DNA from: Methanolobus sediminis
GTDB lineage: Archaea; Halobacteriota; Methanosarcinia; Methanosarcinales; Methanosarcinaceae
Assembly: GCF_031312595.1 (NCBI RefSeq)
Contig: NZ_CP133592.1
Coordinates: 124,001 to 188,000, forward strand
Reading direction: 5' to 3'
Length of the DNA: 64,000 bases
The notes under the pieces are model-generated. The model did not search any database. It was not told the origin of the DNA and saw only the letters and a list, made by a program, of their open reading frames with translations. Position 1 is the first letter of the stretch. Each line of letters starts with the position of its first letter. Of this stretch, positions 1-64,000 are shown in pieces. A program made the translations under genes and the position numbers.

Positions 1-1077
1 CCTTCTGCAGCACCTGTTTTTTTTAATCCGGTCATGGAGATGAACCGTGATATCTCCATAGCTGCAACATCTGCTTTTCTAAAAAGAATGGAACCTGACC
101 CTGAGAAGACCATTACTTATGTTGATGCACTTTCAGCTTCAGGAATCAGAGGCTTAAGAGTAGCCAATGAAATCGGCATTGAAACCACCCTGAATGACTG
201 GAGTGAAGATGCCTATCAGCTTATACAGGAAAATATTGAAAAACTGGGTATTGCCGACCATACGTTTGCAACCCATAAAAATGCCAATGTGCTGTTACAT
301 GAGAAACATTTCAATATTGTTGATCTTGATCCATTTGGCACACCTGCACCATTCCTGGCGGCTGCCGCCCGTTCTGTGATAGATTTACTGGAAGTCACAG
401 CAACTGATACAGCACCACTTTGCGGTGCACACCTGAATTCAGGAATACGCAAATATGCAGCAATTCCACTTAACAATGAATATCACAGCGAGATGGGAGT
501 ACGCATTCTTCTTGGCAGGATCGCAAGGGAACTCTCACTTCATGATAAAGCCATGGTTCCACTTCTGTCACATGCTACCAGGCATTATGTGCGAACTTAT
601 CTTCAGATCAGAAGAGGAGCAAAACAGGCTGATAAAATGCTGAAGAAAATGGGGTTCATTGCACAGTGTGAATGCGGAAACCGTGAGATAGTTCATGGTC
701 TTGCTGTCCACATTAACGACAGGTGCAGTCTCTGCGGGAAAGAAAATGTAATTTCCGGACCTATGTGGCTTGGAGAGTTGCATGAACCTGAGTTCTGTGA
801 TGAGACCATTGAGGAACTCGAGCAGAGAAACTGCGGAACTAAAGAGATGTCTATAAAAATGCTGGAATTCTGCAGGGATGAGCTCAGTATCCCGATGTTC
901 TATGACCAGCACCTGCTATGTAAAAAACTTGGAGTTTCCGCGTCAACTATTGATACTCTTATCACTGCACTGAAGGATAACGGATATAAGGCTTCAAGAA
1001 CGCATTTCAGTGGCATTTCATTTAAAACGGACGCAGAACTGCCGGATATTGAACGAATAATTGTTGATATCCGATAG
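1..1077 (+). CDS. trm1: tRNA (guanine(26)-N2)-dimethyltransferase, 5' end missing
   Basis: Trm1 uses S-adenosylmethionine to dimethylate the N2 of guanine 26 in tRNA. The reading frame is open from the first base of the window, and the residues before the first Met ([14 protein letters not shown]) match the conserved family N-terminal motif, so the gene starts outside the window and the Met at 34 is internal. Visible family features are the SAM-binding stretch [12 protein letters not shown], the acidic motif [12 protein letters not shown] (family catalytic region) and a C-terminal zinc-binding-like pair of CxC/CxxC motifs (QCECGN, CSLCGK). It ends before an AT-rich promoter region. Identity is confident; the length is not known. 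Confidence 0.93.
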
Positions 1078-1186
1078 AAATATATAGTATATTTATTTTA
1101 ATGATATATATAATAATATATAATACAAGGTATTATGATGTTTTTTAAAACAAGGGTTCTAAAAGCTAAATTAGAGGGGAAATAGT

Positions 1187-1765
1187 ATGACAAAAGAATA
1201 TGCTGAACAACTTTTTTTACAGGAAAAACCAACCCTTGCACTTCTGGCTATCTGGTCCCTTCAAAAAACCTATGCATCTGTTATAACTAAAGAAATAAAT
1301 TCCACTTTTGCCCACACTACTAAAATATTAGCCAAAATGGAAGAACATGGCCTTGTACAGTTTTCAGTAGAAGGGCGTGTAAAATACGTGGAGCTTACAG
1401 ATCATGGTTATCAGGTTGTTGATGCGCTCAAGAACCTGATCATGGCAATAGAGGGAGAATCACCTGAGGAATCACAGGCAGAAAACAGCGAAGATTCCGA
1501 AGAGGGTTCAGAAGATACTGACGAAGCCAAAAAAACAACCCTTGATCATATAGACAGACTGCACCAGCAGATCATGACCACATATAAGGATCTCGCAGAA
1601 AGTAACACTGAACTCCAGGTCATGAGAATGAAGATCGGTCCTTTTAGCAGGGATATCCAGTTACTCTTAAATTCAATAGAGGAGAATGAAGACCTCATTG
1701 ATGACGAGGGCCTGGATAAGCTTACAGAGATACAGAATATCTTTGACCTTGTGATGAAGCAATAA
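1187..1765 (+). CDS. MarR-like winged-helix protein with acidic linker and coiled-coil tail
   Basis: The 192-residue product has an N-terminal winged helix (about residues 10-90) in which a recognition-helix-like segment (FAHTTKILAKMEEHGLV) is followed by a wing and the typical ELTDHGYQV end of MarR-type domains. A very acidic linker (about 95-120) leads to a C-terminal helical part (about 120-192) likely to be coiled coil. A clear ribosome site (GAGGGG) lies 7 bases before the ATG. The DUF2110 gene follows 23 bases downstream, so the two are probably co-transcribed. It is presumably a DNA-binding regulator; the target is unknown. Proteins of this layout seem to be conserved in Methanosarcinales, but I cannot name a characterised member. 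Confidence 0.75.
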   Translation: MTKEYAEQLFLQEKPTLALLAIWSLQKTYASVITKEINSTFAHTTKILAKMEEHGLVQFSVEGRVKYVELTDHGYQVVDALKNLIMAIEGESPEESQAENSEDSEEGSEDTDEAKKTTLDHIDRLHQQIMTTYKDLAESNTELQVMRMKIGPFSRDIQLLLNSIEENEDLIDDEGLDKLTEIQNIFDLVMKQ

Positions 1766-1788
1766 ATAAAAGGACAAATTAAAGGACA

Positions 1789-2478
1789 ATGATGATGGTC
1801 ACAAAACTATTGATCAAGATCTATGGCAACAGGGAAAGAGCAACTCATTCTGCAGAAGTACTGGTTAACAATGAGTTGAAAGAACTTGATGCCTCAGCTG
1901 AATTCTCAGTTAGTGATGATAACTGGTTTACTGTTGATATTGCCGGGGAAGACAGCGAATTTGCTTCCAATTTCCTTATACAGAAGTTCGGTACACCTGT
2001 CACTGAAATCGTTAAAAATGAAATATATCATGGATTTATACGACAGATACATGATGAAGAAATCGTTGTCGATGTTGGAGTTCTTGTGACCATTCCCCGT
2101 AAGAATCTCAACAATCTTGGAACTGGCACAGCTAAACAAATAGCTACCCGTTTTGGTATTATCAGACACCTGCCAGTAAAAGTAGAGATTACCGATGAAA
2201 AAACAAAGACAGGGATTTTTACCAGAGAACAGGCCGACCTCTGGTGGAGCTGGAAGAAATCTGAGCAGGACAGAGTGATTGCAAATTCAGTTACCAGATC
2301 AGAACTTAAGGCAGCTATCAAGAAAACAGGTCATGCAAGAGACATTTACGGCATTGAAAGACTGGGGCTTATGGAACACATGATAACATGTCGGGAAAAC
2401 ACTGATGGACCGGGCATTGTTGCCGCAATCGGAAAACTAGTAAAAGGTGAGCTTGGGGTTGTAAGAACCTCAAACTGA
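1789..2478 (+). CDS. DUF2110 family protein
   Basis: This 229-residue soluble protein resembles the archaeal DUF2110 family: a basic start (TKLLIKIYGNRERATHSAEVL), a central segment rich in short beta strands (EEIVVDVGVLVTIPRKNL) and a C-terminal half with a WWSWKKSEQDR motif. The strand-rich middle could suggest an RNA- or nucleotide-binding fold, but no catalytic motif is recognisable and the family has no established function that I know. Three ATG codons lie at the start (1789, 1792 and 1795) behind an AAAGGAC ribosome site, so the first residue is uncertain by two. It forms a probable operon with the upstream wHTH gene. Confidence 0.7.
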   Translation: MMMVTKLLIKIYGNRERATHSAEVLVNNELKELDASAEFSVSDDNWFTVDIAGEDSEFASNFLIQKFGTPVTEIVKNEIYHGFIRQIHDEEIVVDVGVLVTIPRKNLNNLGTGTAKQIATRFGIIRHLPVKVEITDEKTKTGIFTREQADLWWSWKKSEQDRVIANSVTRSELKAAIKKTGHARDIYGIERLGLMEHMITCRENTDGPGIVAAIGKLVKGELGVVRTSN

Positions 2479-2499
2479 TTTTTAATTAAGGATTTAACA

Positions 2500-3240
2500 C
2501 TAGAGTTTGATCATCTGGAAAAGGCAGGAATCGCATGTATCATCGCATTTGCCCAGCATTTGCATTACACATTCCCCTCCCATTTTTGCCATGAAAACAC
2601 CTTCAAATACTCCCTGTGCGAATGAGCATAAGGTTTTTTCCTTAATGGGAATTGAACGGCAATCAAAAAAGTTGTGCACGGCAAGTTTAATGGGGTCTTT
2701 TTCAAGGACAGTAAAGCTTCCAATATCATTTTTGACCCAGAAATCCAGCATTTCCTGAAGGATATCCTCAGGCTCCTGTGAAACTATATTCCTTGAAAGA
2801 CTGTTACCAACATCATGGCCGATCTTACGCATGATAGGGTCACAATTAACACCATGCGCCCTGAAACCATATTGCACTGCATGGAAAAGACATTTCAAGC
2901 AGCCAAAAGAGTGCACATCAGGAGAAGCTATGAGATCCAGCATTTCATTATATTGTTTCATTCCCGGTTCCTGGGAACATGCAACATACTGGCATCTCAG
3001 GAAATAGACCTTTTTCCGTTTGTCATTGGAATCAATGGTCTCCTCAAGGAGATTCTGGCTTTTTAAGTCATTGAGATGCACGGATATTGTTGATTTGGCC
3101 TTGCCAGTATGCTGTACAATCTCATCAAAGGACTTACAGCCAGTTTTGAGAAAATCAAGTATCTTTATCTTTACAGAACCATTAAGAGCAATAACTCCAA
3201 TATCAGTGGAAAAAATAGCCGTGTTGTCTCCGTTGTTCAT
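2500..3240 (-). CDS. msvR: MsvR-type ArsR/V4R redox-responsive regulator
   Basis: The 246-residue product joins an N-terminal ArsR-type winged helix (about 20-90, with GKAKSTISVHLNDL as recognition helix) to a C-terminal V4R domain (about 110-246). That architecture defines MsvR, a methanogen-specific regulator known in Methanothermobacter and Methanosarcina to sense redox state through cysteines and to control oxidative-stress genes and its own promoter. Cysteines suited to this are visible: a CLKCLFH cluster near residue 118 and a C-terminal CDDTCDSC cluster. It is divergent from taw2; a TTCG-N8-CGAA inverted repeat lies between the two promoters and is a candidate autoregulatory site. The direct target genes are not evident here. 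Confidence 0.8.
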   Translation of the reverse strand: MNNGDNTAIFSTDIGVIALNGSVKIKILDFLKTGCKSFDEIVQHTGKAKSTISVHLNDLKSQNLLEETIDSNDKRKKVYFLRCQYVACSQEPGMKQYNEMLDLIASPDVHSFGCLKCLFHAVQYGFRAHGVNCDPIMRKIGHDVGNSLSRNIVSQEPEDILQEMLDFWVKNDIGSFTVLEKDPIKLAVHNFFDCRSIPIKEKTLCSFAQGVFEGVFMAKMGGECVMQMLGKCDDTCDSCLFQMIKL

Positions 3241-3262
3241 GCAATTATGAATAAAACGACAA

Positions 3263-3311
3263 CGTATTTAAATGTTCGCTATTTGACGAATGACTTTAAT
3301 CACTATATATA
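3263..3311. promoter_or_regulatory. Divergent msvR/taw2 promoter region with TTCG-N8-CGAA inverted repeat
   Basis: The msvR side has a TATA-like TTTAAATA around 3263-3272 (minus strand), implying a very short leader. The taw2 side has CTATATATAG at 3302-3311. Between them TTCG at 3275-3278 and CGAA at 3287-3290 form an inverted repeat with an 8-base spacer. From memory, MsvR family sites are TTCG-containing repeats of similar spacing; the exact published spacing should be checked. Confidence 0.5.
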
Positions 3312-3351
3312 GAAATGATTCCTAATATTATATATTAGTTGCAAAAAGAAA

Positions 3352-4386
3352 ATGCCCTCTGATCCAATGACCATGAATAAAAGTATCCGGGTTTCCATAA
3401 AAGATGCTGAAAAATTAAGAATCGAACTTGCGGAATCAGGCAGACTTGATCCACACCGCAAGATAAAACTCATAGACACTGAACAGCGTCTGCTCGAGAT
3501 ACCGGTTACTGAAGATATTGAAGGCTTTGAAACCTTCTTACAGGAAGATGCTGAGTTTTACAATAAATGGCAGTCTCTTGAAGATATATTAAGAAAGGGC
3601 ATCTCTGCAGAAGAGCTTAATAAACTGCCTTCCGGATGGCATATTATCGGAGAGATCATCGTCATTACAATTGATCCTGCCATAGATCACCTGAAACAGA
3701 TGATCGCTGAAGCCTTGCTCAGAATGTACCCTTCCTGCAATACGGTTGTACGTGACCTTGGTATCAGTGGCCAGTTCAGGTTACCAAAGAGAGAGCTTCT
3801 TATTGGAAATAACACGGAAACCATCAATAAAGAGCACGGCTGCCTTTTCAAGCTTGATGTTACAAAAGTGATGTTCTCCAAAGGCAACCTCCATGAGAAG
3901 AAACTCATGAGCAAAATAGGCACGCATGAGACAATAGTCGACATGTTTGCAGGAATCGGATATTTTACAATCCCCATGGCAGTACACGCAAAACCTGAAA
4001 AGATCGTTGCAATTGAAATAAATCCTGAATCATACGGATACCTGAAAGAGAACATTTTTCTGAATAAAGTCGAAAATATAGTTGAAGCACGAAACGGTGA
4101 CTGTGCAGAAGTAACACCAAAAGGAATTGCGGACAGGGTTCTAATGGGATATGTGAACACCACTCACCACTATCTTGATTCCGGGATAGCAGCCCTTAAA
4201 CCAGAAGGCGGCATAATCCATTATCATGAAACAACACCTGAAAGCATGGTATTCTCAAGACCTATTGAGAGAATACAGGATGCTGCACTAAAAGCCGAGA
4301 AGAAAGTAGAGATACTGGACTGCCGCAAGATCAAAAAATATTCTCCGGGCGTCTGGCATGTTGTTGTGGACGCCAGGATTTCTTAA
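3352..4386 (+). CDS. taw2: tRNA(Phe) 4-demethylwyosine aminocarboxypropyltransferase (Taw2/TYW2)
   Basis: Taw2 transfers the 3-amino-3-carboxypropyl group of SAM to 4-demethylwyosine at position 37 of tRNA(Phe), a step of wyosine biosynthesis. The 344-residue product has an N-terminal accessory region and a Trm5-like Rossmann methyltransferase fold with motif I VDMFAGIGYFTIPMA (near residue 200) and IEINPES after strand 2. At motif IV it reads DRVLMGYVNTTHH and lacks the NPP-type residues of true Trm5 methyltransferases, which favours Taw2 over Trm5. The first ATG is at 3352; a second at 3367 is possible. The gene is divergent from msvR. Confidence 0.85.
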   Translation: MPSDPMTMNKSIRVSIKDAEKLRIELAESGRLDPHRKIKLIDTEQRLLEIPVTEDIEGFETFLQEDAEFYNKWQSLEDILRKGISAEELNKLPSGWHIIGEIIVITIDPAIDHLKQMIAEALLRMYPSCNTVVRDLGISGQFRLPKRELLIGNNTETINKEHGCLFKLDVTKVMFSKGNLHEKKLMSKIGTHETIVDMFAGIGYFTIPMAVHAKPEKIVAIEINPESYGYLKENIFLNKVENIVEARNGDCAEVTPKGIADRVLMGYVNTTHHYLDSGIAALKPEGGIIHYHETTPESMVFSRPIERIQDAALKAEKKVEILDCRKIKKYSPGVWHVVVDARIS

Positions 4387-4415
4387 AACTGAAAGACGAA
4401 AATTAGTATTTGAGT

Positions 4416-4889
4416 TTATAGTTTTTTGACTTCGTTTGTCATATCCGCATCAATGATGTAATCGAAGTCAATGTGGCCTGGCCAGTTGCAGTTTATTAGC
4501 ATTGACTGGAAGCAGACGCCAATTATCAGTTTGTTATCGGCATCTTTGGTCAGCTCATCAACAAGCTCTTTCATCTTTTCAGGTTCAACGCCTATCTTTG
4601 GCATTGCAAGACCGCCAAGAAGAACCACAGTATCTGCAGCAGGGTCTGCCTTTTCATCAAGCTGCATTCCGTAGGATGAGAATACCATTGAACGTGCCTC
4701 ATCTGCACGTAGGTCAGGAAGAAAAACAGTCTTTTTATCGCTTCCTCTTAGAACAAATGCCATAAGCTCGGCAAATGGTGTACAAAAACCAACTGTTCCG
4801 ATAAAAGTGATCTTTTTAGAATCGTTAACAAGTTTCCTGAATTCAGTAAGCTGGCCACCGATACCTTTTGAAGTACTAATGATTTCCAT
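4416..4889 (-). CDS. DUF2124 family protein
   Basis: This small soluble protein of about 157 residues resembles the methanogen DUF2124 family. It begins MEIISTSKGIGGQLTEF, has a glycine-rich loop after the first strand (ITFIGTVGFCTPFAEL) and a second VVLLGGLAMPK segment, which gives it a Rossmann-like look, and a conserved-looking Cys in IGVCFQSM. No reaction is known to me. I choose the ATG at 4889 because a GGAGAT ribosome site precedes it at normal spacing; an in-frame TTG lies four codons upstream at 4901. It sits just downstream of mch on the same strand with a 76-base gap, so read-through from mch is possible. Confidence 0.7.
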   Translation of the reverse strand: MEIISTSKGIGGQLTEFRKLVNDSKKITFIGTVGFCTPFAELMAFVLRGSDKKTVFLPDLRADEARSMVFSSYGMQLDEKADPAADTVVLLGGLAMPKIGVEPEKMKELVDELTKDADNKLIIGVCFQSMLINCNWPGHIDFDYIIDADMTNEVKKL

Positions 4890-4965
4890 AACTATCTCCA
4901 AAAGGAAAAAAGTAATACAACCTTTAAGGTTGTATCGGTATTATTTAAGTATGTTAGAAATCAGT

Positions 4966-5937
4966 TTAGATCTCTTTTATGCCGAAGGATTCCAGGAGAA
5001 TGCCAGGGTTGATCCTTCCGCTTGTGAATGACTTCTTGCTCTTGACATCATTCACTGTGATCTTTGCTGGTGCGAACATTCCTGCGTCAACCTTGAAGAA
5101 GTCAAACTCTGCTTCCTTAAAGGTTGTGTAGAATGGCTTACCGAAGTCTCTTGAGGTTGTGGATGGTGCCTTCTTTACAAGCTCTTCCAGCTTCTCGACA
5201 TCTCCGTACTCAACGGTGTAGTATGTTTCACCACAGTAGATGATACAGTCATTGGTTGAACCCATGCACTTTGTGTCGTCACCGACTACAGGTGCGATTG
5301 GTGCAACACCGAAACCGCTCTTGATTGTGTTGATGTCGTATCCGATGGATTCGAGCTTGTGGATACCTGTCTCAACGATGCGTGCTGAGATCTGGACACA
5401 ACCTGCAATTGATGCTGTTGGTGCAACAGCGATGTAGACGTTCTCAGGATCAACACTGCAGTGCTTTGCAATGTACTCTACGACCTCTTCGTTTGGTATC
5501 TGGCTTGATTCCATTACAAGGACTGCAAACTCGGAATCATCTTTGTAGCCTATTTCTTCGTACAGTTCTTTTGGTTTAAGACCCAGAGCCCTTGCAGGAC
5601 CTGAACCCATACCGAAATATTTACCGACTGCAATTCTCCAGCCTGCGTACTGGGATGCCATACATGCGATGGTTGGGTGATCTGTTGCTACCTGAATAGC
5701 TGGTACTGGAAGACCGTCCAGGTCGAACTTGGTGTAGCTGATGTCTGCAAGATCTGCAAGACAGAGACGGGAAAGATACATACCTGCATCATATCCACCT
5801 TCTACATTCACACCACAGTCAATGACAGTAGCGCCGTTATCAAGCTCTATGGACTGAACTTTAAGTTCCTCTTCCCAGTCAAGCATCTCATCGATTATAG
5901 CTAATCCCTTTTCGTTGACACTTATCACGTTTATCAC
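4966..5937 (-). CDS. mch: Methenyl-tetrahydromethanopterin cyclohydrolase
   Basis: Mch interconverts N5,N10-methenyl-H4MPT and N5-formyl-H4MPT (the sarcinapterin form in Methanosarcinales), a core cytosolic step of methanogenesis and, in reverse, of methyl-group oxidation. The 323-residue length and full-length pattern match the family: start [18 protein letters not shown], a glycine-rich segment [19 protein letters not shown], and [19 protein letters not shown]. It is a single-copy core gene and one of the best indicators that the organism is a methanogen. On its strand an AT-rich GTATATATG box lies about 35-45 bases upstream of the start, consistent with a strong basal promoter. Confidence 0.97.
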
Positions 5938-5967
5938 TCTTAACCTGTTAATCGAGTGACATTAGGC

Positions 5968-5983
5968 ACTGGAGCATATATAC
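5968..5983 (-). promoter_or_regulatory. Probable TATA box of mch
   Basis: On the minus strand the sequence reads GGTATATATGCTCC about 35-45 bases before the mch start, in the position expected for an archaeal TATA/BRE element. It is assigned by position and composition only. Confidence 0.45.
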
Positions 5984-6120
5984 CTACCGTCTTTTCAGGC
6001 AATTATACGCTCAATTAGCTACCTATGGTATCACTCACTGCTCGTTAATATGAAAATATATGATATGAAAGTTGTGATTACTATTTACCTGAACAGTAAA
6101 CTAAAAATTCGAAATCATGA

Positions 6121-7596
6121 TTATTTGTCTTTCTTAAGCGTCAGCCAGAAAACACTACCCTTGCCTTCCGGATTGTCATCAACATCGATGGTTTCCATGT
6201 GAAGGTCCATGATCCTCTTGGCGATTGCAAGACCTATGCCAGTTCCACGGATGTTTTCTTTATGGAGCCTCTTGAAGCGTTCAAAAACAGATGCCTTGCT
6301 CTCGTCTGGTATACCGTCACCCTGGTCTATGAAACTGAGCTTCCACTTGTCCCCGATATCCATGACATCAATTGTAATGGTACTTCCATCAGGACTGTAC
6401 TTTATGGAATTAGAAAGCAGGTTCACAAATACCCTTTCCATCATTGGGTTTGCAAGGGCATAACAACCTTCGTCCATCCTAACACTGATAACCATATTCT
6501 TTTCCATTGCCTGATGTGCAAATCCATTTACTGTGTCATTTATCATAGAATTAAGATCAACACGTACAAAACTGATATCATCAACAGATTCCAGTTTGGC
6601 AAGCTGAGCGGCATCTTCGATCATGGAGATCAGTTTTTCAGTTGCTGTGCTTACATTATTAAGAAGCTTCTTTTTCTCACTGTCCGTTTCAATTTCAACA
6701 AGTAAATCTACAAATGATTTAATGAGACCTGCAGGATTTAACAGATCATGCCTCATGACATCGGTAAAGAGATCCTTGAGGTCATTGGACTTCTCAAGCT
6801 GATATGCGTATTCCTTTAACTGTTTTTCAGCTGCTCTCATCTCGGTGATGTCCTCACCAGATATCAGAATACCCATATTATTTCCAAAACTATCTCTCAG
6901 TGGTGAATCATACCACCTGAACAGACGTTCCTCACCTGTACTTATAATAATGTGAAACTCACTGTACTCATAAGGTTTTACTTCACCTGAAACAATTCCA
7001 TCATAATGAGCCCTTATATCGTTTACGGAATCATGCGGAATAAAAGATTCTATCCATTCTTTGCCAACTATTTTATCAGGACTGTAGCCAAGAAGCTCCG
7101 ATCCTTTCTTGTTAATAGTAGTGACCTTGAAATCAAGATCAAGAACTGCTACCAGAATTCCAACATAATCAAGATAATAATATGCTTTGTTCTTCTCGAT
7201 CAAAAGGCTATCATGTTGCTCTTTTATTCTTAAAAGAGAGTCAATTTTCTTTTCAAGCTCAAACTTGCCAACCGGCTTTTTCAGAAACTCGTCCGCACCA
7301 GCCTCGATTCCTCTCTGGTGATCTGCTTTGTCAGTCAAAGCTGTAACCATTATAATAGGAATGAAATCCAGTTTGAACTCATTGCGGATTACCCTGCAGA
7401 CATCATACCCGTCCATCTCAGGCATCATCACATCCAGAAGTATCAGATCAGGACATTCATCCTTTACTTTTGCAAGAGCATCCTTTCCATTATACGAAGT
7501 TACGATGTCGTAACCATCCCCAAGATATACAGATAATAATTCCACATTCAGTGGTTCATCATCAACAATAAGAACCTTATATTTCGAGGCTGTCAT
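6121..7596 (-). CDS. Hybrid response-regulator/PAS/histidine kinase
   Basis: The 491-residue soluble protein starts with a receiver domain (about 5-120; acidic pair D12/D13, phosphoacceptor D55 in LILLDVMMPEMDG, K107 in LKKP), then a PAS domain (about 140-255) with a PAC-like end (GEERLFRWYDSPLRD), a HisKA domain with phosphoacceptor H283 (MRHDLLNP) and an HATPase_c domain with N box (NLLSNSIKYS), G1 (DQGDGIP) and G2 (GTGIGLAIAKRI). No membrane segment is present, so it is a cytosolic sensor whose input comes from phosphotransfer through the receiver and from the PAS ligand. No partner regulator is adjacent; the divergent neighbour encodes a membrane wHTH protein. Confidence 0.92.
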   Translation of the reverse strand: MTASKYKVLIVDDEPLNVELLSVYLGDGYDIVTSYNGKDALAKVKDECPDLILLDVMMPEMDGYDVCRVIRNEFKLDFIPIIMVTALTDKADHQRGIEAGADEFLKKPVGKFELEKKIDSLLRIKEQHDSLLIEKNKAYYYLDYVGILVAVLDLDFKVTTINKKGSELLGYSPDKIVGKEWIESFIPHDSVNDIRAHYDGIVSGEVKPYEYSEFHIIISTGEERLFRWYDSPLRDSFGNNMGILISGEDITEMRAAEKQLKEYAYQLEKSNDLKDLFTDVMRHDLLNPAGLIKSFVDLLVEIETDSEKKKLLNNVSTATEKLISMIEDAAQLAKLESVDDISFVRVDLNSMINDTVNGFAHQAMEKNMVISVRMDEGCYALANPMMERVFVNLLSNSIKYSPDGSTITIDVMDIGDKWKLSFIDQGDGIPDESKASVFERFKRLHKENIRGTGIGLAIAKRIMDLHMETIDVDDNPEGKGSVFWLTLKKDK

Positions 7597-7914
7597 CTAC
7601 CCCTCAATATAATTCTACATTTATATAAAGCTGTCTAATTATTTCAATGTTGTTTTAGTATCTTCTAAAAATAAATGTTGCCAGTTTTACGTGCATGGGA
7701 CTTTACTAATAACTTAGATGATGTATTAAACTATTTAATACCTGGCGTGTTATTATTAAAATGGTTGTTATAACAATACACTAATTGATGTTGTCGAAAA
7801 CCAGTATGCAACAATGGTGGTTTCAAATAAATGATACGTTTCATCCAATTGTTACAGTCAAAATATATCATTTGTTTCATCCCTTGTGATAATTGTCAAC
7901 AGTGAGATGGTGAC
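7597..7914. promoter_or_regulatory. Divergent intergenic region with two palindromes and a TTTCATCC repeat
   Basis: This 318-base gap lies between the kinase and the membrane wHTH operon. It holds a perfect inverted repeat GTATTAAA-CTA-TTTAATAC at 7723-7741, a perfect 12-base palindrome TTGTTATAACAA at 7765-7776, and a repeated TTTCATCC preceded by similar ATGATACG/ATCATTTG sequence within about 7830-7880. These look like regulator sites for one or both divergent genes, possibly for the wHTH product itself. No gene was seen in the gap. Confidence 0.5.
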
Positions 7915-8514
7915 TTGATAAAGGAAAAAACAAAACTAATGATATCAGCAGGAATTCTTATCCTGGCAGGAATAATTACAGTGAGCACACTGCTGCAGGA
8001 TGCACCTGTAGTTATACAGATAGATGGTGAATCATTCAAGATAATCGAGATTCCCTATTCCTACACTACAGGTGAAGCATACTTGCTGTTAATATCCGGT
8101 TTTTTCTCAGGTTTTACATTATACCAGATATTTTTGTCTCTGGACATTTATCCATTCAAACACAAAACTATTCGTGAGTTTTCTTCTGATATTGAAGTTA
8201 AAACTAACTTAGAAATGCTTAGTTCTGGTAATGAAACTGAAATTTTAGCTGAAAATCAAGCTTCAATCCATACTGACATGAAAAAAATACTTCTCATGGC
8301 TCTGGAAGGAGATGAGAAAAAGATTGTCAGGACAATTGTGGATAATAACGGACAGATACTTCAGAATGAACTTGTTAACAGACTTGATTTTTCCAAAGCT
8401 AAAACTTCACGTGTTCTTTCTAATCTCGAAAAGAAGGGCATAATCTCAAAACAGAAGTACGGACTGACCAACTGCATCTCACTGACTGAAGAGATAAGGG
8501 GTGAGAACAAATGA
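7915..8514 (+). CDS. Membrane-anchored winged-helix (MarR-like) protein
   Basis: The 199-residue product has two hydrophobic segments (about 8-27 and 55-75), then a charged linker and a C-terminal winged helix (about 120-190; VRTIVDNNGQILQNELVN, then SKAKTSRVLSNLEKKGII as recognition helix). Membrane-tethered wHTH proteins of this type occur in archaea as one-component sensors. The start is a TTG at 7915 behind a GATGGTGA ribosome site; no ATG in frame fits. The stop overlaps the ATG of the next gene by 4 bases, so translation is probably coupled with the exported protein and the HEAT-repeat protein. The DNA target and the signal are unknown. Confidence 0.72.
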   Translation: MIKEKTKLMISAGILILAGIITVSTLLQDAPVVIQIDGESFKIIEIPYSYTTGEAYLLLISGFFSGFTLYQIFLSLDIYPFKHKTIREFSSDIEVKTNLEMLSSGNETEILAENQASIHTDMKKILLMALEGDEKKIVRTIVDNNGQILQNELVNRLDFSKAKTSRVLSNLEKKGIISKQKYGLTNCISLTEEIRGENK

Positions 8515-9377
8515 GAAAAGAACTTCCATTAATTCTGGCAGGAATTATTCTGGTTTCTGTCATAATATGGTGGCACTATGACAGTAGTGTCGATGTAAGT
8601 ATTGCTGAGATAAGTGCACCTCGGACTCTGGGGGTAGATACTATCAGAACCGACAGCATGAACGAAATTGAACTTGTCATACAGAACAACGAATCAAAAA
8701 ATGTTGAAGTAACGATTGAAACTGAAAACGCCTTTGTAGATGAGAACGGAAAGAGCGTTGATACATTTATTGTATTCGGATATAATGGCTACCGCTACAG
8801 TGATTATATTTCAACACAGGACAAGATCAGCCTTGAACCAGGTGAGAACAGATTAACCCTGCTGCTTGGATATCAGGTAACGGGAGAACAGAATGTTCAT
8901 ATCAGGATTGTAAACAATGAAGTTGTCTTAGATGAGAAATCTTTTACTGTAGATGTCTTACCACCTGAACTTTCTCTGGAGTTAAATTACAATCTGAAAA
9001 CCGAAGGAAAACTGGAAATCTATAATATCGATGCCTATGTGCTGAACAGCGGTCTTGGCAGAGCTGAAAATGTAGAAGCAAACCTGAGTATAATAAACCC
9101 TGAAACAAATGAGACTTTAGCTTCAGATAAATGGAATCTTGTTGTGCCAGCCTATTCAAAAAGCCCTTTCAGCACATGGCATGATTCTCCGGCGGGTGTT
9201 ATTGAGCTAAGCTCCGGTGATAACTCAGATGAAAGTTACATGCCTGCCCTGGCAGTTGCCAAAGGGAAGACTGGAGAGCAATATATTGTGAGAGTTACTG
9301 CTGTATGGCATGACCAGGTTGTTGAAAAGGAAATACTTGTGCCTGAAAATAGTTCTGTGACGGAGGTAGAACTATGA
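8511..9377 (+). CDS. Exported or membrane-anchored beta-rich protein
   Basis: The 288-residue protein has one N-terminal hydrophobic segment (about 5-22, LPLILAGIILVSVIIWW) acting as signal or anchor, and an extracellular part with two probable immunoglobulin-like or CARDB-like beta domains: about 30-145 (NEIELVIQNNESKNVEVTIE, LEPGENRLTLLLGY) and about 150-285 (VLNSGLGRAENVEANLSI). Such folds usually mediate binding at the cell surface. No enzyme motif is visible. It is the middle gene of a trio overlapping by 4 bases on each side, so it probably works with the membrane wHTH protein and the HEAT-repeat protein, perhaps as a surface sensor. I do not recognise a named family. Confidence 0.6.
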   Translation: MRKELPLILAGIILVSVIIWWHYDSSVDVSIAEISAPRTLGVDTIRTDSMNEIELVIQNNESKNVEVTIETENAFVDENGKSVDTFIVFGYNGYRYSDYISTQDKISLEPGENRLTLLLGYQVTGEQNVHIRIVNNEVVLDEKSFTVDVLPPELSLELNYNLKTEGKLEIYNIDAYVLNSGLGRAENVEANLSIINPETNETLASDKWNLVVPAYSKSPFSTWHDSPAGVIELSSGDNSDESYMPALAVAKGKTGEQYIVRVTAVWHDQVVEKEILVPENSSVTEVEL

Positions 9378-11152
9378 AACCGAGAGCAGAAGGATTGGGA
9401 ACAAAAGCACATAATTTAATCATAATTGGATTTTTGCTATTAATCCTTGTTTCTGAATGCAGTGCTTATCAGGAAAATGATAATGCAAAATACACCACTT
9501 CAATGGTATCAAATTTTAATCTTTCATCGACCATAGATGCTTTTCGTACATACATTAATGTCGAAAATAAAAGCAATCAGGAACAAGATAATGTAAGCCA
9601 GTGGATTGAGATTTTTGAAGACAAAAATAAAAATGAATCGGAAAGATCCCGTGCTGCATACAAACTTGGGGAATCAGGAGATAGCAGAGCTGTAAAAACT
9701 TTTATCAAAATTATGGAAGACACAGGAGAATCTGCTCAAATAAGAGAGTATGCAATTGAAAATCTTGGAAAAGTGGGAAGTAAAAAACATACGAATATAC
9801 TAATACAAAAGCTTGATGAAGACCCCCTTAGAGCAGGAGCAGCTGTTGCTCTGGGAAATCTGGGTGATAAAAAAGCAGTCAAGCCACTAATGGACATAGT
9901 GGCAAATGAGAGTCAGCCGGAATATATGCGGGAGCATTCAATAGAATCACTTGGAAAAATAGGGGATGAAAGGGCGGTTGAAGTGCTTATTGAATGCCTG
10001 AAGGATGACACACCGTATTATATAAAAGGTCAGGCTGCATGGGCCCTGGGAGAAATTGGCGATAAAAGAGCAATTGGGCCTTTAACTGAGCTACTGAATA
10101 ATGAGCATGAATTTGCAGTTACCAGTTCAGCCGAGGCTTTAGATAAATTAGGAGTGACGGTAGAAGACATACTTCTTGAAAATATTCAAAGTAGTAATAC
10201 TGCTGTGCGTATTAACTCAATCTATGCACTACGTGCATTGGATGAACAGAGTGCTTATGATATAATTCTGGAAATTGCAGAGGACAAAACAGAAGATGAA
10301 GATGTTAGAAGAGCAGCTATCTCAGCCCTTGGAAAACTCGGTGATGAAAATACCATTGCGCCTCTTGTTGAGATTCTGGAAAACGAAAATGAAAAAAGGA
10401 CAATCAGAACCAGAATTCCACGGGCATTAATGAATATTGACGAAAAAAAGGCTGTTCAAATACTAATTAAGGAACTTGAAATAGAAGACGTAGAAATTCG
10501 ATTAAGCATCCTATCTGCATTCAGAGGGTCGAATAATGAGAATAAAGAGAATCTATCAGCAGCTATCGGACTCGTTAAATATGTTTTATTAAACGATGAA
10601 AAGTGGGCTGTGAGAAAAGAAGCTGCACAGATTCTTGCAGATATTGCCGGAGATGATGCGTCTAATGCGCTACTACTGGCTTTGAATGATGAAGAGCACG
10701 ATGTCAGGTATATTGCAGCAATGAACCTTGTCAACATAGCAGATGAAAACTCAACAGAACCTCTGGTAAATGCCCTTAATAATGAAACAAATAATGACAT
10801 ACGTCAGTATATAACACGTGCTCTTGTTCACACCAATGACAGCAGAGCAATACCAGCACTTATCCAGCTAATGCAGGATAAGGAAGAATACCTGAATGTG
10901 AGAATTAAAGCTGCAACAGGACTTGGAACCATGGGTAACAAAACAGCAACCAAGCCCCTGATGGAGATACTTGACAACAGGGAGGATTCACCAGATATCA
11001 GAAACGCGGTCGCGTTTTCACTCGGACAAATAGGAGACCCTGCAGCAATTAAATTACTGACCGAGATTGCAAATGATAAAGAAGATTATCCTGCAATCAG
11101 GCTGAGTGCTAAACAATCGCTTGAAAAGATACAGGAAGCTGAAGCTTCCTGA
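9374..11152 (+). CDS. Secreted or anchored HEAT-repeat protein
   Basis: The 592-residue protein has an N-terminal signal-like segment (about 14-32, LIIIGFLLLILVSECSA) and then, from about residue 75 to the end, at least a dozen HEAT/PBS-lyase-like helical repeats of about 30 residues with the recurring pattern A-x-x-L-G-x-x-G-D-x-x-A-x-x-P-L. These form a solenoid that binds other proteins; no lyase activity should be inferred. The gene overlaps the upstream exported protein by 4 bases. Together with the membrane wHTH gene it could form an envelope sensing module, but that is inference from gene order alone. The 3' end runs into a short mobile element. Confidence 0.8.
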   Translation: MKPRAEGLGTKAHNLIIIGFLLLILVSECSAYQENDNAKYTTSMVSNFNLSSTIDAFRTYINVENKSNQEQDNVSQWIEIFEDKNKNESERSRAAYKLGESGDSRAVKTFIKIMEDTGESAQIREYAIENLGKVGSKKHTNILIQKLDEDPLRAGAAVALGNLGDKKAVKPLMDIVANESQPEYMREHSIESLGKIGDERAVEVLIECLKDDTPYYIKGQAAWALGEIGDKRAIGPLTELLNNEHEFAVTSSAEALDKLGVTVEDILLENIQSSNTAVRINSIYALRALDEQSAYDIILEIAEDKTEDEDVRRAAISALGKLGDENTIAPLVEILENENEKRTIRTRIPRALMNIDEKKAVQILIKELEIEDVEIRLSILSAFRGSNNENKENLSAAIGLVKYVLLNDEKWAVRKEAAQILADIAGDDASNALLLALNDEEHDVRYIAAMNLVNIADENSTEPLVNALNNETNNDIRQYITRALVHTNDSRAIPALIQLMQDKEEYLNVRIKAATGLGTMGNKTATKPLMEILDNREDSPDIRNAVAFSLGQIGDPAAIKLLTEIANDKEDYPAIRLSAKQSLEKIQEAEAS

Positions 11153-11195
11153 AATCTAATTGTATATGAATCCTCTATGTAAATTGTTTAAAATC

Positions 11196-11549
11196 GTCTT
11201 TGTAGGAATCCTGTTTATCTGAGTGACACAAAAATTGCTCATTTTTATGCCCACAAAAACAACCTGCAATCTAAAAACAAAGTAACCATCCGCCGAAGGC
11301 GGCACATTCCGATGCTGCTGCACGGAAATAATTACAAAGACGATTGTATTTATACAGAGAATTTTACAGAAATCCTGAGAAGAAAGTACAGAGGATTTGC
11401 AGATTATTTTGTCTTTGATTATTTTGTCTTTTATTGTGGGAAAACACCGGATTCGCCGGACCCTTCGGGATCACTCAAGATATCCATGACTTATGATTAA
11501 TCAGTTTTAAAACTTTCATATTGTTTTATGAAAATTATTCTACATAGCC
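11196..11549 (+). mobile_element. Short non-autonomous element (copy A) with GGCTCTGTAGAAA-like ends
   Basis: The left end at 11196-11211 reads GTCTTTGTAGGAATCC and the right end at 11538-11549 reads TTCTACATAGCC, a degenerate inverted pair related to the ends of the other small elements in the window. Inside are small hairpins: CGCC-GAA-GGCG (11291-11301), CCGG/CCGG around 11447-11459 and CCC-TTC-GGG (11461-11469). Much of the interior from about 11211 to 11500 is repeated at 34379-34626. No transposase is encoded. The right end touches the stop codon of the DHPS-like gene on the opposite strand. Short frames inside it are not credible genes. Confidence 0.6.
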
Positions 11550-13030
11550 TAAAATTCATCGTCCTGAGCATAACTTCTCCCCAGCTTCAGGGCGAGTTCT
11601 GCTTTTTTAAGTTCCTGTCCCAGATAAGCAGCATGTTCCATTCTTGAAACCAGCTCCAGCTTTAGAATTGTATCCATGACTTCCCTGGCAGTTTTTCCGA
11701 CAATGGAAGCATTTTCATGTTCTGCAAGTATGCTTCCGTCTTTCATTCCAAAACAGTCAGGAATTATGCTAATCCTGATGCTGCCTTTTGGATCAACAGT
11801 CCACATCTTGCTTTTTTCTGCACTCACAAAGGATTCCGGAAGAATTGAATCTGTACGTCTTCTTTTCTCTTTGACCTCTATCAGATCTATTCCAAGATCC
11901 TTTGGTGAACTTTCGCGCTCTTTTGCCAGCATCATCATCTGGGACGCCTTTTTGAGCTCATTAATGGAACCCTGCGTCTTGTTACTGTATTCTGGAGTAA
12001 AGAGAATGCTTGCTCCCACATCTGCGCCGATTCCACAAAGTGTAGCATTAACACCTGTAGAATCAACATCTATGAGTTCGGTGACATTGCCTATTCCATA
12101 GAAAACAGGGATTTCAGGGTTCTTTTCATGGAATTCCATATACCTTACAATAGAAACGGCAATTCCATGACCAATCGGGTCAAGAACGGGGTCAGCAATT
12201 AGTTTCTCAATACCGGCTTTGCGGGCAAGTTCAATGTTCTTCATGAGACTGTCATAACCTTCACCCTGATCAGGTATCACAACAGCAGGAATATCATGGG
12301 CGGCAATTTCAGAAGCAATTTCTGCAATATTGCTACCATCTAAGCTGAGCACCATATCAATGCCACAGTTAAGGGCTTCCCTGATTAGTACAGGGTCAAG
12401 AGTGTCAATACTCACAGGAAGATCGGTGGTTTTGCGGGCAATGCTGATAGCTCGCTTTACATCATCAGGATTTGCGTCAAGGGATGCACCAAGGTCGATC
12501 ATATCCGCACCTTTCATTTCAAAACTGCGGATGCGTAGTTCAAGAGCTTCAGGAGCAAGCCCTGTGGCATCAACCACCTCTGCAAGTACCTTCATACGGG
12601 AATCGCCTCCAATTTTTATTTCCTTCAATTGAAGCGGACAAATAGCAGCATTTTCGAGTTCTTCAATCTTTTCAATAGCCATGGCACGCCTTACATCTGC
12701 AAGAAGTTCACAGGCAGGAACATCCCTTGAGAATTCCATTGTTTCTGCAAATGGGAGTACAAAACTGAGATCATAGGCATGCTTTGGACCAAGCCGTATT
12801 TTGCATCCTAATTCATGTTCTGCCTTTTCAAAATTGCCGGAAACAAGACCGGGAATAAATATTAAGTCATGATCGAAAACAGTAACTTGGTCTTTGATCG
12901 CAGCAAGCAGTTTACGAGGGGTAATGAATGCGGCAACCTGAGTGTCAGCAACAACGACATCTGCATGGTTGCCAATTGCATTCCTTACAGTCTGTTCAGC
13001 AAGTCTGCCCGTAGCTATCAGTATTTTCAT
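11549..13030 (-). CDS. Archaeal dihydropteroate synthase-like protein
   Basis: The 493-residue protein matches the archaeal DHPS-related family (the MJ0107-like group). An N-terminal Rossmann-like half (MKILIATGRLAEQTVRN) precedes a TIM-barrel half with pterin-binding features: MIDLGASLDANPDDV, VSIDTLDPVLIREALNCGIDMVLSLDG and a C-terminal FGMKDGSILAEHENASIVG. True DHPS joins pterin and p-aminobenzoate for folate, which methanogens do not use; the family is suspected to act in tetrahydromethanopterin synthesis, but the reaction is not settled. It follows ftsZ on the same strand after a hairpin terminator. The last base of the adjoining mobile element overlaps its stop codon. Confidence 0.82.
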   Translation of the reverse strand: MKILIATGRLAEQTVRNAIGNHADVVVADTQVAAFITPRKLLAAIKDQVTVFDHDLIFIPGLVSGNFEKAEHELGCKIRLGPKHAYDLSFVLPFAETMEFSRDVPACELLADVRRAMAIEKIEELENAAICPLQLKEIKIGGDSRMKVLAEVVDATGLAPEALELRIRSFEMKGADMIDLGASLDANPDDVKRAISIARKTTDLPVSIDTLDPVLIREALNCGIDMVLSLDGSNIAEIASEIAAHDIPAVVIPDQGEGYDSLMKNIELARKAGIEKLIADPVLDPIGHGIAVSIVRYMEFHEKNPEIPVFYGIGNVTELIDVDSTGVNATLCGIGADVGASILFTPEYSNKTQGSINELKKASQMMMLAKERESSPKDLGIDLIEVKEKRRRTDSILPESFVSAEKSKMWTVDPKGSIRISIIPDCFGMKDGSILAEHENASIVGKTAREVMDTILKLELVSRMEHAAYLGQELKKAELALKLGRSYAQDDEF

Positions 13031-13098
13031 GAATGGAAATAGCAGTGAAAGTAAAAAAGAATATCTGCCAAAAATATAGAATATATTAAATTGGCAGA

Positions 13099-13139
13099 TC
13101 CGGCTTAATGCCGGACTGATACTGATTAAATCAATCAGT
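13099..13139 (-). terminator. Two hairpins at the end of ftsZ
   Basis: TCCGGC-TTAAT-GCCGGA (13099-13115) and ACTGATT-AAATC-AATCAGT (13121-13139) lie in tandem at the ftsZ 3' end, the second overlapping its stop codon. An AT-rich stretch follows on the minus strand. This is a likely terminator or 3'-end stabiliser. Confidence 0.5.
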
Positions 13140-14337
13140 GGATAATGTCAATGATTGAACCGCCGTTGCCCCTGGACTGAATTGGTTCTACAACGGAACG
13201 GCTGACCTTGTTCACAGATGGGCTTGCACGCCTGTATGCACGTGGTGCGTCTGCCATAGGTTCACGTGCACTCTCGTATGATACACTACTGCACTGTGGA
13301 TGCCCAAGGATCTGTGCTGACTGGACACCAGTCATGATAGCCATTACACGTACTCTGCCTTCGTACTCCGGAGTGATACGTGCTCCCCAGATGACATTTG
13401 CACTGGCTGAAAGCTCGTATGTGAGTGAAGCAGCAATCTCTTCAGCCTCTTTAAGACTGAGGTCAGGACCGCCGGTGATGTGTACAAGGCTGCCTGTTGC
13501 GCCTCTGTAATCCACATCAAGAAGTGGGTGGTTAAGTGCTGCGCGAACTACATCGTCGCTCTTGTCCTGGTTCTTGCTCTCACCAACAAGCATTACTGCA
13601 ACGCCGCCGCACCCCATAATTGCCCTGATGTCAGCGTAGTCGATATTGATAAGTGAAGGCTGTGTGATCGTTTCTGTGATTCCCTTTACAGTCTCAGAGA
13701 TGATCTGGTCCATTACTGAGAATGCCTGGTCAATTGGAAGGTTTGGTACATACTCAAGGAGTCTGTTGTTGTCAAGTACGATAACAGTGTCTGCAGCGCG
13801 GCGGAACTCTTCAAGTCCTTCCTCTGCCTTGACTGCTCTTGCCCTTTCAACTCTGAAAGGACTGGAGACCATACCTACGACAATTGCGCCCTGTTCCTTT
13901 GCGATCTCAGCTACTACAGGAGCAACACCAGTACCGGTTCCTCCTCCCATACCTGCTGTAACGAAAACAAGGTCTGCATTCTTGAAGATCTCTTCAAGGG
14001 TGCCGCGGGCAAGTTCTGCTGCCTTTGCACCAACTTCCGGGTATCCTCCTGCACCAAGACCGCGGGTAAGTGTCTTGCCCACGAGAATCTTCTTGTCTGC
14101 ACGAATGAGGTCAAGGTGTTGCTTGTCAGTGTTGATAGCTACTGTCTCAGCACCTTCAATACCCATATTGTAAAGTCTGTTGATAGTGTTATTACCTGCA
14201 CCACCACATCCAACGATCATAATCCTTGGCTGACCAAGAATATCGAACTGATCATCGTTAACTGCAATTGACTGGCGGTACGCTTTCTCTTTCTCTGTGT
14301 GTTTTAAGGCTTCCTGAACTATTGACTGCACTTTCAT
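13135..14337 (-). CDS. ftsZ: Cell division protein FtsZ (archaeal FtsZ1 type)
   Basis: FtsZ is the tubulin-like GTPase that forms the cytokinetic ring. The 400-residue product shows the full family set: [21 protein letters not shown] at the N-terminus, the tubulin signature GMGGGTGTG, the NNRLL loop and, in the C-terminal domain, [11 protein letters not shown]. An N-terminal leader ([14 protein letters not shown]) and the short conserved C-terminal peptide IIDIIH, comparable to the partner-binding tail of haloarchaeal FtsZ1, support assignment to FtsZ1. A GAGGGG ribosome site abuts the ATG; the GTG two codons in has better spacing, so the start may be off by two residues. Confidence 0.95.
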
Positions 14338-14763
14338 CCCCTCACGGATTTAGTAACATTACGGTATAGTGTCCTGGTTTTTAGTTGTTGCTCGATTTTT
14401 TACTGTAACCATTCATCAACGTTTATCAACGTTTTGTAATTCTGTAATTGCTATATTTCCGTTATTGTTATTATACTTATCCTTTTATGCAAGTTTGAAA
14501 CATTTTACAAAAAAGGACCCGGAAAGCTGGCAAACATTAAATATTACATTTGAGAAAGAAACTATATAAATTTAACCTGCATGGTTTTTATATTTACCAA
14601 CTGTATAAAAATAGTAGAGGCAGTTATTTCAGAATATTTCACCCTGATTTCTGCCCAATCAATTATATATCATTCTTATCATTTTATATGGTAAAGATAT
14701 ATACCTCGTAAAGAGAATTAACAAACAAATCTAATTTACCTTGTAAGTAATCTTGATAATATT
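14338..14763. promoter_or_regulatory. Intergenic region between ftsZ and the protease operon
   Basis: The 426-base gap between divergent genes is strongly AT-rich. Near the ftsZ side a direct repeat ATCAACGTTT occurs twice in tandem (about 14414-14434). TATA-like stretches near 14690-14703 could drive the site-2 protease operon. No credible gene was found; a 66-codon frame at 14369-14569 has no ribosome site and an unlikely composition. Confidence 0.4.
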
Positions 14764-16566
14764 TTGAAAATAGTTAATTATCAACTTAATTTATCAACTT
14801 CAACCGAAAATACCAAACGCCGGAGAGTTTTTTTGGACGGAATATACATTGCAGCTGCAATTCTTTTGCTTTACTGGATCGTTGTAATAACACTTGACAG
14901 AAAAGGAATACTTGACAAATACAATATCAGCGCCTATGGCCCTGTTCTAATGATAAGGACAACAAAAGGACTGAAATTACTTGATAAGCTTGCCATACCT
15001 AAAAAAGCATGGAGAGTTTATGCAGACATCGGCATCAGACTGATGTTTATAGGAATGATAGCAATGTTCCTTTTTGTTATCCTTTCCGACCTTGCCATGC
15101 TGGCATCATATGAAGCAAATACAATGCCGGAGCCAAGCAAGTTCAACGAGGCAAGGAATATATTCCTGATACCTGGTGTCAATGAGTTCATACCTCTCGT
15201 ATGGGGTACGATCGCACTACTTGTCACCCTTGTAGTCCATGAATTCTCACATGCAATACTATGCAGAGTGGAAGATATCAGAGTCAAATCAATGGGAATC
15301 CTGCTTGCTGTTGTTCCCATAGGTGGTTTTGCAGAACCTGACGAAGAAGAGCTTTTCGGAAAGCAGGAAGAAGAACTCAATAATGAGAACGACCCTTATG
15401 GAGACCGGCGCCTTGGAATCATAATAGACAAGGGCGAAGTAAAGAAAGTTGTCAAAACCGATGAAAAGGTAGCTACCCGCAAACAGAGGGCAAGAATACT
15501 GGCAGCGGGCGTAATGGCAAACTTCGTGGTCGCTTTTCTGGCCTTTGCATTACTCTTTGGACCAGTACTTGGCTCACTGGCACCTCTTGGAGATACAATG
15601 GTCGTGGACATTTCCGAAGATAGCCCGGCTTATTCAGCAGGCATCCGGGAAAATATGGTAATTACGCAACTTGATGACACAAAAATCAACAACGTAAATG
15701 AAATGCTTGACTACCTGAGCGGACTTGAAACCGGCACAGCAGTAACAGTCCAGGCGGCTACAGAGCGTGTAGTGTCAAGTTACCAACTTGAAGTTGGCAA
15801 TACTGACATAGACCCAGAAGGTATCCTTATACAAAGCATAGTAGAGGGGACACCTGCAGAAACAGCAGGAATGGAAGAAGGTACGCGCATTCTCTACATT
15901 GATGGAAAACCGATTTATACGTATACCGATTTCAGCGAGATCCTCAGTGAGAGCACTCCCGGACAGGAAATTTCAGTTGTTGTTGAAAACGATGAAGGAG
16001 AAACAATTGAATATATGGTCACACTTGCAGAGCATCCTGATTATGAAGGAAGAGGATTCCTTGGAGTAACAACAACCTCAGAAGGAAATGTAGCAACATC
16101 ACTTGGTTTTTCCGTAGGGGAATATCCGGCAGCAGAATACCTTGAATTACTAAAGAGCATCCCTGGCATGCTCGGAGGACTTGCAGGATGGTACATAATT
16201 CTTGTACTGCCAATTAGCGGATTTACAGGAAACGGATTCCCGGGTTTCAGTGAAACGCTTTCCCAGTTCTACATGCCTGTAGGATGGGCAGAACCTTTCG
16301 GAATAGGAGTATTCTGGCTTGCAAACACTCTCCTGTGGGTAGGCTGGCTTAATTTCTATGTAGGCCTGTTCAACTGTCTTCCGGCCGTACCTCTTGACGG
16401 AGGACACGTTTTCAGGGATTCTATGAACGCCTTCATTTACAAGGTCACAGGAAATGAGGAAAAAGCAGAAAATATGTCATCATTGATATCTGCTACATTT
16501 GCAATGATGATATTGTTCTCATTCATCTTTATGGTAATAGGACCTTATCTGGTACATGGGTTCTAA
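14764..16566 (+). CDS. Membrane zinc metalloprotease of the site-2 protease family (M50) with two PDZ domains
   Basis: Site-2 proteases cut membrane proteins within the bilayer. The 600-residue product has a zinc motif HEFSH at residues 159-163 in a hydrophobic segment, a long insert with two PDZ-like domains (about 275-355 and 365-450) and the second metal-site motif NCLPAVPLDGG near residue 540. Membrane segments flank these (about 27-43, 90-115, 145-165, 250-270, 465-490, 515-540, 570-595). The frame starts at a TTG with no obvious ribosome site, so the first residues are uncertain. It is followed after 34 bases by a K+ channel and an RCK protein in a likely operon. The substrate is unknown. 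Confidence 0.88.
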   Translation: MKIVNYQLNLSTSTENTKRRRVFLDGIYIAAAILLLYWIVVITLDRKGILDKYNISAYGPVLMIRTTKGLKLLDKLAIPKKAWRVYADIGIRLMFIGMIAMFLFVILSDLAMLASYEANTMPEPSKFNEARNIFLIPGVNEFIPLVWGTIALLVTLVVHEFSHAILCRVEDIRVKSMGILLAVVPIGGFAEPDEEELFGKQEEELNNENDPYGDRRLGIIIDKGEVKKVVKTDEKVATRKQRARILAAGVMANFVVAFLAFALLFGPVLGSLAPLGDTMVVDISEDSPAYSAGIRENMVITQLDDTKINNVNEMLDYLSGLETGTAVTVQAATERVVSSYQLEVGNTDIDPEGILIQSIVEGTPAETAGMEEGTRILYIDGKPIYTYTDFSEILSESTPGQEISVVVENDEGETIEYMVTLAEHPDYEGRGFLGVTTTSEGNVATSLGFSVGEYPAAEYLELLKSIPGMLGGLAGWYIILVLPISGFTGNGFPGFSETLSQFYMPVGWAEPFGIGVFWLANTLLWVGWLNFYVGLFNCLPAVPLDGGHVFRDSMNAFIYKVTGNEEKAENMSSLISATFAMMILFSFIFMVIGPYLVHGF

Positions 16567-16600
16567 GACTGACTGAAACTGACAGTTTGGATACAATTAT

Positions 16601-17626
16601 ATGGGAATCTACATGAAAAAAAGACACCTTTGGCATAAAACGCTTCTGAAATCAGTCACCGGAGCTCTTGCCATAATATTGGTGTATATATTACTTTTTC
16701 TGGAGATAATGATATATGAAGGTCAGACAGCTCATGTCAACATCTACGATTCCATTTACTGGGTAGTGACCACCCTTACAACAGAAGGATACGGAGATAT
16801 TACAATGACTTCCCCTATAGGGAAGATGTATGCTGTTTTTGTCCAGCTGACAGGAATACCACTGGTGTTCGGGATACTTTTCACCCTTATAATAATCCCA
16901 TGGATGGAAAAAAAGATCCAGTCCGGCATTCCTTCCAAAGCACCGAAGAAGCTTACAGATCATATCATTATTTGTGGATATAACAGGCTTATTGAGACGC
17001 TTATTGAGGAATTGAAGGAAAATGATATCCCTTATATCCTTGTTGAAGAAGAGACAGAGCTTGTCATGGAACTGCTTAAAAGGAATATCCATGCAATCTA
17101 TGGCCTTGTAAGCGAGGAAGAAACCCTCAGGAATGCAAATATAAAAGAAGCCCGCTTCCTGATAGCAAACAGAAGCGATGAGATGAATGCAAATATCGTG
17201 CTGACAGCACGCAATATCAGTGACTTGAATATCATTGCTATGGTTGAGGACAGAGCCAACAAGAAATACCTGAAATATGCAGGAGCAACAAGTGTAGTTT
17301 CACCAAAGGAACTCTTTGGAAGGTTCATCGGAAGAAAGGCGGCAGATCCGTTTGTTAACAGGCTCACCGGTGCAACGGAATTCTTTGAAGGTGTCAGCAT
17401 CGTGGAATTACCCATCTATCCGAAAAGTCCGTTGATAGGAAAATCCATGAAAAGTGCTGCAATAAGAGAGAAAACCGGTGCAAATGTCGTTGGGATGTGG
17501 AAAGGTGGAAGCCTGACTTTTGTGATCAAACCGGACGATATCATTAAAGACAATTCCGTGCTTCTTGCAATTGGTTCCAATGATCAGCTATCGAAACTTA
17601 AGAAATTGACACAATCCACGGAGTAA
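16601..17626 (+). CDS. Two-TM potassium channel with RCK (TrkA-N/TrkA-C) domain
   Basis: The 341-residue protein has two transmembrane helices (about 16-36 and 72-95) around a pore loop whose filter TTEGYGD (60-66) is the potassium signature. A cytosolic RCK domain follows (Rossmann fold IIICGYNRLIETLIEEL, about 110-230) and then a TrkA-C domain (about 250-335). This is the MthK-like layout of ligand-gated archaeal K+ channels. A second ATG at 16613 has a slightly better ribosome site (GGGA). The next gene, 5 bases downstream, encodes a free RCK-type protein, which may regulate or co-assemble with this channel. The upstream gene is a site-2 protease. Confidence 0.9.
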   Translation: MGIYMKKRHLWHKTLLKSVTGALAIILVYILLFLEIMIYEGQTAHVNIYDSIYWVVTTLTTEGYGDITMTSPIGKMYAVFVQLTGIPLVFGILFTLIIIPWMEKKIQSGIPSKAPKKLTDHIIICGYNRLIETLIEELKENDIPYILVEEETELVMELLKRNIHAIYGLVSEEETLRNANIKEARFLIANRSDEMNANIVLTARNISDLNIIAMVEDRANKKYLKYAGATSVVSPKELFGRFIGRKAADPFVNRLTGATEFFEGVSIVELPIYPKSPLIGKSMKSAAIREKTGANVVGMWKGGSLTFVIKPDDIIKDNSVLLAIGSNDQLSKLKKLTQSTE

Positions 17627-17631
17627 ATGAT

Positions 17632-18324
17632 ATGGAAAACTCAGGACATCAGGATCATATTATAGTTCTTGGATGCGGGGATGTCGGCAGAAGGGTTGTG
17701 GAAACTCTAACTTTTGCCAATATTGAATTTGTAGTAGTGGATTCACAAGTATTTAAATTTGAAAATGCTGATTACGATTATGTTGTTGGAAATGCAACTG
17801 AGGAAGAAGTACTGATACAGGCAGGAGTTCCAAATGCATCCACAATTATAGTTACACTTAATGACGATACCCATGTGATGTTCGCAACACTCATATCAAG
17901 GGGACTTAACCCTGATTCAACGATAATTGCAAGGGCAAATTCATATAAGTCCATAGACAAAATATACAAGGCAGGCGCTAATTATGTTGCTGCGTTGCCT
18001 ATTGTTGCCGGGCAAATGCTTGCGAAAATGACCTCAAGATGCATAGATATCTCATGCAAGAAAATGGACGAGGATATCATGCTCTATGAAGGCGTAGATA
18101 TTGAAAAACACACGATTACCCATTCAGATGATCTTGCAAACAAGACCGTGGCTGATATAAGTCTCAGACACAAAGTAGGATGTACTATTTTAGGAATCGA
18201 AAGAGAAGGAAAGATCATCACAGACATACTCCCATCCACAAAGATACTGAAAGGAGATATCATTGCAGTTGTAGGCGGAAAAGAAGAGATATCCCGTTTC
18301 AAGGAAAAGTATGTAAAGAACTGA
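17632..18324 (+). CDS. Soluble TrkA-type NAD-binding K+ regulatory protein
   Basis: The 230-residue protein has an N-terminal RCK/TrkA-N Rossmann domain with a GCGDVG nucleotide-binding loop (IIVLGCGDVGRRVVETL) and an acidic residue at the end of strand 2 (VVVDSQ), then a TrkA-C domain (about 145-228). Such subunits gate Trk/Ktr transporters or RCK channels in response to nucleotides. No Trk membrane subunit is present nearby, so the adjacent two-TM channel is the likely partner. GGAG precedes the ATG at good spacing. Co-transcription with the channel and probably with the TauE/SafE gene (18-base gap) is likely. Confidence 0.85.
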   Translation: MENSGHQDHIIVLGCGDVGRRVVETLTFANIEFVVVDSQVFKFENADYDYVVGNATEEEVLIQAGVPNASTIIVTLNDDTHVMFATLISRGLNPDSTIIARANSYKSIDKIYKAGANYVAALPIVAGQMLAKMTSRCIDISCKKMDEDIMLYEGVDIEKHTITHSDDLANKTVADISLRHKVGCTILGIEREGKIITDILPSTKILKGDIIAVVGGKEEISRFKEKYVKN

Positions 18325-18342
18325 ATTATTTGATTTTATGGG

Positions 18343-19101
18343 TTGCTACCAATGGACATACTGCTTATTGCTCTTGTTGTTTTTTGTGCATCTGCTTTTT
18401 TTTCAATGATAGGACTTGGTGGCGCTATATTCTATGTACCGTTTTTTTACTGGCTTACCGGAGATTTTATATTTTCTGTCACTACCGCCCTGTTTTTGAA
18501 CTTAACCACCTCTGGATCGGCAGCTATTACGTATGTCAGAAAGCACATGGTGGATTTCAAAACAGCAATACCTTTTGTAATTGCCTCCACAATGGGAGCA
18601 CAAATAGGCGCATTCTTCACAAAGATAGCACCCGTTGATTTCCTTTTGTTTATGCTTTCCCTACTGATGTTATTCGTAGGTGAAGAAATGATATTTTCAA
18701 AGGTGCAGATACTGTACAAGAGGAAACAGATCAAAGGAAAGCTCAAATACCTGCTGATAGTCATCTGCGGACTTCTGATAGGACTGATATCAGGTATGGT
18801 AGGGATAGGAGGAGGGTCATTGATCGTTCCTTTATTACTTGCAATTGGATTCGATATAAAAAGAGCCGCAGCAAGCTCCGGGTTTATGGTTTTTTTTACA
18901 TCCATATCCGCATTTATTGCCCATGTTTCTTCCTGGAACCCGGATTTGCGTTTGATCACCTACATAATTATTGCAGCATTTTCCGGAGCGCAGCTGGGGT
19001 CTCATCTGATGCACAGCAGGGTCAGAGCGGAAACACTACAAAAAATGTTTGGAATAGTGCTTTGGCTGATGGCGGCTAAGATGTTATCAGGACTTTTGTG
19101 A
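18343..19101 (+). CDS. TauE/SafE family membrane transporter
   Basis: The 252-residue protein is almost entirely hydrophobic, with about eight transmembrane helices arranged as two related halves. The family hallmarks are visible: FFSMIGLGGAIFYVPF near the start and the matching ISGMVGIGGGSLIVPLLL in the second half. TauE/SafE proteins move organosulfur or sulfite-like anions, but many members have unknown substrates. Its position at the end of a K+ channel operon does not clarify the cargo, and the sulfate-assimilation genes lie 35 kb away. It is followed by a tRNA gene. Confidence 0.85.
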   Translation: MLPMDILLIALVVFCASAFFSMIGLGGAIFYVPFFYWLTGDFIFSVTTALFLNLTTSGSAAITYVRKHMVDFKTAIPFVIASTMGAQIGAFFTKIAPVDFLLFMLSLLMLFVGEEMIFSKVQILYKRKQIKGKLKYLLIVICGLLIGLISGMVGIGGGSLIVPLLLAIGFDIKRAAASSGFMVFFTSISAFIAHVSSWNPDLRLITYIIIAAFSGAQLGSHLMHSRVRAETLQKMFGIVLWLMAAKMLSGLL

Positions 19102-19160
19102 AAATGATATGTATAACAGAAACCTTTAATACCGCCCGTAGCAATCAGTAGTTGCTTTGA

Positions 19161-19256
19161 GGGCCTGTAGGGTAGCCAGGATATCCTGATGGGCTTCGAT
19201 GTGACCTTCTGGTCCGAAGATACCCATCGACTCGTGTTCGAATCGCGGCAGGCCCG
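19161..19256 (+). tRNA. tRNA-Arg (anticodon UCG) with a 22-base anticodon-loop intron
   Basis: Acceptor strands GGGCCTG (19161-19167) and CAGGCCC (19249-19255) pair fully, with discriminator G at 19256. The D arm lies near 19170-19187, the T arm has TTCGAAT as its loop, and the anticodon stem ATGGG/CCCAT closes a loop with CTTCGA, placing TCG at 19196-19198. Bases 19200-19221 form an insert after position 37 that folds with the exon into a bulge-helix-bulge: helix CTTC/GAAG with 3-base bulges GAT and ATA. That is the canonical splice motif for archaeal tRNA endonuclease. No CCA is encoded. A T-rich tail follows. Confidence 0.8.
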
Positions 19257-19500
19257 TTCTTTTGCTTATTATTTTTCAAATTCTTTGTTTATTTGATGTT
19301 GACTCTGAGTTTTTTCAATCTCTTTACAGCATTTATTCAGACTTAGAAAAAGCAACTAGTGTCTTTTTCATAAAATAATTCTAACTGATACATAAGAAAT
19401 ATAATATCAAATTCATAACGAATTCATGGTATATCTTTTTATACCATTGTGTTTGTCAGAACATAACGATAAAAACAATTAATGTTTTACAGGTGTTGTC

Positions 19501-20586
19501 ATGAAAGTAAAAAATGGTACATTACTCCTCATTTTTATGGTTCTGCTGGCTGTTACTGCATGCGGGTGCATGGAACAGACAAGTGCAGAACAGGTACAGG
19601 ATACTACAAATAGCACGGTGAAAATCACGGATATGCTTGGCAGGGAACTAACGGTACCCGAAGATATCACATCGGTTTACGCCACATCTCCTCCTTCTAC
19701 GATTCTTGTTTACATGCTTGCACCTGAAAAAGTCGCAGGCTGGAATTTTCTTAACACTTTTAATCACACATTGATGAACGATGAATACCTCAATTTGCCA
19801 ATTCTTGGCGGGTGGTTCGGCACACAGACAGGAAATTACGAGACGATTATCAATATTCATCCTGACATCGTTATGGAAGGATACACAACCGACGGTCAGA
19901 TTGATGAAGCAATCGAGCGCAGACAGGGATCTTTTGGAAATATTCCGGTTGTAGCCGTTGATGATTCGATTATTTTTGTAGAACAGTCAGACCCTACAAT
20001 TGAATACGTAGGAAAACTCCTTGATTGTGAAGAGCAGGCTACTGACTTCATAAACTTCAGAGCCGGGGTCCTTGATGAAATTGAAAGCAAGGTCGCTGAT
20101 ATTCCAGACGATGAAAAGGTAAGAGTCTACTATGCAGAAGGAACAAAGGGACTTGCCACAGACCCATCGGGATCACAGCATTCACAGGTAATCGATATCT
20201 GTGGCGGTATAAATGTTGCTAACTGCTCACTTACCCCTGGAAACGGAATGACGCCAGTATCCATTGAACAGGTAATAGAATGGAATCCGGAGGTTATCCT
20301 CACATCAAATGCCCAGTTCTACAATACAGTTTACTCCGATCCACTCTGGGAGAACATCGACGCTGTACAGAATGAGCGTGTTTACCTGTCACCACTAAAT
20401 CCATTCTGCTGGATAGACAGGCCACAGGGACCACATCTCATTATCGGAACCGCGTGGACGGCCACAGTATTGTATCCAGATCTTTTCGAAGATATGGATA
20501 TGGAACAGACTACACGTGATTTCTATTCACAGTTCCTGCATTATGATCTTACAGACGAGGAACTTGAATCACTGCTGAATCCTTAA
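19501..20586 (+). CDS. ABC transporter substrate-binding lipoprotein (iron-complex/cobalamin type), copy 1
   Basis: The 361-residue protein has a signal peptide and a lipobox-like Cys (VTACGC, about 20-23), then a periplasmic-binding fold of the FecB/BtuF class: VKITDMLGRELTVP, NIHPDIVMEG, and the C-terminal signature VYLSPLNPFCWIDRP followed by a long backbone helix. Such receptors bind iron chelates, cobalamin or other metal complexes at the outer face of the membrane. A near-paralogue follows, then a methyltransferase, a radical-SAM protein, permease and ATPase. A hairpin after the stop may limit read-through, giving this receptor a higher dose. A CAGGTG ribosome site precedes the ATG. Confidence 0.88.
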   Translation: MKVKNGTLLLIFMVLLAVTACGCMEQTSAEQVQDTTNSTVKITDMLGRELTVPEDITSVYATSPPSTILVYMLAPEKVAGWNFLNTFNHTLMNDEYLNLPILGGWFGTQTGNYETIINIHPDIVMEGYTTDGQIDEAIERRQGSFGNIPVVAVDDSIIFVEQSDPTIEYVGKLLDCEEQATDFINFRAGVLDEIESKVADIPDDEKVRVYYAEGTKGLATDPSGSQHSQVIDICGGINVANCSLTPGNGMTPVSIEQVIEWNPEVILTSNAQFYNTVYSDPLWENIDAVQNERVYLSPLNPFCWIDRPQGPHLIIGTAWTATVLYPDLFEDMDMEQTTRDFYSQFLHYDLTDEELESLLNP

Positions 20587-20605
20587 CCGGATTCAAAAAA
20601 TAATA

Positions 20606-20641
20606 AGCACAGGTATTCGCACAAACCTTCCTGCCTGTGCT
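20606..20641 (+). terminator. Hairpin between the two receptor genes
   Basis: AGCACAGG (20606-20613) and CCTGTGCT (20634-20641) form an 8-bp stem around a 20-base loop, followed by a TTTATTTAAT tract. It lies inside an otherwise continuous operon and probably acts as a partial terminator or mRNA-stabilising structure between receptor copies 1 and 2. Confidence 0.55.
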
Positions 20642-20674
20642 TTATTTAATATAGAACAAAAGGTGGTGAAAAAA

Positions 20675-21799
20675 ATGGATAAGAAATTCTATCCAGGTAT
20701 TTCCTTAGGTATTTTTTTATTAATTCTTATTTTAGCAACTGCGATCAGCGGTTGCACTGACCAGACACAGCAATCCATAGTCCAGCAAGAAGAAACGGCA
20801 GAGACAGTAGAAATAACCGATATGTTGGGCAGAAACCTTACAGTGCCTTCTGAAATAGATAGCCTTGTAACCTCAACAGGCCCTTATTCCATACTGGTTT
20901 ACATGCTTGCACCTGAAAAACTTGCAGGCTGGAATACATTTACTCCTGTAGACCATATGCTTATGGATGAGCGGTATACATCCCTTCCCGTAGTTGGTTC
21001 ATGGGGAAGTGCCCAGACAGCAAACTATGAAACTGTCATTGGTCTTAATCCTGAAATTGTTATTGAAGGATACACCGTAAGCAAAAACGGACAGATAAGC
21101 GAACAGGTTACTGAAAGACAGGAGAAATTCGGAAGTATTCCTGTGGTTGCTATCAATGGTTCCATTATTGCCGTAGCCGATGGAGATGACACTATAGAAT
21201 ATCTGGGTCAACTGCTGGATTGTGAAGAGAAGGCAACTGAGTTCATCAATTTCAGGTCATCTGTCCTCAATGACATACAAGATAAAGTAAGCGACATCCC
21301 GAATGATGAAAAGGTACGTGTATATTATGCAGAAGGTTCAACCGGTCTTAAAACCGACCCTGCCGGTTCATTGCATTCTGAAGTAATCACCATATGTGGC
21401 GGTATTAATGTTGCAGACTGCCAGGTCACACCAGGAATGGGAATGACACCTGTATCTATTGAACAGGTAGCTGAATGGGACCCAGCGGTCATACTTACAA
21501 CAGATTCCGAGTTCTACAACTCCGTTTATTCCGATCCGTTATGGACAAATATTGATGCTGTGCAGAACAAGCGTGTATATCTTGCACCACAAAATCCCTT
21601 CTGCTGGATAGACAGGCCATACGGTGTACACCGCGTGATAGGAGCTGCATGGACAGCCAACGTACTCTATCCGGAACTGTTCTCAGACACTGAACTTGAA
21701 GAACTGACGACCGAATTCTATTCGAAATTCTTCCATTATGACCTCAGTGAGGAAGAACTGGACAATTTGTTGCACCCTGAAACGGAGGCATCAGCATGA
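20675..21799 (+). CDS. ABC transporter substrate-binding lipoprotein (iron-complex/cobalamin type), copy 2
   Basis: This paralogue of the preceding receptor is clearly similar along its whole length (ITDMLGR, LVYMLAPEKLAGWN, VRVYYAEGS, NPFCWIDRP). A signal peptide ends at a lipobox-like ISGC. I choose the ATG at 20675, with AGGTGGTGA as ribosome site; GTG codons at 20663 and 20666 are in frame but overlap that site. The last codons overlap the methyltransferase gene by 4 bases, so translation is coupled. Two receptors for one permease suggest either two related ligands or receptor heteromers. The ligand is not evident from sequence. Confidence 0.87.
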   Translation: MDKKFYPGISLGIFLLILILATAISGCTDQTQQSIVQQEETAETVEITDMLGRNLTVPSEIDSLVTSTGPYSILVYMLAPEKLAGWNTFTPVDHMLMDERYTSLPVVGSWGSAQTANYETVIGLNPEIVIEGYTVSKNGQISEQVTERQEKFGSIPVVAINGSIIAVADGDDTIEYLGQLLDCEEKATEFINFRSSVLNDIQDKVSDIPNDEKVRVYYAEGSTGLKTDPAGSLHSEVITICGGINVADCQVTPGMGMTPVSIEQVAEWDPAVILTTDSEFYNSVYSDPLWTNIDAVQNKRVYLAPQNPFCWIDRPYGVHRVIGAAWTANVLYPELFSDTELEELTTEFYSKFFHYDLSEEELDNLLHPETEASA

Positions 21800-22413
21800 G
21801 TACGGATGAAAAGTTAGGAAATTTCCCGGATATAGCAGAGAACGTATTTGCTCCCATATATCCCGTTATAGCTTCAGATATTGCTGCTTCCAGTGGTATA
21901 AAAGAAGGTATTTGCCTTGACCTTGGATGTGGAATCGCATCCCTTGGCATTGCTTTTGCAGAACAGACGGAACTTATGGTCTATGCTGTAGACATCTCCG
22001 AGAAAATGCATGAGCTGTCAATTGAAAAAGCAGCCAGACACGGTGTTTCTGACAGGCTGGAACCTGTGCTTGCAGATGTACATAAACTTCCATTTGATGA
22101 TGACTTTGCAAATCTCATAGTGAGCCGTGGCTCTGTTTTCTTCTGGGATGATCTTCCTGTTGCCTTCAGTGAAATTGCCAGAGTGCTTGCTCCCGGAGGT
22201 GAAGCCTGGATAGGTGGTGGTTTTGGTACCGCTGAGCTTCGCCAGCAGATAGCAAAAACAATGGAAGCACGTGCTCCTGACTGGCAGGAAGGTTCTAAAA
22301 AAAGGCTCAGCCCGGAGAACAAGCAGGCAATGAAAAATGCCTGCTTCACCACAGGACTGCTATTTAGAGTTGTAGATGATGATGCTGGTTTCTGGATAGT
22401 AATGAACAAATAG
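21796..22413 (+). CDS. Class I SAM-dependent methyltransferase
   Basis: The 205-residue soluble protein has a standard SAM-binding motif I (CLDLGCGIASLGIAF), an acidic residue after strand 2 (YAVDISEKM) and motif IV/post-motif segments (LPFDDDFANLIVSRGSVFFW, IARVLAPGGEAWIGGG) of the UbiE-like small-molecule group. It sits between two metal-complex receptors and a radical-SAM protein, with a 4-base overlap upstream and a 19-base gap downstream, so it probably modifies the ligand carried by the transporter or a product of the radical-SAM protein. The substrate is unknown. GGAGG precedes the ATG. Confidence 0.85.
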   Translation: MSTDEKLGNFPDIAENVFAPIYPVIASDIAASSGIKEGICLDLGCGIASLGIAFAEQTELMVYAVDISEKMHELSIEKAARHGVSDRLEPVLADVHKLPFDDDFANLIVSRGSVFFWDDLPVAFSEIARVLAPGGEAWIGGGFGTAELRQQIAKTMEARAPDWQEGSKKRLSPENKQAMKNACFTTGLLFRVVDDDAGFWIVMNK

Positions 22414-22432
22414 AGAGAAAGGAGGCAAAAAA

Positions 22433-24205
22433 ATGAAATGCAAGATATGTGAAATGGCTTGTGATATCAACGAGCATAGTACCGGCAGATGCAAAACCTA
22501 CCAGCTTGACGGTGACAAAATAATCCAGGACCCTGATCTTGGCTATCTGGGAGCGTTTCCTGTTTCAATAGAGACAATTCCTATGCTCCACTACTATCCT
22601 GCAGGAAAATTCCTTCAGGTTTTCAGCACAGGCTGTAATTTTCAGTGTCCGGGATGTATTGCAAGACTGCTGGCTACAAGAAAATCACTTGGATGGCAAA
22701 CCCTAAGTCCTGACCAGGTTATTGAAACCGCACTAAAACTTGGATGCAAGGGAATTGCTTCCACACTCAATGAACCTGCTGCAAATTTTTATATGTTCCG
22801 TGAACTGGCACTTAAAGCCAGGGAAAAAGGCCTCCTTGTTGGTTGTTCCTCTAACTGCTACTTTACGGAAGAAACTATTGAAGAACTTGCCCGGTTTGTC
22901 AATTTCATGAATGTAGGTATAAAGGGATATTCTGATGATGCTTACAGGAATTGTGGAGTCCTGTCCTCCAAACCAGTATTTCGTAATATAGCGAAATTAC
23001 ATCGGATGGGAGTACACGTTGAGGTCTCAGCGGTCTACTTAAAAGGAAACGAAGAAGACGTAATCCAGGTTGCCAGAAACCTTGCAAACATATCAACATC
23101 AATTCCTTTGCAACTCATGAGATTCATTCCCTTCGGTGATGCACCGATAACCCTTGAACCTTCCATTGGTGCATCAGAAAGACTGTGCAACAGCCTGCAT
23201 GACCATCTGGAACATGTGTACCTCTTCAACTCTCCCGGTACTGGATTAATGCACACTTATTGTCCTGAATGCGGTGAAATCGTTACAGAGAGAGAGTTCT
23301 ACGGACCTATGGGTTCCAGGCTTCTTAAACCATGGAGCAATTACACCTGTAAGTGTGGCCACGATATTCCGGTCACAGGTACAGGGGCCATTGAGAGTTT
23401 CAGTGAATCAGGATTTATGGGCGGATACAGGATAAGCCGTGCTTTTGGAATGGTTCATGCTGTTCTTACATGCCTGGGAATTCCCGAAGAGGAAAGGATG
23501 CTTGAAGTATGGAAGGAAATTTCCAGCTCAGAAGTACTCATGGACATTCACCATATGATACAGAACCCGACCTCATATCTGGAATATATCAGATTGATCG
23601 CTGACAAGGCAGGTGTACAGGAGAAAGGTGAAGACCTTATATCATTCATCAGCAAGCGTCTGGAGCTGATTGAAAAGGTAGCCTTGGAAAATGATGGAGG
23701 AAGCGCATACTACTGTATGGGTTCACCGCTCTTTGCATTGAACGCCGGAAGAATGGAAAACAATCTTGTTAATTTTGCCGGAGGACGGAGTATCAACAAG
23801 TTGCTTCAGAAAGAAGGTAAGCCTGGTTTCAATGTCAATCCGGGATTTATCAACGACAATAACCCAAAAACGATATTTATCTCCGGTTTTCTTTCCCGTC
23901 CGCTGTATGAGTTCTATGGTCTCTGCAAGTATTACGGAATTGAAGCGGATGCAGTAAAGCAGCAGAGGATCTATGCGCTTCCACCCTCGTGGGATTTTGG
24001 AAGTCCTCGCTGGATACTCGGTCTTCTTTACATAGCAGATAAACTGTATCCGGGTAAACTGGAAATAGACATTGAGCAGGAAGCAAATACGTTCTACATA
24101 CGCTACTACGGCATCTATTACACTGATGCAAAGCCTAACAGGTCTTTCCACAGGCCATCCTCAGGAATCTGGCCTAGGGAAGTTGCGGGGTGCACTCATG
24201 CCTGA
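22433..24205 (+). CDS. Radical-SAM protein with C-terminal receptor-like (FecB/BtuF-type) domain
   Basis: The 590-residue protein lacks a signal peptide. Order: an N-terminal cysteine cluster (C3, C6, C10, C20); a radical-SAM domain with the cluster motif CNFQCPGC (C68, C72, C75), related in pattern to pyruvate-formate-lyase-activase-like enzymes; a zinc-ribbon-like pair CPECG...CKCG (about 278-315); a helical linker; and a C-terminal part (about 425-580) that looks like the second lobe of iron-complex/cobalamin receptors (NPKTIFISGFLSRPLYEFY, IYALPPSWDFGSPRWILG, then a long helix with LLYIADKLYP). This recalls the NPFCWIDRP region of the two receptors upstream. It may bind the imported complex in the cytosol and act on it. 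The fusion is an inference from motif spacing. GGAGG precedes the ATG. Confidence 0.75.
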   Translation: MKCKICEMACDINEHSTGRCKTYQLDGDKIIQDPDLGYLGAFPVSIETIPMLHYYPAGKFLQVFSTGCNFQCPGCIARLLATRKSLGWQTLSPDQVIETALKLGCKGIASTLNEPAANFYMFRELALKAREKGLLVGCSSNCYFTEETIEELARFVNFMNVGIKGYSDDAYRNCGVLSSKPVFRNIAKLHRMGVHVEVSAVYLKGNEEDVIQVARNLANISTSIPLQLMRFIPFGDAPITLEPSIGASERLCNSLHDHLEHVYLFNSPGTGLMHTYCPECGEIVTEREFYGPMGSRLLKPWSNYTCKCGHDIPVTGTGAIESFSESGFMGGYRISRAFGMVHAVLTCLGIPEEERMLEVWKEISSSEVLMDIHHMIQNPTSYLEYIRLIADKAGVQEKGEDLISFISKRLELIEKVALENDGGSAYYCMGSPLFALNAGRMENNLVNFAGGRSINKLLQKEGKPGFNVNPGFINDNNPKTIFISGFLSRPLYEFYGLCKYYGIEADAVKQQRIYALPPSWDFGSPRWILGLLYIADKLYPGKLEIDIEQEANTFYIRYYGIYYTDAKPNRSFHRPSSGIWPREVAGCTHA

Positions 24206-25217
24206 TTACAGGCGATGGGCCACCATTTCAATTTATTTGCTTCCAATATTGCTGTTAGTTGCTTCACTCTTTGTTGGCAGGTACCAGATGCCGGCGCCAC
24301 TTATAGTTGCTGACATAGTAAATACAATAATCTCCTTCATATCGGGAACTGCAAGCCCGATGTCCACACAGCATACTGTACTTTTCAGTGTAAGGTTACC
24401 AAGAATACTTGCAGCTTTGCTTGTCGGCTCATCACTTTCACTTGCAGGAGTATCATTTCAGGGTGTTTTCCGGAACCCTCTGGTATCACCTTATATTCTT
24501 GGAGTGGGCGCCGGTGCAGGTTTTGGTGCATGTCTTGGAATTCTGCTCTGGGACAGCCAGCTTGCAATCCAACTGCTGTCATTTGCCTGCGGGCTGATAG
24601 CAATGTTTGGTGCGATCAGTATGGGCAAGGTCAGCAAAGGAACAGGGACTCTTGTATTTGTTCTCTCGGGAATAATCGTAGGTTCGATATTTACAGCCCT
24701 GATATCACTTGCAAAATACGTGGCTGATCCTTATGATGACCTGCCGGAAATTGTTTTCTGGCTCATGGGGAGTTTATCTTCGATCAGATATAACGACCTG
24801 CTCTGGATCATTGTACCGATGCTCCTGGGAACTTTGGTACTTTTCCTCCTGAGGTGGCGTATTAACATTCTTTCACTGGGGGATGAAGAAGCACGTTCCC
24901 TTGGTGTGAACGTTGACCAGATACGTTTGATAATAATTATCTGTGCCACCCTTATCACATCAGCTGCTGTGAGTATCAGCGGCGTTATCGGATGGGTGGG
25001 ACTTGTGGTACCGCATATTGCAAGGATGATCGTAGGTCCGAATTACAACCGGCTTTTGCCAATGAGCATGGTGATTGGTGCATCATTCATGCTTCTGGTA
25101 GATGACCTTGCTAGAACTGTAACTGCAACTGAGATACCGCTGGGAATAATCACTTCCCTGCTTGGTGCACCGTTATTCGCATATCTTCTCAAAAGGGGGC
25201 GTATGGGATGGAATTAG
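24198..25217 (+). CDS. FecCD-type ABC transporter permease
   Basis: The 339-residue protein has about nine to ten hydrophobic helices and the FecCD/BtuC family motifs: VRLPRILAALLVGSSLSLAG near residue 65, FRNPLVSPYILGVGAGA, and the C-terminal GWVGLVVPHIARMIVG with the ATPase-coupling segment before LPMSMVIGASFMLLVDDLART. The usual family length is 320-350. A longer frame opens at 24072 inside the radical-SAM gene, but the ATG at 24198 gives the normal N-terminus and overlaps the upstream stop by 8 bases. It moves the metal complex delivered by the receptors. Confidence 0.92.
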   Translation: MPDYRRWATISIYLLPILLLVASLFVGRYQMPAPLIVADIVNTIISFISGTASPMSTQHTVLFSVRLPRILAALLVGSSLSLAGVSFQGVFRNPLVSPYILGVGAGAGFGACLGILLWDSQLAIQLLSFACGLIAMFGAISMGKVSKGTGTLVFVLSGIIVGSIFTALISLAKYVADPYDDLPEIVFWLMGSLSSIRYNDLLWIIVPMLLGTLVLFLLRWRINILSLGDEEARSLGVNVDQIRLIIIICATLITSAAVSISGVIGWVGLVVPHIARMIVGPNYNRLLPMSMVIGASFMLLVDDLARTVTATEIPLGIITSLLGAPLFAYLLKRGRMGWN

Positions 25218-26002
25218 AATTAATCTTAGAAGTAGATTCACTGGCATATTCGTATGGTAAAGGATCCGTCTTTGAGGATGTATCGTTTTCAATGGGAAGC
25301 GGAGAAGTAATGTGCGTACTCGGACCCAATGGAGTGGGTAAGTCCACTCTGATCAAATGTATTGCAGGTATTTTCAAACCTGCTGCAGGTTCTGTCCGCA
25401 TACAGGGGGAGGATACTCAAACAATGACTTCAGGGTCTATTGCAAAGAAAGTCGGATATGTACCACAACAGAGCGAGACTGTTTTCCCATTCGATGTACT
25501 TGACTTTGTGGTTATGGGACGAACACCTCATCTTTCAATCTTCGGTTCACCCGGAGAGGAAGATATGGAAATCGCATGGAAATCCCTCGAAACTGTCGGT
25601 GTTGAGCATCTTTCTGAAAGGACATTGAACAGTCTCAGCGGCGGACAGCGGCAGATGGTGCTTATCGCCCGTGCCCTTGCACAGGAACCTGCACTTCTTT
25701 TACTGGACGAGCCAACTGCTCACCTTGATTTTGGAAATCAGGTGCTGGTTCTTGAAACCGTTCAGAAACTCGCATCATCAGGAATGTCAATTGTTATGAA
25801 CACCCATATGCCAGACCATGCTTTCCTGGTAGGCAGCAATGCTGTTGCTCTGACAGGTGGTAAGCTGCTTGCCTGCGGACCGGTCCCATCGGTTGTGAAC
25901 AGTCAGATAATGTCATCGGTCTATGGCATAGATGTCACTGTAAGAGACATAACCGACATTAACAGAAAAGTCTGTGTCCCATGTGGAAGTGGAAAGTGCT
26001 GA
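25208..26002 (+). CDS. ABC transporter ATP-binding protein (FepC/BtuD type)
   Basis: The 264-residue ATPase has Walker A GPNGVGKST, Q-loop region VGYVPQQSE, signature LSGGQRQ, Walker B LLLLDEP and a switch His in MNTHMPDHA. It overlaps the permease gene by 10 bases, completing the importer. Unusually, the protein ends in a cysteine-rich tail (VCVPCGSGKC, three Cys in ten residues), which is not part of the ATPase fold and could bind metal. A hairpin terminator overlaps the stop. Confidence 0.92.
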   Translation: MELELILEVDSLAYSYGKGSVFEDVSFSMGSGEVMCVLGPNGVGKSTLIKCIAGIFKPAAGSVRIQGEDTQTMTSGSIAKKVGYVPQQSETVFPFDVLDFVVMGRTPHLSIFGSPGEEDMEIAWKSLETVGVEHLSERTLNSLSGGQRQMVLIARALAQEPALLLLDEPTAHLDFGNQVLVLETVQKLASSGMSIVMNTHMPDHAFLVGSNAVALTGGKLLACGPVPSVVNSQIMSSVYGIDVTVRDITDINRKVCVPCGSGKC

Positions 26003-26010
26003 TACTTTCC
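25991..26010 (+). terminator. Terminator of the metal-complex uptake operon
   Basis: GGAAAGT-GCTGAT-ACTTTCC is a perfect 7-bp stem with a 6-base loop that includes the ATPase stop codon, followed by GCTTTT. It marks the end of the six-gene operon. Confidence 0.6.
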
Positions 26011-26070
26011 GCTTTTCAACTGGGAACTAAAAATAAGAATAAAACTTAAAAAAGAAAATAGAGTTTGAAA

Positions 26071-27690
26071 TCAATCCAGAAGATCGATCTCAAATCCGAC
26101 AACCGGCTGACCAAGGCCGAAGTTAACTATGACCTGTGGGAATACTTCTCCCATGACACCTATTTTTTTGCCATTTACGAGAATGTCAGCCCTTCTGCCT
26201 TCCATGAATGCAGGGTCTTCTGATTCTACTACCTCGTATTCCACAAGTCTTTCACGCATAAGAGCATCAACAAGTTCCCTTACTTCAGTGAAGTTTGCCT
26301 GCGGGCTTATGGAAACTGCTGCGAGGTGCAGACCGTTCTTTCCGTTGATAACAACATCTCCAGCCTCAAATATCCTCTGTGGAAGCTCCCTGTGCTGGTT
26401 CATGGAAAGGATCTCAATGAGGTTGGGCAGGATAGTTGTCCTGACCATTGTCTGGTCTTCACTTATCGGATGCATTACATAAGTAACATCATCGGTCTTT
26501 TCCCTGCACATCCAGTCGAAGTGAACCCTGTCGCTTGTAAGTGTGAAAGGCATGACCTGAAGATATCCAAGTCCGGTCATAATTTCACGCATATCAGTGC
26601 TTATGTCTGAAAGCATGTGTGACTTACCTACTGTTGCATTCATTGGGAATACAGCAGGAATCTTATCAAAACCATATCCGACTGCAATATCTTCAATGAT
26701 GTCAGAATTATCAAGAATATCTGCACGGTAGCGTGGTATCTGTACTTCAATGCGTCCGTCTTCAAGTTCTTTAGCACCAAAGCCCATTCTTCCAAGCTGG
26801 TTAATTATCTCATCAGCCGGAAGTTCCATACCAATAAGACCATCGATCTCTTCTCTATCGAGTACTTTTAACCTTGGGCTCAGGTCAAGAGGGATAGATT
26901 CGGTTCCGTCTGCATTTACAACCTTAACATACTCAATTTCTCCGCCACGTTCTGCGAGAGCTGTTGTAACTATATTGAGTGCAGTGTATACTTCATTGCT
27001 GAGTCCTGTAACATCAACCAGAAGATCGGTTGTATCCTCGGTGACCATTGTAAGTGTACCGTTAATTATTGGTGGGAATGAGAGCACATTGTCGTTTGCA
27101 TCAAGGATAAGTGGATACATGTCAAAACCATCAAGGATATGTGCGAAGCGTGTTCCTTTAGGATGCTTCTCAAGTATCTCCCTCATGGTCATTGGCTCTG
27201 TGAAATCAAGAGGAATGAAACTGAATTCCGGGTCTGCTGCAATGTATCTGAAAGGAGGCTGCACCTTTGAGAGGTCGTGCACACCTATTGATACTTTCTT
27301 ACGGTCACGTCCAAGTCCCCAGTGAAGTGATTCCTGAAGGTCCATCAGTGTCTTGATAGCACTTGAAGTGAACTTTACACCACGGACGATCGCACAGCCA
27401 AAAACCGGACGGACTGAATCTATGTTCTCATCCTTTGTTATCTCAACTGTGTAAGGTTTGACCTCATATTCACGGAAACCGGTTTCAATATCCAGAAAAC
27501 CACGCAGTGCACGTGAAACGCCCTCAACACTGTAAAGGTCCGGGCGGTCAGGGAAGAATTCGATATCTATGGACTCATCTTCTATACGCTCGATATCTGC
27601 ACCTATCATTGGCACGCGTTTAATAATTGTATCCTTGTCGGTTCCGGTTAATTTTTCAAGGTCATCATATGGTAAGGTTATAATAGGCAT
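26071..27690 (-). CDS. pheT: Phenylalanyl-tRNA synthetase beta subunit (archaeal type)
   Basis: The 539-residue length is right for archaeal/eukaryotic-type PheRS beta, which pairs with PheS to charge tRNA(Phe). The start [16 protein letters not shown], the B3/4 editing-type region (about 110-270) and the B5/catalytic-like C-terminal region ([16 protein letters not shown], then [12 protein letters not shown] and a C-terminal half ending VGFEIDLLD) are all in order. The pheS gene is not in the window. Upstream, at 27781-27813, lies an 11-base tandem repeat. It is convergent with the ABC operon. Confidence 0.95.
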
Positions 27691-27780
27691 AGGGTTTTCC
27701 TCAGTTCCTTCCCTGTTTTATTCTAGCTATAATCTAGCAGAACATATTCACCTTTACATTTAATATTTGTGTTTAATTGT

Positions 27781-27813
27781 GGCTAAATATGGGCTAAATA
27801 TGGGTTAAATGCG
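27781..27813. repeat. Three 11-base tandem repeats upstream of pheT
   Basis: GGCTAAATATG occurs twice in tandem (27781-27802), followed by the variant GGTTAAATGCG (27803-27813). The array lies about 90-120 bases upstream of the pheT start. It could be an activator site or simple repeat; nothing decides between them. Confidence 0.5.
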
Positions 27814-27955
27814 GCTTACAGGGAAACATGCAGTTCGTTTTTAGAGTTCTTGTTCGTTTTTTGTAGAGGATTCAGAACCCTATGCCTGAAACATTGCAAA
27901 TGCTAAGCTAATTCCAGATTAAATTAAGATTTAATCCAAATTTAATGTTGAATTT

Positions 27956-27979
27956 AATGCTCAGAAAATACTGAGCATT
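27956..27979 (-). terminator. Hairpin at the 3' end of the UbiA-family gene
   Basis: AATGCTCAG-AAAATA-CTGAGCATT is a perfect 9-bp stem with a 6-base loop overlapping the stop codon of the UbiA-family gene; an AT-rich tract follows on the minus strand. Confidence 0.55.
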
Positions 27980-28869
27980 GTGACGTACTTTCCTGCAAAT
28001 ATGAATACTGACCACATAATAGGTTCAAATGCTGCGAAGATGTAAGATGTGTATTCTTTTCTGGACCTTACAACCCTGTTAATGTAGCTTACAGCGTAAT
28101 AGAACATTGGGATGACCGCAAGTGTGAAAACTGGCAGAAGACCCAGTACAACACAACCCAGTATGAAGATAATTGACACATAGTTGATAAGTCTGAGAAT
28201 GAATGGGTATTTTCTATCACCGAGAATTGCAGGGACTGTCAGAAGACCATCTTTACGGTCGCCTTCCATGTCTCTTACATCAAAGAGTATCTGGATATTC
28301 ATCATGCGAATGAAAACAAAGAGTGAAAGCATCATTGCACCGTATGTGACTGGTATTGAATAGTAGACGAATGCAAAAATTGCCATGAATGCCCAGACAA
28401 TGGAAACAAACACATTCTTGAATGCCGGGATCTTTTTTGTAAGCTTCTTAAAGTGGCTTCCATAAAGAAGACCAAGAATCAGGATTGACATTCCTATTGC
28501 GGTTATGATAATTGATGTGAAAATCATCATTACAGTGAAAAGTACCAGAGATGCGATAATAACTGTGCACTTGCTCTTGTTCTTACATAATAGATACTTT
28601 GCACGACTGCTGTTTGTAACCTCATCAGTGGATGCACCCTGTGTGTAGTCATAAAGATAAATTGCGTAAAACAGAAGATATGTCACAATGAGAATATCCC
28701 AGCTTACATGGATCATAAACAGAATGGAGCAAGCCATTACAACAGAAACTGATCCTATAGCGAAGAGATGGCCACCAAACACCAGTTCTCTCCAAAGCAC
28801 ATTCATAAGCATTACGATATCATTTCTAAATCCTAATCCGGAACCGACTGCATGTACATGAGAACTCAT
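27961..28869 (-). CDS. UbiA-family prenyltransferase-like membrane protein
   Basis: The 302-residue protein has about eight to nine transmembrane helices. The second aspartate motif of UbiA enzymes is present (DVRDMEGDRKDG), while the first is altered (YDYTQGASTDE in place of NDxxDxxxD). UbiA enzymes transfer prenyl chains to aromatic rings, sugars or, in archaea, to geranylgeranylglyceryl phosphate. The altered first motif argues against assigning a specific archaeal lipid step. No clear ribosome site precedes the ATG at 28869; an internal Met near residue 22 is an alternative start. No adjacent gene indicates a pathway. Confidence 0.75.
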   Translation of the reverse strand: MSSHVHAVGSGLGFRNDIVMLMNVLWRELVFGGHLFAIGSVSVVMACSILFMIHVSWDILIVTYLLFYAIYLYDYTQGASTDEVTNSSRAKYLLCKNKSKCTVIIASLVLFTVMMIFTSIIITAIGMSILILGLLYGSHFKKLTKKIPAFKNVFVSIVWAFMAIFAFVYYSIPVTYGAMMLSLFVFIRMMNIQILFDVRDMEGDRKDGLLTVPAILGDRKYPFILRLINYVSIIFILGCVVLGLLPVFTLAVIPMFYYAVSYINRVVRSRKEYTSYIFAAFEPIMWSVFIFAGKYVTMLSIF

Positions 28870-29239
28870 AAAAGTTGATAGCTTTGGACACGCATGTTAA
28901 TATAATGAATATAAATGCAAATATATATTAAAAATTGTGAACATTTAGTATATACCAATGAACATACTCTACTTGAATAAGTATCTACGGATAAGCAAGG
29001 GAAAAAATAAAAATTTAAGCTAAGTTCTGCAATTGAATATGCAGATAACGCAAAGATACACAGAAATTGCACAGCATTGTAGGATAGAAAACTTACATTC
29101 TTACAATACCTTTAATTACCAGTACCGTTTAATTATAAAACAAATACAATATAATTAATCGTATTTCTTGATACCTTGAACATCATCAAATAATTAGAGA
29201 TTCACTATAAAATCAAATTATTCATCCAGCGGTGAAACA
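28870..29239. other. Gene-free divergent intergenic region
   Basis: These 370 bases between the UbiA-family gene and the pilus ATPase are strongly AT-rich with several TATA-like stretches. A 68-codon minus-strand frame overlaps the UbiA-family start, has no ribosome site and an unlikely composition, and is not called. No repeat or hairpin stood out. Confidence 0.4.
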
Positions 29240-31327
29240 ATGGCCGATGATCAATCTAATATTTCTGAGGAAGAATCTTCCACCCATAACAAAAATAAAA
29301 AAGACAATCATGAAGAAGTTTCCAGTGATCCGGAAACTGACGATGAAATCCTTAACACGGACATAATGAAGGAAATGTCGGAAATTGAGAAAGAAAGAGA
29401 TAAATTCGAGAAGGATTTTGCTCAACTGCTTAGTGCAACTGAAGCCATAACCGATGAAGATAATGAGGATCAGAGAGAAGAAGAGGAAAGTGATGAAGAT
29501 TTTGGGATTTTACTTCCAAAATCACCAAATTTCGGACCTTCAAAGCCACTAATCACTGGAATTGATGAGGAAAAAGCTCCTGAGCCAATTAAAGAAGAAG
29601 TAAGTATAGAAAAGGAAGATGAAGATGATACCGGCAAAGAAGAAATTGAAAGTATCGTGCCGGAAGAAGAATTAATTTCCTCAGAGGCTACGGAATTAGA
29701 AACTGAAGAAGAAGCTCCGAAAGAACAGGAAAAAGCGGAAGAAAAAGACGAGAAGCTTGGATTTGTTGACAAGATCAAAAACCTTTTCAAACAAACAGAA
29801 GATGAGATCGAGCCGTATGACCCGGAGATTCACGGACCTATTACCGAGTTCAAAGGTGTGGAAGGATACGAAGAAGTTGAACGCTACTGGGTAAATGAAC
29901 CGTATGCATTCATAGTTATCTTATTCAACGAAGACCGCAACGGTCACCTTTACTACATAGTAGAACCTGAACTTACTGATTTTGAACATACTTTCCTTCT
30001 TGAAATAAAGGATAGATTAAGAGATGTGCTTCTTGTGGAAGAGATACGTGAGGAAGAGGATGACAAGGAAGCTGTGCTTGACTCGAAGATCAGGTCCATT
30101 ATTAAGGATTACACTATCGAAATTACACCGCCGATGCTGGCAAAGATCTCATATTTCATTAAGAGGGACTTCGTCAGGTTCGGAAAGATCGATGCCCTGA
30201 TGATGGATGACTCCATTGAAGATGTGTCCGGCAATGGCCATGACGTGCCAATTTTCCTTTATCACAGGGCACACACGAATATCGCAACCAATGTCATCTA
30301 TGAAGAGGATGAACTGAACTCTTTCATCATCCAGATGGCCCAGAGAAGTGGTAAGCATATATCAGTTGCAGAACCTATGGTTGACGCAACCATGCCGGAT
30401 GGGTCCAGGATCCAGATGACACTGGGTACAAGTGTTACAGCACACGGTAGTACATTTACTATCCGTAAGTTCAGTGATACACCAATAACACCTGTGGACC
30501 TTATCAAATGGGGAACCTTCTCCTCAGAATCTATGGCATATCTCTGGCTCTGTATTGAGAACAACAAGAGTCTGATCTATGCAGGAGGTACTGCATCAGG
30601 TAAGACTTCATCACTTAACGCGGTTTCACTCTTTATTCCTGAAAAAGCCAAGGTCATCACCCTTGAAGATACAAGAGAACTCAAACTCCCACATCCAAAC
30701 TGGATCCCCAGTGTTACAAGGGATTCCTTCACCGCAGATGAAAGGGGAGCTGTTGATATGTATGACCTGCTAAAAGCAGCCCTGAGGCAGAGACCTGAGT
30801 TCCTGCTTGTGGGTGAGGTAAGAGGTAAGGAAGCACTCACACTTTTCCAGGCAATGTCAACAGGACACACCACATTCTCAACAATGCATGCTGATTCTGT
30901 TGCATCTGCCATTCACAGACTTGAGAACCCCCCTATCAGTGTTCCACGTACAATGATCCAGGCACTGGATATCATGAGCATCCAGTCCCAGACATACACC
31001 CATGGTAAGCGTGTAAGAAGAAACATCAAGCTGGTAGAGATCGTTGACATCGATCCGAATACAAGGAACATCAGGACAAACGACATCTTTGTATGGGATT
31101 CAGAGTCGGACATGTTCATCCGTACAGGCGAATCAAAAGCCCTTTTCGACATCAAGATGAGGCGTGGTTGGGCACAGGGTAAGATAGATCAGGAATTGTA
31201 CTATCGTCAGAAGATCCTTGAATACATGGCAAACAACGGTATTACAGATTTCCAGGAGATCTCCGATATTATCAATGCTTACCAGTCCACACCGGAAAAG
31301 GTACTGAAAAAATTAAAACTGGTATAA
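29240..31327 (+). CDS. Type IV pilus/type II secretion-type motor ATPase
   Basis: The 695-residue protein has an unusual N-terminal region of about 170 residues that is very rich in Glu and Asp and probably disordered, followed by the archaeal GspE/TadA/FlaI-type ATPase: an N-terminal hexamer-forming part, VEDVSGNGHDVPIFLYH-like segments, Walker A YAGGTASGKTSS (near residue 448), Asp-box TLEDTRELKLPHPNW, Walker B FLLVGEVRG and the His box TMHADSV. It powers assembly of an archaeal type IV pilus-like filament. Its platform protein follows after 29 bases. No prepilin or prepilin peptidase gene is nearby. GCGGTG precedes the ATG. Confidence 0.9.
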   Translation: MADDQSNISEEESSTHNKNKKDNHEEVSSDPETDDEILNTDIMKEMSEIEKERDKFEKDFAQLLSATEAITDEDNEDQREEEESDEDFGILLPKSPNFGPSKPLITGIDEEKAPEPIKEEVSIEKEDEDDTGKEEIESIVPEEELISSEATELETEEEAPKEQEKAEEKDEKLGFVDKIKNLFKQTEDEIEPYDPEIHGPITEFKGVEGYEEVERYWVNEPYAFIVILFNEDRNGHLYYIVEPELTDFEHTFLLEIKDRLRDVLLVEEIREEEDDKEAVLDSKIRSIIKDYTIEITPPMLAKISYFIKRDFVRFGKIDALMMDDSIEDVSGNGHDVPIFLYHRAHTNIATNVIYEEDELNSFIIQMAQRSGKHISVAEPMVDATMPDGSRIQMTLGTSVTAHGSTFTIRKFSDTPITPVDLIKWGTFSSESMAYLWLCIENNKSLIYAGGTASGKTSSLNAVSLFIPEKAKVITLEDTRELKLPHPNWIPSVTRDSFTADERGAVDMYDLLKAALRQRPEFLLVGEVRGKEALTLFQAMSTGHTTFSTMHADSVASAIHRLENPPISVPRTMIQALDIMSIQSQTYTHGKRVRRNIKLVEIVDIDPNTRNIRTNDIFVWDSESDMFIRTGESKALFDIKMRRGWAQGKIDQELYYRQKILEYMANNGITDFQEISDIINAYQSTPEKVLKKLKLV

Positions 31328-31356
31328 CACTGGTGTGAAAAACTGGGTGTGATAAT

Positions 31357-33570
31357 GTGACTGAGATAAAGGAAAGTTCTGAGATACTGACAGAAGATAT
31401 CCCTGAAGATATTATCGAGGAGATTGGTGAAGAGGATGTATCTGCTGAAACCCGGACAGCTCAGAACCCGGTAAGCGATGATAAGAAGGGAAAAAATAAG
31501 AAAAATAAGTCTAAAAAATCTAAAAAACCAAATAATGGTTTTGATTTCGATCATTACGTGAAGAAAGCTGGAATTTACCTGGAGATATTTAAAAGAATAC
31601 CTTATGTGCTTATTGGCGATAAGATCAAAGCCAAAAGCTATGAGAATCTTCAACTACAGCTTAACCAGGCACGTATTCCTATTTCTCATGAGATGTACAT
31701 CTCAAATGCAATCTTCTATTCCCTTGTTGCAGGCATTGCAGGTGCCCTTATAGGATTATTCCTTACATACACTGTTGTTGTCCTTGTAGGATTGCCTGAA
31801 CAACTGACAAACCTAACATTCAGCCCCAGGTTTGCATGGCTACTGGCCTTCAAGGAATTATTTGTTGGTGTATTCATCACGGCTATTTTCATGGTAGGCA
31901 TGGGAGGAGTTGTTTATGCACTTTTCATGCTCCTGCCAGGATTCCAGGCAAGCGAAAGAAAAGCCAAGATAGATATGCAGCTACCTTATGCTGTTACATT
32001 TATGTACGCCCTTAGTAAAGGCGGAATGAATATTATTGATGTGTTCAGAGCACTTGCAAGGTCTGAGGACACATATGGAGAAGTGTCCAAGGAAATTGAT
32101 TCCATAGTAAGGGATATGGATTATTTCGGACATGACCTGAGAACCGCACTTTCAAGTGCTTCTGAAACAACACCCTCTGATAGATTCCAAGATCTTATGT
32201 ATAACCTTCTTACTGTTATTGACAGTGGAGGAAATATACCTAACTATTTCCGCGACAAATCAGAACAATATCTTGTCAAGGCAGAAGTCGACCAGAAAGG
32301 ATTCCTTGAAACCCTGGGACTGCTGGCAGAATCATATGTCACTGCCTTTGTAGCTGGCCCCCTTTTCATTATTATCATGGGAGTCATGATGGCTGTCATG
32401 GGCTCAGGAACTACCACCATGGTATATGCCATCATCTACGCAGTATTGCCTATTGGTTCCATAATGTTCGTTGTGATGATCAGTATTATCACACCGACTG
32501 AGCTTGGTGAACCTAAACTGCTACCTACAAATGAAACTCTGGACCACGGAATACCGGATGTTCCAGGTAATCTGGAGCAGGTTTATAATGAAGATGGTGA
32601 ACTCATTGGTGAAACAGAAGAGAAAATCCGCAATAGAGGTTATTTCGAAGGTTTCATCAAATCCAAGAAATCTCTTGCATTGAAGAGTATAGCATTGAAT
32701 CCTCTGCAGCCAATGCTTAAGGAACCACTTACTACGCTTGCAATCACAATCCCACTGGCTCTGCTTGTAATCCTTGTGCCCATACTAATGGACATGAACA
32801 GAATACGTGATCCAGCCTACTTCATTGATTTTATTGACGATAAGATAGTATTTGCAATCTTTATAATCATTGTACCACTCTCTATATTCCATGAGATAAA
32901 GGCCAGAAGAAAAAGAAAGCTGGAGAATAGCTTCCCGGATTTCATGAAAAAGCTTGCCAGCACCAACGAAACTGGTATGACGCTCAGGGATTCCATCAGA
33001 CTTATGGCCAAATCCGATACAGATTCTATTAGCAAAGAGATTAAGAAAATCTGGCGTGATATCTTCTGGGGACTTGAGATCAACGATGCATTGATACGAT
33101 TTGCAAATCGTCTGAGAACTCAGGTTGTCACAAGGTCACTTTCACTTATAACAAAAGCCAATGAATCCAGTGGAGATATCGGTGAAGTCCTTATGGTTGC
33201 TGCAAGGGATGCAGCATCCGAGCAGGGAATGAAAAGGGAACGTGGTATGAGCATGATGATCTACATTGTCATCATCTATATATCGTTCTTCGTCTTTGTC
33301 GGAGTTATATTTGTTATTTCCACAACCTTCCTTACCGAGATGGCAGCAGCCGGAGAACAGATGGCAGCTTCAGGCTCACAGACAGGAGGATTCCTCGGAA
33401 GCTTTGACCTTGAGGCATACACACGTCTGTTCAAGCACGCATCCATTATCCAGGGACTTAGCTCAGGACTCATGGCAGGTGCAATGGGAGAAGGGAATGT
33501 AATGTCCGGTCTGAAGCATTCTACCATTATGATAGCCATTGGATACATAATATTCACGCTTTTCGTGTGA
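31357..33570 (+). CDS. Type IV pilus/type II secretion-type membrane platform protein
   Basis: The 737-residue protein is the partner of the upstream ATPase. After an acidic, then Lys-rich, probably disordered N-terminus (about 1-60) come two T2SSF/TadC-like modules: cytosolic helical bundle about 190-310 with flanking helices, and a second about 500-640, each next to membrane segments (about 110-140, 170-200, 320-380, 450-475, 490-510, 640-665, 700-735). Two such modules are usual for archaeal FlaJ-like proteins. The GTG start at 31357 has only a weak ribosome site. Which filament it builds cannot be told from the window. Confidence 0.88.
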   Translation: MTEIKESSEILTEDIPEDIIEEIGEEDVSAETRTAQNPVSDDKKGKNKKNKSKKSKKPNNGFDFDHYVKKAGIYLEIFKRIPYVLIGDKIKAKSYENLQLQLNQARIPISHEMYISNAIFYSLVAGIAGALIGLFLTYTVVVLVGLPEQLTNLTFSPRFAWLLAFKELFVGVFITAIFMVGMGGVVYALFMLLPGFQASERKAKIDMQLPYAVTFMYALSKGGMNIIDVFRALARSEDTYGEVSKEIDSIVRDMDYFGHDLRTALSSASETTPSDRFQDLMYNLLTVIDSGGNIPNYFRDKSEQYLVKAEVDQKGFLETLGLLAESYVTAFVAGPLFIIIMGVMMAVMGSGTTTMVYAIIYAVLPIGSIMFVVMISIITPTELGEPKLLPTNETLDHGIPDVPGNLEQVYNEDGELIGETEEKIRNRGYFEGFIKSKKSLALKSIALNPLQPMLKEPLTTLAITIPLALLVILVPILMDMNRIRDPAYFIDFIDDKIVFAIFIIIVPLSIFHEIKARRKRKLENSFPDFMKKLASTNETGMTLRDSIRLMAKSDTDSISKEIKKIWRDIFWGLEINDALIRFANRLRTQVVTRSLSLITKANESSGDIGEVLMVAARDAASEQGMKRERGMSMMIYIVIIYISFFVFVGVIFVISTTFLTEMAAAGEQMAASGSQTGGFLGSFDLEAYTRLFKHASIIQGLSSGLMAGAMGEGNVMSGLKHSTIMIAIGYIIFTLFV

Positions 33571-33672
33571 TAGGACAAACATTATAGATTAAGCCAGGAA
33601 CTTAAACTTCTCCTGGCAAATACTTTTTTAGAATCAGGATCCTTTGTACTGATCAGCAGAGAGGATTTGTTC

Positions 33673-34344
33673 ATGAAAATAGCCGGATTAGATGAAGCTG
33701 GAAAGGGACCGGTAATAGGACCAATGTGCATCGGCGGGGTTATGATTGACGATGTAAAGGAAAGTACATTGAAGAATCTTGGAGTTGCCGACTCAAAGAA
33801 ACTCAGTCCTAAAAAGAGAGTGCATCTTGCAGGGCAGATAGAAAAGTATTCAGAAAATGTCTTTGTTTTAGAGATATCTGCTCAGCAGATAGATGAACTC
33901 AGAACCCTTATGAGTATGAATGACATTATGGTTCTTGCATTCTCAAAAGTGCTTGAACAGCTTCACCCTGAAACTGCATATGCTGATGCTGCTGATGTAA
34001 AAGAAGAAAGATTCGGTTTCAGGCTTCTGGAAGAATACAGGAAGAATAATCCTGAAAAAGCTGACAACATAACAATTGTTTCAAAGCACAAAGCAGATGC
34101 AAGTTATCCTATAGTATCTGCTGCATCAATCGTTGCCAAAGTTCGCAGGGACCAGCTTATAGAGGACTTAAAAGCTGAGAATGATGTGGATTTTGGAAGC
34201 GGATATCCTTCAGACCCAAAAACTAAGAAGTTCCTTGCTGACTGGTATGAGGAGCATGGAGAATTACCTGATTATGTGAGACATTCCTGGAAGACGGCGG
34301 AGAATGTTGTGAAGAATGCTGAAGCTGAAAATGATCAGGAATAA
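33673..34344 (+). CDS. rnhB: Ribonuclease HII
   Basis: RNase HII cuts RNA in RNA-DNA hybrids and single ribonucleotides in DNA. The 223-residue product has the catalytic start GLDEAGKGPVIGP with its DE pair, the DAADV acidic segment near residue 108 and the conserved KADASYPIVSAASIVAK block. I choose the ATG at 33673 because a GAGAGGA ribosome site lies 8 bases upstream; a TTG two codons earlier is in frame. The gene is followed by a short repeat element and stands alone. Confidence 0.95.
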   Translation: MKIAGLDEAGKGPVIGPMCIGGVMIDDVKESTLKNLGVADSKKLSPKKRVHLAGQIEKYSENVFVLEISAQQIDELRTLMSMNDIMVLAFSKVLEQLHPETAYADAADVKEERFGFRLLEEYRKNNPEKADNITIVSKHKADASYPIVSAASIVAKVRRDQLIEDLKAENDVDFGSGYPSDPKTKKFLADWYEEHGELPDYVRHSWKTAENVVKNAEAENDQE

Positions 34345-34363
34345 AGCAGCAAGAACAAAATAA

Positions 34364-34630
34364 GGCTCTGTAAAATCCCTGTTAATATGAATGACACAAA
34401 AATAGTCTTAAACCTAAAAATAAAGTAACCATACGCCGAAGGCGGCACATTCCGATACTTCTATACAGAAGATTGTGCCAAAGATTTTTGTATAGAGAGA
34501 GAATGACTTTTACAGACGTTTTGTGAAGAAAGTATTGCACAGACTATTTTGTTTTGTCTAATGGGAAAACGCCGGCTTCACCGGACCCTTCGGGATAACC
34601 CAAGTTATCCATGACCTACGATAAGAGCAG
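34364..34630 (+). mobile_element. Short non-autonomous element (copy B), right end missing
   Basis: The left end GGCTCTGTAAAATCC (34364-34378) resembles the terminal repeat of the other small elements. The interior from about 34379 to 34626 matches copy A at 11211-11500, with the best-conserved blocks being the CGCCGAAGGCG hairpin region (34434-34444) and the GGACCCTTCGGGA region (34583-34595). No matching right end is seen before purQ, so the copy looks truncated. No protein is encoded. The two copies lie 23 kb apart in the same orientation, each 3' of a gene. Confidence 0.6.
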
Positions 34631-34676
34631 GAAATAAAAATCAAATAAAAGTTAATTGAAATAAAAAAGAGTGGAA

Positions 34677-35372
34677 TCAATTTTTGGAGATGAACTCCAT
34701 CATTGATTCGAATATTCTGATACCGTCTTTTGAGCCGAGTATTTCCTCGGAAGCTCTTTCAGGGTGTGGCATCATACCAAGTACGTTCTTCTTTGCACTT
34801 ACAATGCCTGCAATGTTTTCCTGTGAGCCGTTAGGATTTGCCTCGTCTGTGACCTTACCTTCCTTGTCCACATATCTGAATGCAACCTGGCCGTTGTCCT
34901 CAAGTTTTGAAAGGGTTGCTTCGTCTGCATAGAAATTACCTTCCATGTGAGCGATAGGAATGCTGACAATCTCACCTTTTTTGAATTTCGATGTAAATGG
35001 TGTGTCAGTTGTCTCAACTCTTAGAAGTGTGGATTCACATTTGAATTTAGGATAGTTGTTGGTTGTGAGAGCTCCATCCAGCAAGCCGGATTCTGTGAGA
35101 ATCTGGAAACCGTTGCATATACCTATGACAGGTTTACCGGCTTCTGCAAGTGCTTTGATGGAATTCATGACAGGAGTACGTGCTGCGATGGCACCGGCCC
35201 TGAGGTAATCTCCGTATGAGAATCCTCCCGGAACAACTATTCCGTCAAAACGGGAAAGGTCTTCTTCCTTGTACCATACGAGTTCAGCGTCAACTCCAAG
35301 AACATCCTTTAAGACATGCAACACGTCAAGGTCACAATTGCTGCCACCAAACTGTACAATACCTATACTCAT
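34677..35372 (-). CDS. purQ: Phosphoribosylformylglycinamidine synthase subunit PurQ
   Basis: PurQ is the glutaminase that feeds ammonia to PurL in the fourth step of purine synthesis. The 231-residue product has the class I amidotransferase nucleophile Cys in VIGICNGFQIL, the His/Glu pair in MMPHPERA and the family start MSIGIVQFGGSNCD. Its ATG overlaps the stop of purS by 4 bases, so the two are translationally coupled. PurL is not in the window. Confidence 0.95.
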   Translation of the reverse strand: MSIGIVQFGGSNCDLDVLHVLKDVLGVDAELVWYKEEDLSRFDGIVVPGGFSYGDYLRAGAIAARTPVMNSIKALAEAGKPVIGICNGFQILTESGLLDGALTTNNYPKFKCESTLLRVETTDTPFTSKFKKGEIVSIPIAHMEGNFYADEATLSKLEDNGQVAFRYVDKEGKVTDEANPNGSQENIAGIVSAKKNVLGMMPHPERASEEILGSKDGIRIFESMMEFISKN

Positions 35373-35620
35373 TGCAGTTCCCTCAGAGATATTTCATAAT
35401 TATGGATGATCGGGTTTGCGATGAGCTTCTGGCACATCTGCTCGACTGTCTCTCTGGCATCATGGATGTTCTCTGCCTGAAGACCAATTGTGTATTTCTT
35501 TGCTGTTTTTACACTGTCGGTCTCATATCCTAAGTGCTCAAGTGCCCTTTTGATTGTTGTGCCTTCAGGGTCAAGCATACCGCTTTTAAGTTCAATGGTT
35601 ACATCTGCCTGATATTGCAT
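35369..35620 (-). CDS. purS: Phosphoribosylformylglycinamidine synthase subunit PurS
   Basis: The 83-residue protein has the PurS pattern MQYQADVTIELKSGMLDPEG, then VKTAKKYTIGL and a C-terminal MCQKLIANPIIHNYEI. PurS dimers bridge PurQ and PurL in the small-subunit type of FGAM synthase. It is the first gene of the purSQ pair. No unusual features. Confidence 0.94.
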   Translation of the reverse strand: MQYQADVTIELKSGMLDPEGTTIKRALEHLGYETDSVKTAKKYTIGLQAENIHDARETVEQMCQKLIANPIIHNYEISLRELQ

Positions 35621-35774
35621 TTGGAATCCTCATTTGATGATGTATATTGATAATAATATAACAGTTAACTAGGCAATTAATAATAACGCCTTATATTATA
35701 AGCTTTGCATTGAGACATGCCATTTCCAGTTCCTAAATACAAAAATGACAATGATAAAATCATAAAAAAGAATA

Positions 35775-36362
35775 TTATAAAAGCTCTTTTTTTGCATATA
35801 GCAAACGCTGAACCATTGTTATGTGTGTAAGGATAACGATCAGGACAATGGATTCCATAAGATAGCCGCTAAGTGAACCTGCAACAAGGATGATCATACG
35901 CTCCGGTCTTTCGGCAATACCGATATTCATTGAAGCTACTCCTGCGCTTTCCGCTCTGGAACGCACGTAACTCACAAGGTACGAGCCCATGATGGCAAAG
36001 ACGACCCAGAACCACAGTGGCACTGAGAACAAGCTGGTCTGGACGATAGCACCGGTAACTGAACCGTAAATGATACCAGCAAATATGATTGCATCTGCAT
36101 ACCTGTCACATACGGAATCCAGTACAGCCCCGAATATTGTCATACGACCTTTTGCCCGTGCAACGGCACCGTCTATCATATCAAAAAAACCGCTGAAAAG
36201 GATAAGTAAACCTCCTGTTATAAGGTCACCTGTCGCGAAAACAAATGCAGCCCAGACACTAATCAGAAGACCGATTATGGTGAGCGAATTTGGAGATAAT
36301 GGGATCCATTTCACAAATGGTAATATCGAAGACCTGATAGTATCTTTAAGTTCACTGAACAT
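35775..36362 (-). CDS. CDP-alcohol phosphatidyltransferase, probable archaetidylinositol phosphate synthase
   Basis: The 195-residue membrane enzyme has about six helices and the full CDP-alcohol phosphotransferase motif: DMIDGAVAR, then G eight residues later and the two spaced Asp residues in DSVCDRYAD. In archaea this family makes archaetidylinositol phosphate, archaetidylserine or archaetidylglycerol phosphate. The sequence and length fit the archaetidylinositol phosphate synthase group best, but I cannot separate substrates with certainty. A GAGGA ribosome site precedes the ATG. It is divergent from a small unknown gene. Confidence 0.8.
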   Translation of the reverse strand: MFSELKDTIRSSILPFVKWIPLSPNSLTIIGLLISVWAAFVFATGDLITGGLLILFSGFFDMIDGAVARAKGRMTIFGAVLDSVCDRYADAIIFAGIIYGSVTGAIVQTSLFSVPLWFWVVFAIMGSYLVSYVRSRAESAGVASMNIGIAERPERMIILVAGSLSGYLMESIVLIVILTHITMVQRLLYAKKELL

Positions 36363-36626
36363 TATATTCCTCTATCCTGTAACTGTTGTAACTATTTAGA
36401 ATCTCATTCTATTTCATCTGTTGCATTTTATGAAATTAAAATGCACAGAGTAAATAGAGTTCCTCATTATGATGATAATCATTAGATAGTATAGTAGAGA
36501 AAATAATATATACTAATTTGAGAAAGCATTAATTGCAGTTAGTAATTTCACAGGATAGGAATAGATCAATTTGTGAAAATACCTGGGGTGTTGTACCCGT
36601 TCTATTAAAAAAATCGAGGAAAGCAA

Positions 36627-37013
36627 ATGAAGACCGAACGTAAGATTCTGGTGTGCGAGAACGGAAAACTGGTACTTAGAAAAATATCACTTGCCTACAC
36701 GGACTCTAATGGGGGGACCGCATATTTGTTCGAGCCTGAAAAAAAGGCAGAGAACACGACAGAGAACTATTACGAACGCATAGAGAACAATTTCCTGCTC
36801 ATTGGTCTTCTCAGGAAAGCTGATATGTCAAAACTCAGCAATGAAGAGGTTCAGGCTCTTATGCTCAAAAAGCATGAAAAAGAAGATACTTTCCTCAGGG
36901 CTGGGAGAGCCAACGGATACAACCTTGGACTTGACATGGACCCTGATGATATCTTGAGATTCTACATCTCACTTTCACCCGAAGAACGCGTTGCTCTGGA
37001 ATGTAAGCCCTGA
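36627..37013 (+). CDS. Unrecognised small soluble protein
   Basis: I do not recognise this 128-residue protein. It has no signal peptide or membrane helix. The N-terminal 45 residues look beta-rich (RKILVCENGKLVLRKISLAY), the middle is helical and charged, and the end includes MDPDDILRFYISLSPEERVAL. The ribosome site GAGGAAAG and a TATA-like TAATATATACTAAT about 115 bases upstream support expression. A T-rich tail follows the stop. It stands alone between two unrelated genes, so context gives no function. Confidence 0.6.
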   Translation: MKTERKILVCENGKLVLRKISLAYTDSNGGTAYLFEPEKKAENTTENYYERIENNFLLIGLLRKADMSKLSNEEVQALMLKKHEKEDTFLRAGRANGYNLGLDMDPDDILRFYISLSPEERVALECKP

Positions 37014-37184
37014 GCACATTTTTCTTTAACTTTATTTTTTAACTTACATTTATTTTGTTATTATTTTGTTTATTCTGTTAGAATAATCCTCTCTTTTTCA
37101 TTTTTTATTATTTTACACCACAATACTCAAAGTATTTATCAGGCTAACACCTCTTTGAACTAAAAACAGGTCACCGATCAGAAT

Positions 37185-39356
37185 ATGTGCTCAATTACAG
37201 GCTTTTTTAATAATGACAATTCACTGGAATATGCCCTCAGTTCCCTGGAAATCACAAAGAACAGAGGACTCGATGGAATTGGGATCTGCACTGCTGAGAA
37301 AGTTTTTCGTGCAGAAAATGTAGATTCACTTGAAATTGACAGTGAAATCCCTGAGAGAAATGTATTGGGACACAGACTGCACTCCATGGTCAACTTTGTC
37401 CTGCAACCTCTTGTTTATAAAGGAAAAATGGTTGCCAACTGTGAGATATACAACTGGAAAGAGCTTGCTGAGAAATACGAGATCGAAGCTGAGAACGATA
37501 CTGATCTGCTGATCCAACTAATTGAGAAAAGAGCCATAGAATCTGAGACCGACATGATGCAGCTCATAGATGAGGTGCTCCGTGAGGTTATCGGTGTCTA
37601 CGCCATCGCATACTGGCTGAATGACACAGTTTACATTGCAAGGGACATTGTTGGCCTTAAACCACTCTGGTACAGCAACTCTGGTTCTGGTGGCTTTGCA
37701 TTTTGCTCTGAGAAAAAAGCACTTGCAAGGAATGGTTTTGCAGATATCAAGGAACTCAACCCCAGAGAGATATTGGCTTACAACATCAAAACCGGAAGTC
37801 TTGAGAAATTCAACAGGGAATTCTTCTCTATTACACCGGAACACGAAGGCAGCATTGCAGAACTTGAAAAAGTAATGCTTGAGAAACTGGAAGATGCAGT
37901 ATCGATCCGCATGCCGGAAGAGAAGTTCGGAATCCTGTTTTCAGGAGGACTTGATTCTACAATAATTGCAAGTCTCTGCAAACTTATGGGAAAAAAGCCG
38001 GGAATTGATTTTACATGCTACACCGCTGGCCTTTCCGGAGTTCAGCTTCCACCTGACGTGGAATACGCAAAGAAGATGGCAGAAGAACTCGGACTCGACC
38101 TGAAAATCAAAATCATAGACCTTGATGAAGTTGAAGAATATCTCAAAGACGTGGTTCCTCTTGTTGAAGACAGCAACGTTCCAAAAGTCGGTGTTGCACT
38201 GACAATGTATGCAGCATGTGTGGCTGCAAGAGAAGACGGCATCAGGGTGATGTTCTCCGGCTCAGGAGCCGATGAGATCTTTGCAGGTTATGACCGTCAC
38301 AAACGTTCCACAGATATAAGCAGAGACTGCTATGCTGATGTTCTGAAGATCTATGAAAAGAACACATACCGCGATGATGTTGTTTCAATGAACAACAACA
38401 TCGAGCTGCGTGTTCCTTATCTTGACAAGAGGTTTGTGGATTACTGTCTGAAAATCCCGCCTGAGTACAAGATCAATGAAGAGCAGAACAAGCTCATACT
38501 CCGCATGCTCGCTGAAGAGATCGGCATTCCTGCCGAGGTCAGCCAGCGCAGGAAACAGGCTGCACAATATGGAAGTCGTTTTGACAAGGCCATCGGGAAA
38601 CTTGCAAAGAAAGCAGGCTGTAAAACAAAGACTGACTACCTGAAGCAGTTCTACGGACAGCCAAACCTCAAATTGGGAGTTCTGTTCAGTTCAGGCAAGG
38701 ACAGTAATTATGCAATGCATGTTATGCAGCAGCAGAACTATTCCATAGAGTGTCTGATAACCATCAAGAGCCAGAACCTCGACTCATACATGTTCCACAC
38801 CCCTAACATTGACCTTGCACGCCTGCAGGCAGAAGCAATGGAACTCCCACTCATCGAAGAACTCACTAAAGGAGAAAAGGAAAAAGAACTGGATGACATG
38901 AAGAATGCCATCATTCGTGCAAAGGAAGAGTTCGGTATTGAAGGTGTTATCACCGGTGCTCTTTATTCAAACTACCAGCGTGAGAGGATCGAGAAGGTTT
39001 GTGACGAACTCGGACTAAAGGCGTTCTCACCCCTGTGGCACATTGATCAGGAAAAAGAAATGTACCAGCTCCTTGACCTTGGATTTGAATTCATTTTCAG
39101 CAGTGTAGCTGCATACGGTCTTAACAAAAACTGGGTAGGCCGTATTATCACCGAAAAGGACATCGAGAAACTTGTCAAGCTCAACGAAAAGATAGGACTC
39201 AATGTTGCCGGTGAAGGCGGCGAGTTTGAGAGCTTTGTAACTGACGGACCGATGTATCACAAAAAGATAGAGATTAAGGAAATGGAAGTCATTGAACGGG
39301 ATGAGTACACAGCAAAAGTGGTTATCACCAATGCTGTGCTTGTGGATAAAGATTGA
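37185..39356 (+). CDS. Asparagine synthase-like glutaminase fused to diphthine-ammonia ligase domain
   Basis: The 723-residue protein joins two enzymes. Residues 2-190 are an Ntn-type glutamine amidotransferase with Cys2 as nucleophile (MCSITGFF). Residues about 225-480 are an asparagine-synthase-type PP-loop ATPase (ILFSGGLDST near 247, MFSGSGADEIFAGYDRH). Residues about 495-723 are a second PP-loop ATPase of the diphthine-ammonia ligase (Dph6/DUF71) family (VLFSSGKDSNYAM, GALYSNYQRERIE, GEGGEFESFVTDGP). Dph6 amidates diphthine on elongation factor 2 using ammonia; the fused glutaminase could supply it. Whether the middle domain still forms an acyl-adenylate is unknown. Confidence 0.88.
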   Translation: MCSITGFFNNDNSLEYALSSLEITKNRGLDGIGICTAEKVFRAENVDSLEIDSEIPERNVLGHRLHSMVNFVLQPLVYKGKMVANCEIYNWKELAEKYEIEAENDTDLLIQLIEKRAIESETDMMQLIDEVLREVIGVYAIAYWLNDTVYIARDIVGLKPLWYSNSGSGGFAFCSEKKALARNGFADIKELNPREILAYNIKTGSLEKFNREFFSITPEHEGSIAELEKVMLEKLEDAVSIRMPEEKFGILFSGGLDSTIIASLCKLMGKKPGIDFTCYTAGLSGVQLPPDVEYAKKMAEELGLDLKIKIIDLDEVEEYLKDVVPLVEDSNVPKVGVALTMYAACVAAREDGIRVMFSGSGADEIFAGYDRHKRSTDISRDCYADVLKIYEKNTYRDDVVSMNNNIELRVPYLDKRFVDYCLKIPPEYKINEEQNKLILRMLAEEIGIPAEVSQRRKQAAQYGSRFDKAIGKLAKKAGCKTKTDYLKQFYGQPNLKLGVLFSSGKDSNYAMHVMQQQNYSIECLITIKSQNLDSYMFHTPNIDLARLQAEAMELPLIEELTKGEKEKELDDMKNAIIRAKEEFGIEGVITGALYSNYQRERIEKVCDELGLKAFSPLWHIDQEKEMYQLLDLGFEFIFSSVAAYGLNKNWVGRIITEKDIEKLVKLNEKIGLNVAGEGGEFESFVTDGPMYHKKIEIKEMEVIERDEYTAKVVITNAVLVDKD

Positions 39357-39361
39357 TGTTC

Positions 39362-40696
39362 TCACATCTCTCTGTTATCGATAACTCTCTTACTCTTCTT
39401 TTCACTACGTGGCAATGCTCCGATTGGAACACATTCCACATCAACGCTTACACCGATGAAATCATGGAAAGCCTTGTTCATCTGTTTTGATCTCTGTTTA
39501 TTGGCCTCAGGATCATCAGCATTCTCGATTTCAACCCTGAAGAGCATACTGTCCCTTCCGCCTTCCCTTTCAAGAATTATCTGGTACTCACTGCTCACAC
39601 CCTCCACCCTCATGATGACATCCTCTATCTGTCCGGGGTAGACATTAACGGCCTTGATCTTGATGCGGTCATCAGTACGTCCCAGCAAACGGTCAATACG
39701 CGGGAAAGGACAGCCGCATTTGCATGGTTCCGGGTAGATACGTGTCAGATCCCTTGTCCTGTAACGTATGAGCGGAGCACCTTCTTTTGTGAGAGTGGTG
39801 ATCACAAGCTCACCGAGAGTTCCATCCGGCAATGTTTCACCGGTAACAGGATCTATGATCTCAAAGAGTAAGTGGTCTGACCAGTAATGAAGACCATCAT
39901 GTAGTGAACAGTCTAGAGCAATCCCAGGTCCGTAAATCTCGGTCAGGCCAAAGATGTCATAGGTATCTATTCCCAGCTCGTCCTCGATACGTGCCCTCAT
40001 CTTAGGACTCCAGCGTTCGGAACCTATTATACCGGTGGTCAGGTGGATCTTATCTTTCAGTTCTCTTTTAGTGATCTCCTCTGCAAGAAGGAGAGCATAG
40101 GATGAAGTGCTCGTAAGAGCTGTGGATTTAAGGTCCTGCATCATCCGAAGTTGTTTCTCTGTGTTTCCCGGACCCATAGGAACAGCCATTGCACCCAGAA
40201 GTTCCGCACCTGCCTGGAATCCGATACCAGCTGTCCATAATCCGTAACCGGGAGTTATCTGTATCCTGTCCGTATTTGTGAGCCCTGCCATCTTATAGCA
40301 GCGCATCATCATGTCAGCCCAGACCTCTACATCCCCTTTTGTGTACGGAATAATAACAGGGCTTCCGGTTGTACCTGAAGATGAATGTATCCTTACGACT
40401 TCTTCATCAGGAACAGCCTGTAATCCCAATGGATATGCATCCCTTAGTTCCTCTTTTGTGGTGAAAGGAAGCTTGCTGATATCCTCAAGAGATTTAATTT
40501 CATTAATATCAACGCCAGCTTCTGCAAACTTTTTCCTGTAAAACGGACTGCCTTCGGTAACTCTTTTCAAAAGGTCCATGAGACTGGCGGTTCTCTTTTC
40601 TATGGACGTATCATAATCACAGAGATTGCGGTAATCAGCATCATTTTTCTCTTTGTCTGCAAGCTTCTTGCTATTGTTATCGTGACAGTTACACAT
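39362..40696 (-). CDS. Phenylacetate-CoA ligase-like AMP-forming enzyme
   Basis: The 444-residue protein belongs to the PaaK-type adenylate-forming family: HSSSGTTGSPVIIPYTKGD as P-loop, TEIYGPGIALDC, LIRYRTRDLTRIYPEPC and LGRTDDRIKIKAVNVYPGQIE near the C-terminus. PaaK activates aryl acetates to CoA esters. Its placement 16 bases after iorB, behind iorA, points to aryl acids linked to aryl-pyruvate oxidation. The same family includes methanogen F390 synthetase, which I consider less likely because of this neighbourhood. A histidine/cysteine-containing N-terminal extension (MCNCHDNN) is unusual. Confidence 0.82.
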   Translation of the reverse strand: MCNCHDNNSKKLADKEKNDADYRNLCDYDTSIEKRTASLMDLLKRVTEGSPFYRKKFAEAGVDINEIKSLEDISKLPFTTKEELRDAYPLGLQAVPDEEVVRIHSSSGTTGSPVIIPYTKGDVEVWADMMMRCYKMAGLTNTDRIQITPGYGLWTAGIGFQAGAELLGAMAVPMGPGNTEKQLRMMQDLKSTALTSTSSYALLLAEEITKRELKDKIHLTTGIIGSERWSPKMRARIEDELGIDTYDIFGLTEIYGPGIALDCSLHDGLHYWSDHLLFEIIDPVTGETLPDGTLGELVITTLTKEGAPLIRYRTRDLTRIYPEPCKCGCPFPRIDRLLGRTDDRIKIKAVNVYPGQIEDVIMRVEGVSSEYQIILEREGGRDSMLFRVEIENADDPEANKQRSKQMNKAFHDFIGVSVDVECVPIGALPRSEKKSKRVIDNREM

Positions 40697-40712
40697 TCAA
40701 CTCACCCTGTGA

Positions 40713-41333
40713 TCATTTATCCTCATTTGTTTCCCTGCAGGATTTTACAGATTTCCCTGAAACACTTTCAATAGCTTTGTCAAAGACCCTGCGGTTAACA
40801 TCCCTGTACTTTTCAGGGATCATCTTCTCAAGCACACCCCACAGGTATTCTTCAGAGAATGGCAAAAGGCCAGCGCCTGCGGATGCTGCTATCATGGCAA
40901 CATTGGCAGCCTTGTATGTTCCGGCATCTTTTGCAAGTCCGGTGAAATCTCCTGTAATGATTTGCGGACAGCTCTCTTTCAGAAACTCCAGTATCTTCTC
41001 GGGGTTGTATTCATCGCATCCCTGAGTTGAAGGCATAATAGCATGCTCATTGACAACCATATTACCATCTTTGCTGAGGAAAAGAATATTTCTTGCAGCT
41101 TCTGCAGGTTCAAGACCTATAAGCAGGTCTGCTTTTCCCTGTGGAATCAATGAGCCGCATACATCGTCACCTATTCTTACATGGCTGGTTACTGAACCTT
41201 CTCTCTGGGCCATTCCTATGGTCTCGGCTGTAGCAACATGGAAACCTGCATCCATTGCAGCGGTAGCAAGTAAACGGGAAGCCAGTACAACACCCTGACC
41301 ACCTACACCTGCAATGAGAATATCGAATTTCAT
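40713..41333 (-). CDS. iorB: Indolepyruvate ferredoxin oxidoreductase beta subunit
   Basis: IorB pairs with IorA to oxidise aryl pyruvates (indolepyruvate, phenylpyruvate) to aryl-acetyl-CoA with ferredoxin as acceptor; in methanogens it can also run reductively in aromatic amino acid synthesis from aryl acetates. The 206-residue product starts MKFDILIAGVGGQGVVLASR, the family signature. An open frame extends 52 codons upstream to 41489 inside iorA, but the ATG at 41333 has a GGAGG ribosome site and lies 2 bases after the iorA stop. It is the middle gene of iorA-iorB-ligase. Confidence 0.93.
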   Translation of the reverse strand: MKFDILIAGVGGQGVVLASRLLATAAMDAGFHVATAETIGMAQREGSVTSHVRIGDDVCGSLIPQGKADLLIGLEPAEAARNILFLSKDGNMVVNEHAIMPSTQGCDEYNPEKILEFLKESCPQIITGDFTGLAKDAGTYKAANVAMIAASAGAGLLPFSEEYLWGVLEKMIPEKYRDVNRRVFDKAIESVSGKSVKSCRETNEDK

Positions 41334-41335
41334 TT

Positions 41336-43219
41336 TCAGGCCTCCTTCAGTACAATTGCACCAGCCGGACAAATCTGTGCACACAGACCACATCCACTGC
41401 AGGTGTCCTGAATTACAGGAATGCCAGATGATATTGAGAATATTGCAGGACAACCAAGCTGGTTGATGCACAACTTGCAGTTGGTACACTTGTCCTCATC
41501 CACAACATATTGTCCAGTTGCCTTGCATATAGCAACACATTTACCTTTGAACACCACAGCAGACGGACCTTCAAATTCCATTGCCTCGGTAGCTATATCC
41601 ATACACTTATCGAGGTCATCGACTTCAATTGTTTTTACCATGCCGACACCACAGCTTTTGAGAACCTCTGCAATGTCTATCATCTTTGCAGGGGAGCCCA
41701 TGGCTGTCAAACCTATACCGGGATGAGGCTGGTGTCCTGTCATTGCAGTTGTACGGTTATCAAGCACTGCAATCGTTATGTCAGCATTGTTATAGACAGC
41801 ACTTACAACAGCAGCGATACCGGAGTGGAAGAATGTGGAATCACCTATGAATGCAACCTGTTTTGCTTTCTTACCCTGCATGAACTCAGGAGTACGGGAA
41901 AGGCCTGCTGCCACACTTATTCCTGCACCCATGCAGAGGCAGGTATCCACCATGTTAAGAGGACGTGCATTTCCAAGAGTGTAACATCCAATGTCACCTG
42001 AAAATACTGAATCGATACCTTCCTGCTTTTTCATTTTAGCAGCAACTTTCTTGAAAGCATAGAATACTGTGCGGTGCATGCAACCTGCACATAATGTTGG
42101 AGCACGGATAGGAAGCGGTGGAATATCCTCTGGTTTTACGGCTGCAACTGAATGAGAAAGCTTGAGATTCTGGCTACCTATGTTATCAAGCGCGAGGTTG
42201 ATGCTGTCCACAACTACATCAACATCATATTCACCGCTTACAGGGAAAGAACCGTTCTTCTTTCCGTGGATATTGATATCAAGATGATATTTGCCTGCTA
42301 TTTGCAGGAACTGCTCTTCCATATAAGGGTCAAGTTCCTCCACAACTATCAGGTCGGTTAAACCTTCCATGAACCCAAGAGCCGCATTTTCAGGGAAAGG
42401 ATATGCAGTGCCTGCTTTGAAAAAGGAGAACACATCAGAATGCTCTTTTATTGCTTCCTTTGCATAAAGAGCGGAAACACCGGAAGCTGCAATTCCTATT
42501 TTGCTACTTCCCTTTGTGATTGAGTTAAAAGTATTGTCATTAAAGTATTCTGAAAAACGGTCAGACATTTTGACCTGTAGTTCTTCAAGAAGAGGATGAC
42601 GCTGGGCTGTCAGTTTAGGAAATATAGTCCATCTTGTATCCTTCACAAATCCTTCAATATCCCTTGTTACTGGCTCAATGTCCTCAATGAGCACATCCTC
42701 ACAGCCGTGGGAAACCCTTGTTGTAGTTCTCAGAATAACAGGAGTTTCAAGCTCATGTGAAAGCTTAAAGGCCAGTTTTGTCATGTCATAGGCTTCCTGC
42801 GGGGTTGAAGGGTCAAGAACAGGAATGTTGGAGAAGTGGCCGAACGCTCTTGTGTCCTGCTCGGTCTGGGATGAATGTGGTCCTGGGTCATCGGAAACAA
42901 GAATTACAAGTGAGCCTTTGATGCCTATGTAAGAAAGACTCATTAGAGGGTCTGAAGCTACATTCAGGCCGACCTGTTTCATTGTTACAATAGTGTTGGC
43001 ACCGGAATATGCAGCACCAACTGCTGTTTCAAGTGCTACTTTCTCATTGGTTGCCCATTCGGCATAGATACCGTACTTTTTTGCATGTGAAATGATGGTT
43101 TCCATGACCTCACTGGATGGTGTGCCAGGATAACCGCTTGCGATCTGGAGGCCAGCTTTCATGGCTCCAAAAGCAATGGCTTCGTTGCCCATTAGTATAC
43201 GTTTACCGGTCAATGTCAT
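41336..43219 (-). CDS. iorA: Indolepyruvate ferredoxin oxidoreductase alpha subunit
   Basis: The product, about 627 residues, has the N-terminal pyrimidine-binding part (LTGKRILMGNEAIAFGAMKAG), a central domain, the thiamine-diphosphate motif GDIGCYTLG...GDSTFFHSG...NN-type region (about 430-520) and a C-terminal double [4Fe-4S] ferredoxin domain (CTNCKLCINQLGC and CSGCGLCAQICP). The frame is open to 43273, where an ATG sits about 20 bases after a TATA-like GATATATAAAAT and could be leaderless. The ATG at 43219 touches an AAGAGGA site, and a TTG at 43213 has better spacing; the start is unsettled within 20 residues. Confidence 0.93.
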   Translation of the reverse strand: MTLTGKRILMGNEAIAFGAMKAGLQIASGYPGTPSSEVMETIISHAKKYGIYAEWATNEKVALETAVGAAYSGANTIVTMKQVGLNVASDPLMSLSYIGIKGSLVILVSDDPGPHSSQTEQDTRAFGHFSNIPVLDPSTPQEAYDMTKLAFKLSHELETPVILRTTTRVSHGCEDVLIEDIEPVTRDIEGFVKDTRWTIFPKLTAQRHPLLEELQVKMSDRFSEYFNDNTFNSITKGSSKIGIAASGVSALYAKEAIKEHSDVFSFFKAGTAYPFPENAALGFMEGLTDLIVVEELDPYMEEQFLQIAGKYHLDINIHGKKNGSFPVSGEYDVDVVVDSINLALDNIGSQNLKLSHSVAAVKPEDIPPLPIRAPTLCAGCMHRTVFYAFKKVAAKMKKQEGIDSVFSGDIGCYTLGNARPLNMVDTCLCMGAGISVAAGLSRTPEFMQGKKAKQVAFIGDSTFFHSGIAAVVSAVYNNADITIAVLDNRTTAMTGHQPHPGIGLTAMGSPAKMIDIAEVLKSCGVGMVKTIEVDDLDKCMDIATEAMEFEGPSAVVFKGKCVAICKATGQYVVDEDKCTNCKLCINQLGCPAIFSISSGIPVIQDTCSGCGLCAQICPAGAIVLKEA

Positions 43220-43481
43220 TCCTCTTGAATGAAGATGAATAAAAGATAAGAAAATAAAGTCACGATTACTCATATCTTAAATATGAATTTTATATATCGA
43301 AATGCTGACCTATGCACTTGTTTGATGAAATATAAATGTTTTGACACTTGTTTTTAGAACCGAAGCTCATAGACATGAGGAGGAGAGATTTATCAGCTCT
43401 TGTATCTCTTTAATGATAACAGTAAACCCGATGAAGAAGAACTTTAAAAAAGAAAGTGATGATATTCAGTTGATGTGGATC

Positions 43482-43892
43482 TTATATTTCTTTGAATACT
43501 TTTGCCAGGGATTCCCCACGCACATGAATCGAAAACTCTGAAAAATAACCGAAGGGAGTGGTACGGACATCAATCCCTTTGGATGCGAGCTTTTCTTTTA
43601 TATCAGTGATAATTTCCATGGCAAACTCAGGAGATGAATTACTTGAAGAAAGGTGAGCGAATGAATGAAGGACTATCCGTTCCTTACCCACCTTATTCAG
43701 ATACCACTTTAAGTTCGACACTGCACTTTTCAGGACCTTGTTCCTTCTGTTTTCATCTTCAGCTTCCGAATGGATGAAGACAACTGCCGTGTCCTCTATG
43801 CGTTCTTCATTTTCGGCATCATCTGCCTGCTCAAGGTTCTTACGGAATGTTTCGTACCAGAAATATTCGGTATCGAACATTAGTAATTTCAT
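43482..43892 (-). CDS. Free-standing threonyl-tRNA synthetase editing-domain protein
   Basis: The 136-residue protein resembles the archaeal ThrRS N-terminal editing domain, which has a D-aminoacyl-tRNA deacylase-like fold and removes serine from tRNA(Thr): start MKLLMFDTEYFWYETF, VVFIHSEAEDE, VLHSFAHLSSS and DVRTTPFGYFSEFSIHVRG near the end. It lacks any catalytic or anticodon-binding domain. It may edit in trans or act on other mischarged tRNAs. A GGAAGGAG ribosome site precedes the ATG. It lies 20 bases after the MoeB-like gene on the same strand. Confidence 0.75.
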   Translation of the reverse strand: MKLLMFDTEYFWYETFRKNLEQADDAENEERIEDTAVVFIHSEAEDENRRNKVLKSAVSNLKWYLNKVGKERIVLHSFAHLSSSNSSPEFAMEIITDIKEKLASKGIDVRTTPFGYFSEFSIHVRGESLAKVFKEI

Positions 43893-43912
43893 GTATTCTC
43901 CTTCCTATGTTC

Positions 43913-44731
43913 TCAGCCTATACTGCACACACCGTTTCCGTGAAGGTAGTTCTCATTAACTATGTCCGTTATCGAAGGACTTTCACCACATACAGGACAT
44001 GTTGGATCCCTGCGGACCTTTATCTCATCAAAAGACATATTCAGTGCATCATAGAATACAAGCCTTCCTTTAAGAAGGTCACCAACACCCAGCAAATATT
44101 TTATGACCTCAGTGGCCTGCATTGTCCCAATTACACCAGGAAGCACACCAAGAACACCTGCTTCCTGACAACTCGGAACCATTCCTGCAGGAGGAGCATG
44201 TTCAAAAAGACACCTGTAACACGGTCCTTCATCAGGCAATATGGTCATCACATGACCTTCAAAGCGAAAGATACTCCCGTGGGAAAGAGGCTTCTTTGCA
44301 AGCACACATGCATCATTAACAAGATAACGAGTGGCGAAGTTATCAGAGCCATCCACAACGATATCATAATCCTTTATGATATCAAGTATGTTGTCAGGAC
44401 TGATCCTTTCATTATAAGTGATCACCTTCACATCAGGATTCAGATTCTCTACGTACCTTTGTGCGGATTCCACCTTTGGCATTGACACATTACCTGCATG
44501 TATTACCTGCCTCTGGAGGTTGCTGATGTCCACGATATCATCATCAACAATACCAATTGTCCCTACACCGGCAGCTGCAAGATATTGTATTACCGGAGAA
44601 CCAAGACCCCCGGCACCTATACAGAGAACCTTTGAAGATAAAAGCTTCTGCTGTCCTGTTCCTCCAACTTCCTGTAATATGATATGTCTTGAGTAACGCT
44701 GGATCTGTTCTTCTGTAAAATCACCTATCAT
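43913..44731 (-). CDS. ThiF/MoeB/HesA-type E1-like adenylyltransferase
   Basis: The 272-residue protein adenylates the C-terminal Gly-Gly of ubiquitin-like sulfur carriers. Visible features are FTEEQIQRYSRHIILQEVGG, the nucleotide loop VLCIGAGGLGSPVIQYLAAAG, DDDIVDISNLQRQ, DGSDNFATRYLVND, a zinc site built from CYRC and CPVC, and PSCQEAGVLGVLPG containing the possible catalytic Cys. The C-terminus has no rhodanese domain. A MoaD/ThiS-like carrier gene lies divergently 296 bases away and is the natural partner. The role may be in molybdopterin, thiamine, tRNA thiolation or SAMP conjugation; sequence alone does not decide. Confidence 0.9.
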   Translation of the reverse strand: MIGDFTEEQIQRYSRHIILQEVGGTGQQKLLSSKVLCIGAGGLGSPVIQYLAAAGVGTIGIVDDDIVDISNLQRQVIHAGNVSMPKVESAQRYVENLNPDVKVITYNERISPDNILDIIKDYDIVVDGSDNFATRYLVNDACVLAKKPLSHGSIFRFEGHVMTILPDEGPCYRCLFEHAPPAGMVPSCQEAGVLGVLPGVIGTMQATEVIKYLLGVGDLLKGRLVFYDALNMSFDEIKVRRDPTCPVCGESPSITDIVNENYLHGNGVCSIG

Positions 44732-45027
44732 CTTTAACTCCCTGAGACCGGAAAAGGTTGAACATCATGGCTCATATTCGTTTTTCAGAGAATGGATAAG
44801 TTGTAATAAATATGTATAGAAAGAGGCAATATTGTGTCTTTTTTTGTTGAAAAAATGAATGCGGCTATATTTTCCTCTATACAAGAACAGATGTAATTGC
44901 AATAACTAACCTTTCACAAACTAAGGCTGCTCTAAGAGTACAACCTTGAATGATTTATAAAACCCTCGTGTTGAATTTCTAAAAAAACTGAAGATATCCG
45001 CAAGGGAAAAATGGATGTGAAAAACAA

Positions 45028-45303
45028 ATGGTATTGATCAAGTTCTCATCTGCCCTGAACGATGTTACAGGGACAAGAACCACAAGTATTGAACTGGAAA
45101 AAACTACAATCAAAAAACTTTTTGAAAAGCTTATCACCGAATACGGCAAGGAATTCGAGACACGCCTGATGGAAGGAGGAGAGATAAGAAGGTTCGTCAA
45201 TGTTTATGTTAACGGAGAGGACATACGGCATCTTTCCGGCATAGATACAAAGATAACAGACAGGGACGAGGTTTCCGTACTGCCGGCAATCAGCGGGGGA
45301 TGA
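45028..45303 (+). CDS. MoaD/ThiS-like ubiquitin-fold sulfur carrier
   Basis: The 91-residue protein has a beta-grasp pattern (VLIKFSSALNDVTG, VNVYVNGEDIRHL) and ends in SVLPAISGG, the Gly-Gly tail that E1-like enzymes activate. It is divergent from the MoeB-like gene and 44 bases upstream of a cytosolic receptor-like gene on its own strand. It could be MoaD, ThiS or an archaeal SAMP; the short length and sequence fit MoaD-type slightly better. The ribosome site is weak. Confidence 0.88.
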   Translation: MVLIKFSSALNDVTGTRTTSIELEKTTIKKLFEKLITEYGKEFETRLMEGGEIRRFVNVYVNGEDIRHLSGIDTKITDRDEVSVLPAISGG

Positions 45304-45347
45304 TCCATCATAAGTGAATCCATATACCCATCAAAGACGGTGAATAC

Positions 45348-46256
45348 ATGACAGAATTAAGAATCGGACACCTTTCCACCATGTATCACAGCTCGTTCAT
45401 ACTAATGGGAACGGACTGGCTGGAAAAGGCAGGTATAAAGCCCCAATGGAATCTTTTCGGAGGAGGACCTGCAATCGTCAATGCACTGAAGAACAATGAG
45501 ATAGACATAGGTTATATCGGACTTCCTCCCACCATGATTGGAATTGACAGGGGTCTGAAGGCCAGGTGTATCGCAGGCGGGCATGTCGAAGGTACGGTGA
45601 TGATAGCCACTGCCGGATATCGTACCCTTGAAGAATGCAATAACGATAACATACTTTTTCTGGAGCAGTTCAGGGGACTTACTATTGCCTGTCCGCCCTC
45701 GGGTTCAATTCATGATGTGATCATCAGGAACTTCATAAAAGAAGCTGGCTTTGAAAAAGACATAGAGGTCCTGAACTACGAATGGGCAGACATGATACCA
45801 GAGGCGATGATGGACGGGGTGATCGAGGTTGCCATAGGTACACCTTCCCTAGCAGTTGTAGCGGAAAGATACTGTGATGCCAAGATCATGGTCCCACCGG
45901 AAAAGCTCTGGCCGGATAATCCAAGCTACGGGATAATAGCAAGCCAGGAAATGATAGATAATTCACATGAAACTCTTTTGAAGTTCATAGAACTACATGA
46001 TAAAGCCTGCCAGTTCATCCGGAAAAACACTGAAGAAGCTTCGGAACTTGTCGCAGATACCATAAAGATGGTTGATGCTGACTTTGTACGGGACATGTAT
46101 GAAGTATCGCCAAAATACTCGGCAGCCATATCTGAGAACTATATTGCATCTACCATGAGATTCGTGGATGTACTGCATGAACTGGGATGTATTTCAGGAA
46201 AGCTGATGCAGGAAGATATTTTTGACCTTCGTTTTGTGAAGGAACTTCAACTTTAG
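45348..46256 (+). CDS. NMT1/THI5-like or SsuA-like substrate-binding protein without signal peptide
   Basis: The 302-residue protein has the fold pattern of NMT1/SsuA receptors (LRIGHLSTMYHSSFILMGTDWLEKAG, NNEIDIGYIGLPPTMIG, FRGLTIACPPSGSIHDVI), but it begins directly with the first strand: there is no signal peptide, lipobox or anchor, and no permease or ATPase gene nearby. It is therefore probably cytosolic. Cytosolic members of this fold include THI5-type pyrimidine synthases and MqnA-like enzymes. It is probably co-transcribed with the sulfur carrier gene. No catalytic residues can be assigned by eye. GGTGA precedes the ATG. Confidence 0.7.
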   Translation: MTELRIGHLSTMYHSSFILMGTDWLEKAGIKPQWNLFGGGPAIVNALKNNEIDIGYIGLPPTMIGIDRGLKARCIAGGHVEGTVMIATAGYRTLEECNNDNILFLEQFRGLTIACPPSGSIHDVIIRNFIKEAGFEKDIEVLNYEWADMIPEAMMDGVIEVAIGTPSLAVVAERYCDAKIMVPPEKLWPDNPSYGIIASQEMIDNSHETLLKFIELHDKACQFIRKNTEEASELVADTIKMVDADFVRDMYEVSPKYSAAISENYIASTMRFVDVLHELGCISGKLMQEDIFDLRFVKELQL

Positions 46257-46556
46257 ATATGTTGCTTCAAAGAAAACAAAAAATAATCATAAATGGACTC
46301 TGTAGAAAACCTACTTCAATTTTTATTTTAGCATATTAATTTAAAAAGAATAAATCCCCTGAGTATTACTCACCACAGAAAACACAAAGGTGATTATTGT
46401 GTTTGTTCCAGATTGAAAATCTGGAACTCCCATTAAATCTCTGATTTAATGGCTTGTCTAATAAGTACTTAAAGATGGAAAGGTTAGAGGTGTAGCTAAA
46501 TTTGAGTATAAATGTCTGAAATTCTACACTCTGTGATTGTACTACCATTTTTAACT
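46257..46556. other. Intergenic region with a solitary element end
   Basis: This 300-base stretch holds GGACTCTGTAGAAAACC at 46296-46312, matching the GGCTCTGTAGAAA element end followed by about 25 bases resembling a MITE end in reverse orientation. No second end is seen nearby, so it is probably a truncated MITE. Further on is an inverted pair around ATTAAATC/GATTTAAT (about 46432-46449). A 64-codon minus-strand frame has no ribosome site and is not called. Confidence 0.45.
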
Positions 46557-47411
46557 TCATAAAAAAGAAACAGGACTCTTATTCAGTCTTTCTGCAAGGT
46601 GCTCTTTTGAAAAGAACATTTTCCGATCATATGCAATGATAACAACAGCCACAATTATTAGAATAATAGTCTCGATACACTTTGTGTTCTGGGTTATATT
46701 CAGTAGTTCCTGGGACATATTAACAATGAAGTGAAAGACCATGGCAGCAATGATGCTTTTCCTGTTCTTTATGCAGATCCAGCTGATTATTATTCCCATT
46801 GGAATGATGCTAACAAAAAAGTTCACACCGTACCAGAAGCTTTCATTGAATATCTCGTACTGGTAGGAATTGTTGACGAATATCAGCGGAAAATGCCAGA
46901 ATGACCATAGTACACTAAAAATAAGCGATGCTGTAAAGTAAGTATAGCGACTCTGCAGGCTGTCGAAGGCATAACCTCGCCATCCGAGTTCTTCAAAGGT
47001 GGCTGCAAGCAGGAGAATCAACAATGCGGGGATGCTTCCTGCAGAAAAAGAGAAACCTTCCGCAAACTGAAATTGTGATGCAGTTTCTCCGAAAAAAAGG
47101 GAAATTAGTATTGATATAAGAACTGACAAAGGCATTAACAAAATAAATACAGGCATAATCTTTGGCTGTATTAACCTGATATTAGTAAGCCTGTTAATAA
47201 AATCATTTTTCAAATCCACATTCTTTGAACGGTAAATCATAATAAGAGATATTAGAAATGGTGTCATAAGCCCTGGAAGCATTATAAGCATGTATAAGCC
47301 GCTTCCACCATCATGAAAGCTCAAGTATGCTCCTGCAAACCAGAGAATATAGGTTACGATAAAGGTTGAAAGATAATAGATGCCGGGTTTGTATTTGTAA
47401 TTAGGTAGCAT
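46557..47411 (-). CDS. CPBP family intramembrane metalloprotease-like protein
   Basis: The 284-residue membrane protein has about eight helices and the Rce1/CAAX-protease signatures: EELGWRGYAFDSL (glutamate pair of motif 1), FWHFPLIF (motif 2) and FHFIVNMSQ (motif 3). CPBP proteins cleave prenylated or other membrane proteins, or act in bacteriocin self-immunity; the archaeal substrate is unknown. It stands alone, between the remnants of a small element and a long inverted repeat. Confidence 0.87.
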   Translation of the reverse strand: MLPNYKYKPGIYYLSTFIVTYILWFAGAYLSFHDGGSGLYMLIMLPGLMTPFLISLIMIYRSKNVDLKNDFINRLTNIRLIQPKIMPVFILLMPLSVLISILISLFFGETASQFQFAEGFSFSAGSIPALLILLLAATFEELGWRGYAFDSLQSRYTYFTASLIFSVLWSFWHFPLIFVNNSYQYEIFNESFWYGVNFFVSIIPMGIIISWICIKNRKSIIAAMVFHFIVNMSQELLNITQNTKCIETIILIIVAVVIIAYDRKMFFSKEHLAERLNKSPVSFL

Positions 47412-47546
47412 TATTTTTCCAGATATGTAATTGTTAGAGTATTATAATTAGAATAACTTGAATGTATATATAAAGTAAATCTGTCTTTTGATTTTTTAAA
47501 ATATATCATTTTAGCAGTCCAAAAATGAAATCTATCATTAAGCAAA

Positions 47547-47635
47547 AAGTAGAAGTTCGCTTTTTTGGACTGACCTATTATCCAAAAACAATTAGAGGGG
47601 GTAATAGGTAACGCCAAAAAACCGAACTTTTACTT
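47547..47635. repeat. Nested long inverted repeat (89 bases)
   Basis: Outer arms 47547-47568 (AAGTAGAAGTTCGCTTTTTTGG) and 47614-47635 pair almost completely, and inner arms 47573-47583 (ACCTATTATCC) and 47599-47609 (GGGTAATAGGT) pair at 10 of 11. The fold would be a single long imperfect hairpin in a 325-base gap between two minus-strand genes. It may be a MITE, a structured leader or a terminator. The loop carries a GAGGGGG tract. No coding frame of note is present. Confidence 0.55.
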
Positions 47636-47736
47636 AAAATAAGATATGTCCGCAGGATTTGAGAAAGGAAAAAATGAACTGATGTGATATTTCTAAATGT
47701 TACCCGCTAGAAAAGAACAAAAACTAAGTAATTTCA

Positions 47737-48369
47737 CTAAAAACTATTTACAGGTAGTCTATTTCTTTTCACTATAAGCCAGGTACTTAGTGAAAGTTCC
47801 GCAACAGCCATTGTTAACATAATAATTACCCCAAGTGTTTCAGGTAGATGGAGATCCACAAAAAATACAATATATGTAAACGATGCAAATATCAACAATA
47901 TACCAAGGCTTTTCGGGATATATCCTGACTTGAAGACCGAATAACCAAGTACAAAGATATGTAAGGCAAAAAATATGTATCCGATAAGTTTTATGGATGC
48001 ATAGACATACACATTGATAATTTGGAATACTAGAGCAAAGATACCGATTACAAGAATACCAGCGTATAGTAATCTAAGAGCTGCTGTAATCGACGCGAGA
48101 GTCTTGTTTGCTTGTTTAAGCACTACATAAAGTGTGAGACCAATAATAGAATCACACGCAAGTACGAGTAGATAACCAACAACAGCAAAACCAAATAGCC
48201 TCCCATTAGCCTCAATATCCCTGGCTAAAACTGCAGTATCTCCGGGTATTACAAAATTAGCTAAAAGAAAATCATCAACTAAGGTTACAATGAAAACCGA
48301 GGTTATAAACGCAATCCCTAAAACCATTGCCGCTTTGCTTGGCGATAAATCAGTGATATAATTTTTCAT
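47737..48369 (-). CDS. DUF4386 family membrane protein
   Basis: The 210-residue protein has six hydrophobic helices and the DUF4386 pattern: an N-terminal PSKAAMVLGIAFI segment, LLYAGILVIG and the C-terminal half with LGYSVFKSGYIPKSLG. The family's function is unknown; members are common in bacteria and methanosarcinas. AGGGGT precedes the ATG. No neighbour suggests a role. Confidence 0.75.
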   Translation of the reverse strand: MKNYITDLSPSKAAMVLGIAFITSVFIVTLVDDFLLANFVIPGDTAVLARDIEANGRLFGFAVVGYLLVLACDSIIGLTLYVVLKQANKTLASITAALRLLYAGILVIGIFALVFQIINVYVYASIKLIGYIFFALHIFVLGYSVFKSGYIPKSLGILLIFASFTYIVFFVDLHLPETLGVIIMLTMAVAELSLSTWLIVKRNRLPVNSF

Positions 48370-48742
48370 TTAAACCCCTAAACAATAAAAATATCTCACC
48401 CATGATATATAGTTTTACAGACAGATGTCAATAGTCTTTTCTCACAGCAGGAGTACGCAAGTTCAAGTTTCCTGTTTCCCTAATCCTTTTTTAATTTCCT
48501 GAAATGTATTCCTTCCTACTTTCCTAAATTGAGCTTGCTTTTCGTCTTGTCAGGTATGTATGAACGCTTAAAGCTTCTTAACTCTCAACTTCTTTTTCAT
48601 GTAAGATAATTTATATATCACGAATAATTTCAGTACCAGTAGCTACTATTGGAACTTCACTTCAAGTTAAGTATAAATCACTGCAAACCAAATTTAAAGT
48701 GATGTGGAATTGACCTGAATTTCATATCATGGGGGCAATTAA
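48370..48742. promoter_or_regulatory. Divergent intergenic region upstream of the PEF-CTERM genes
   Basis: In this 373-base gap a TATA-like AATTTATATATCAC lies at about 48608-48621, some 120 bases before the first PEF-CTERM gene, implying a leader of about 100 bases. No gene was found. Confidence 0.4.
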
Positions 48743-49240
48743 ATGAGAAACAAATTAGCTATACTATTTTGCCTAGTGGCATCTTTGGTACTGGCAACAT
48801 CTATTGGAGCCGCTGCACCACTGGCAGCAATAGATATTGAGAAAGCAACCAATGGTTATGATGCTGATGCTGCACCGGGTCCTGAGATAGAAGTTGGTGA
48901 CCCGATAACATGGACCTATATTGTTACAAATATTGGTATTGAACCTCTGGACAATGTTATTGTTACAGATGATCAGGGTGTTGTTGTAAGTTGTCCATTG
49001 ACCACACTTCTACCTGGTGAAACCATGCAATGTACAGGCTATGGTACAGCTGTAGTTGGTCAGTATGCAAACTTAGGTACAGTTGAAGCTACGGATCCTT
49101 CAGGATTTCAAGTGTCTGATAGTGACCCTAGTCACTATAATGGTGTTGAGGATAATGAGATCCCAGAGTTTCCAACTATCACTTTACCGGCAATTGCAGT
49201 TATTGGTCTGGCATTGTTCTTCCAGCGTAGAAAGGCTTAA
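48743..49240 (+). CDS. PEF-CTERM surface protein with DUF11-like domain
   Basis: The 165-residue protein has a signal peptide (about 1-27), one beta-sandwich domain of the DUF11 type (about 30-135; GDPITWTYIVTNIGIEPLDN, LLPGETMQCTGYG) and a C-terminal sorting signal: IPEFPTITLPAIAVIGLALF then QRRKA. This is the PEF-CTERM tripartite signal, which in archaea is believed to be recognised by a dedicated archaeosortase for removal and surface anchoring. Two Cys (in SCPLT and MQCTG) may form a disulfide. The sortase is not in the window. It is followed by a terminator and a second protein with the same type of tail. Confidence 0.85.
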   Translation: MRNKLAILFCLVASLVLATSIGAAAPLAAIDIEKATNGYDADAAPGPEIEVGDPITWTYIVTNIGIEPLDNVIVTDDQGVVVSCPLTTLLPGETMQCTGYGTAVVGQYANLGTVEATDPSGFQVSDSDPSHYNGVEDNEIPEFPTITLPAIAVIGLALFFQRRKA

Positions 49241-49253
49241 TAATTAATTGATT

Positions 49254-49269
49254 GGAGGTTTTATCCTCT
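49254..49269 (+). terminator. Terminator after the first PEF-CTERM gene
   Basis: GGAGG-TTTTAT-CCTC forms a short hairpin followed by TATCTATTTTATT. The same hairpin with its surrounding sequence recurs at 49961-49976 after the second PEF-CTERM gene. Confidence 0.5.
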
Positions 49270-49506
49270 ATCTATTTTATTCTATGTAAAATCACTTTAT
49301 CAGCAGGCTATTCCATAATTCTAATCTTTCCCTAACATGTGCATTCATAGTAAACGTTTTATCAGCTTCAGCATTCTTCTTCATGTAGTGCAATGTACCT
49401 TTAGAGAATCCTTATCTCACTGGTTCTAAAACAAAGCTATTTATGCGGGGAAATCGAAACTTTATATAAACATACTGTATGAGTGTGTTTGTGTGGGGGT
49501 ACGAAA

Positions 49507-49947
49507 ATGAAAATCAAACAAAGTATACTAGTCAGTTTTGGAATGTTTTTATTATTGTTGGCCGTGGGGACTTCAGCAGCAATAGCTCCAATAAACTACC
49601 CGCCAGTAGCAGATGCAAATGGACCATATGAAGGTTGCGTAGGTTCAACCATAACCCTCGATGCCACTGGTTCCTATGATCCAGATGGATATCCTTTAAC
49701 ATATGAGTGGGATCTCGACAACGACGGGGAGTATGACGATGCTACGGGTATGTATGCCTACTATACATGGAATAGTGTCGGCACATATGATGTAGGTCTC
49801 AGGGTTACCGATAACAGTGGAGCCTGTGACATTTACGTCGCCCGTGTAATAATCAATAACTGTGGAATTCCAGAATTCCCAGCCATTGCTCTCCCAGTAG
49901 TTGCAATTCTTGGACTGGCATTGTTCTTTCAGCGTAGAAAAGACTAA
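49507..49947 (+). CDS. PEF-CTERM surface protein with PKD domain
   Basis: The 146-residue protein has a signal peptide (about 1-25), one PKD domain (about 30-115; ADANGPYEGCVGSTITLDAT, SYDPDGYPLTYEWDLDNDG, YTWNSVGTYDVGLRVTDN) and a PEF-CTERM tail (IPEFPAIALPVVAILGLALF, QRRKD). PKD domains act in adhesion or surface structure. I choose the ATG at 49507 with GGGGG as ribosome site; a GTG eight codons upstream also opens the frame. A TATA-like CTTTATATAAAC at 49461-49472 provides its own promoter. Tail and 3' flank are close copies of those of the preceding gene. Confidence 0.85.
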   Translation: MKIKQSILVSFGMFLLLLAVGTSAAIAPINYPPVADANGPYEGCVGSTITLDATGSYDPDGYPLTYEWDLDNDGEYDDATGMYAYYTWNSVGTYDVGLRVTDNSGACDIYVARVIINNCGIPEFPAIALPVVAILGLALFFQRRKD

Positions 49948-49960
49948 TAAATAATTGATT

Positions 49961-49976
49961 GGAGGTTTTTATCCTC
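49961..49976 (+). terminator. Terminator after the second PEF-CTERM gene
   Basis: GGAGG-TTTTTAT-CCTC hairpin followed by a T-rich tract, a copy of the one at 49254-49269. Confidence 0.5.
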
Positions 49977-50039
49977 TATCTATTTTTATTCTATGAAAAA
50001 TCAGTTTATCAGTATTCTTTTTCATGTAATGTACCCTTA

Positions 50040-50392
50040 GATAGTTCTGAAAACGGTCAGGTAGGGACTTTTGCGGTGGTTCAGGTATTCTTTGACCTTA
50101 AAAGAGATGATGATGCTAGGAGCGATAGCCATGATTCCTTTAAGGTAAAGAAAGAGGAAGAGAATCAAAGGATTATACCGCAGAAAAATGGTATGGGAAT
50201 TTGACAAAGAATTGTATCACAGAAATCTGGTTGAAACGATGTTCTCTGTCCTGAAAAGGAAATATGGTGAAGAAATAAGAGCAAAAAGGTATCGGAATCA
50301 ACTAAAATAAGTTAAATTCAAACTATTAGTGCATAACCTTGACAGGTATGTCAAGGTTATACTGTTGTCAAAATGATGCTTTCTACAGAGCC
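50040..50392 (+). pseudogene. Decayed IS transposase 3' fragment with right terminal repeat
   Basis: From about 50107 the frame encodes the C-terminal end of an IS5/IS4-like DDE transposase of the type common in methanosarcinas: LGAIAMIPLR, then KGLYRRKMVWEFDKELYHRN, VETMFSVLKRKYGE and LLVHNLDRYVKV. Two in-frame stops (TAA at 50146-50148 and 50308-50310) and the absence of the N-terminal two thirds show it is dead. A perfect 12-base inverted repeat (50333-50344/50349-50360) lies near its end. The fragment ends with TTCTACAGAGCC at 50381-50392, the same terminal sequence as the MITE copies nearby. Confidence 0.75.
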
Positions 50393-50453
50393 TAAAAAGG
50401 AAAGCTTCAGCTTTCCCACTATTTCATAATCCTGTCCTGAATCCTTTTTGAAC

Positions 50454-52025
50454 TTATCCCAGAGCTTGCCTTAATTTACCCATTTTTGTAATAGATGAGC
50501 AAAACAGTTGTGATACTTCCTCATCCATATGATCCCCCGTCTTGAGAAGCTCAGGCTGCATCATTTCCAGAAGAATATTATATGAAGGGTCAGGACTTGC
50601 CTCAATATCCAGAATATCTTCCAGTATCTCAATATCTTTATTGACCTCTTTCAAGCATGCTTCTGAAAGGAAGCGGGATGCAACATTGAGATTCAGGTAT
50701 CGTGATGCGAGATCAAGATCGCCCTTTAGAGATGAATAATATTTAGTAAGTAACTTATCAAAAGCTTTTTCTCCAAGTTCCCTTCTGGTATCTTCAAGAG
50801 CAAGGCCAGTGCCTATGAACTCCGGTGGCAGGCCTATGGAATAAAGAGCACCCGTGAATTTAATAGCCCTTGGCAGATTCAGGCCTTCGGCCGGCATGCT
50901 GCTTTTAAGTTCTTTTGCAATGTCACTGCGACAAAGACATGTTATGCCGGAGATATCCAGAGCAGTCCTGGAATATCCATTCCTGCCCTTGTTCAGCAAA
51001 CGGTCCCGTTGCTGTGGAAGTAGTTCAGCGATCCTGTTCACTGTCAGGGCCAGTTCTCCGAGAATTCTATTATATCTTGCTCCGAATATCCCCATGATAT
51101 TAACCATTTCTTCTTTCTCTTCGACTGAATATATGTCGGGTATCTCCGGAAGTCTTTCTTTTGCAAGTTTTACCAGAGCTTTTGCATCCCCTTTATCGTT
51201 GTCATGTCGGATAGCTGACTGAAGAGTAATGGTCCCTATGCCCTTATACTCATTGAAGAAATTTTCTGCATTCTTCAGATCAAGATGCCCTCTGAAAGGA
51301 AGGGATCCTGCTCCCAGGATAACACCCGTCCTTGTGTCGATCTCAGTGTTCAATTCCGCAATTGAATTGATGGCATATTTACATGAAAGCGCACTTACAA
51401 CATGACCAAAAGATAAAGCTGAGTCAGACTTTCCCAGGAAGACCCTGAACTTTTCAGGAGCCGTTCCAAAATGCTCATCCCAGGAAAGTATAGTTTCCTT
51501 TGTCAGTTCCTTTGCATGCAGCAGTGCAGGAGCATCCTCTATTAGAGGAACAATGCGTGGAACATCCATTGATGAACCAAACTCTTTTTTTGCAAGATCA
51601 CTTACATCAACCATGTGCTGTTGGGCTTCAATGATCTCCCTGACAGATTCAGTCATCGGATGTACGAATTCATCAATAGCCTGCACATCCGAATATTCAA
51701 GTGCCATCTGGTTAGCCTCGGCAATGGACATCATAACCATTAGTTGCCTGAATCGATTTTCCTGAACTGCACTCGGAGCCCTGGGAGTGATAAAAAAGTC
51801 TTGACCCGGAACAAGATCCGTTTCTTCTATGAATTTTGATACTATCTGGACATTCTGATGATAAGGTGTCGCCTTACCTTCATAATCCGGCATATATTCA
51901 TCACAGCCGAATATGGTTGCAGCCTCCAGAGCTTCTTCAGGCTCTTCCTGTGTTGAGACGTACTTTGATGCAGTGTCCGGGTGCTGGGTGCACATTATTT
52001 TTGGATGATCGTTATTCTTGTTCAT
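50454..52025 (-). CDS. ppcA: Phosphoenolpyruvate carboxylase, archaeal type
   Basis: This enzyme carboxylates PEP to oxaloacetate, which methanogens use for the partial TCA path. The 523-residue length and sequence (PKIMCTQHPDTASKYVSTQ, FFITPRAPSAVQENRFRQL, VFLGKSDSALSFGHV, KGIGTITLQSAIRHDND) match the small archaeal PEPC family rather than the 900-residue bacterial type. A GAGAGGA ribosome site precedes the ATG. Upstream, TTGTAAAC occurs three times on the plus strand (52100, 52117, 52288), a possible regulatory site. Confidence 0.95.
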   Translation of the reverse strand: MNKNNDHPKIMCTQHPDTASKYVSTQEEPEEALEAATIFGCDEYMPDYEGKATPYHQNVQIVSKFIEETDLVPGQDFFITPRAPSAVQENRFRQLMVMMSIAEANQMALEYSDVQAIDEFVHPMTESVREIIEAQQHMVDVSDLAKKEFGSSMDVPRIVPLIEDAPALLHAKELTKETILSWDEHFGTAPEKFRVFLGKSDSALSFGHVVSALSCKYAINSIAELNTEIDTRTGVILGAGSLPFRGHLDLKNAENFFNEYKGIGTITLQSAIRHDNDKGDAKALVKLAKERLPEIPDIYSVEEKEEMVNIMGIFGARYNRILGELALTVNRIAELLPQQRDRLLNKGRNGYSRTALDISGITCLCRSDIAKELKSSMPAEGLNLPRAIKFTGALYSIGLPPEFIGTGLALEDTRRELGEKAFDKLLTKYYSSLKGDLDLASRYLNLNVASRFLSEACLKEVNKDIEILEDILDIEASPDPSYNILLEMMQPELLKTGDHMDEEVSQLFCSSITKMGKLRQALG

Positions 52026-53102
52026 AGACTATATCCTCTCTGGCACATGAACCATTTTCAAATTGCTCAGACCTTAAAGAGCAATTCTGAACCCAGGTAT
52101 TGTAAACCTTTCACAATTGTAAACGCGCCAGTCAGTAACTGGTTTTCATACATATAAGTATTCCTCCCCGAAGGACGAAACAACAAGAAAATACATGTAC
52201 AGACACTTAGTTCTGAATATAACACCAGTATAATGAAGAATTATTAGAGACCTTATAATCAGATGAGATGATATGATCAGGAAAGTATTGTAAACCTCTC
52301 ATATAAAAGGATAAAAAACTGGCTCGGTAGAAATCCTATAATTCAAGCGATTATGGGAGTAAATAATTTTTCAATATGTTGCTCAAAGTCGTGATTCTTT
52401 TTGCCAAATTTTTGCTATAGATAGTGATTTCAATAGTTTTTCTACAGAGCCGTTCATTTTTACCTTAAAATGGATGCAATTTCCAGCAAATTACACCCGA
52501 CTTTACCCGTTGAACCCTTATTTTTATAAGAATAATGCTCATCCATCAAATTCTATTAAGCTATTTTTGGGTATTTTTTGCTTGAAAACAAAATGAAATC
52601 GATTTAAGAGGCTATTTAGAAGATTCGGCAATGCTGTCAAATTCTTTGTCCAAAAAATGGGCAAAAATCAGAAAAAACAAAATCTAGTGACTTATGTGGT
52701 ATTGTCAAATTGATGGCAAAAAATGGAAAAATTTATAAAAATAAGCATGAAGAAAGAGAATATGCTAGCAATCAATTAGAGGAAAAAAGATACACATAGA
52801 TTAATTAGAATCGAAACTAAAAAGAGAGATTCAGTTGCTCAAAAATAAAACTGTCAAAATGGGGTTAAAATATGTTATCTTTAGTCTATATATGTAGTAG
52901 CATTTAATAAGGCATATATAGTTTAAACAACTCCATTTTTATGAATAGCCATTTAAAAAAACTGGCTCTTTAATTGAGATAATTTGTTTGTATTGCATAG
53001 AATATGAAAGACTCTGGCAAGTCTGGATGAACAAAACTTGAAACTAAAAGTGATTTATCTAAATTCATATTCTATTATTACATAATTTTATCAAGGAAGT
53101 TC
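52026..53102. other. Gene-poor, AT-rich region
   Basis: These 1,077 bases hold no credible gene. Contents: TATTGTAAACCTYTCA twice (52098-52113 and 52286-52301), a MITE at 52321-52451, and a long AT-rich stretch leading to the repeat-protein gene. Short frames occur but lack ribosome sites. The region may be remains of mobile DNA. Confidence 0.45.
52321..52451. mobile_element. MITE copy 1 (131 bases)
   Basis: The element begins GGCTCGGTAGAAATCC and ends TTTTTCTACAGAGCC, giving imperfect terminal inverted repeats of about 13 bases. The interior (AATTCAAGCGATT, ATATGTTGCT, CTATAGATAGTGATTTCAATAG) is about three quarters identical by eye to the copy at 54294-54430 in the same orientation. No target duplication was recognised. 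The ends equal those of the transposase fragment at 50392, which probably belongs to the mobilising IS family. Confidence 0.7.
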
Positions 53103-54308
53103 GTGTCAAAAGCAGTTTTGGTGGGTGGAAATCTAATGGTAACAATGACAATTATTTTTCTCATTTTTTTATTAATCGTTGGACTTGTAATTGGTTTTTT
53201 GCAATTTGAATTTGTAGACAAAAAAATGAATGGTCTGGAAGAATGGTTCCATTCAAAAAATTTAGAAACTGATAAAGAAGATATTAGTTTTTTTTCACTT
53301 CAGAATTTTGTCGGGCTAAGTTCTTCTTTTATACTCAAAATATTTGAACGAATCAATAATGTAACTGATGTCCGACTAAAAAAGGCGTTGAAAATCGATT
53401 CATTATTGATCTTAAGTTCAATAAGTGCAGCAGCAATTTATTATTTTGTGCACTTAATGTTAACAATTACTCAGATTGTACCTGCCTATGTCCTAGCAAT
53501 TCTATTGGCATTTTCATTGGGGCCAATAATAGGATTCACAAAAATAGAGTTTGCAGAGTCAATCATTTTTCGTATTGAAAATTGGTTATTTGGAAAAAAA
53601 GCAGAATACGAAACCAGAGATATTAATTATTTTTCCCGTGATAAACTCCTCCAAATTGTCTCTTATAGTGTTATCAAAGTCTTTAAGCTCATTGATAACA
53701 TTCAGGATCGTCGATTGAAGGCTGGCCTTAAACTGGATTCAGTTTTTCTTGTTGTGTTAACTATATCAGGTGTTGTACTTACAACTGTATCTGTAATTGT
53801 TTTTGTAGTGATTTTGGTATTAACTCTGTACCTTATAGGTGAATTACTTGAAATGTGGTATCGTCACCAAAAGGGTTTGCCTCTGTTTCCAAGAAAAGAT
53901 ACTGAATATTATGAAGTTAAAACCAGTTTTTGGGACAAGTTCACAGGCAAAGATAGAAAAACAGTTTACAATATGGAAGGAAACAAGGTCGCAGACGTTA
54001 GTACCGGGTTTTGGGATGAGACATTTGGAATAGACAGGCAGACTATAAAAGATGCAGAAGGAAACAAGGTTGGAGATATTAGTACCGGGTTTTGGGATAA
54101 GACATTTGGAATAGACAGGCAGATCATAAAAGATGCAGAAGGAAACAAGGTTGGAGACATTAGTACCGGGTTATGGGATGAGACATTTGGAAACGACAGA
54201 AAGATTATACGAGATGCAGAAGGAAACGAGGTAGGAGATATAATCCCGACTCATACGGATGATAAAATAGTGAGCATTAAAAAAAATGATGAAGAAGAGG
54301 TTTTGTAG
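53103..54308 (+). CDS. Membrane protein with duplicated N-terminal half and four 27-residue C-terminal repeats
   Basis: I do not recognise the family. The 401-residue protein has hydrophobic helices at about 10-35, 100-120, 130-150 and 215-250. Its N-terminal half is an internal duplication of about 115 residues: EEWFHSKNLE...DISFFSLQNF...RLKKALKIDS matches ENWLFGKKAE...DINYFSRDKL...RLKAGLKLDS. The C-terminal part has four near-identical units with the pattern STGFWDETFGIDRQTIKDAE then GNKVGDI. The GTG start has an AAGGA ribosome site. The last three codons (GTT TTG TAG) lie in the end of a MITE, so the native C-terminus may have been lost. Confidence 0.7.
   Translation: MSKAVLVGGNLMVTMTIIFLIFLLIVGLVIGFLQFEFVDKKMNGLEEWFHSKNLETDKEDISFFSLQNFVGLSSSFILKIFERINNVTDVRLKKALKIDSLLILSSISAAAIYYFVHLMLTITQIVPAYVLAILLAFSLGPIIGFTKIEFAESIIFRIENWLFGKKAEYETRDINYFSRDKLLQIVSYSVIKVFKLIDNIQDRRLKAGLKLDSVFLVVLTISGVVLTTVSVIVFVVILVLTLYLIGELLEMWYRHQKGLPLFPRKDTEYYEVKTSFWDKFTGKDRKTVYNMEGNKVADVSTGFWDETFGIDRQTIKDAEGNKVGDISTGFWDKTFGIDRQIIKDAEGNKVGDISTGLWDETFGNDRKIIRDAEGNEVGDIIPTHTDDKIVSIKKNDEEEVL
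53919..54242 (+). repeat. Four tandem 81-base coding repeats
   Basis: Units start at 53919 (divergent), 54000, 54081 and 54162. The last three are nearly identical at DNA level, which points to recent expansion. Each encodes 27 residues in frame. Confidence 0.85.
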
Positions 54309-54430
54309 AAATCCTCTTAATTCAAACGATTTGGCAAGTCAATAAAACTTCTATATGTTGCTTAGAATCGTGAGTATTTTTGCATAAATTGTACTATAGA
54401 TAGTGATTTCAATAGGTTTTTTACAGAGCC
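54294..54430. mobile_element. MITE copy 2 overlapping the end of the repeat-protein gene
   Basis: The left end is degenerate (GAGGTTTTGTAGAAATCC), the right end TTTTTTACAGAGCC. The interior matches the copy at 52321-52451, including CTATAGATAGTGATTTCAATAG. The TGTAG of its left end supplies the TAG stop of the upstream gene. Confidence 0.65.
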
Positions 54431-54463
54431 AAAAAATTAAGAGCAAATTTTCTAAAAAAGACT

Positions 54464-54498
54464 AAAAACCTGCCATTATCAACAGAAGGCAGGTTTTT
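54464..54498. terminator. Strong bidirectional terminator at the end of the cys cluster
   Basis: AAAAACCTGCC (54464-54474) and GGCAGGTTTTT (54488-54498) form an 11-bp stem with a 13-base loop, with A and T tracts on either side so that it can act on both strands. It lies 28 bases after the cysN stop. Confidence 0.7.
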
Positions 54499-54526
54499 AA
54501 CTATATATCAATTCAACTCGATCAAT

Positions 54527-56071
54527 TCAATCTTTCAGATAGTCCGAGCACACGACCACGGATACACCTGATCTTGTAGCGATCTCACAGAGACCATTGA
54601 TAGCTTCGGAATACTGGTCACTGTCGACAGGCACTCCTTTACAGATAGTTGCCTGTAAAAGGTCATCATCCACATAGATGCAATGAGTTCCGTGCATCGA
54701 GAGACGGTCATAACTGGCCTTTGCCTCCTCTTTTTTGTCAGCAGGATATGTGATGACCCTGGCCTTTACAGATTTGCATGCCTTATCAGGAGAGACCTGT
54801 TTGCATCTGGTGATCATACCGGCAGCAGCCGTCTGGTTGGTATGCGGGTCGATGACTATGAACGAACCCGTGGACCTGTTCTCGGAATAGATATCAGCAA
54901 ATATAGGACTTTTCAATTCAAGCTTTACCTTTCCGATACCATTCAGGTTCAGTACCTCCGATGACCTCATACTAATGTCATCAGGATCGAACTCATGCAT
55001 CACTTCCTCGAAACTTCCTTTCACCGTGCTTGTGGTATGCTTGATAAGATAATCCTTACCTATCTCCATTGGGGCACTGTCCATCCAGACCACATTGGCC
55101 TCAAGGCTTCCGGTGATCACAGGAAGGTCATCCACTTTGGCTATCGTATCGCCACGGCTTATATCAATGTCATCCTCAAGACAGATAGTCACTGCCATGG
55201 GAGCAAAGGCATAATCAAGGTCCCCGTCAAAAGTGACGATCCTTGAGACCGTGCTCGTCTTTCCTGAAGGGAGCACTCTTACCTTATCGCCCTTATGGAC
55301 AACACCTGAAGCTATAGTACCACAATAACCACGGAAATCATCGCCTCCGCCCCAGTTGACATACTGGACAGGGAACCTGAGGTCATTCAGGTTACGCCCG
55401 CCAGAGACATTTACATTCTCAAGGTAATCAAGAAGCGTTGAACCCTTATACCAGGGCATGTTCTCGCTCCTGTCAATGACATTGTCACCTTTAAGGGCGC
55501 TTATGGGTATGTAGTAGATCGATTCTTCAGATAACTTGTCGGCAAATGAATTGAACTCACTTACGATATTCTCGAACACCTCTTCCGAATAGTCAACAAG
55601 GTCCATCTTATTGACAGCCACAACGAAATTGCGGATACCCAGAAGGGATGATATGAACGAATGCCTCTTTGTCTGCGTGACAACCCCGTTCCTGGCATCA
55701 ATAAGGATCAGTGCAAGGGATGCATTGGATGCACCTGTGGCCATGTTCCTTGTATATTGCTCATGTCCGGGAGTATCGGCAATGATGAAGCGCCTTTTTG
55801 GGGTCGAGAAGAACCTGTAAGCTACATCGATAGTGATACCCTGTTCCCTTTCAGACTTCAGACCATCGGTCACAAGAGAATAATCTATCTCCTGGTTCCT
55901 GTGGGCCATCGAGAATGTCTTTATCACACTCAACTGGTCCTCGAATATGGATTTTGAATCATAGAGCAATCGGCCTATGAGGGTTGACTTACCGTCATCC
56001 ACGCTACCTGCAGTGGCAAAGCGTAAGAGGTCGATATTCTGGTTCTGTTCGATGAGAGAGTCGGAACTCAA
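54527..56071 (-). CDS. cysN: Sulfate adenylyltransferase subunit 1 (GTPase), CysN
   Basis: CysN is the GTPase that drives CysD in making adenylyl sulfate (APS) from sulfate and ATP. The 514-residue product has the EF-Tu-like GTPase motifs [33 protein letters not shown] and VNKMDLVDY, then two beta-barrel domains. There is no C-terminal APS kinase domain, unlike CysNC fusions. The start is a TTG whose TTGA overlaps the cysD stop by 4 bases; a GGAGGG ribosome site lies upstream. CysDN-type ATP sulfurylase is typical of bacteria, so gene transfer is possible. Confidence 0.94.
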
Positions 56072-56976
56072 AAGTATCCCTCCTTCTTCTTTTGTTCCAT
56101 GGAACTATCCTGGTCGTGGTCGATCACCCTCGTGATACGCTCGGAATGACGGGAAACCATCATCTCCTCGATGATCTTCGGCAGAGTGTCCGCATCTGAC
56201 CTTACAGCACCTGTACAATAATGGCACCCAAGTGTCCTGAAACGGCACATAACATCTTTTATCTCTCCCTCGTGCTCGTCCGTATAGACAGGTATCAACT
56301 GGCCATTCTTCTCAATGACAGGTCTTTCCTTTGCAAAGTAGAGAGGAACGATATCGATATTCTCATGATAGATATAGGTCCAGATATCAAGCTCTGTCCA
56401 GTTGGATAGCGGGAAAACCCTTATGGATTCTCCAGGGTCTATCTTAGAGTTGAAGAGGTTCCAGAGTTCTGGTTTCTGGTTCTTTGGATTCCACTGTCCA
56501 TGTTTATCCCTGAAAGAGTAGATACGCTCCTTTGCCCTTGATTTTTCTTCATCTCTGCGTGCACCACCAAAAGCTGCATCGTAGCCACCTTCCTTAAGTG
56601 CATCAAGAAGCGCTTTTGTTTTCAGGTCAGCACAGCATTTTACAGTACCAACTGTGAGAGGATTAACCCCTCTTTTAAGGGCCTCCTCGTTCCTGTGAAC
56701 CCTAAGGTCAAGGTTATGTTTCTTTGTATACTGGTCCCTGAAATCGTACATTTCAGGGAACTTGTACCCGGTATCGATATGCAACAGCGGGAAAGGTACT
56801 TTTTTCGGATAGAAGGCCTTAATAGCAAGATGGGTCATTACCGATGAATCCTTGCCTACCGAATATAGCATCACAGGGTTATCAAATTCAGCAGCAACTT
56901 CCCTGATAATGTTTATGCTTTCAGCTTCAAGTGTTTTGAGGTTCGAAAGCCTGTATGATTCTTCCGCAGTAGTCAT
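56068..56976 (-). CDS. cysD: Sulfate adenylyltransferase subunit 2, CysD
   Basis: CysD is the PP-loop catalytic subunit of ATP sulfurylase. The 302-residue product has [17 protein letters not shown] as PP-loop, [32 protein letters not shown] and a C-terminal [14 protein letters not shown], all standard. GGAGG precedes the ATG. It is the first gene of cysDN and lies 82 bases downstream of the APS reductase gene on the same strand, so the whole set from sulfite reductase to cysN may be one transcript. Confidence 0.95.
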
Positions 56977-57058
56977 CCCGACCCTCCGTTAGTGATAATA
57001 GATAATTTCAATGACATTTTTTATTGATCCTTAATATATGATATTCCAGGTCTTATTA

Positions 57059-57802
57059 TCAGACCTGGGGTTTTATGTTTCCTAAATGCAGACCGCATTC
57101 TTTCTTTGTGGCCTCTTCCCACCACCAGCGACCTTCGCGTTCATGCTGTCCCGGCAGGACCGGTCTGGTACACGGTTCGCAGCCGATACTGACGTATCCT
57201 TTTTCATGAAGCTCATTATAAGGGACATTGTTTTCCCGGATATAATCCCATACCTGTTTTGATGTCCAGTTTGCAAGAGGATTGAATTTTATAAGCTGTC
57301 CGTCCCCGAATACCGGGTCCACTTCTACAACAGGAATTTCAGCACGAGTATTTGGGCTCTGGTCCTTTCGCTGTCCTGTTATCCATGCAGACCTTGTGCT
57401 CAGTGAACGCCTGAGAGGATCGACCTTCCTGACAGCACAACACTCACCATGTCCGTCTGTGTAGAAGGAGAACATACCTTTTTTCAGTACTAATTCCTCG
57501 GTCTTCTCCCTGTTTGCGAAGAAGATCTCTAGCGGAATATTGTAATGATTTCGCACAACATCGAAAAACCGGTAGGTTTCAGGGTGAAGACGACCTGTAT
57601 CCAGGGAGAATACACTTACCTCCGGAACTATCTTTGTTGCCATATCAATGAGTACAACGTCCTCGGCACCGCTAAATGCAATTGTTATACCGGTTCCAAA
57701 TCTGTTGATGGCGTACTCAAGGATCTCCTGTGGAGAACTGGCCTTATAGCTTTCAGCTAATTGGCCTATCTCTTTTTTTAGATCCGCATGTTTTTCAGTC
57801 AT
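57059..57802 (-). CDS. cysH: Adenylyl-sulfate (APS) reductase of the [4Fe-4S] type
   Basis: The enzyme reduces APS to sulfite. The 247-residue product has the PAPS/APS-reductase nucleotide segment [17 protein letters not shown] and [12 protein letters not shown]. It also has the four cluster cysteines typical of APS-specific enzymes: C121-C122 in [12 protein letters not shown] and C208/C211 in GCEPC. The catalytic Cys is C236 in KKECGLH. Enzymes that use PAPS lack the CC and CxxC pairs, so APS is the likely substrate, and no APS kinase is needed; none is present. AGGA precedes the ATG. Confidence 0.92.
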
Positions 57803-57901
57803 GATTTGATTTCCTGGTGATTATATAAGATGTAAATATGTGAACGAAACCATATAATAGTGGGGTCCAAATATTCCTTTAACGCTTATACAGGAAGCAG
57901 T

Positions 57902-58765
57902 TCATTCAAGCACAAAGGTCCTGAACTTTTCAAAACCAATACGCTGTATGGTATCTCCGAAACGCTCCCCGGGGGTTGCTTCCTTTTTAAAGAACTCGAT
58001 AGACCTTTCGATTACCCTGAAGAGTGTATCTTCATCTACAAGTTCTGTAAGTTTGACACCAAATCTCGGATATCTGCCGACCTTGCCGCCGACATAGATT
58101 GTATATCCTTCTTTTGATACTGCCCATGCATCCTTCGGACATATCAGACGGCACTGGCCACACAGGATACATTTTTCCCTGTCATAATCCAGGGTCTTAC
58201 CCTCAACACGGATAGCATCGGCAGGACATGCGGTCTGACAGAGCTTACAATAGGTACATTTATCCTCTACCCATTCAGGCTCAAGTCCTCCCATTACACC
58301 GAAATCATTTTCCTGTGCTTTCATACATGAAGAAGGACAGCCGGTTACACCGAACTTGAACTTGCCCGGAAGCTCCATGGCAAAATATTTGTCATCTATC
58401 TTCTTTGCAATGTCCTCTGAATCGATAAGTCCTCTTGGGCAGATACGATTACCCTGACATGCAACTATACCTCGGACCCTTGGACCGCAGGTACCCTGAC
58501 GGACACCCCTTTCCTCAAGTTCGTCAAGGAGAGCATCTGCATCCTCAAATGGGATATAGGATATCTCAAGTCCCTGACGTGCGGTTATGTGTACTTCGCC
58601 TTTTCCATACTTTTCTGAAGCATCGGCAAGTGCACGAAGCTGCTCAGCGCTTAGCTGGCCGCCCACGATCCGAAGCCTGATGGAGAAGAGGTCTTCATCA
58701 TGCTGCTTCTGGTGAAGGAAACCGCCCTGTTTCAGCCTGTCATAGTTGATTGTCTTTTCACCCAT
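57902..58765 (-). CDS. Small siroheme sulfite reductase with ferredoxin domain
   Basis: The 287-residue protein has a nitrite/sulfite reductase ferredoxin-like half-domain (about 10-80), the siroheme-[4Fe-4S] ligands C103/C109 (CQGNRICPRG) and C143/C147 (GCPSSCMK), and an inserted double [4Fe-4S] ferredoxin (C170 to C180, C199 to C209). This is the layout of the small dissimilatory-like sulfite reductases of methanogens and of the C-terminal half of F420-dependent Fsr. In the cluster it would reduce sulfite to sulfide. Electrons probably come from ferredoxin or another low-potential donor; no F420-binding domain is present. No strong ribosome site precedes the ATG. Confidence 0.87.
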   Translation of the reverse strand: MGEKTINYDRLKQGGFLHQKQHDEDLFSIRLRIVGGQLSAEQLRALADASEKYGKGEVHITARQGLEISYIPFEDADALLDELEERGVRQGTCGPRVRGIVACQGNRICPRGLIDSEDIAKKIDDKYFAMELPGKFKFGVTGCPSSCMKAQENDFGVMGGLEPEWVEDKCTYCKLCQTACPADAIRVEGKTLDYDREKCILCGQCRLICPKDAWAVSKEGYTIYVGGKVGRYPRFGVKLTELVDEDTLFRVIERSIEFFKKEATPGERFGDTIQRIGFEKFRTFVLE

Positions 58766-58960
58766 GTATTATCAAATACAGTTTCTCAGTTTCAGATATA
58801 TAGGTATATAAAAAGGCAAATGTTGCATCTTCCTGCCCAATTTTGTGGTAATTTTGGCCCCATTCTCCAGTGCTATATAACAGGCTTGCTTTCACTTATC
58901 GGATTACTACATTGGAAATAATGAAAACGTCTGAAATCTGAAAAAGGAGAGAATAGTAAA

Positions 58961-59920
58961 ATGATCATAGCGCTGGCTGCAATTGTATCTGCAATATTTA
59001 TGGGAATTAACGTTGGAGGAAATAATGCAGCCGCTTCCATGGGAGCAGCGTATGGTGCAAAGGCCCGTACCAAAAGCCAGGCTGTGATCCTGATAGCCAT
59101 ATTCTCCCTTTTAGGAGCAGTGATCAGCGGTGGTGATGTTGTCAGGACACTTGGGGAAGGTATAATCCCGGGTAATACAATAACACTTATGGCCGCTGTC
59201 ATCGCAATATCCGCTGCTGCCCTTAGTCTTTTCATAGGTAACATCCTGAGGGTACCGGTCTCAGCTAGTCAGTCAGCTGTCGGATCGATCGTAGGGATAG
59301 GAATATTCTTCGGTGTACTTGATACAGATCTGCTCTCGCACATAATCGGCTGGTGGGTGGTCACACCTGTACTCGCTTTTGCACTTGCTTTTATTTGTGG
59401 CAAGTTCATCCACCCGAAACTTGTGCTCTGGCTCATGGACCACGAGTCCGAAGAAAAGATACGTAGCATCATTGGAAAGCTTCTTACGGCTTCAGGATGT
59501 TACGTGGCATACTCCGCTGGTGCCAATAATGCTGCAAGTGCTGTTGGTCCGCTTGTAGGAGCAGGGTTCTTCGACCAGACCACAGGAACTATCATAGGTG
59601 GCCTGACACTTGGAGTAGGCGCTCTTATTATAGGTGGAAGGATACTCCAGACGGTGGGTGATGATATCACCGAGCTCTGTATCATCCGTGCGATCTTCAT
59701 CGAGGTCATAGCAGCTATTATAGTTCATGGTGCATCACATGCAGGCATACCGGTCTCACTGGGACAGATAGTACCTGCAGCCATTATTGGCATAGGATGT
59801 GCTAATGAAGGATTCAACACAGTGAAGAACAAGACAGTTAAACGTATATTCCTCATGTGGATCACTTCACCACTTATAGCAGGCCTTATAGCATACATTG
59901 CTATGAAGGTCATTTCCTGA
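58961..59920 (+). CDS. PiT-family anion permease, probable sulfate transporter
   Basis: The 319-residue membrane protein has about ten helices and the duplicated PiT signature: FMGINVGGNNAAASMGAAYGA near the start and YSAGANNAASAVGPLVGAG in the second half. PiT proteins move phosphate, but a bacterial branch (CysP) moves sulfate. Placement divergent from the sulfite reductase gene and within a sulfate-assimilation cluster favours sulfate here. AGGAG precedes the ATG. The substrate remains an inference from context. Confidence 0.82.
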   Translation: MIIALAAIVSAIFMGINVGGNNAAASMGAAYGAKARTKSQAVILIAIFSLLGAVISGGDVVRTLGEGIIPGNTITLMAAVIAISAAALSLFIGNILRVPVSASQSAVGSIVGIGIFFGVLDTDLLSHIIGWWVVTPVLAFALAFICGKFIHPKLVLWLMDHESEEKIRSIIGKLLTASGCYVAYSAGANNAASAVGPLVGAGFFDQTTGTIIGGLTLGVGALIIGGRILQTVGDDITELCIIRAIFIEVIAAIIVHGASHAGIPVSLGQIVPAAIIGIGCANEGFNTVKNKTVKRIFLMWITSPLIAGLIAYIAMKVIS

Positions 59921-60004
59921 AAGAATGAGAAAGATTAGTGAAAAAAGAATTGATCAAAACGGTTTTAATGATTTTTCTAAAAATAAAACAAAAATAAGGA
60001 AAAT

Positions 60005-60238
60005 TCAGGCCTTTTTTATGTGCACTTTCCATGTATCTTTGTCTTCCTGATCGATCCCAAGTATCGTATGTCCCTCATCCTTTACGCTTTTTGGAACGCT
60101 TGATGCCGCTGATTCAGAGCTGAATATCACTGTCAGCTGTTCACCGCTTTTCAGTCCTTCCATATAGAGTTTTGTTTTTACGAAAGTAAGAGGGCAGACC
60201 TCCCCTTTCAGATCGAGTTCAATTGAGCTATGTTCCAT
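60005..60238 (-). CDS. tusA: TusA/SirA-type sulfur carrier
   Basis: The 77-residue protein has the family core LDLKGEVCPLTFVKTKLYM with the sulfur-carrying Cys15 in CPLT, and a GEQLTVIFSS strand. TusA-like proteins pass persulfide sulfur between enzymes. I choose the ATG at 60238, with AAAGGT as ribosome site; the open frame continues upstream to 60523 but without family similarity. It closes the sulfate-assimilation cluster and could move the sulfide-derived sulfur into biosynthesis. Upstream boxes shared with the regulator gene at 62105 suggest co-regulation. Confidence 0.9.
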   Translation of the reverse strand: MEHSSIELDLKGEVCPLTFVKTKLYMEGLKSGEQLTVIFSSESAASSVPKSVKDEGHTILGIDQEDKDTWKVHIKKA

Positions 60239-60369
60239 ATTGTTTACCTTTTTTTGGTTTTGTATAGGAATGATTGCCTTTTGCATCATATAATGACTGA
60301 TATAAGGGCAAAATTGACCTTTAACTGACAGGCAATTAGAATAGATGTTGAACATTACGATATTGATAT

Positions 60370-60410
60370 TACCCACTTTGTCCGAAAAATATGATTTTTG
60401 TCCAAAAAAT
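60370..60410. promoter_or_regulatory. Boxes upstream of tusA shared with the 61.9 kb region
   Basis: Bases 60370-60391 (TACCCACTTTGTCCGAAAAA + TA) match the reverse complement of 61973-61994 at 20 of 22 positions. Bases 60383-60410 match 61921-61948 directly at 25 of 28. The core TGTCC-N-AAAA occurs at 60379 and 60399. They lie about 130-170 bases upstream of tusA and just beyond the 3' end of the two-gene module. Confidence 0.65.
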
Positions 60411-60494
60411 AATTTGTTGTTAATCAACTCATATTCAATTAAATTATTTGTAAAAGGAGAAGATGTATCGAGATTTGATATAGATGGGATTACA

Positions 60495-60932
60495 TTACCA
60501 ATTATAATCTCGGTAATTATCATTTTGTCGACTTAGTAGAAACAACTTTAGGAAAAGCCCAGCTAAGACAGCGATCAATGAAAATATCATTCCAGTGACT
60601 ATTGAAGGTGCTATACCCCACAATGCATTACCTAAATAATACACCATAAAAAGAATCCCCAGAACATATCCAACTGAAAAAATTGCACGGTCTAATAACC
60701 CCAACAATACACCTTGGAGAAATCCTGCAATTGTCAATATAAATATTGCAGATCCATAAGATGACATAACTGATTGTGATGCTTCGGACACAGGGAGAGC
60801 ATTATTAAGTGCGTTCATTATCATATTTCCGACAAAGACATACAATTCAACTCCAAGAACACTAGCACCAATACCAAATCCTGTGATTAATAAACCTATT
60901 TGGATTCTAATATCTTCGAGAATATCTTCCAT
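60495..60932 (-). CDS. Unrecognised four-helix membrane protein of the two-gene module
   Basis: The 145-residue protein has four hydrophobic segments (about 12-35, 55-80, 85-105 and 112-135) and a short polar C-terminus (RQNDNYRDYNW). I do not recognise a family. I choose the ATG at 60932 with GGTGA as ribosome site; a TTG at 60953 overlaps the upstream stop. It is coupled to the preceding gene, so the two products probably act together. Confidence 0.6.
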   Translation of the reverse strand: MEDILEDIRIQIGLLITGFGIGASVLGVELYVFVGNMIMNALNNALPVSEASQSVMSSYGSAIFILTIAGFLQGVLLGLLDRAIFSVGYVLGILFMVYYLGNALWGIAPSIVTGMIFSLIAVLAGLFLKLFLLSRQNDNYRDYNW

Positions 60933-60949
60933 ATTTAATTCACCATTAT

Positions 60950-61783
60950 TCAAGATTCAGCAATTTTCATCATTTCATCTATTTTTGATGCAATACTTTC
61001 ATTGTCGCCAGTTTTTAACAATTCATACCACTCATCATTGTTGAATTCATCAGGAAATATGCTCATATAACCAAGACGTGTTTCACCATTTGCAATCGAT
61101 ACTACAAATTGCAATTGGTTTATTATAATATGGAGAAAATTGAGTTGTGACCAATCTATTGGTTCTACTGAAAGAGTTAATACTTCTTTTGCAATTGTTG
61201 TAGTTGCATGGATCTCAGGATCTCTTTTGTATCTCGAATATTTTTTGCCTCGTGCAACCGTGATTGCAAAGTAATCAAATTCGTTATCTGGTTGTTTCAA
61301 CCATTTTGCAATAGTCCCAATTCGACTTTTACCAGATAGTTCTTTTCCAGTCCCAAGCATGTAAATTATACTCATGAAATATTCAAATACCATTCTACTG
61401 GATATTATCAACCATTGTCTACTTTCCGCAAATAATAACTGTTCATGTATCCATTTATCATCGATTGATAATCGTTCGCGTGGTTGTACAGATTGATAAG
61501 TGTATTTTATTTGCAAAAGCATGCCAAATACCTTATAGGCAAGTTTTCGCTGCATATTTCCATCTAGTTGTTTAGCCATCGTCGTGCCCATAACGGAAGA
61601 TACCCAATTTATATGTACTTGTTTTGAAATCTCACATGGGCAATATAATGCAAGAATCTGATCCATTCGTTGTACTAACTCATCCAGATTAAGATTTTCA
61701 ATTTCCTGTTTTGTTAATATGTTCATATCACCTTGACAGCAGGTATAACCTCGCTTTAGTTCTTCATTTGACAAATAAATCAC
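60950..61783 (-). CDS. Unrecognised soluble protein of the two-gene module, possibly HEPN-like
   Basis: The 277-residue helical protein has no signal or membrane segment. The central part (about 120-230) recalls HEPN-type domains: a long helix RQWLIISSRMVFEYFMSIIY, then SRIGTIAKWLK, and a polar motif RDPEIHATT with the R-x4-H spacing of HEPN ribonucleases, followed by another long helix. This is weak, by-eye evidence. An N-terminal CC and CPCE could bind metal. The GTG start at 61783 has no good ribosome site; the ATG at 61726, next to AAGGTGAT, is an alternative. It overlaps or abuts the membrane protein gene downstream. The pair is AT-rich and bracketed by repeats. Confidence 0.5.
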   Translation of the reverse strand: MIYLSNEELKRGYTCCQGDMNILTKQEIENLNLDELVQRMDQILALYCPCEISKQVHINWVSSVMGTTMAKQLDGNMQRKLAYKVFGMLLQIKYTYQSVQPRERLSIDDKWIHEQLLFAESRQWLIISSRMVFEYFMSIIYMLGTGKELSGKSRIGTIAKWLKQPDNEFDYFAITVARGKKYSRYKRDPEIHATTTIAKEVLTLSVEPIDWSQLNFLHIIINQLQFVVSIANGETRLGYMSIFPDEFNNDEWYELLKTGDNESIASKIDEMMKIAES

Positions 61784-61920
61784 TCACACAAATAAGCTGC
61801 ACATACGAGTTCTTTAGTAAATGGTCGATATTTATAAAGATATTTATTAATATCAATCAATAGTAATACAAATATATATGAATTTTGTTTTAATTAAGTA
61901 TCCAAGTGGTGCCATTTTAT

Positions 61921-61994
61921 CGAAAAATATCCTTTTTGTCCTAAAAATCATGTAGCTGTCCGAAAAGTACTCTATTTATCGGACAAAGCGGGTA
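61921..61994. promoter_or_regulatory. Boxes upstream of the frameshifted regulator, shared with tusA
   Basis: Bases 61921-61948 are a direct copy (25 of 28) of 60383-60410, and 61973-61994 an inverted copy (20 of 22) of 60370-60391. TGTCC-N-AAAA cores lie at 61937 and 61957, and inverted at 61979-61985. They could be operators of the regulator encoded at 62105, or junction repeats flanking the 60.4-61.9 kb module. Confidence 0.65.
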
Positions 61995-62023
61995 TTACCA
62001 ATAGATATTTATAACATACATAC

Positions 62024-62047
62024 AATTCACAATTGTTAATTCACAAT
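62024..62047. promoter_or_regulatory. Operator-like repeat AATTCACAAT upstream of the regulator
   Basis: AATTCACAAT occurs at 62024-62033 and 62038-62047, and the intervening ATTGTTAATT (62032-62041) is its inverted form with one mismatch. TTCAC-AATC-GTGAA overlaps at 62040-62053. The array lies about 60 bases before the regulator's ATG, where an autoregulatory site would be expected. Confidence 0.45.
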
Positions 62048-62104
62048 CGTGAAATTGCTGTCTGAAAAACGACAGAACTCAAAAAATAATAAGGAGCAAT
62101 TTAA

Positions 62105-62498
62105 ATGAGGGATCGCTTTTGTTGATACTTACCGAGAAAAAGTAAAGATAAACACGAATAACAAGGAAAGAAAAGACAGTGATATTAAAAAAACCATAGA
62201 AGGGCTTCCACCTTCTGCAAAGCTTGTCTTTAAAGTCCTCGAGTATGGCGGACTCCTTACACAAAAGGAGATAGCCGAACAAAGTTACCTGCCTCCCAGA
62301 ACCATCAGATACGCGCTTGCCAGATTGAAGGATGAGGATTTCCTGCAGGAAAAGTTCTATTTCAAGGATGCAAGGCAAAGTCTCTATTGCCTGAAAAATA
62401 TACCTGGCACCGGGAATAAACCAATGGGTAATACCCCTGGAATGGAACAGAAGACAATCAACATGAGTGCAGATAACTACGAAATAGCAGTTATGTAA
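62105..62498 (+). pseudogene. Winged-helix transcriptional regulator with a frameshift near its start
   Basis: The ATG at 62105 has an AAGGAG ribosome site, but the frame stops after six codons. Removing one T from the TTTT run at 62117-62120 joins it to an open frame ending at 62498, giving about 130 residues: MRDRFVDTYREKVK..., then a winged helix (about 30-95; LPPSAKLVFKVLEYGGLLTQ, KEIAEQSYLPPRTIRYALAR) and a polar tail ending NYEIAVM. No in-frame start exists for the second part alone, so this is a real mutation, a programmed shift or a sequence error. The protein would be MarR/TrmB-like. Boxes upstream are shared with tusA. Confidence 0.7.
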
Positions 62499-62515
62499 GA
62501 CCAGTCATAGAAAAT

Positions 62516-62638
62516 ATGACTGAACTGATTAACAACTTGTCCATAGCGGGAAAAGCCAGGAATATGGTATACAACATGTACCTGTTCCAACAGCTTATTC
62601 CCGCTTCCCTAGCACTACTTCTTTTATTTAAGACTTGA
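62516..62638 (+). CDS. Possible 40-residue membrane peptide
   Basis: A short frame from the ATG at 62516 encodes a polar start (MTELINNLSIAGKARN) and a hydrophobic end (LFQQLIPASLALLLLFKT). It starts 17 bases after the regulator's stop, but no convincing ribosome site precedes it. An inverted pair AGCGGGAA/TTCCCGCT lies within it. It could be a real small protein or chance. Confidence 0.25.
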   Translation: MTELINNLSIAGKARNMVYNMYLFQQLIPASLALLLLFKT

Positions 62639-62826
62639 TCTGGCAGTGAATACTGAAACGCTGTCTATGCTATTTATTCTATAAGGAATGGAAATCAGAT
62701 ATATGCCGAGTTCATTATTCCATATCCAAACCCTCTGATCATGAAATAATCAAAACCTTTTTAAAATATTGATATTTTTTAGTGCACTAAAGCACATTTT
62801 AGTTCATTGAAGGAGGAGAATAATAC

Positions 62827-62901
62827 TTGGTGTTGATACACAATATTTTAACTGAGGTTTACTTCAAACCCCATTATGTGGCTGAAAGGAGGAAAAACTA
62901 A
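62827..62901 (+). CDS. Possible 24-residue leader peptide
   Basis: A TTG (or the adjoining GTG) at 62827 follows a strong GGAGGAG ribosome site at 62811-62817. The frame encodes a polar peptide (about VLIHNILTEVYFKPHY then VAERRKN) whose stop TAA overlaps the ATG of the next small gene. The second ribosome site lies inside it. It could couple translation of the downstream genes. Evidence is limited to the signal layout. Confidence 0.3.
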   Translation: MVLIHNILTEVYFKPHYVAERRKN

Positions 62902-62990
62902 TGCCATTGCCTTATCTTTATTTGATAGTTTCTGTTATCGTTATGCTTGGAATAACTTTCTTTTTCGTGTTGAGGCGGGACCATGATTAA
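62901..62990 (+). CDS. 29-residue single-helix protein, probable symporter accessory peptide
   Basis: The frame has a strong GGAGG ribosome site and encodes MPLPYLYLIVSVIVMLGITF then FFVLRRDHD: one transmembrane helix with a charged end. Its stop overlaps the start of the symporter gene by 8 bases. Very short membrane proteins directly upstream of sodium:solute symporters are known in archaea and bacteria and are thought to be small accessory subunits; this fits that pattern. Confidence 0.65.
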   Translation: MPLPYLYLIVSVIVMLGITFFFVLRRDHD

Positions 62991-64000
62991 CCAAATACTT
63001 CTTGTTTTGTATGTAATAGGTATTCTGCTGTTATCAATTAAACTCAAGCAGGGAACTTTTTCAGGATTTGTGATATCTGACCGTAACATCACACATCCCG
63101 CGGTTATCGGTATTGCATATATGGCAGCATATTTCAGTGCGGCCTCATTCCTCGGTGGCGGCGGGTACGGACTTGTTGCAGGACTACCATGGGTAATATG
63201 GGCAGTGTTCTTCCACGTCGCATTTGCATGTATAGCTTTTCTGGTTGCACCTAGAATATGGGCAGCTTCACAGAAATACGATGCAAAAACAGTACCACAA
63301 CTTCTGGAACGCCGCTACAATTCACAAAAAGGAAAGGTACTCCTTGCAGCAATAATGCTCTTGATGTATACCGTTTACTTGGTTGCGATCTTTAAAGGAT
63401 GCGCAAATCTTTTCCAGGGACTTCTCGGAGTAACCTATGTCCAGGGTCTTATAATAGCTGTGATAATTGTTGCTCTTTACTACGTGATAGGTGGACTGCC
63501 AGCCATTCTCTGGATCAGTTTCCTCCAGGGACTTATCATGCTCGTTGGTGCCGTATTCCTTTACGGCGGACTTATATCAAGCGGTGGCGGTGCTGATATC
63601 TGGAGCAGTATCCCGGCAGACATACTGAATATGGGTGGTGCTATGGTTCCGTGGCAAAAGACATTTGGAACTGCCTTTGCAATAAGTCTCGGGCTGCTGG
63701 CACTTCCTGACCTGCTTATCATGCTGTTCTCAGCGAAGGATAAGAGAGTCGTGCGCTTTGCAGGAATATATGGACCAATTTCCATCACAATATACGCTCT
63801 TTGTATCTTCTCACTGGGAATTCTGGCATACGGAGCTTTCAGTCAGGAACAACTTGCACCTTATATCGCAAACCCTGACGGACTTGTGCCATTCCTTGCA
63901 ACTTCACTGCTTCCTACAGGATTTGACAGCATTGTGCTGCTTGCAGCTATCTCAGCCGCAATGTCTACAATGAGTGCAATTGTACTTGTCACAACAACAT
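62983..64000 (+). CDS. Sodium:solute symporter (SSF family), 3' end outside the window
   Basis: The visible 339 residues carry about nine transmembrane helices with the SSF pattern: a short periplasmic start, then SDRNITHPAVIGIAYMAAYF and ASFLGGGGYGLVAGLPWVIW, the Gly-rich TM1 region that binds sodium and substrate, followed by VPQLLERRYNS and the GFDSIVLLAAISAAMSTMS sodium-site helix near the right edge. SSF proteins import organic solutes such as proline, betaine, sugars or acetate; the substrate cannot be told here. The gene is translationally coupled to a 29-residue membrane peptide. The frame is open at the end of the window. Confidence 0.9.
   Translation, partial: MINQILLVLYVIGILLLSIKLKQGTFSGFVISDRNITHPAVIGIAYMAAYFSAASFLGGGGYGLVAGLPWVIWAVFFHVAFACIAFLVAPRIWAASQKYDAKTVPQLLERRYNSQKGKVLLAAIMLLMYTVYLVAIFKGCANLFQGLLGVTYVQGLIIAVIIVALYYVIGGLPAILWISFLQGLIMLVGAVFLYGGLISSGGGADIWSSIPADILNMGGAMVPWQKTFGTAFAISLGLLALPDLLIMLFSAKDKRVVRFAGIYGPISITIYALCIFSLGILAYGAFSQEQLAPYIANPDGLVPFLATSLLPTGFDSIVLLAAISAAMSTMSAIVLVTTT

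Follow-up and report, generated by a model that had tools for sequence, protein, structure and literature searches.

A probable molybdenum-regulated, MolABC-type importer operon of Methanolobus sediminis that encloses a methyltransferase and a radical-SAM protein with a receptor-type lobe

A six-gene operon of M. sediminis, located in the 64,000-nucleotide stretch of DNA analyzed here (the window), combines an ABC importer with a SAM-dependent methyltransferase and a radical-SAM protein, designated RS (Table 1). The six genes are a real, conserved uptake-plus-modification unit and not a chance arrangement. No description of this gene set was found in the literature, and the operon is probably an undescribed variant of the MolABC-type importers. 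On balance, we favor a reading in which a molybdenum/tungsten importer of this type is controlled by a ModE-type box, while RS and the methyltransferase act on a small ligand of the metal. Support is good for the importer and its regulation, whereas the role of the enzymes is an inference.

Table 1. Features of the six-gene operon, in positions of the window
Feature	Position	Strand	Remarks
Palindromic operator TTGTGTT-TGTCAG-AACATAA	19447..19466	+	ModE-type box, 1 mismatch to TTATGTT-N6-AACATAA
Receptor 1, lipoprotein substrate-binding protein, class III, MolA-like	19501..20586	+	Peripla_BP_2, E 2.8e-20
Receptor 2, lipoprotein substrate-binding protein, paralogue of receptor 1	20663..21799	+	Peripla_BP_2, E 1.2e-21
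Class I SAM-dependent methyltransferase	21796..22413	+	Methyltransf_11, E 2.5e-18
Radical-SAM protein RS	22433..24205	+	Residues ~1-317 AmmeMemoRadiSam-like; ~377-580 receptor C-terminal lobe by alignment
FecCD/BtuC-type permease	24198..25217	+	FecCD, E 3.9e-90
ABC ATPase with C-terminal Cys tail	25208..26002	+	ABC_tran, E 6.9e-35
Weak terminator-like hairpin over the last stop codon	25991..26010	+	Read by eye

The genes all lie on the + strand and three of their five junctions overlap, in agreement with the earlier note, which had described six overlapping or closely spaced genes on one strand. The methyltransferase gene begins within the end of the receptor 2 gene (4 nt overlap), the ATPase gene overlaps the permease gene by 10 nt, and the ATG of the permease (24198) overlaps the stop codon of RS, the listed open reading frame start (24072) being an upstream TTG. 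A terminator had also been described at the end of the operon; a hairpin (GGAAAGT/ACTTTCC, 7 bp, followed by GCTTTT) is visible there by eye, but it is weak, and the terminator scan scored no + strand terminator at 25991-26010. The Cys-rich tail noted for the ATPase, VCVPCGSGKC, is likewise present, yet only R-x-[VI]-C-x-P is kept across relatives, and CGSGKC occurs in Methanolobus alone and varies even there. The tail was dropped as a functional hallmark, as a single Cys-Pro motif is conserved and the rest is mostly lineage noise. With the methyltransferase, no NCBIfam equivalog was matched at or above its cut-off. A tRNA-Ile (GAT) gene (window 19161-19256) lies between a TauE-family gene and the operon.

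When upstream regions were aligned, the palindrome TTATGTT-N6-AACATAA emerged; in Methanolobus and Methanosarcina it stands about 32-35 bp ahead of the first receptor gene (34 bp in the window). The copy in the window has a TATA-like element, CTTTTTATA, just before it and occupies the expected transcription start. The whole 2.8 Mb genome contains four sites with no more than one mismatch, all 34-84 bp upstream of genes. One belongs to the six-gene operon, two precede modABC operons (at 61 and 84 bp), and the fourth lies 52 bp before an S-layer gene. A control palindrome also gave 4 sites (4 vs 4), so that the count in its own genome was discarded as evidence, and only the location and conservation of the box carry weight. 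Across 57 loci (956 kb), the box occurs 28 times vs 0 for a reversed-arm control. In relatives, it precedes modABC, fmdEFA (molybdenum formylmethanofuran dehydrogenase), and vnfH, and it also occurs between anfH and the adjacent RS duplicate described below, and before a FecCD permease-ATPase pair next to modABC. Upstream regions of Methanomicrobiales had no shared palindrome, and most copies there had no matching box. One ModA encoded by the boxed modABC operons scores well above its NCBIfam cut-off. A ModE-like protein of M. sediminis combines an HTH with a Mop domain (Mop 62.7 vs a cut-off of 55; ModE_repress E 5e-17, 61.7 bits vs a cut-off of 98.5) and is predicted to bind the box of the six-gene operon. 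ModE controls modABC in Methanosarcinales and also has an effect on the different nitrogenases (PMC9765008). Because the box is common to modABC, fmd, and nitrogenase genes, and a ModE-like regulator is present, the operon is most likely a molybdenum-starvation operon, and its regulation by molybdenum is very probable. Some of these boxes may already be listed among the archaeal ModE sites reportedly collected by Studholme and Pau (2003; cited in PMC9765008). The S-layer (PF07752) gene of M. sediminis (L134:3945-5213, G000:C1) has a perfect copy of the box (L134:3873), and in a relative, an S-layer gene directly behind the six-gene operon (L068:10878-12164) has its own perfect box.

RS, which had been taken for a plain radical-SAM protein, reads by sequence comparison as a two-domain fusion. 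It contains a Radical_SAM domain (PF04055, E 1.9e-16), and residues 1-312 match the AmmeMemoRadiSam model TIGR04337 (E 4.5e-26, 91.5 bits vs a cut-off of 220), from which RS differs by the added receptor lobe. The CxxxCxxC motif (C68/C72/C75) is invariant in 56 of 56 proteins, as are many further Cys residues. RS itself has additional Cys at positions 3, 6, 10, 20 and 277, 280, 306, 308. The C-terminal part of RS has a sub-threshold Peripla_BP_2 match and a weak match to the solved binding protein 4hn9. When compared with the operon receptors using hhalign, residues ~377-580 align to the C-terminal lobe of receptor 1 (prob 99.8, E 3.5e-29). Within this region, W520, D521, R526, and W527 are invariant in the 48 main-group RS proteins, and their loop occupies the position of the conserved W-x-D-R-P of the receptors. 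By these alignments, RS is a radical-SAM enzyme that ends, over its last ~200 residues, in a C-terminal lobe from the receptors' own family. No signal peptide was seen in RS by eye, and half a receptor would therefore sit in the cytoplasm on a radical-SAM enzyme. The fusion has so far no Pfam or NCBIfam annotation. Structure prediction from three near-identical sequences reached a mean pLDDT of only 36.9. A shorter RS paralogue without the receptor lobe is encoded as a separate gene in the M. sediminis genome. A divergent RS group (34-36% identity; L055-L060, L043:7657-9384, L061:9415-11142) is without the W-D-R receptor loop and is mostly not linked to a transporter.

Conservation of the unit was assessed in 393 Halobacteriota genomes, which yielded 56 full-length RS loci from Methanosarcina, Methanolobus, and other Halobacteriota. 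The distribution of full-length RS is patchy (its main copy occurs, for example, in 7 of 20 sampled Methanolobus genomes and in 9 of 16 from Methanosarcina). Of the 56 loci, 47 have a methyltransferase gene no more than 4 kb from RS, 42 a receptor gene, 37 an ATPase gene, and 34 a permease gene, and all four partner types are present in 34; near relatives are among these loci, so the counts do not represent independent events. The presence of the methyltransferase and RS genes inside an ABC operon, pointed out in the earlier note, recurs in dozens of genomes, and the two genes are not missing from orthologous operons. The RS-methyltransferase pair is kept together between distant families (RS identity 43-48%), and the pairwise distance matrices of five operon proteins correlate with r 0.79-0.97, as expected of a co-inherited unit. 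When genome contigs were searched with RS, no more than two close loci came up, both from Methanolobus, with close matches in Methanolobus vulcani, and searches of plasmids found no full-length relative of RS and no relative of the methyltransferase. Methanomicrobiales-type copies (L041, L048, L054) have extra neighbors, namely DUF364/DUF4213 (putative heavy-metal chelation) and more methyltransferases.

Methanosarcina offers a second setting for RS. AnfG/VnfG is present in 7 of the 393 genomes, four of them from Methanosarcina; an RS duplicate (RS2) occurs in precisely these four and in no other Methanosarcina sampled. The duplicate is divergent to nifH and lies near VnfDGK/AnfDGK (L036, L037, L038, L092), with AnfO too in one locus; L037 also has a receptor (65%), a permease, and an ATPase. 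RS2 forms a single, Methanosarcina-specific clade that is sister to the Methanosarcina RS (support 100/98). The other three genomes with AnfG/VnfG have no full-length RS, indicating that RS is not required for alternative nitrogenases.

The position of RS2 beside alternative nitrogenase genes, the RS-methyltransferase pairs that have no linked transporter (L050-L052, L063, L089, L090), and the cytoplasmic location of the receptor lobe of RS would all suit a plain molybdate/tungstate importer in which RS and the methyltransferase serve assembly or delivery in the cytoplasm, as a module that modifies, for example, a metal-accepting pterin or protein and involves no uptake ligand. However, families of cofactor assembly gave no match, and the pair is tightly linked in operons to receptor and permease in most genomes; such a module is, in our estimation, unlikely.

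The nature of the cargo was approached through the receptors; no Peripla_BP_2 protein other than these two was found in the 2.8 Mb genome. Their solved-structure matches include 4pag (E 1e-54 for receptor 1 and 1e-50 for receptor 2) and MolA HI_1472 (3psa/3psh; E 2.5e-24 and 3e-24, respectively). The likeness to MolA is distant; it is nevertheless the best PDB match of known ligand, with 4pag and 4ovk ranking higher. The ligands of MolA are molybdate and tungstate, and MolBC-A belongs to the type II importers (PMC4031551). Against the BtuF model, the receptors score 32.2 and 28.3 bits (cut-off 234), and their scores with haem-receptor models are far below the cut-offs.

A search of plasmids gave the nearest bacterial relatives of the receptors at about 31-36% identity, and eleven such places (33-35%) were inspected, a small sample entirely from Alphaproteobacteria. 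Most are accompanied by a permease and an ATPase, and in 7 of the 11, molybdenum genes adjoin the importer: MsrPQ in two Azospirillum; ModA in A. ramasamyi, Indioceanicola, and Shinella; a gephyrin-like molybdotransferase (MoeA) in Rhizobium and Shinella; and Mop/TOBE proteins in Rhizobium, Indioceanicola, Shinella, and Ensifer. In one Shinella (L115), the neighboring receptor reads as a true MolA. The remaining four places have TrmO only (Paroceanicella), a TonB receptor with DUF2478 (a second Shinella), or none of these. TrmO (TsaA), another SAM methyltransferase adjoining a Mo-type importer, recurs beside MolA-like importers of Alphaproteobacteria (L110, L112, L114, L167). The TonB-dependent receptor beside the MolA-like importer of Shinella (L169:8959-11229) hints that the cargo may be a chelate and not free oxyanion.

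From the MolA similarity, the operator, and the bacterial gene neighbors, it is likely that the cargo is molybdenum or tungsten (or vanadium). One point against this is that classical modABC operons are already encoded in the M. sediminis genome, so that an additional molybdenum importer would not be strictly needed. The earlier note had instead proposed import of a corrinoid, tetrapyrrole, or iron chelate, in which case the two enzymes could remodel or open the ring. Radical-SAM opening of haem is known from ChuW/HutW, the best NCBIfam matches of the permease are of the BtuC and FecCD types, and, the operon receptors being the only Peripla_BP_2 proteins, the genome has no other BtuCDF-like receptor. 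However, the BtuF structure match (E 8e-4) is far outranked by that of MolA (2.5e-24), the BtuF and haem-receptor models are far under their cut-offs, the operator is common to modABC, fmd, and vnf/anf, and the bacterial relatives lie beside molybdenum genes. The cargo proposed in the earlier note is thus most likely wrong, and import of a corrinoid or haem-like compound is improbable.

Among known systems, MolABC of Haemophilus influenzae (HI1470-1472) likewise has a class III receptor, a FecCD-type permease, and a FecE-type ATPase. The six-gene operon differs in being archaeal and in having two receptors and a ModE-type box, and we know of no methyltransferase or radical-SAM gene in MolABC. 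BtuCDF and FecBCDE have a permease and ATPase of the same superfamily, but the receptors here are much closer to MolA, and the regulation and neighbors are of the molybdenum type and not of the cobalamin or iron type. As for the enzymes, the FeGP-cofactor genes HcgA/HmdB (radical SAM) and HcgC (methyltransferase) build a small metal-binding ligand and, to our knowledge, include no importer. They also combine radical-SAM and methyltransferase chemistry, although their radical-SAM subfamily is other than that of RS and the comparison is an analogy only.

According to the favored reading, a ModE-like repressor would sit on the box at the transcription start when molybdenum is plentiful, keeping the operon off, and upon molybdenum scarcity the operon would be turned on together with modABC. 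Cargo caught by the two surface lipoprotein receptors would then be handed on to the FecCD permease and its ATPase, as family-level evidence suggests, with molybdenum or tungsten entering as the oxyanion or possibly as a complex. In the cytoplasm, RS may grip the same cargo, or its ligand, via its receptor C-lobe, and RS and the methyltransferase could either build a ligand (a molybdo/tungstophore) or modify one to free the metal. A role for RS as a metal sensor or allosteric permease regulator, and not an enzyme, could draw on the receptor C-lobe of a cytoplasmic protein and the conserved Cys clusters, but is highly improbable: none of the 56 proteins departs from the CxxxCxxC motif or from many other Cys positions, and a dedicated methyltransferase is co-conserved. 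That RS and the methyltransferase act on a metal ligand is a tentative proposal; it is preferred because it is hard to see what a radical-SAM enzyme and a methyltransferase would do to a bare oxyanion, and because a parallel boxed operon has an HmdB-like radical-SAM enzyme in the place of RS. This second operon, in a Methanolobus relative (L166:5234-9697, G202:C20; box at L163:2073), encodes a receptor, the HmdB-like protein (TIGR03957 E 2.5e-44, below the cut-off), a FecCD permease, and an ATPase, as if different radical-SAM enzymes served the same role in boxed importer operons. In Methanosarcina, RS2 might play this part next to the alternative nitrogenases, where the metal could be vanadium. 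The fullest version of this proposal, which we offer as speculation, is that RS and the methyltransferase make or break an as yet unknown archaeal Mo/W/V-binding small molecule that RS holds via its receptor half, such that the operon would couple synthesis or unloading to import and RS2 would serve the alternative nitrogenases.

Methanogenesis and nitrogen fixation depend on Mo and W, and sulfidic habitats offer little of either metal. A conserved ModE-box importer with its own RS-methyltransferase module suggests that methanogens chemically alter the metal or its ligand as they take it up, a step for which plain molybdate import has no need. The fusion of half a receptor to a radical-SAM enzyme would give a concrete handle on the substrate of RS, and genomes of Methanosarcina, for which genetic tools exist, also encode the system.
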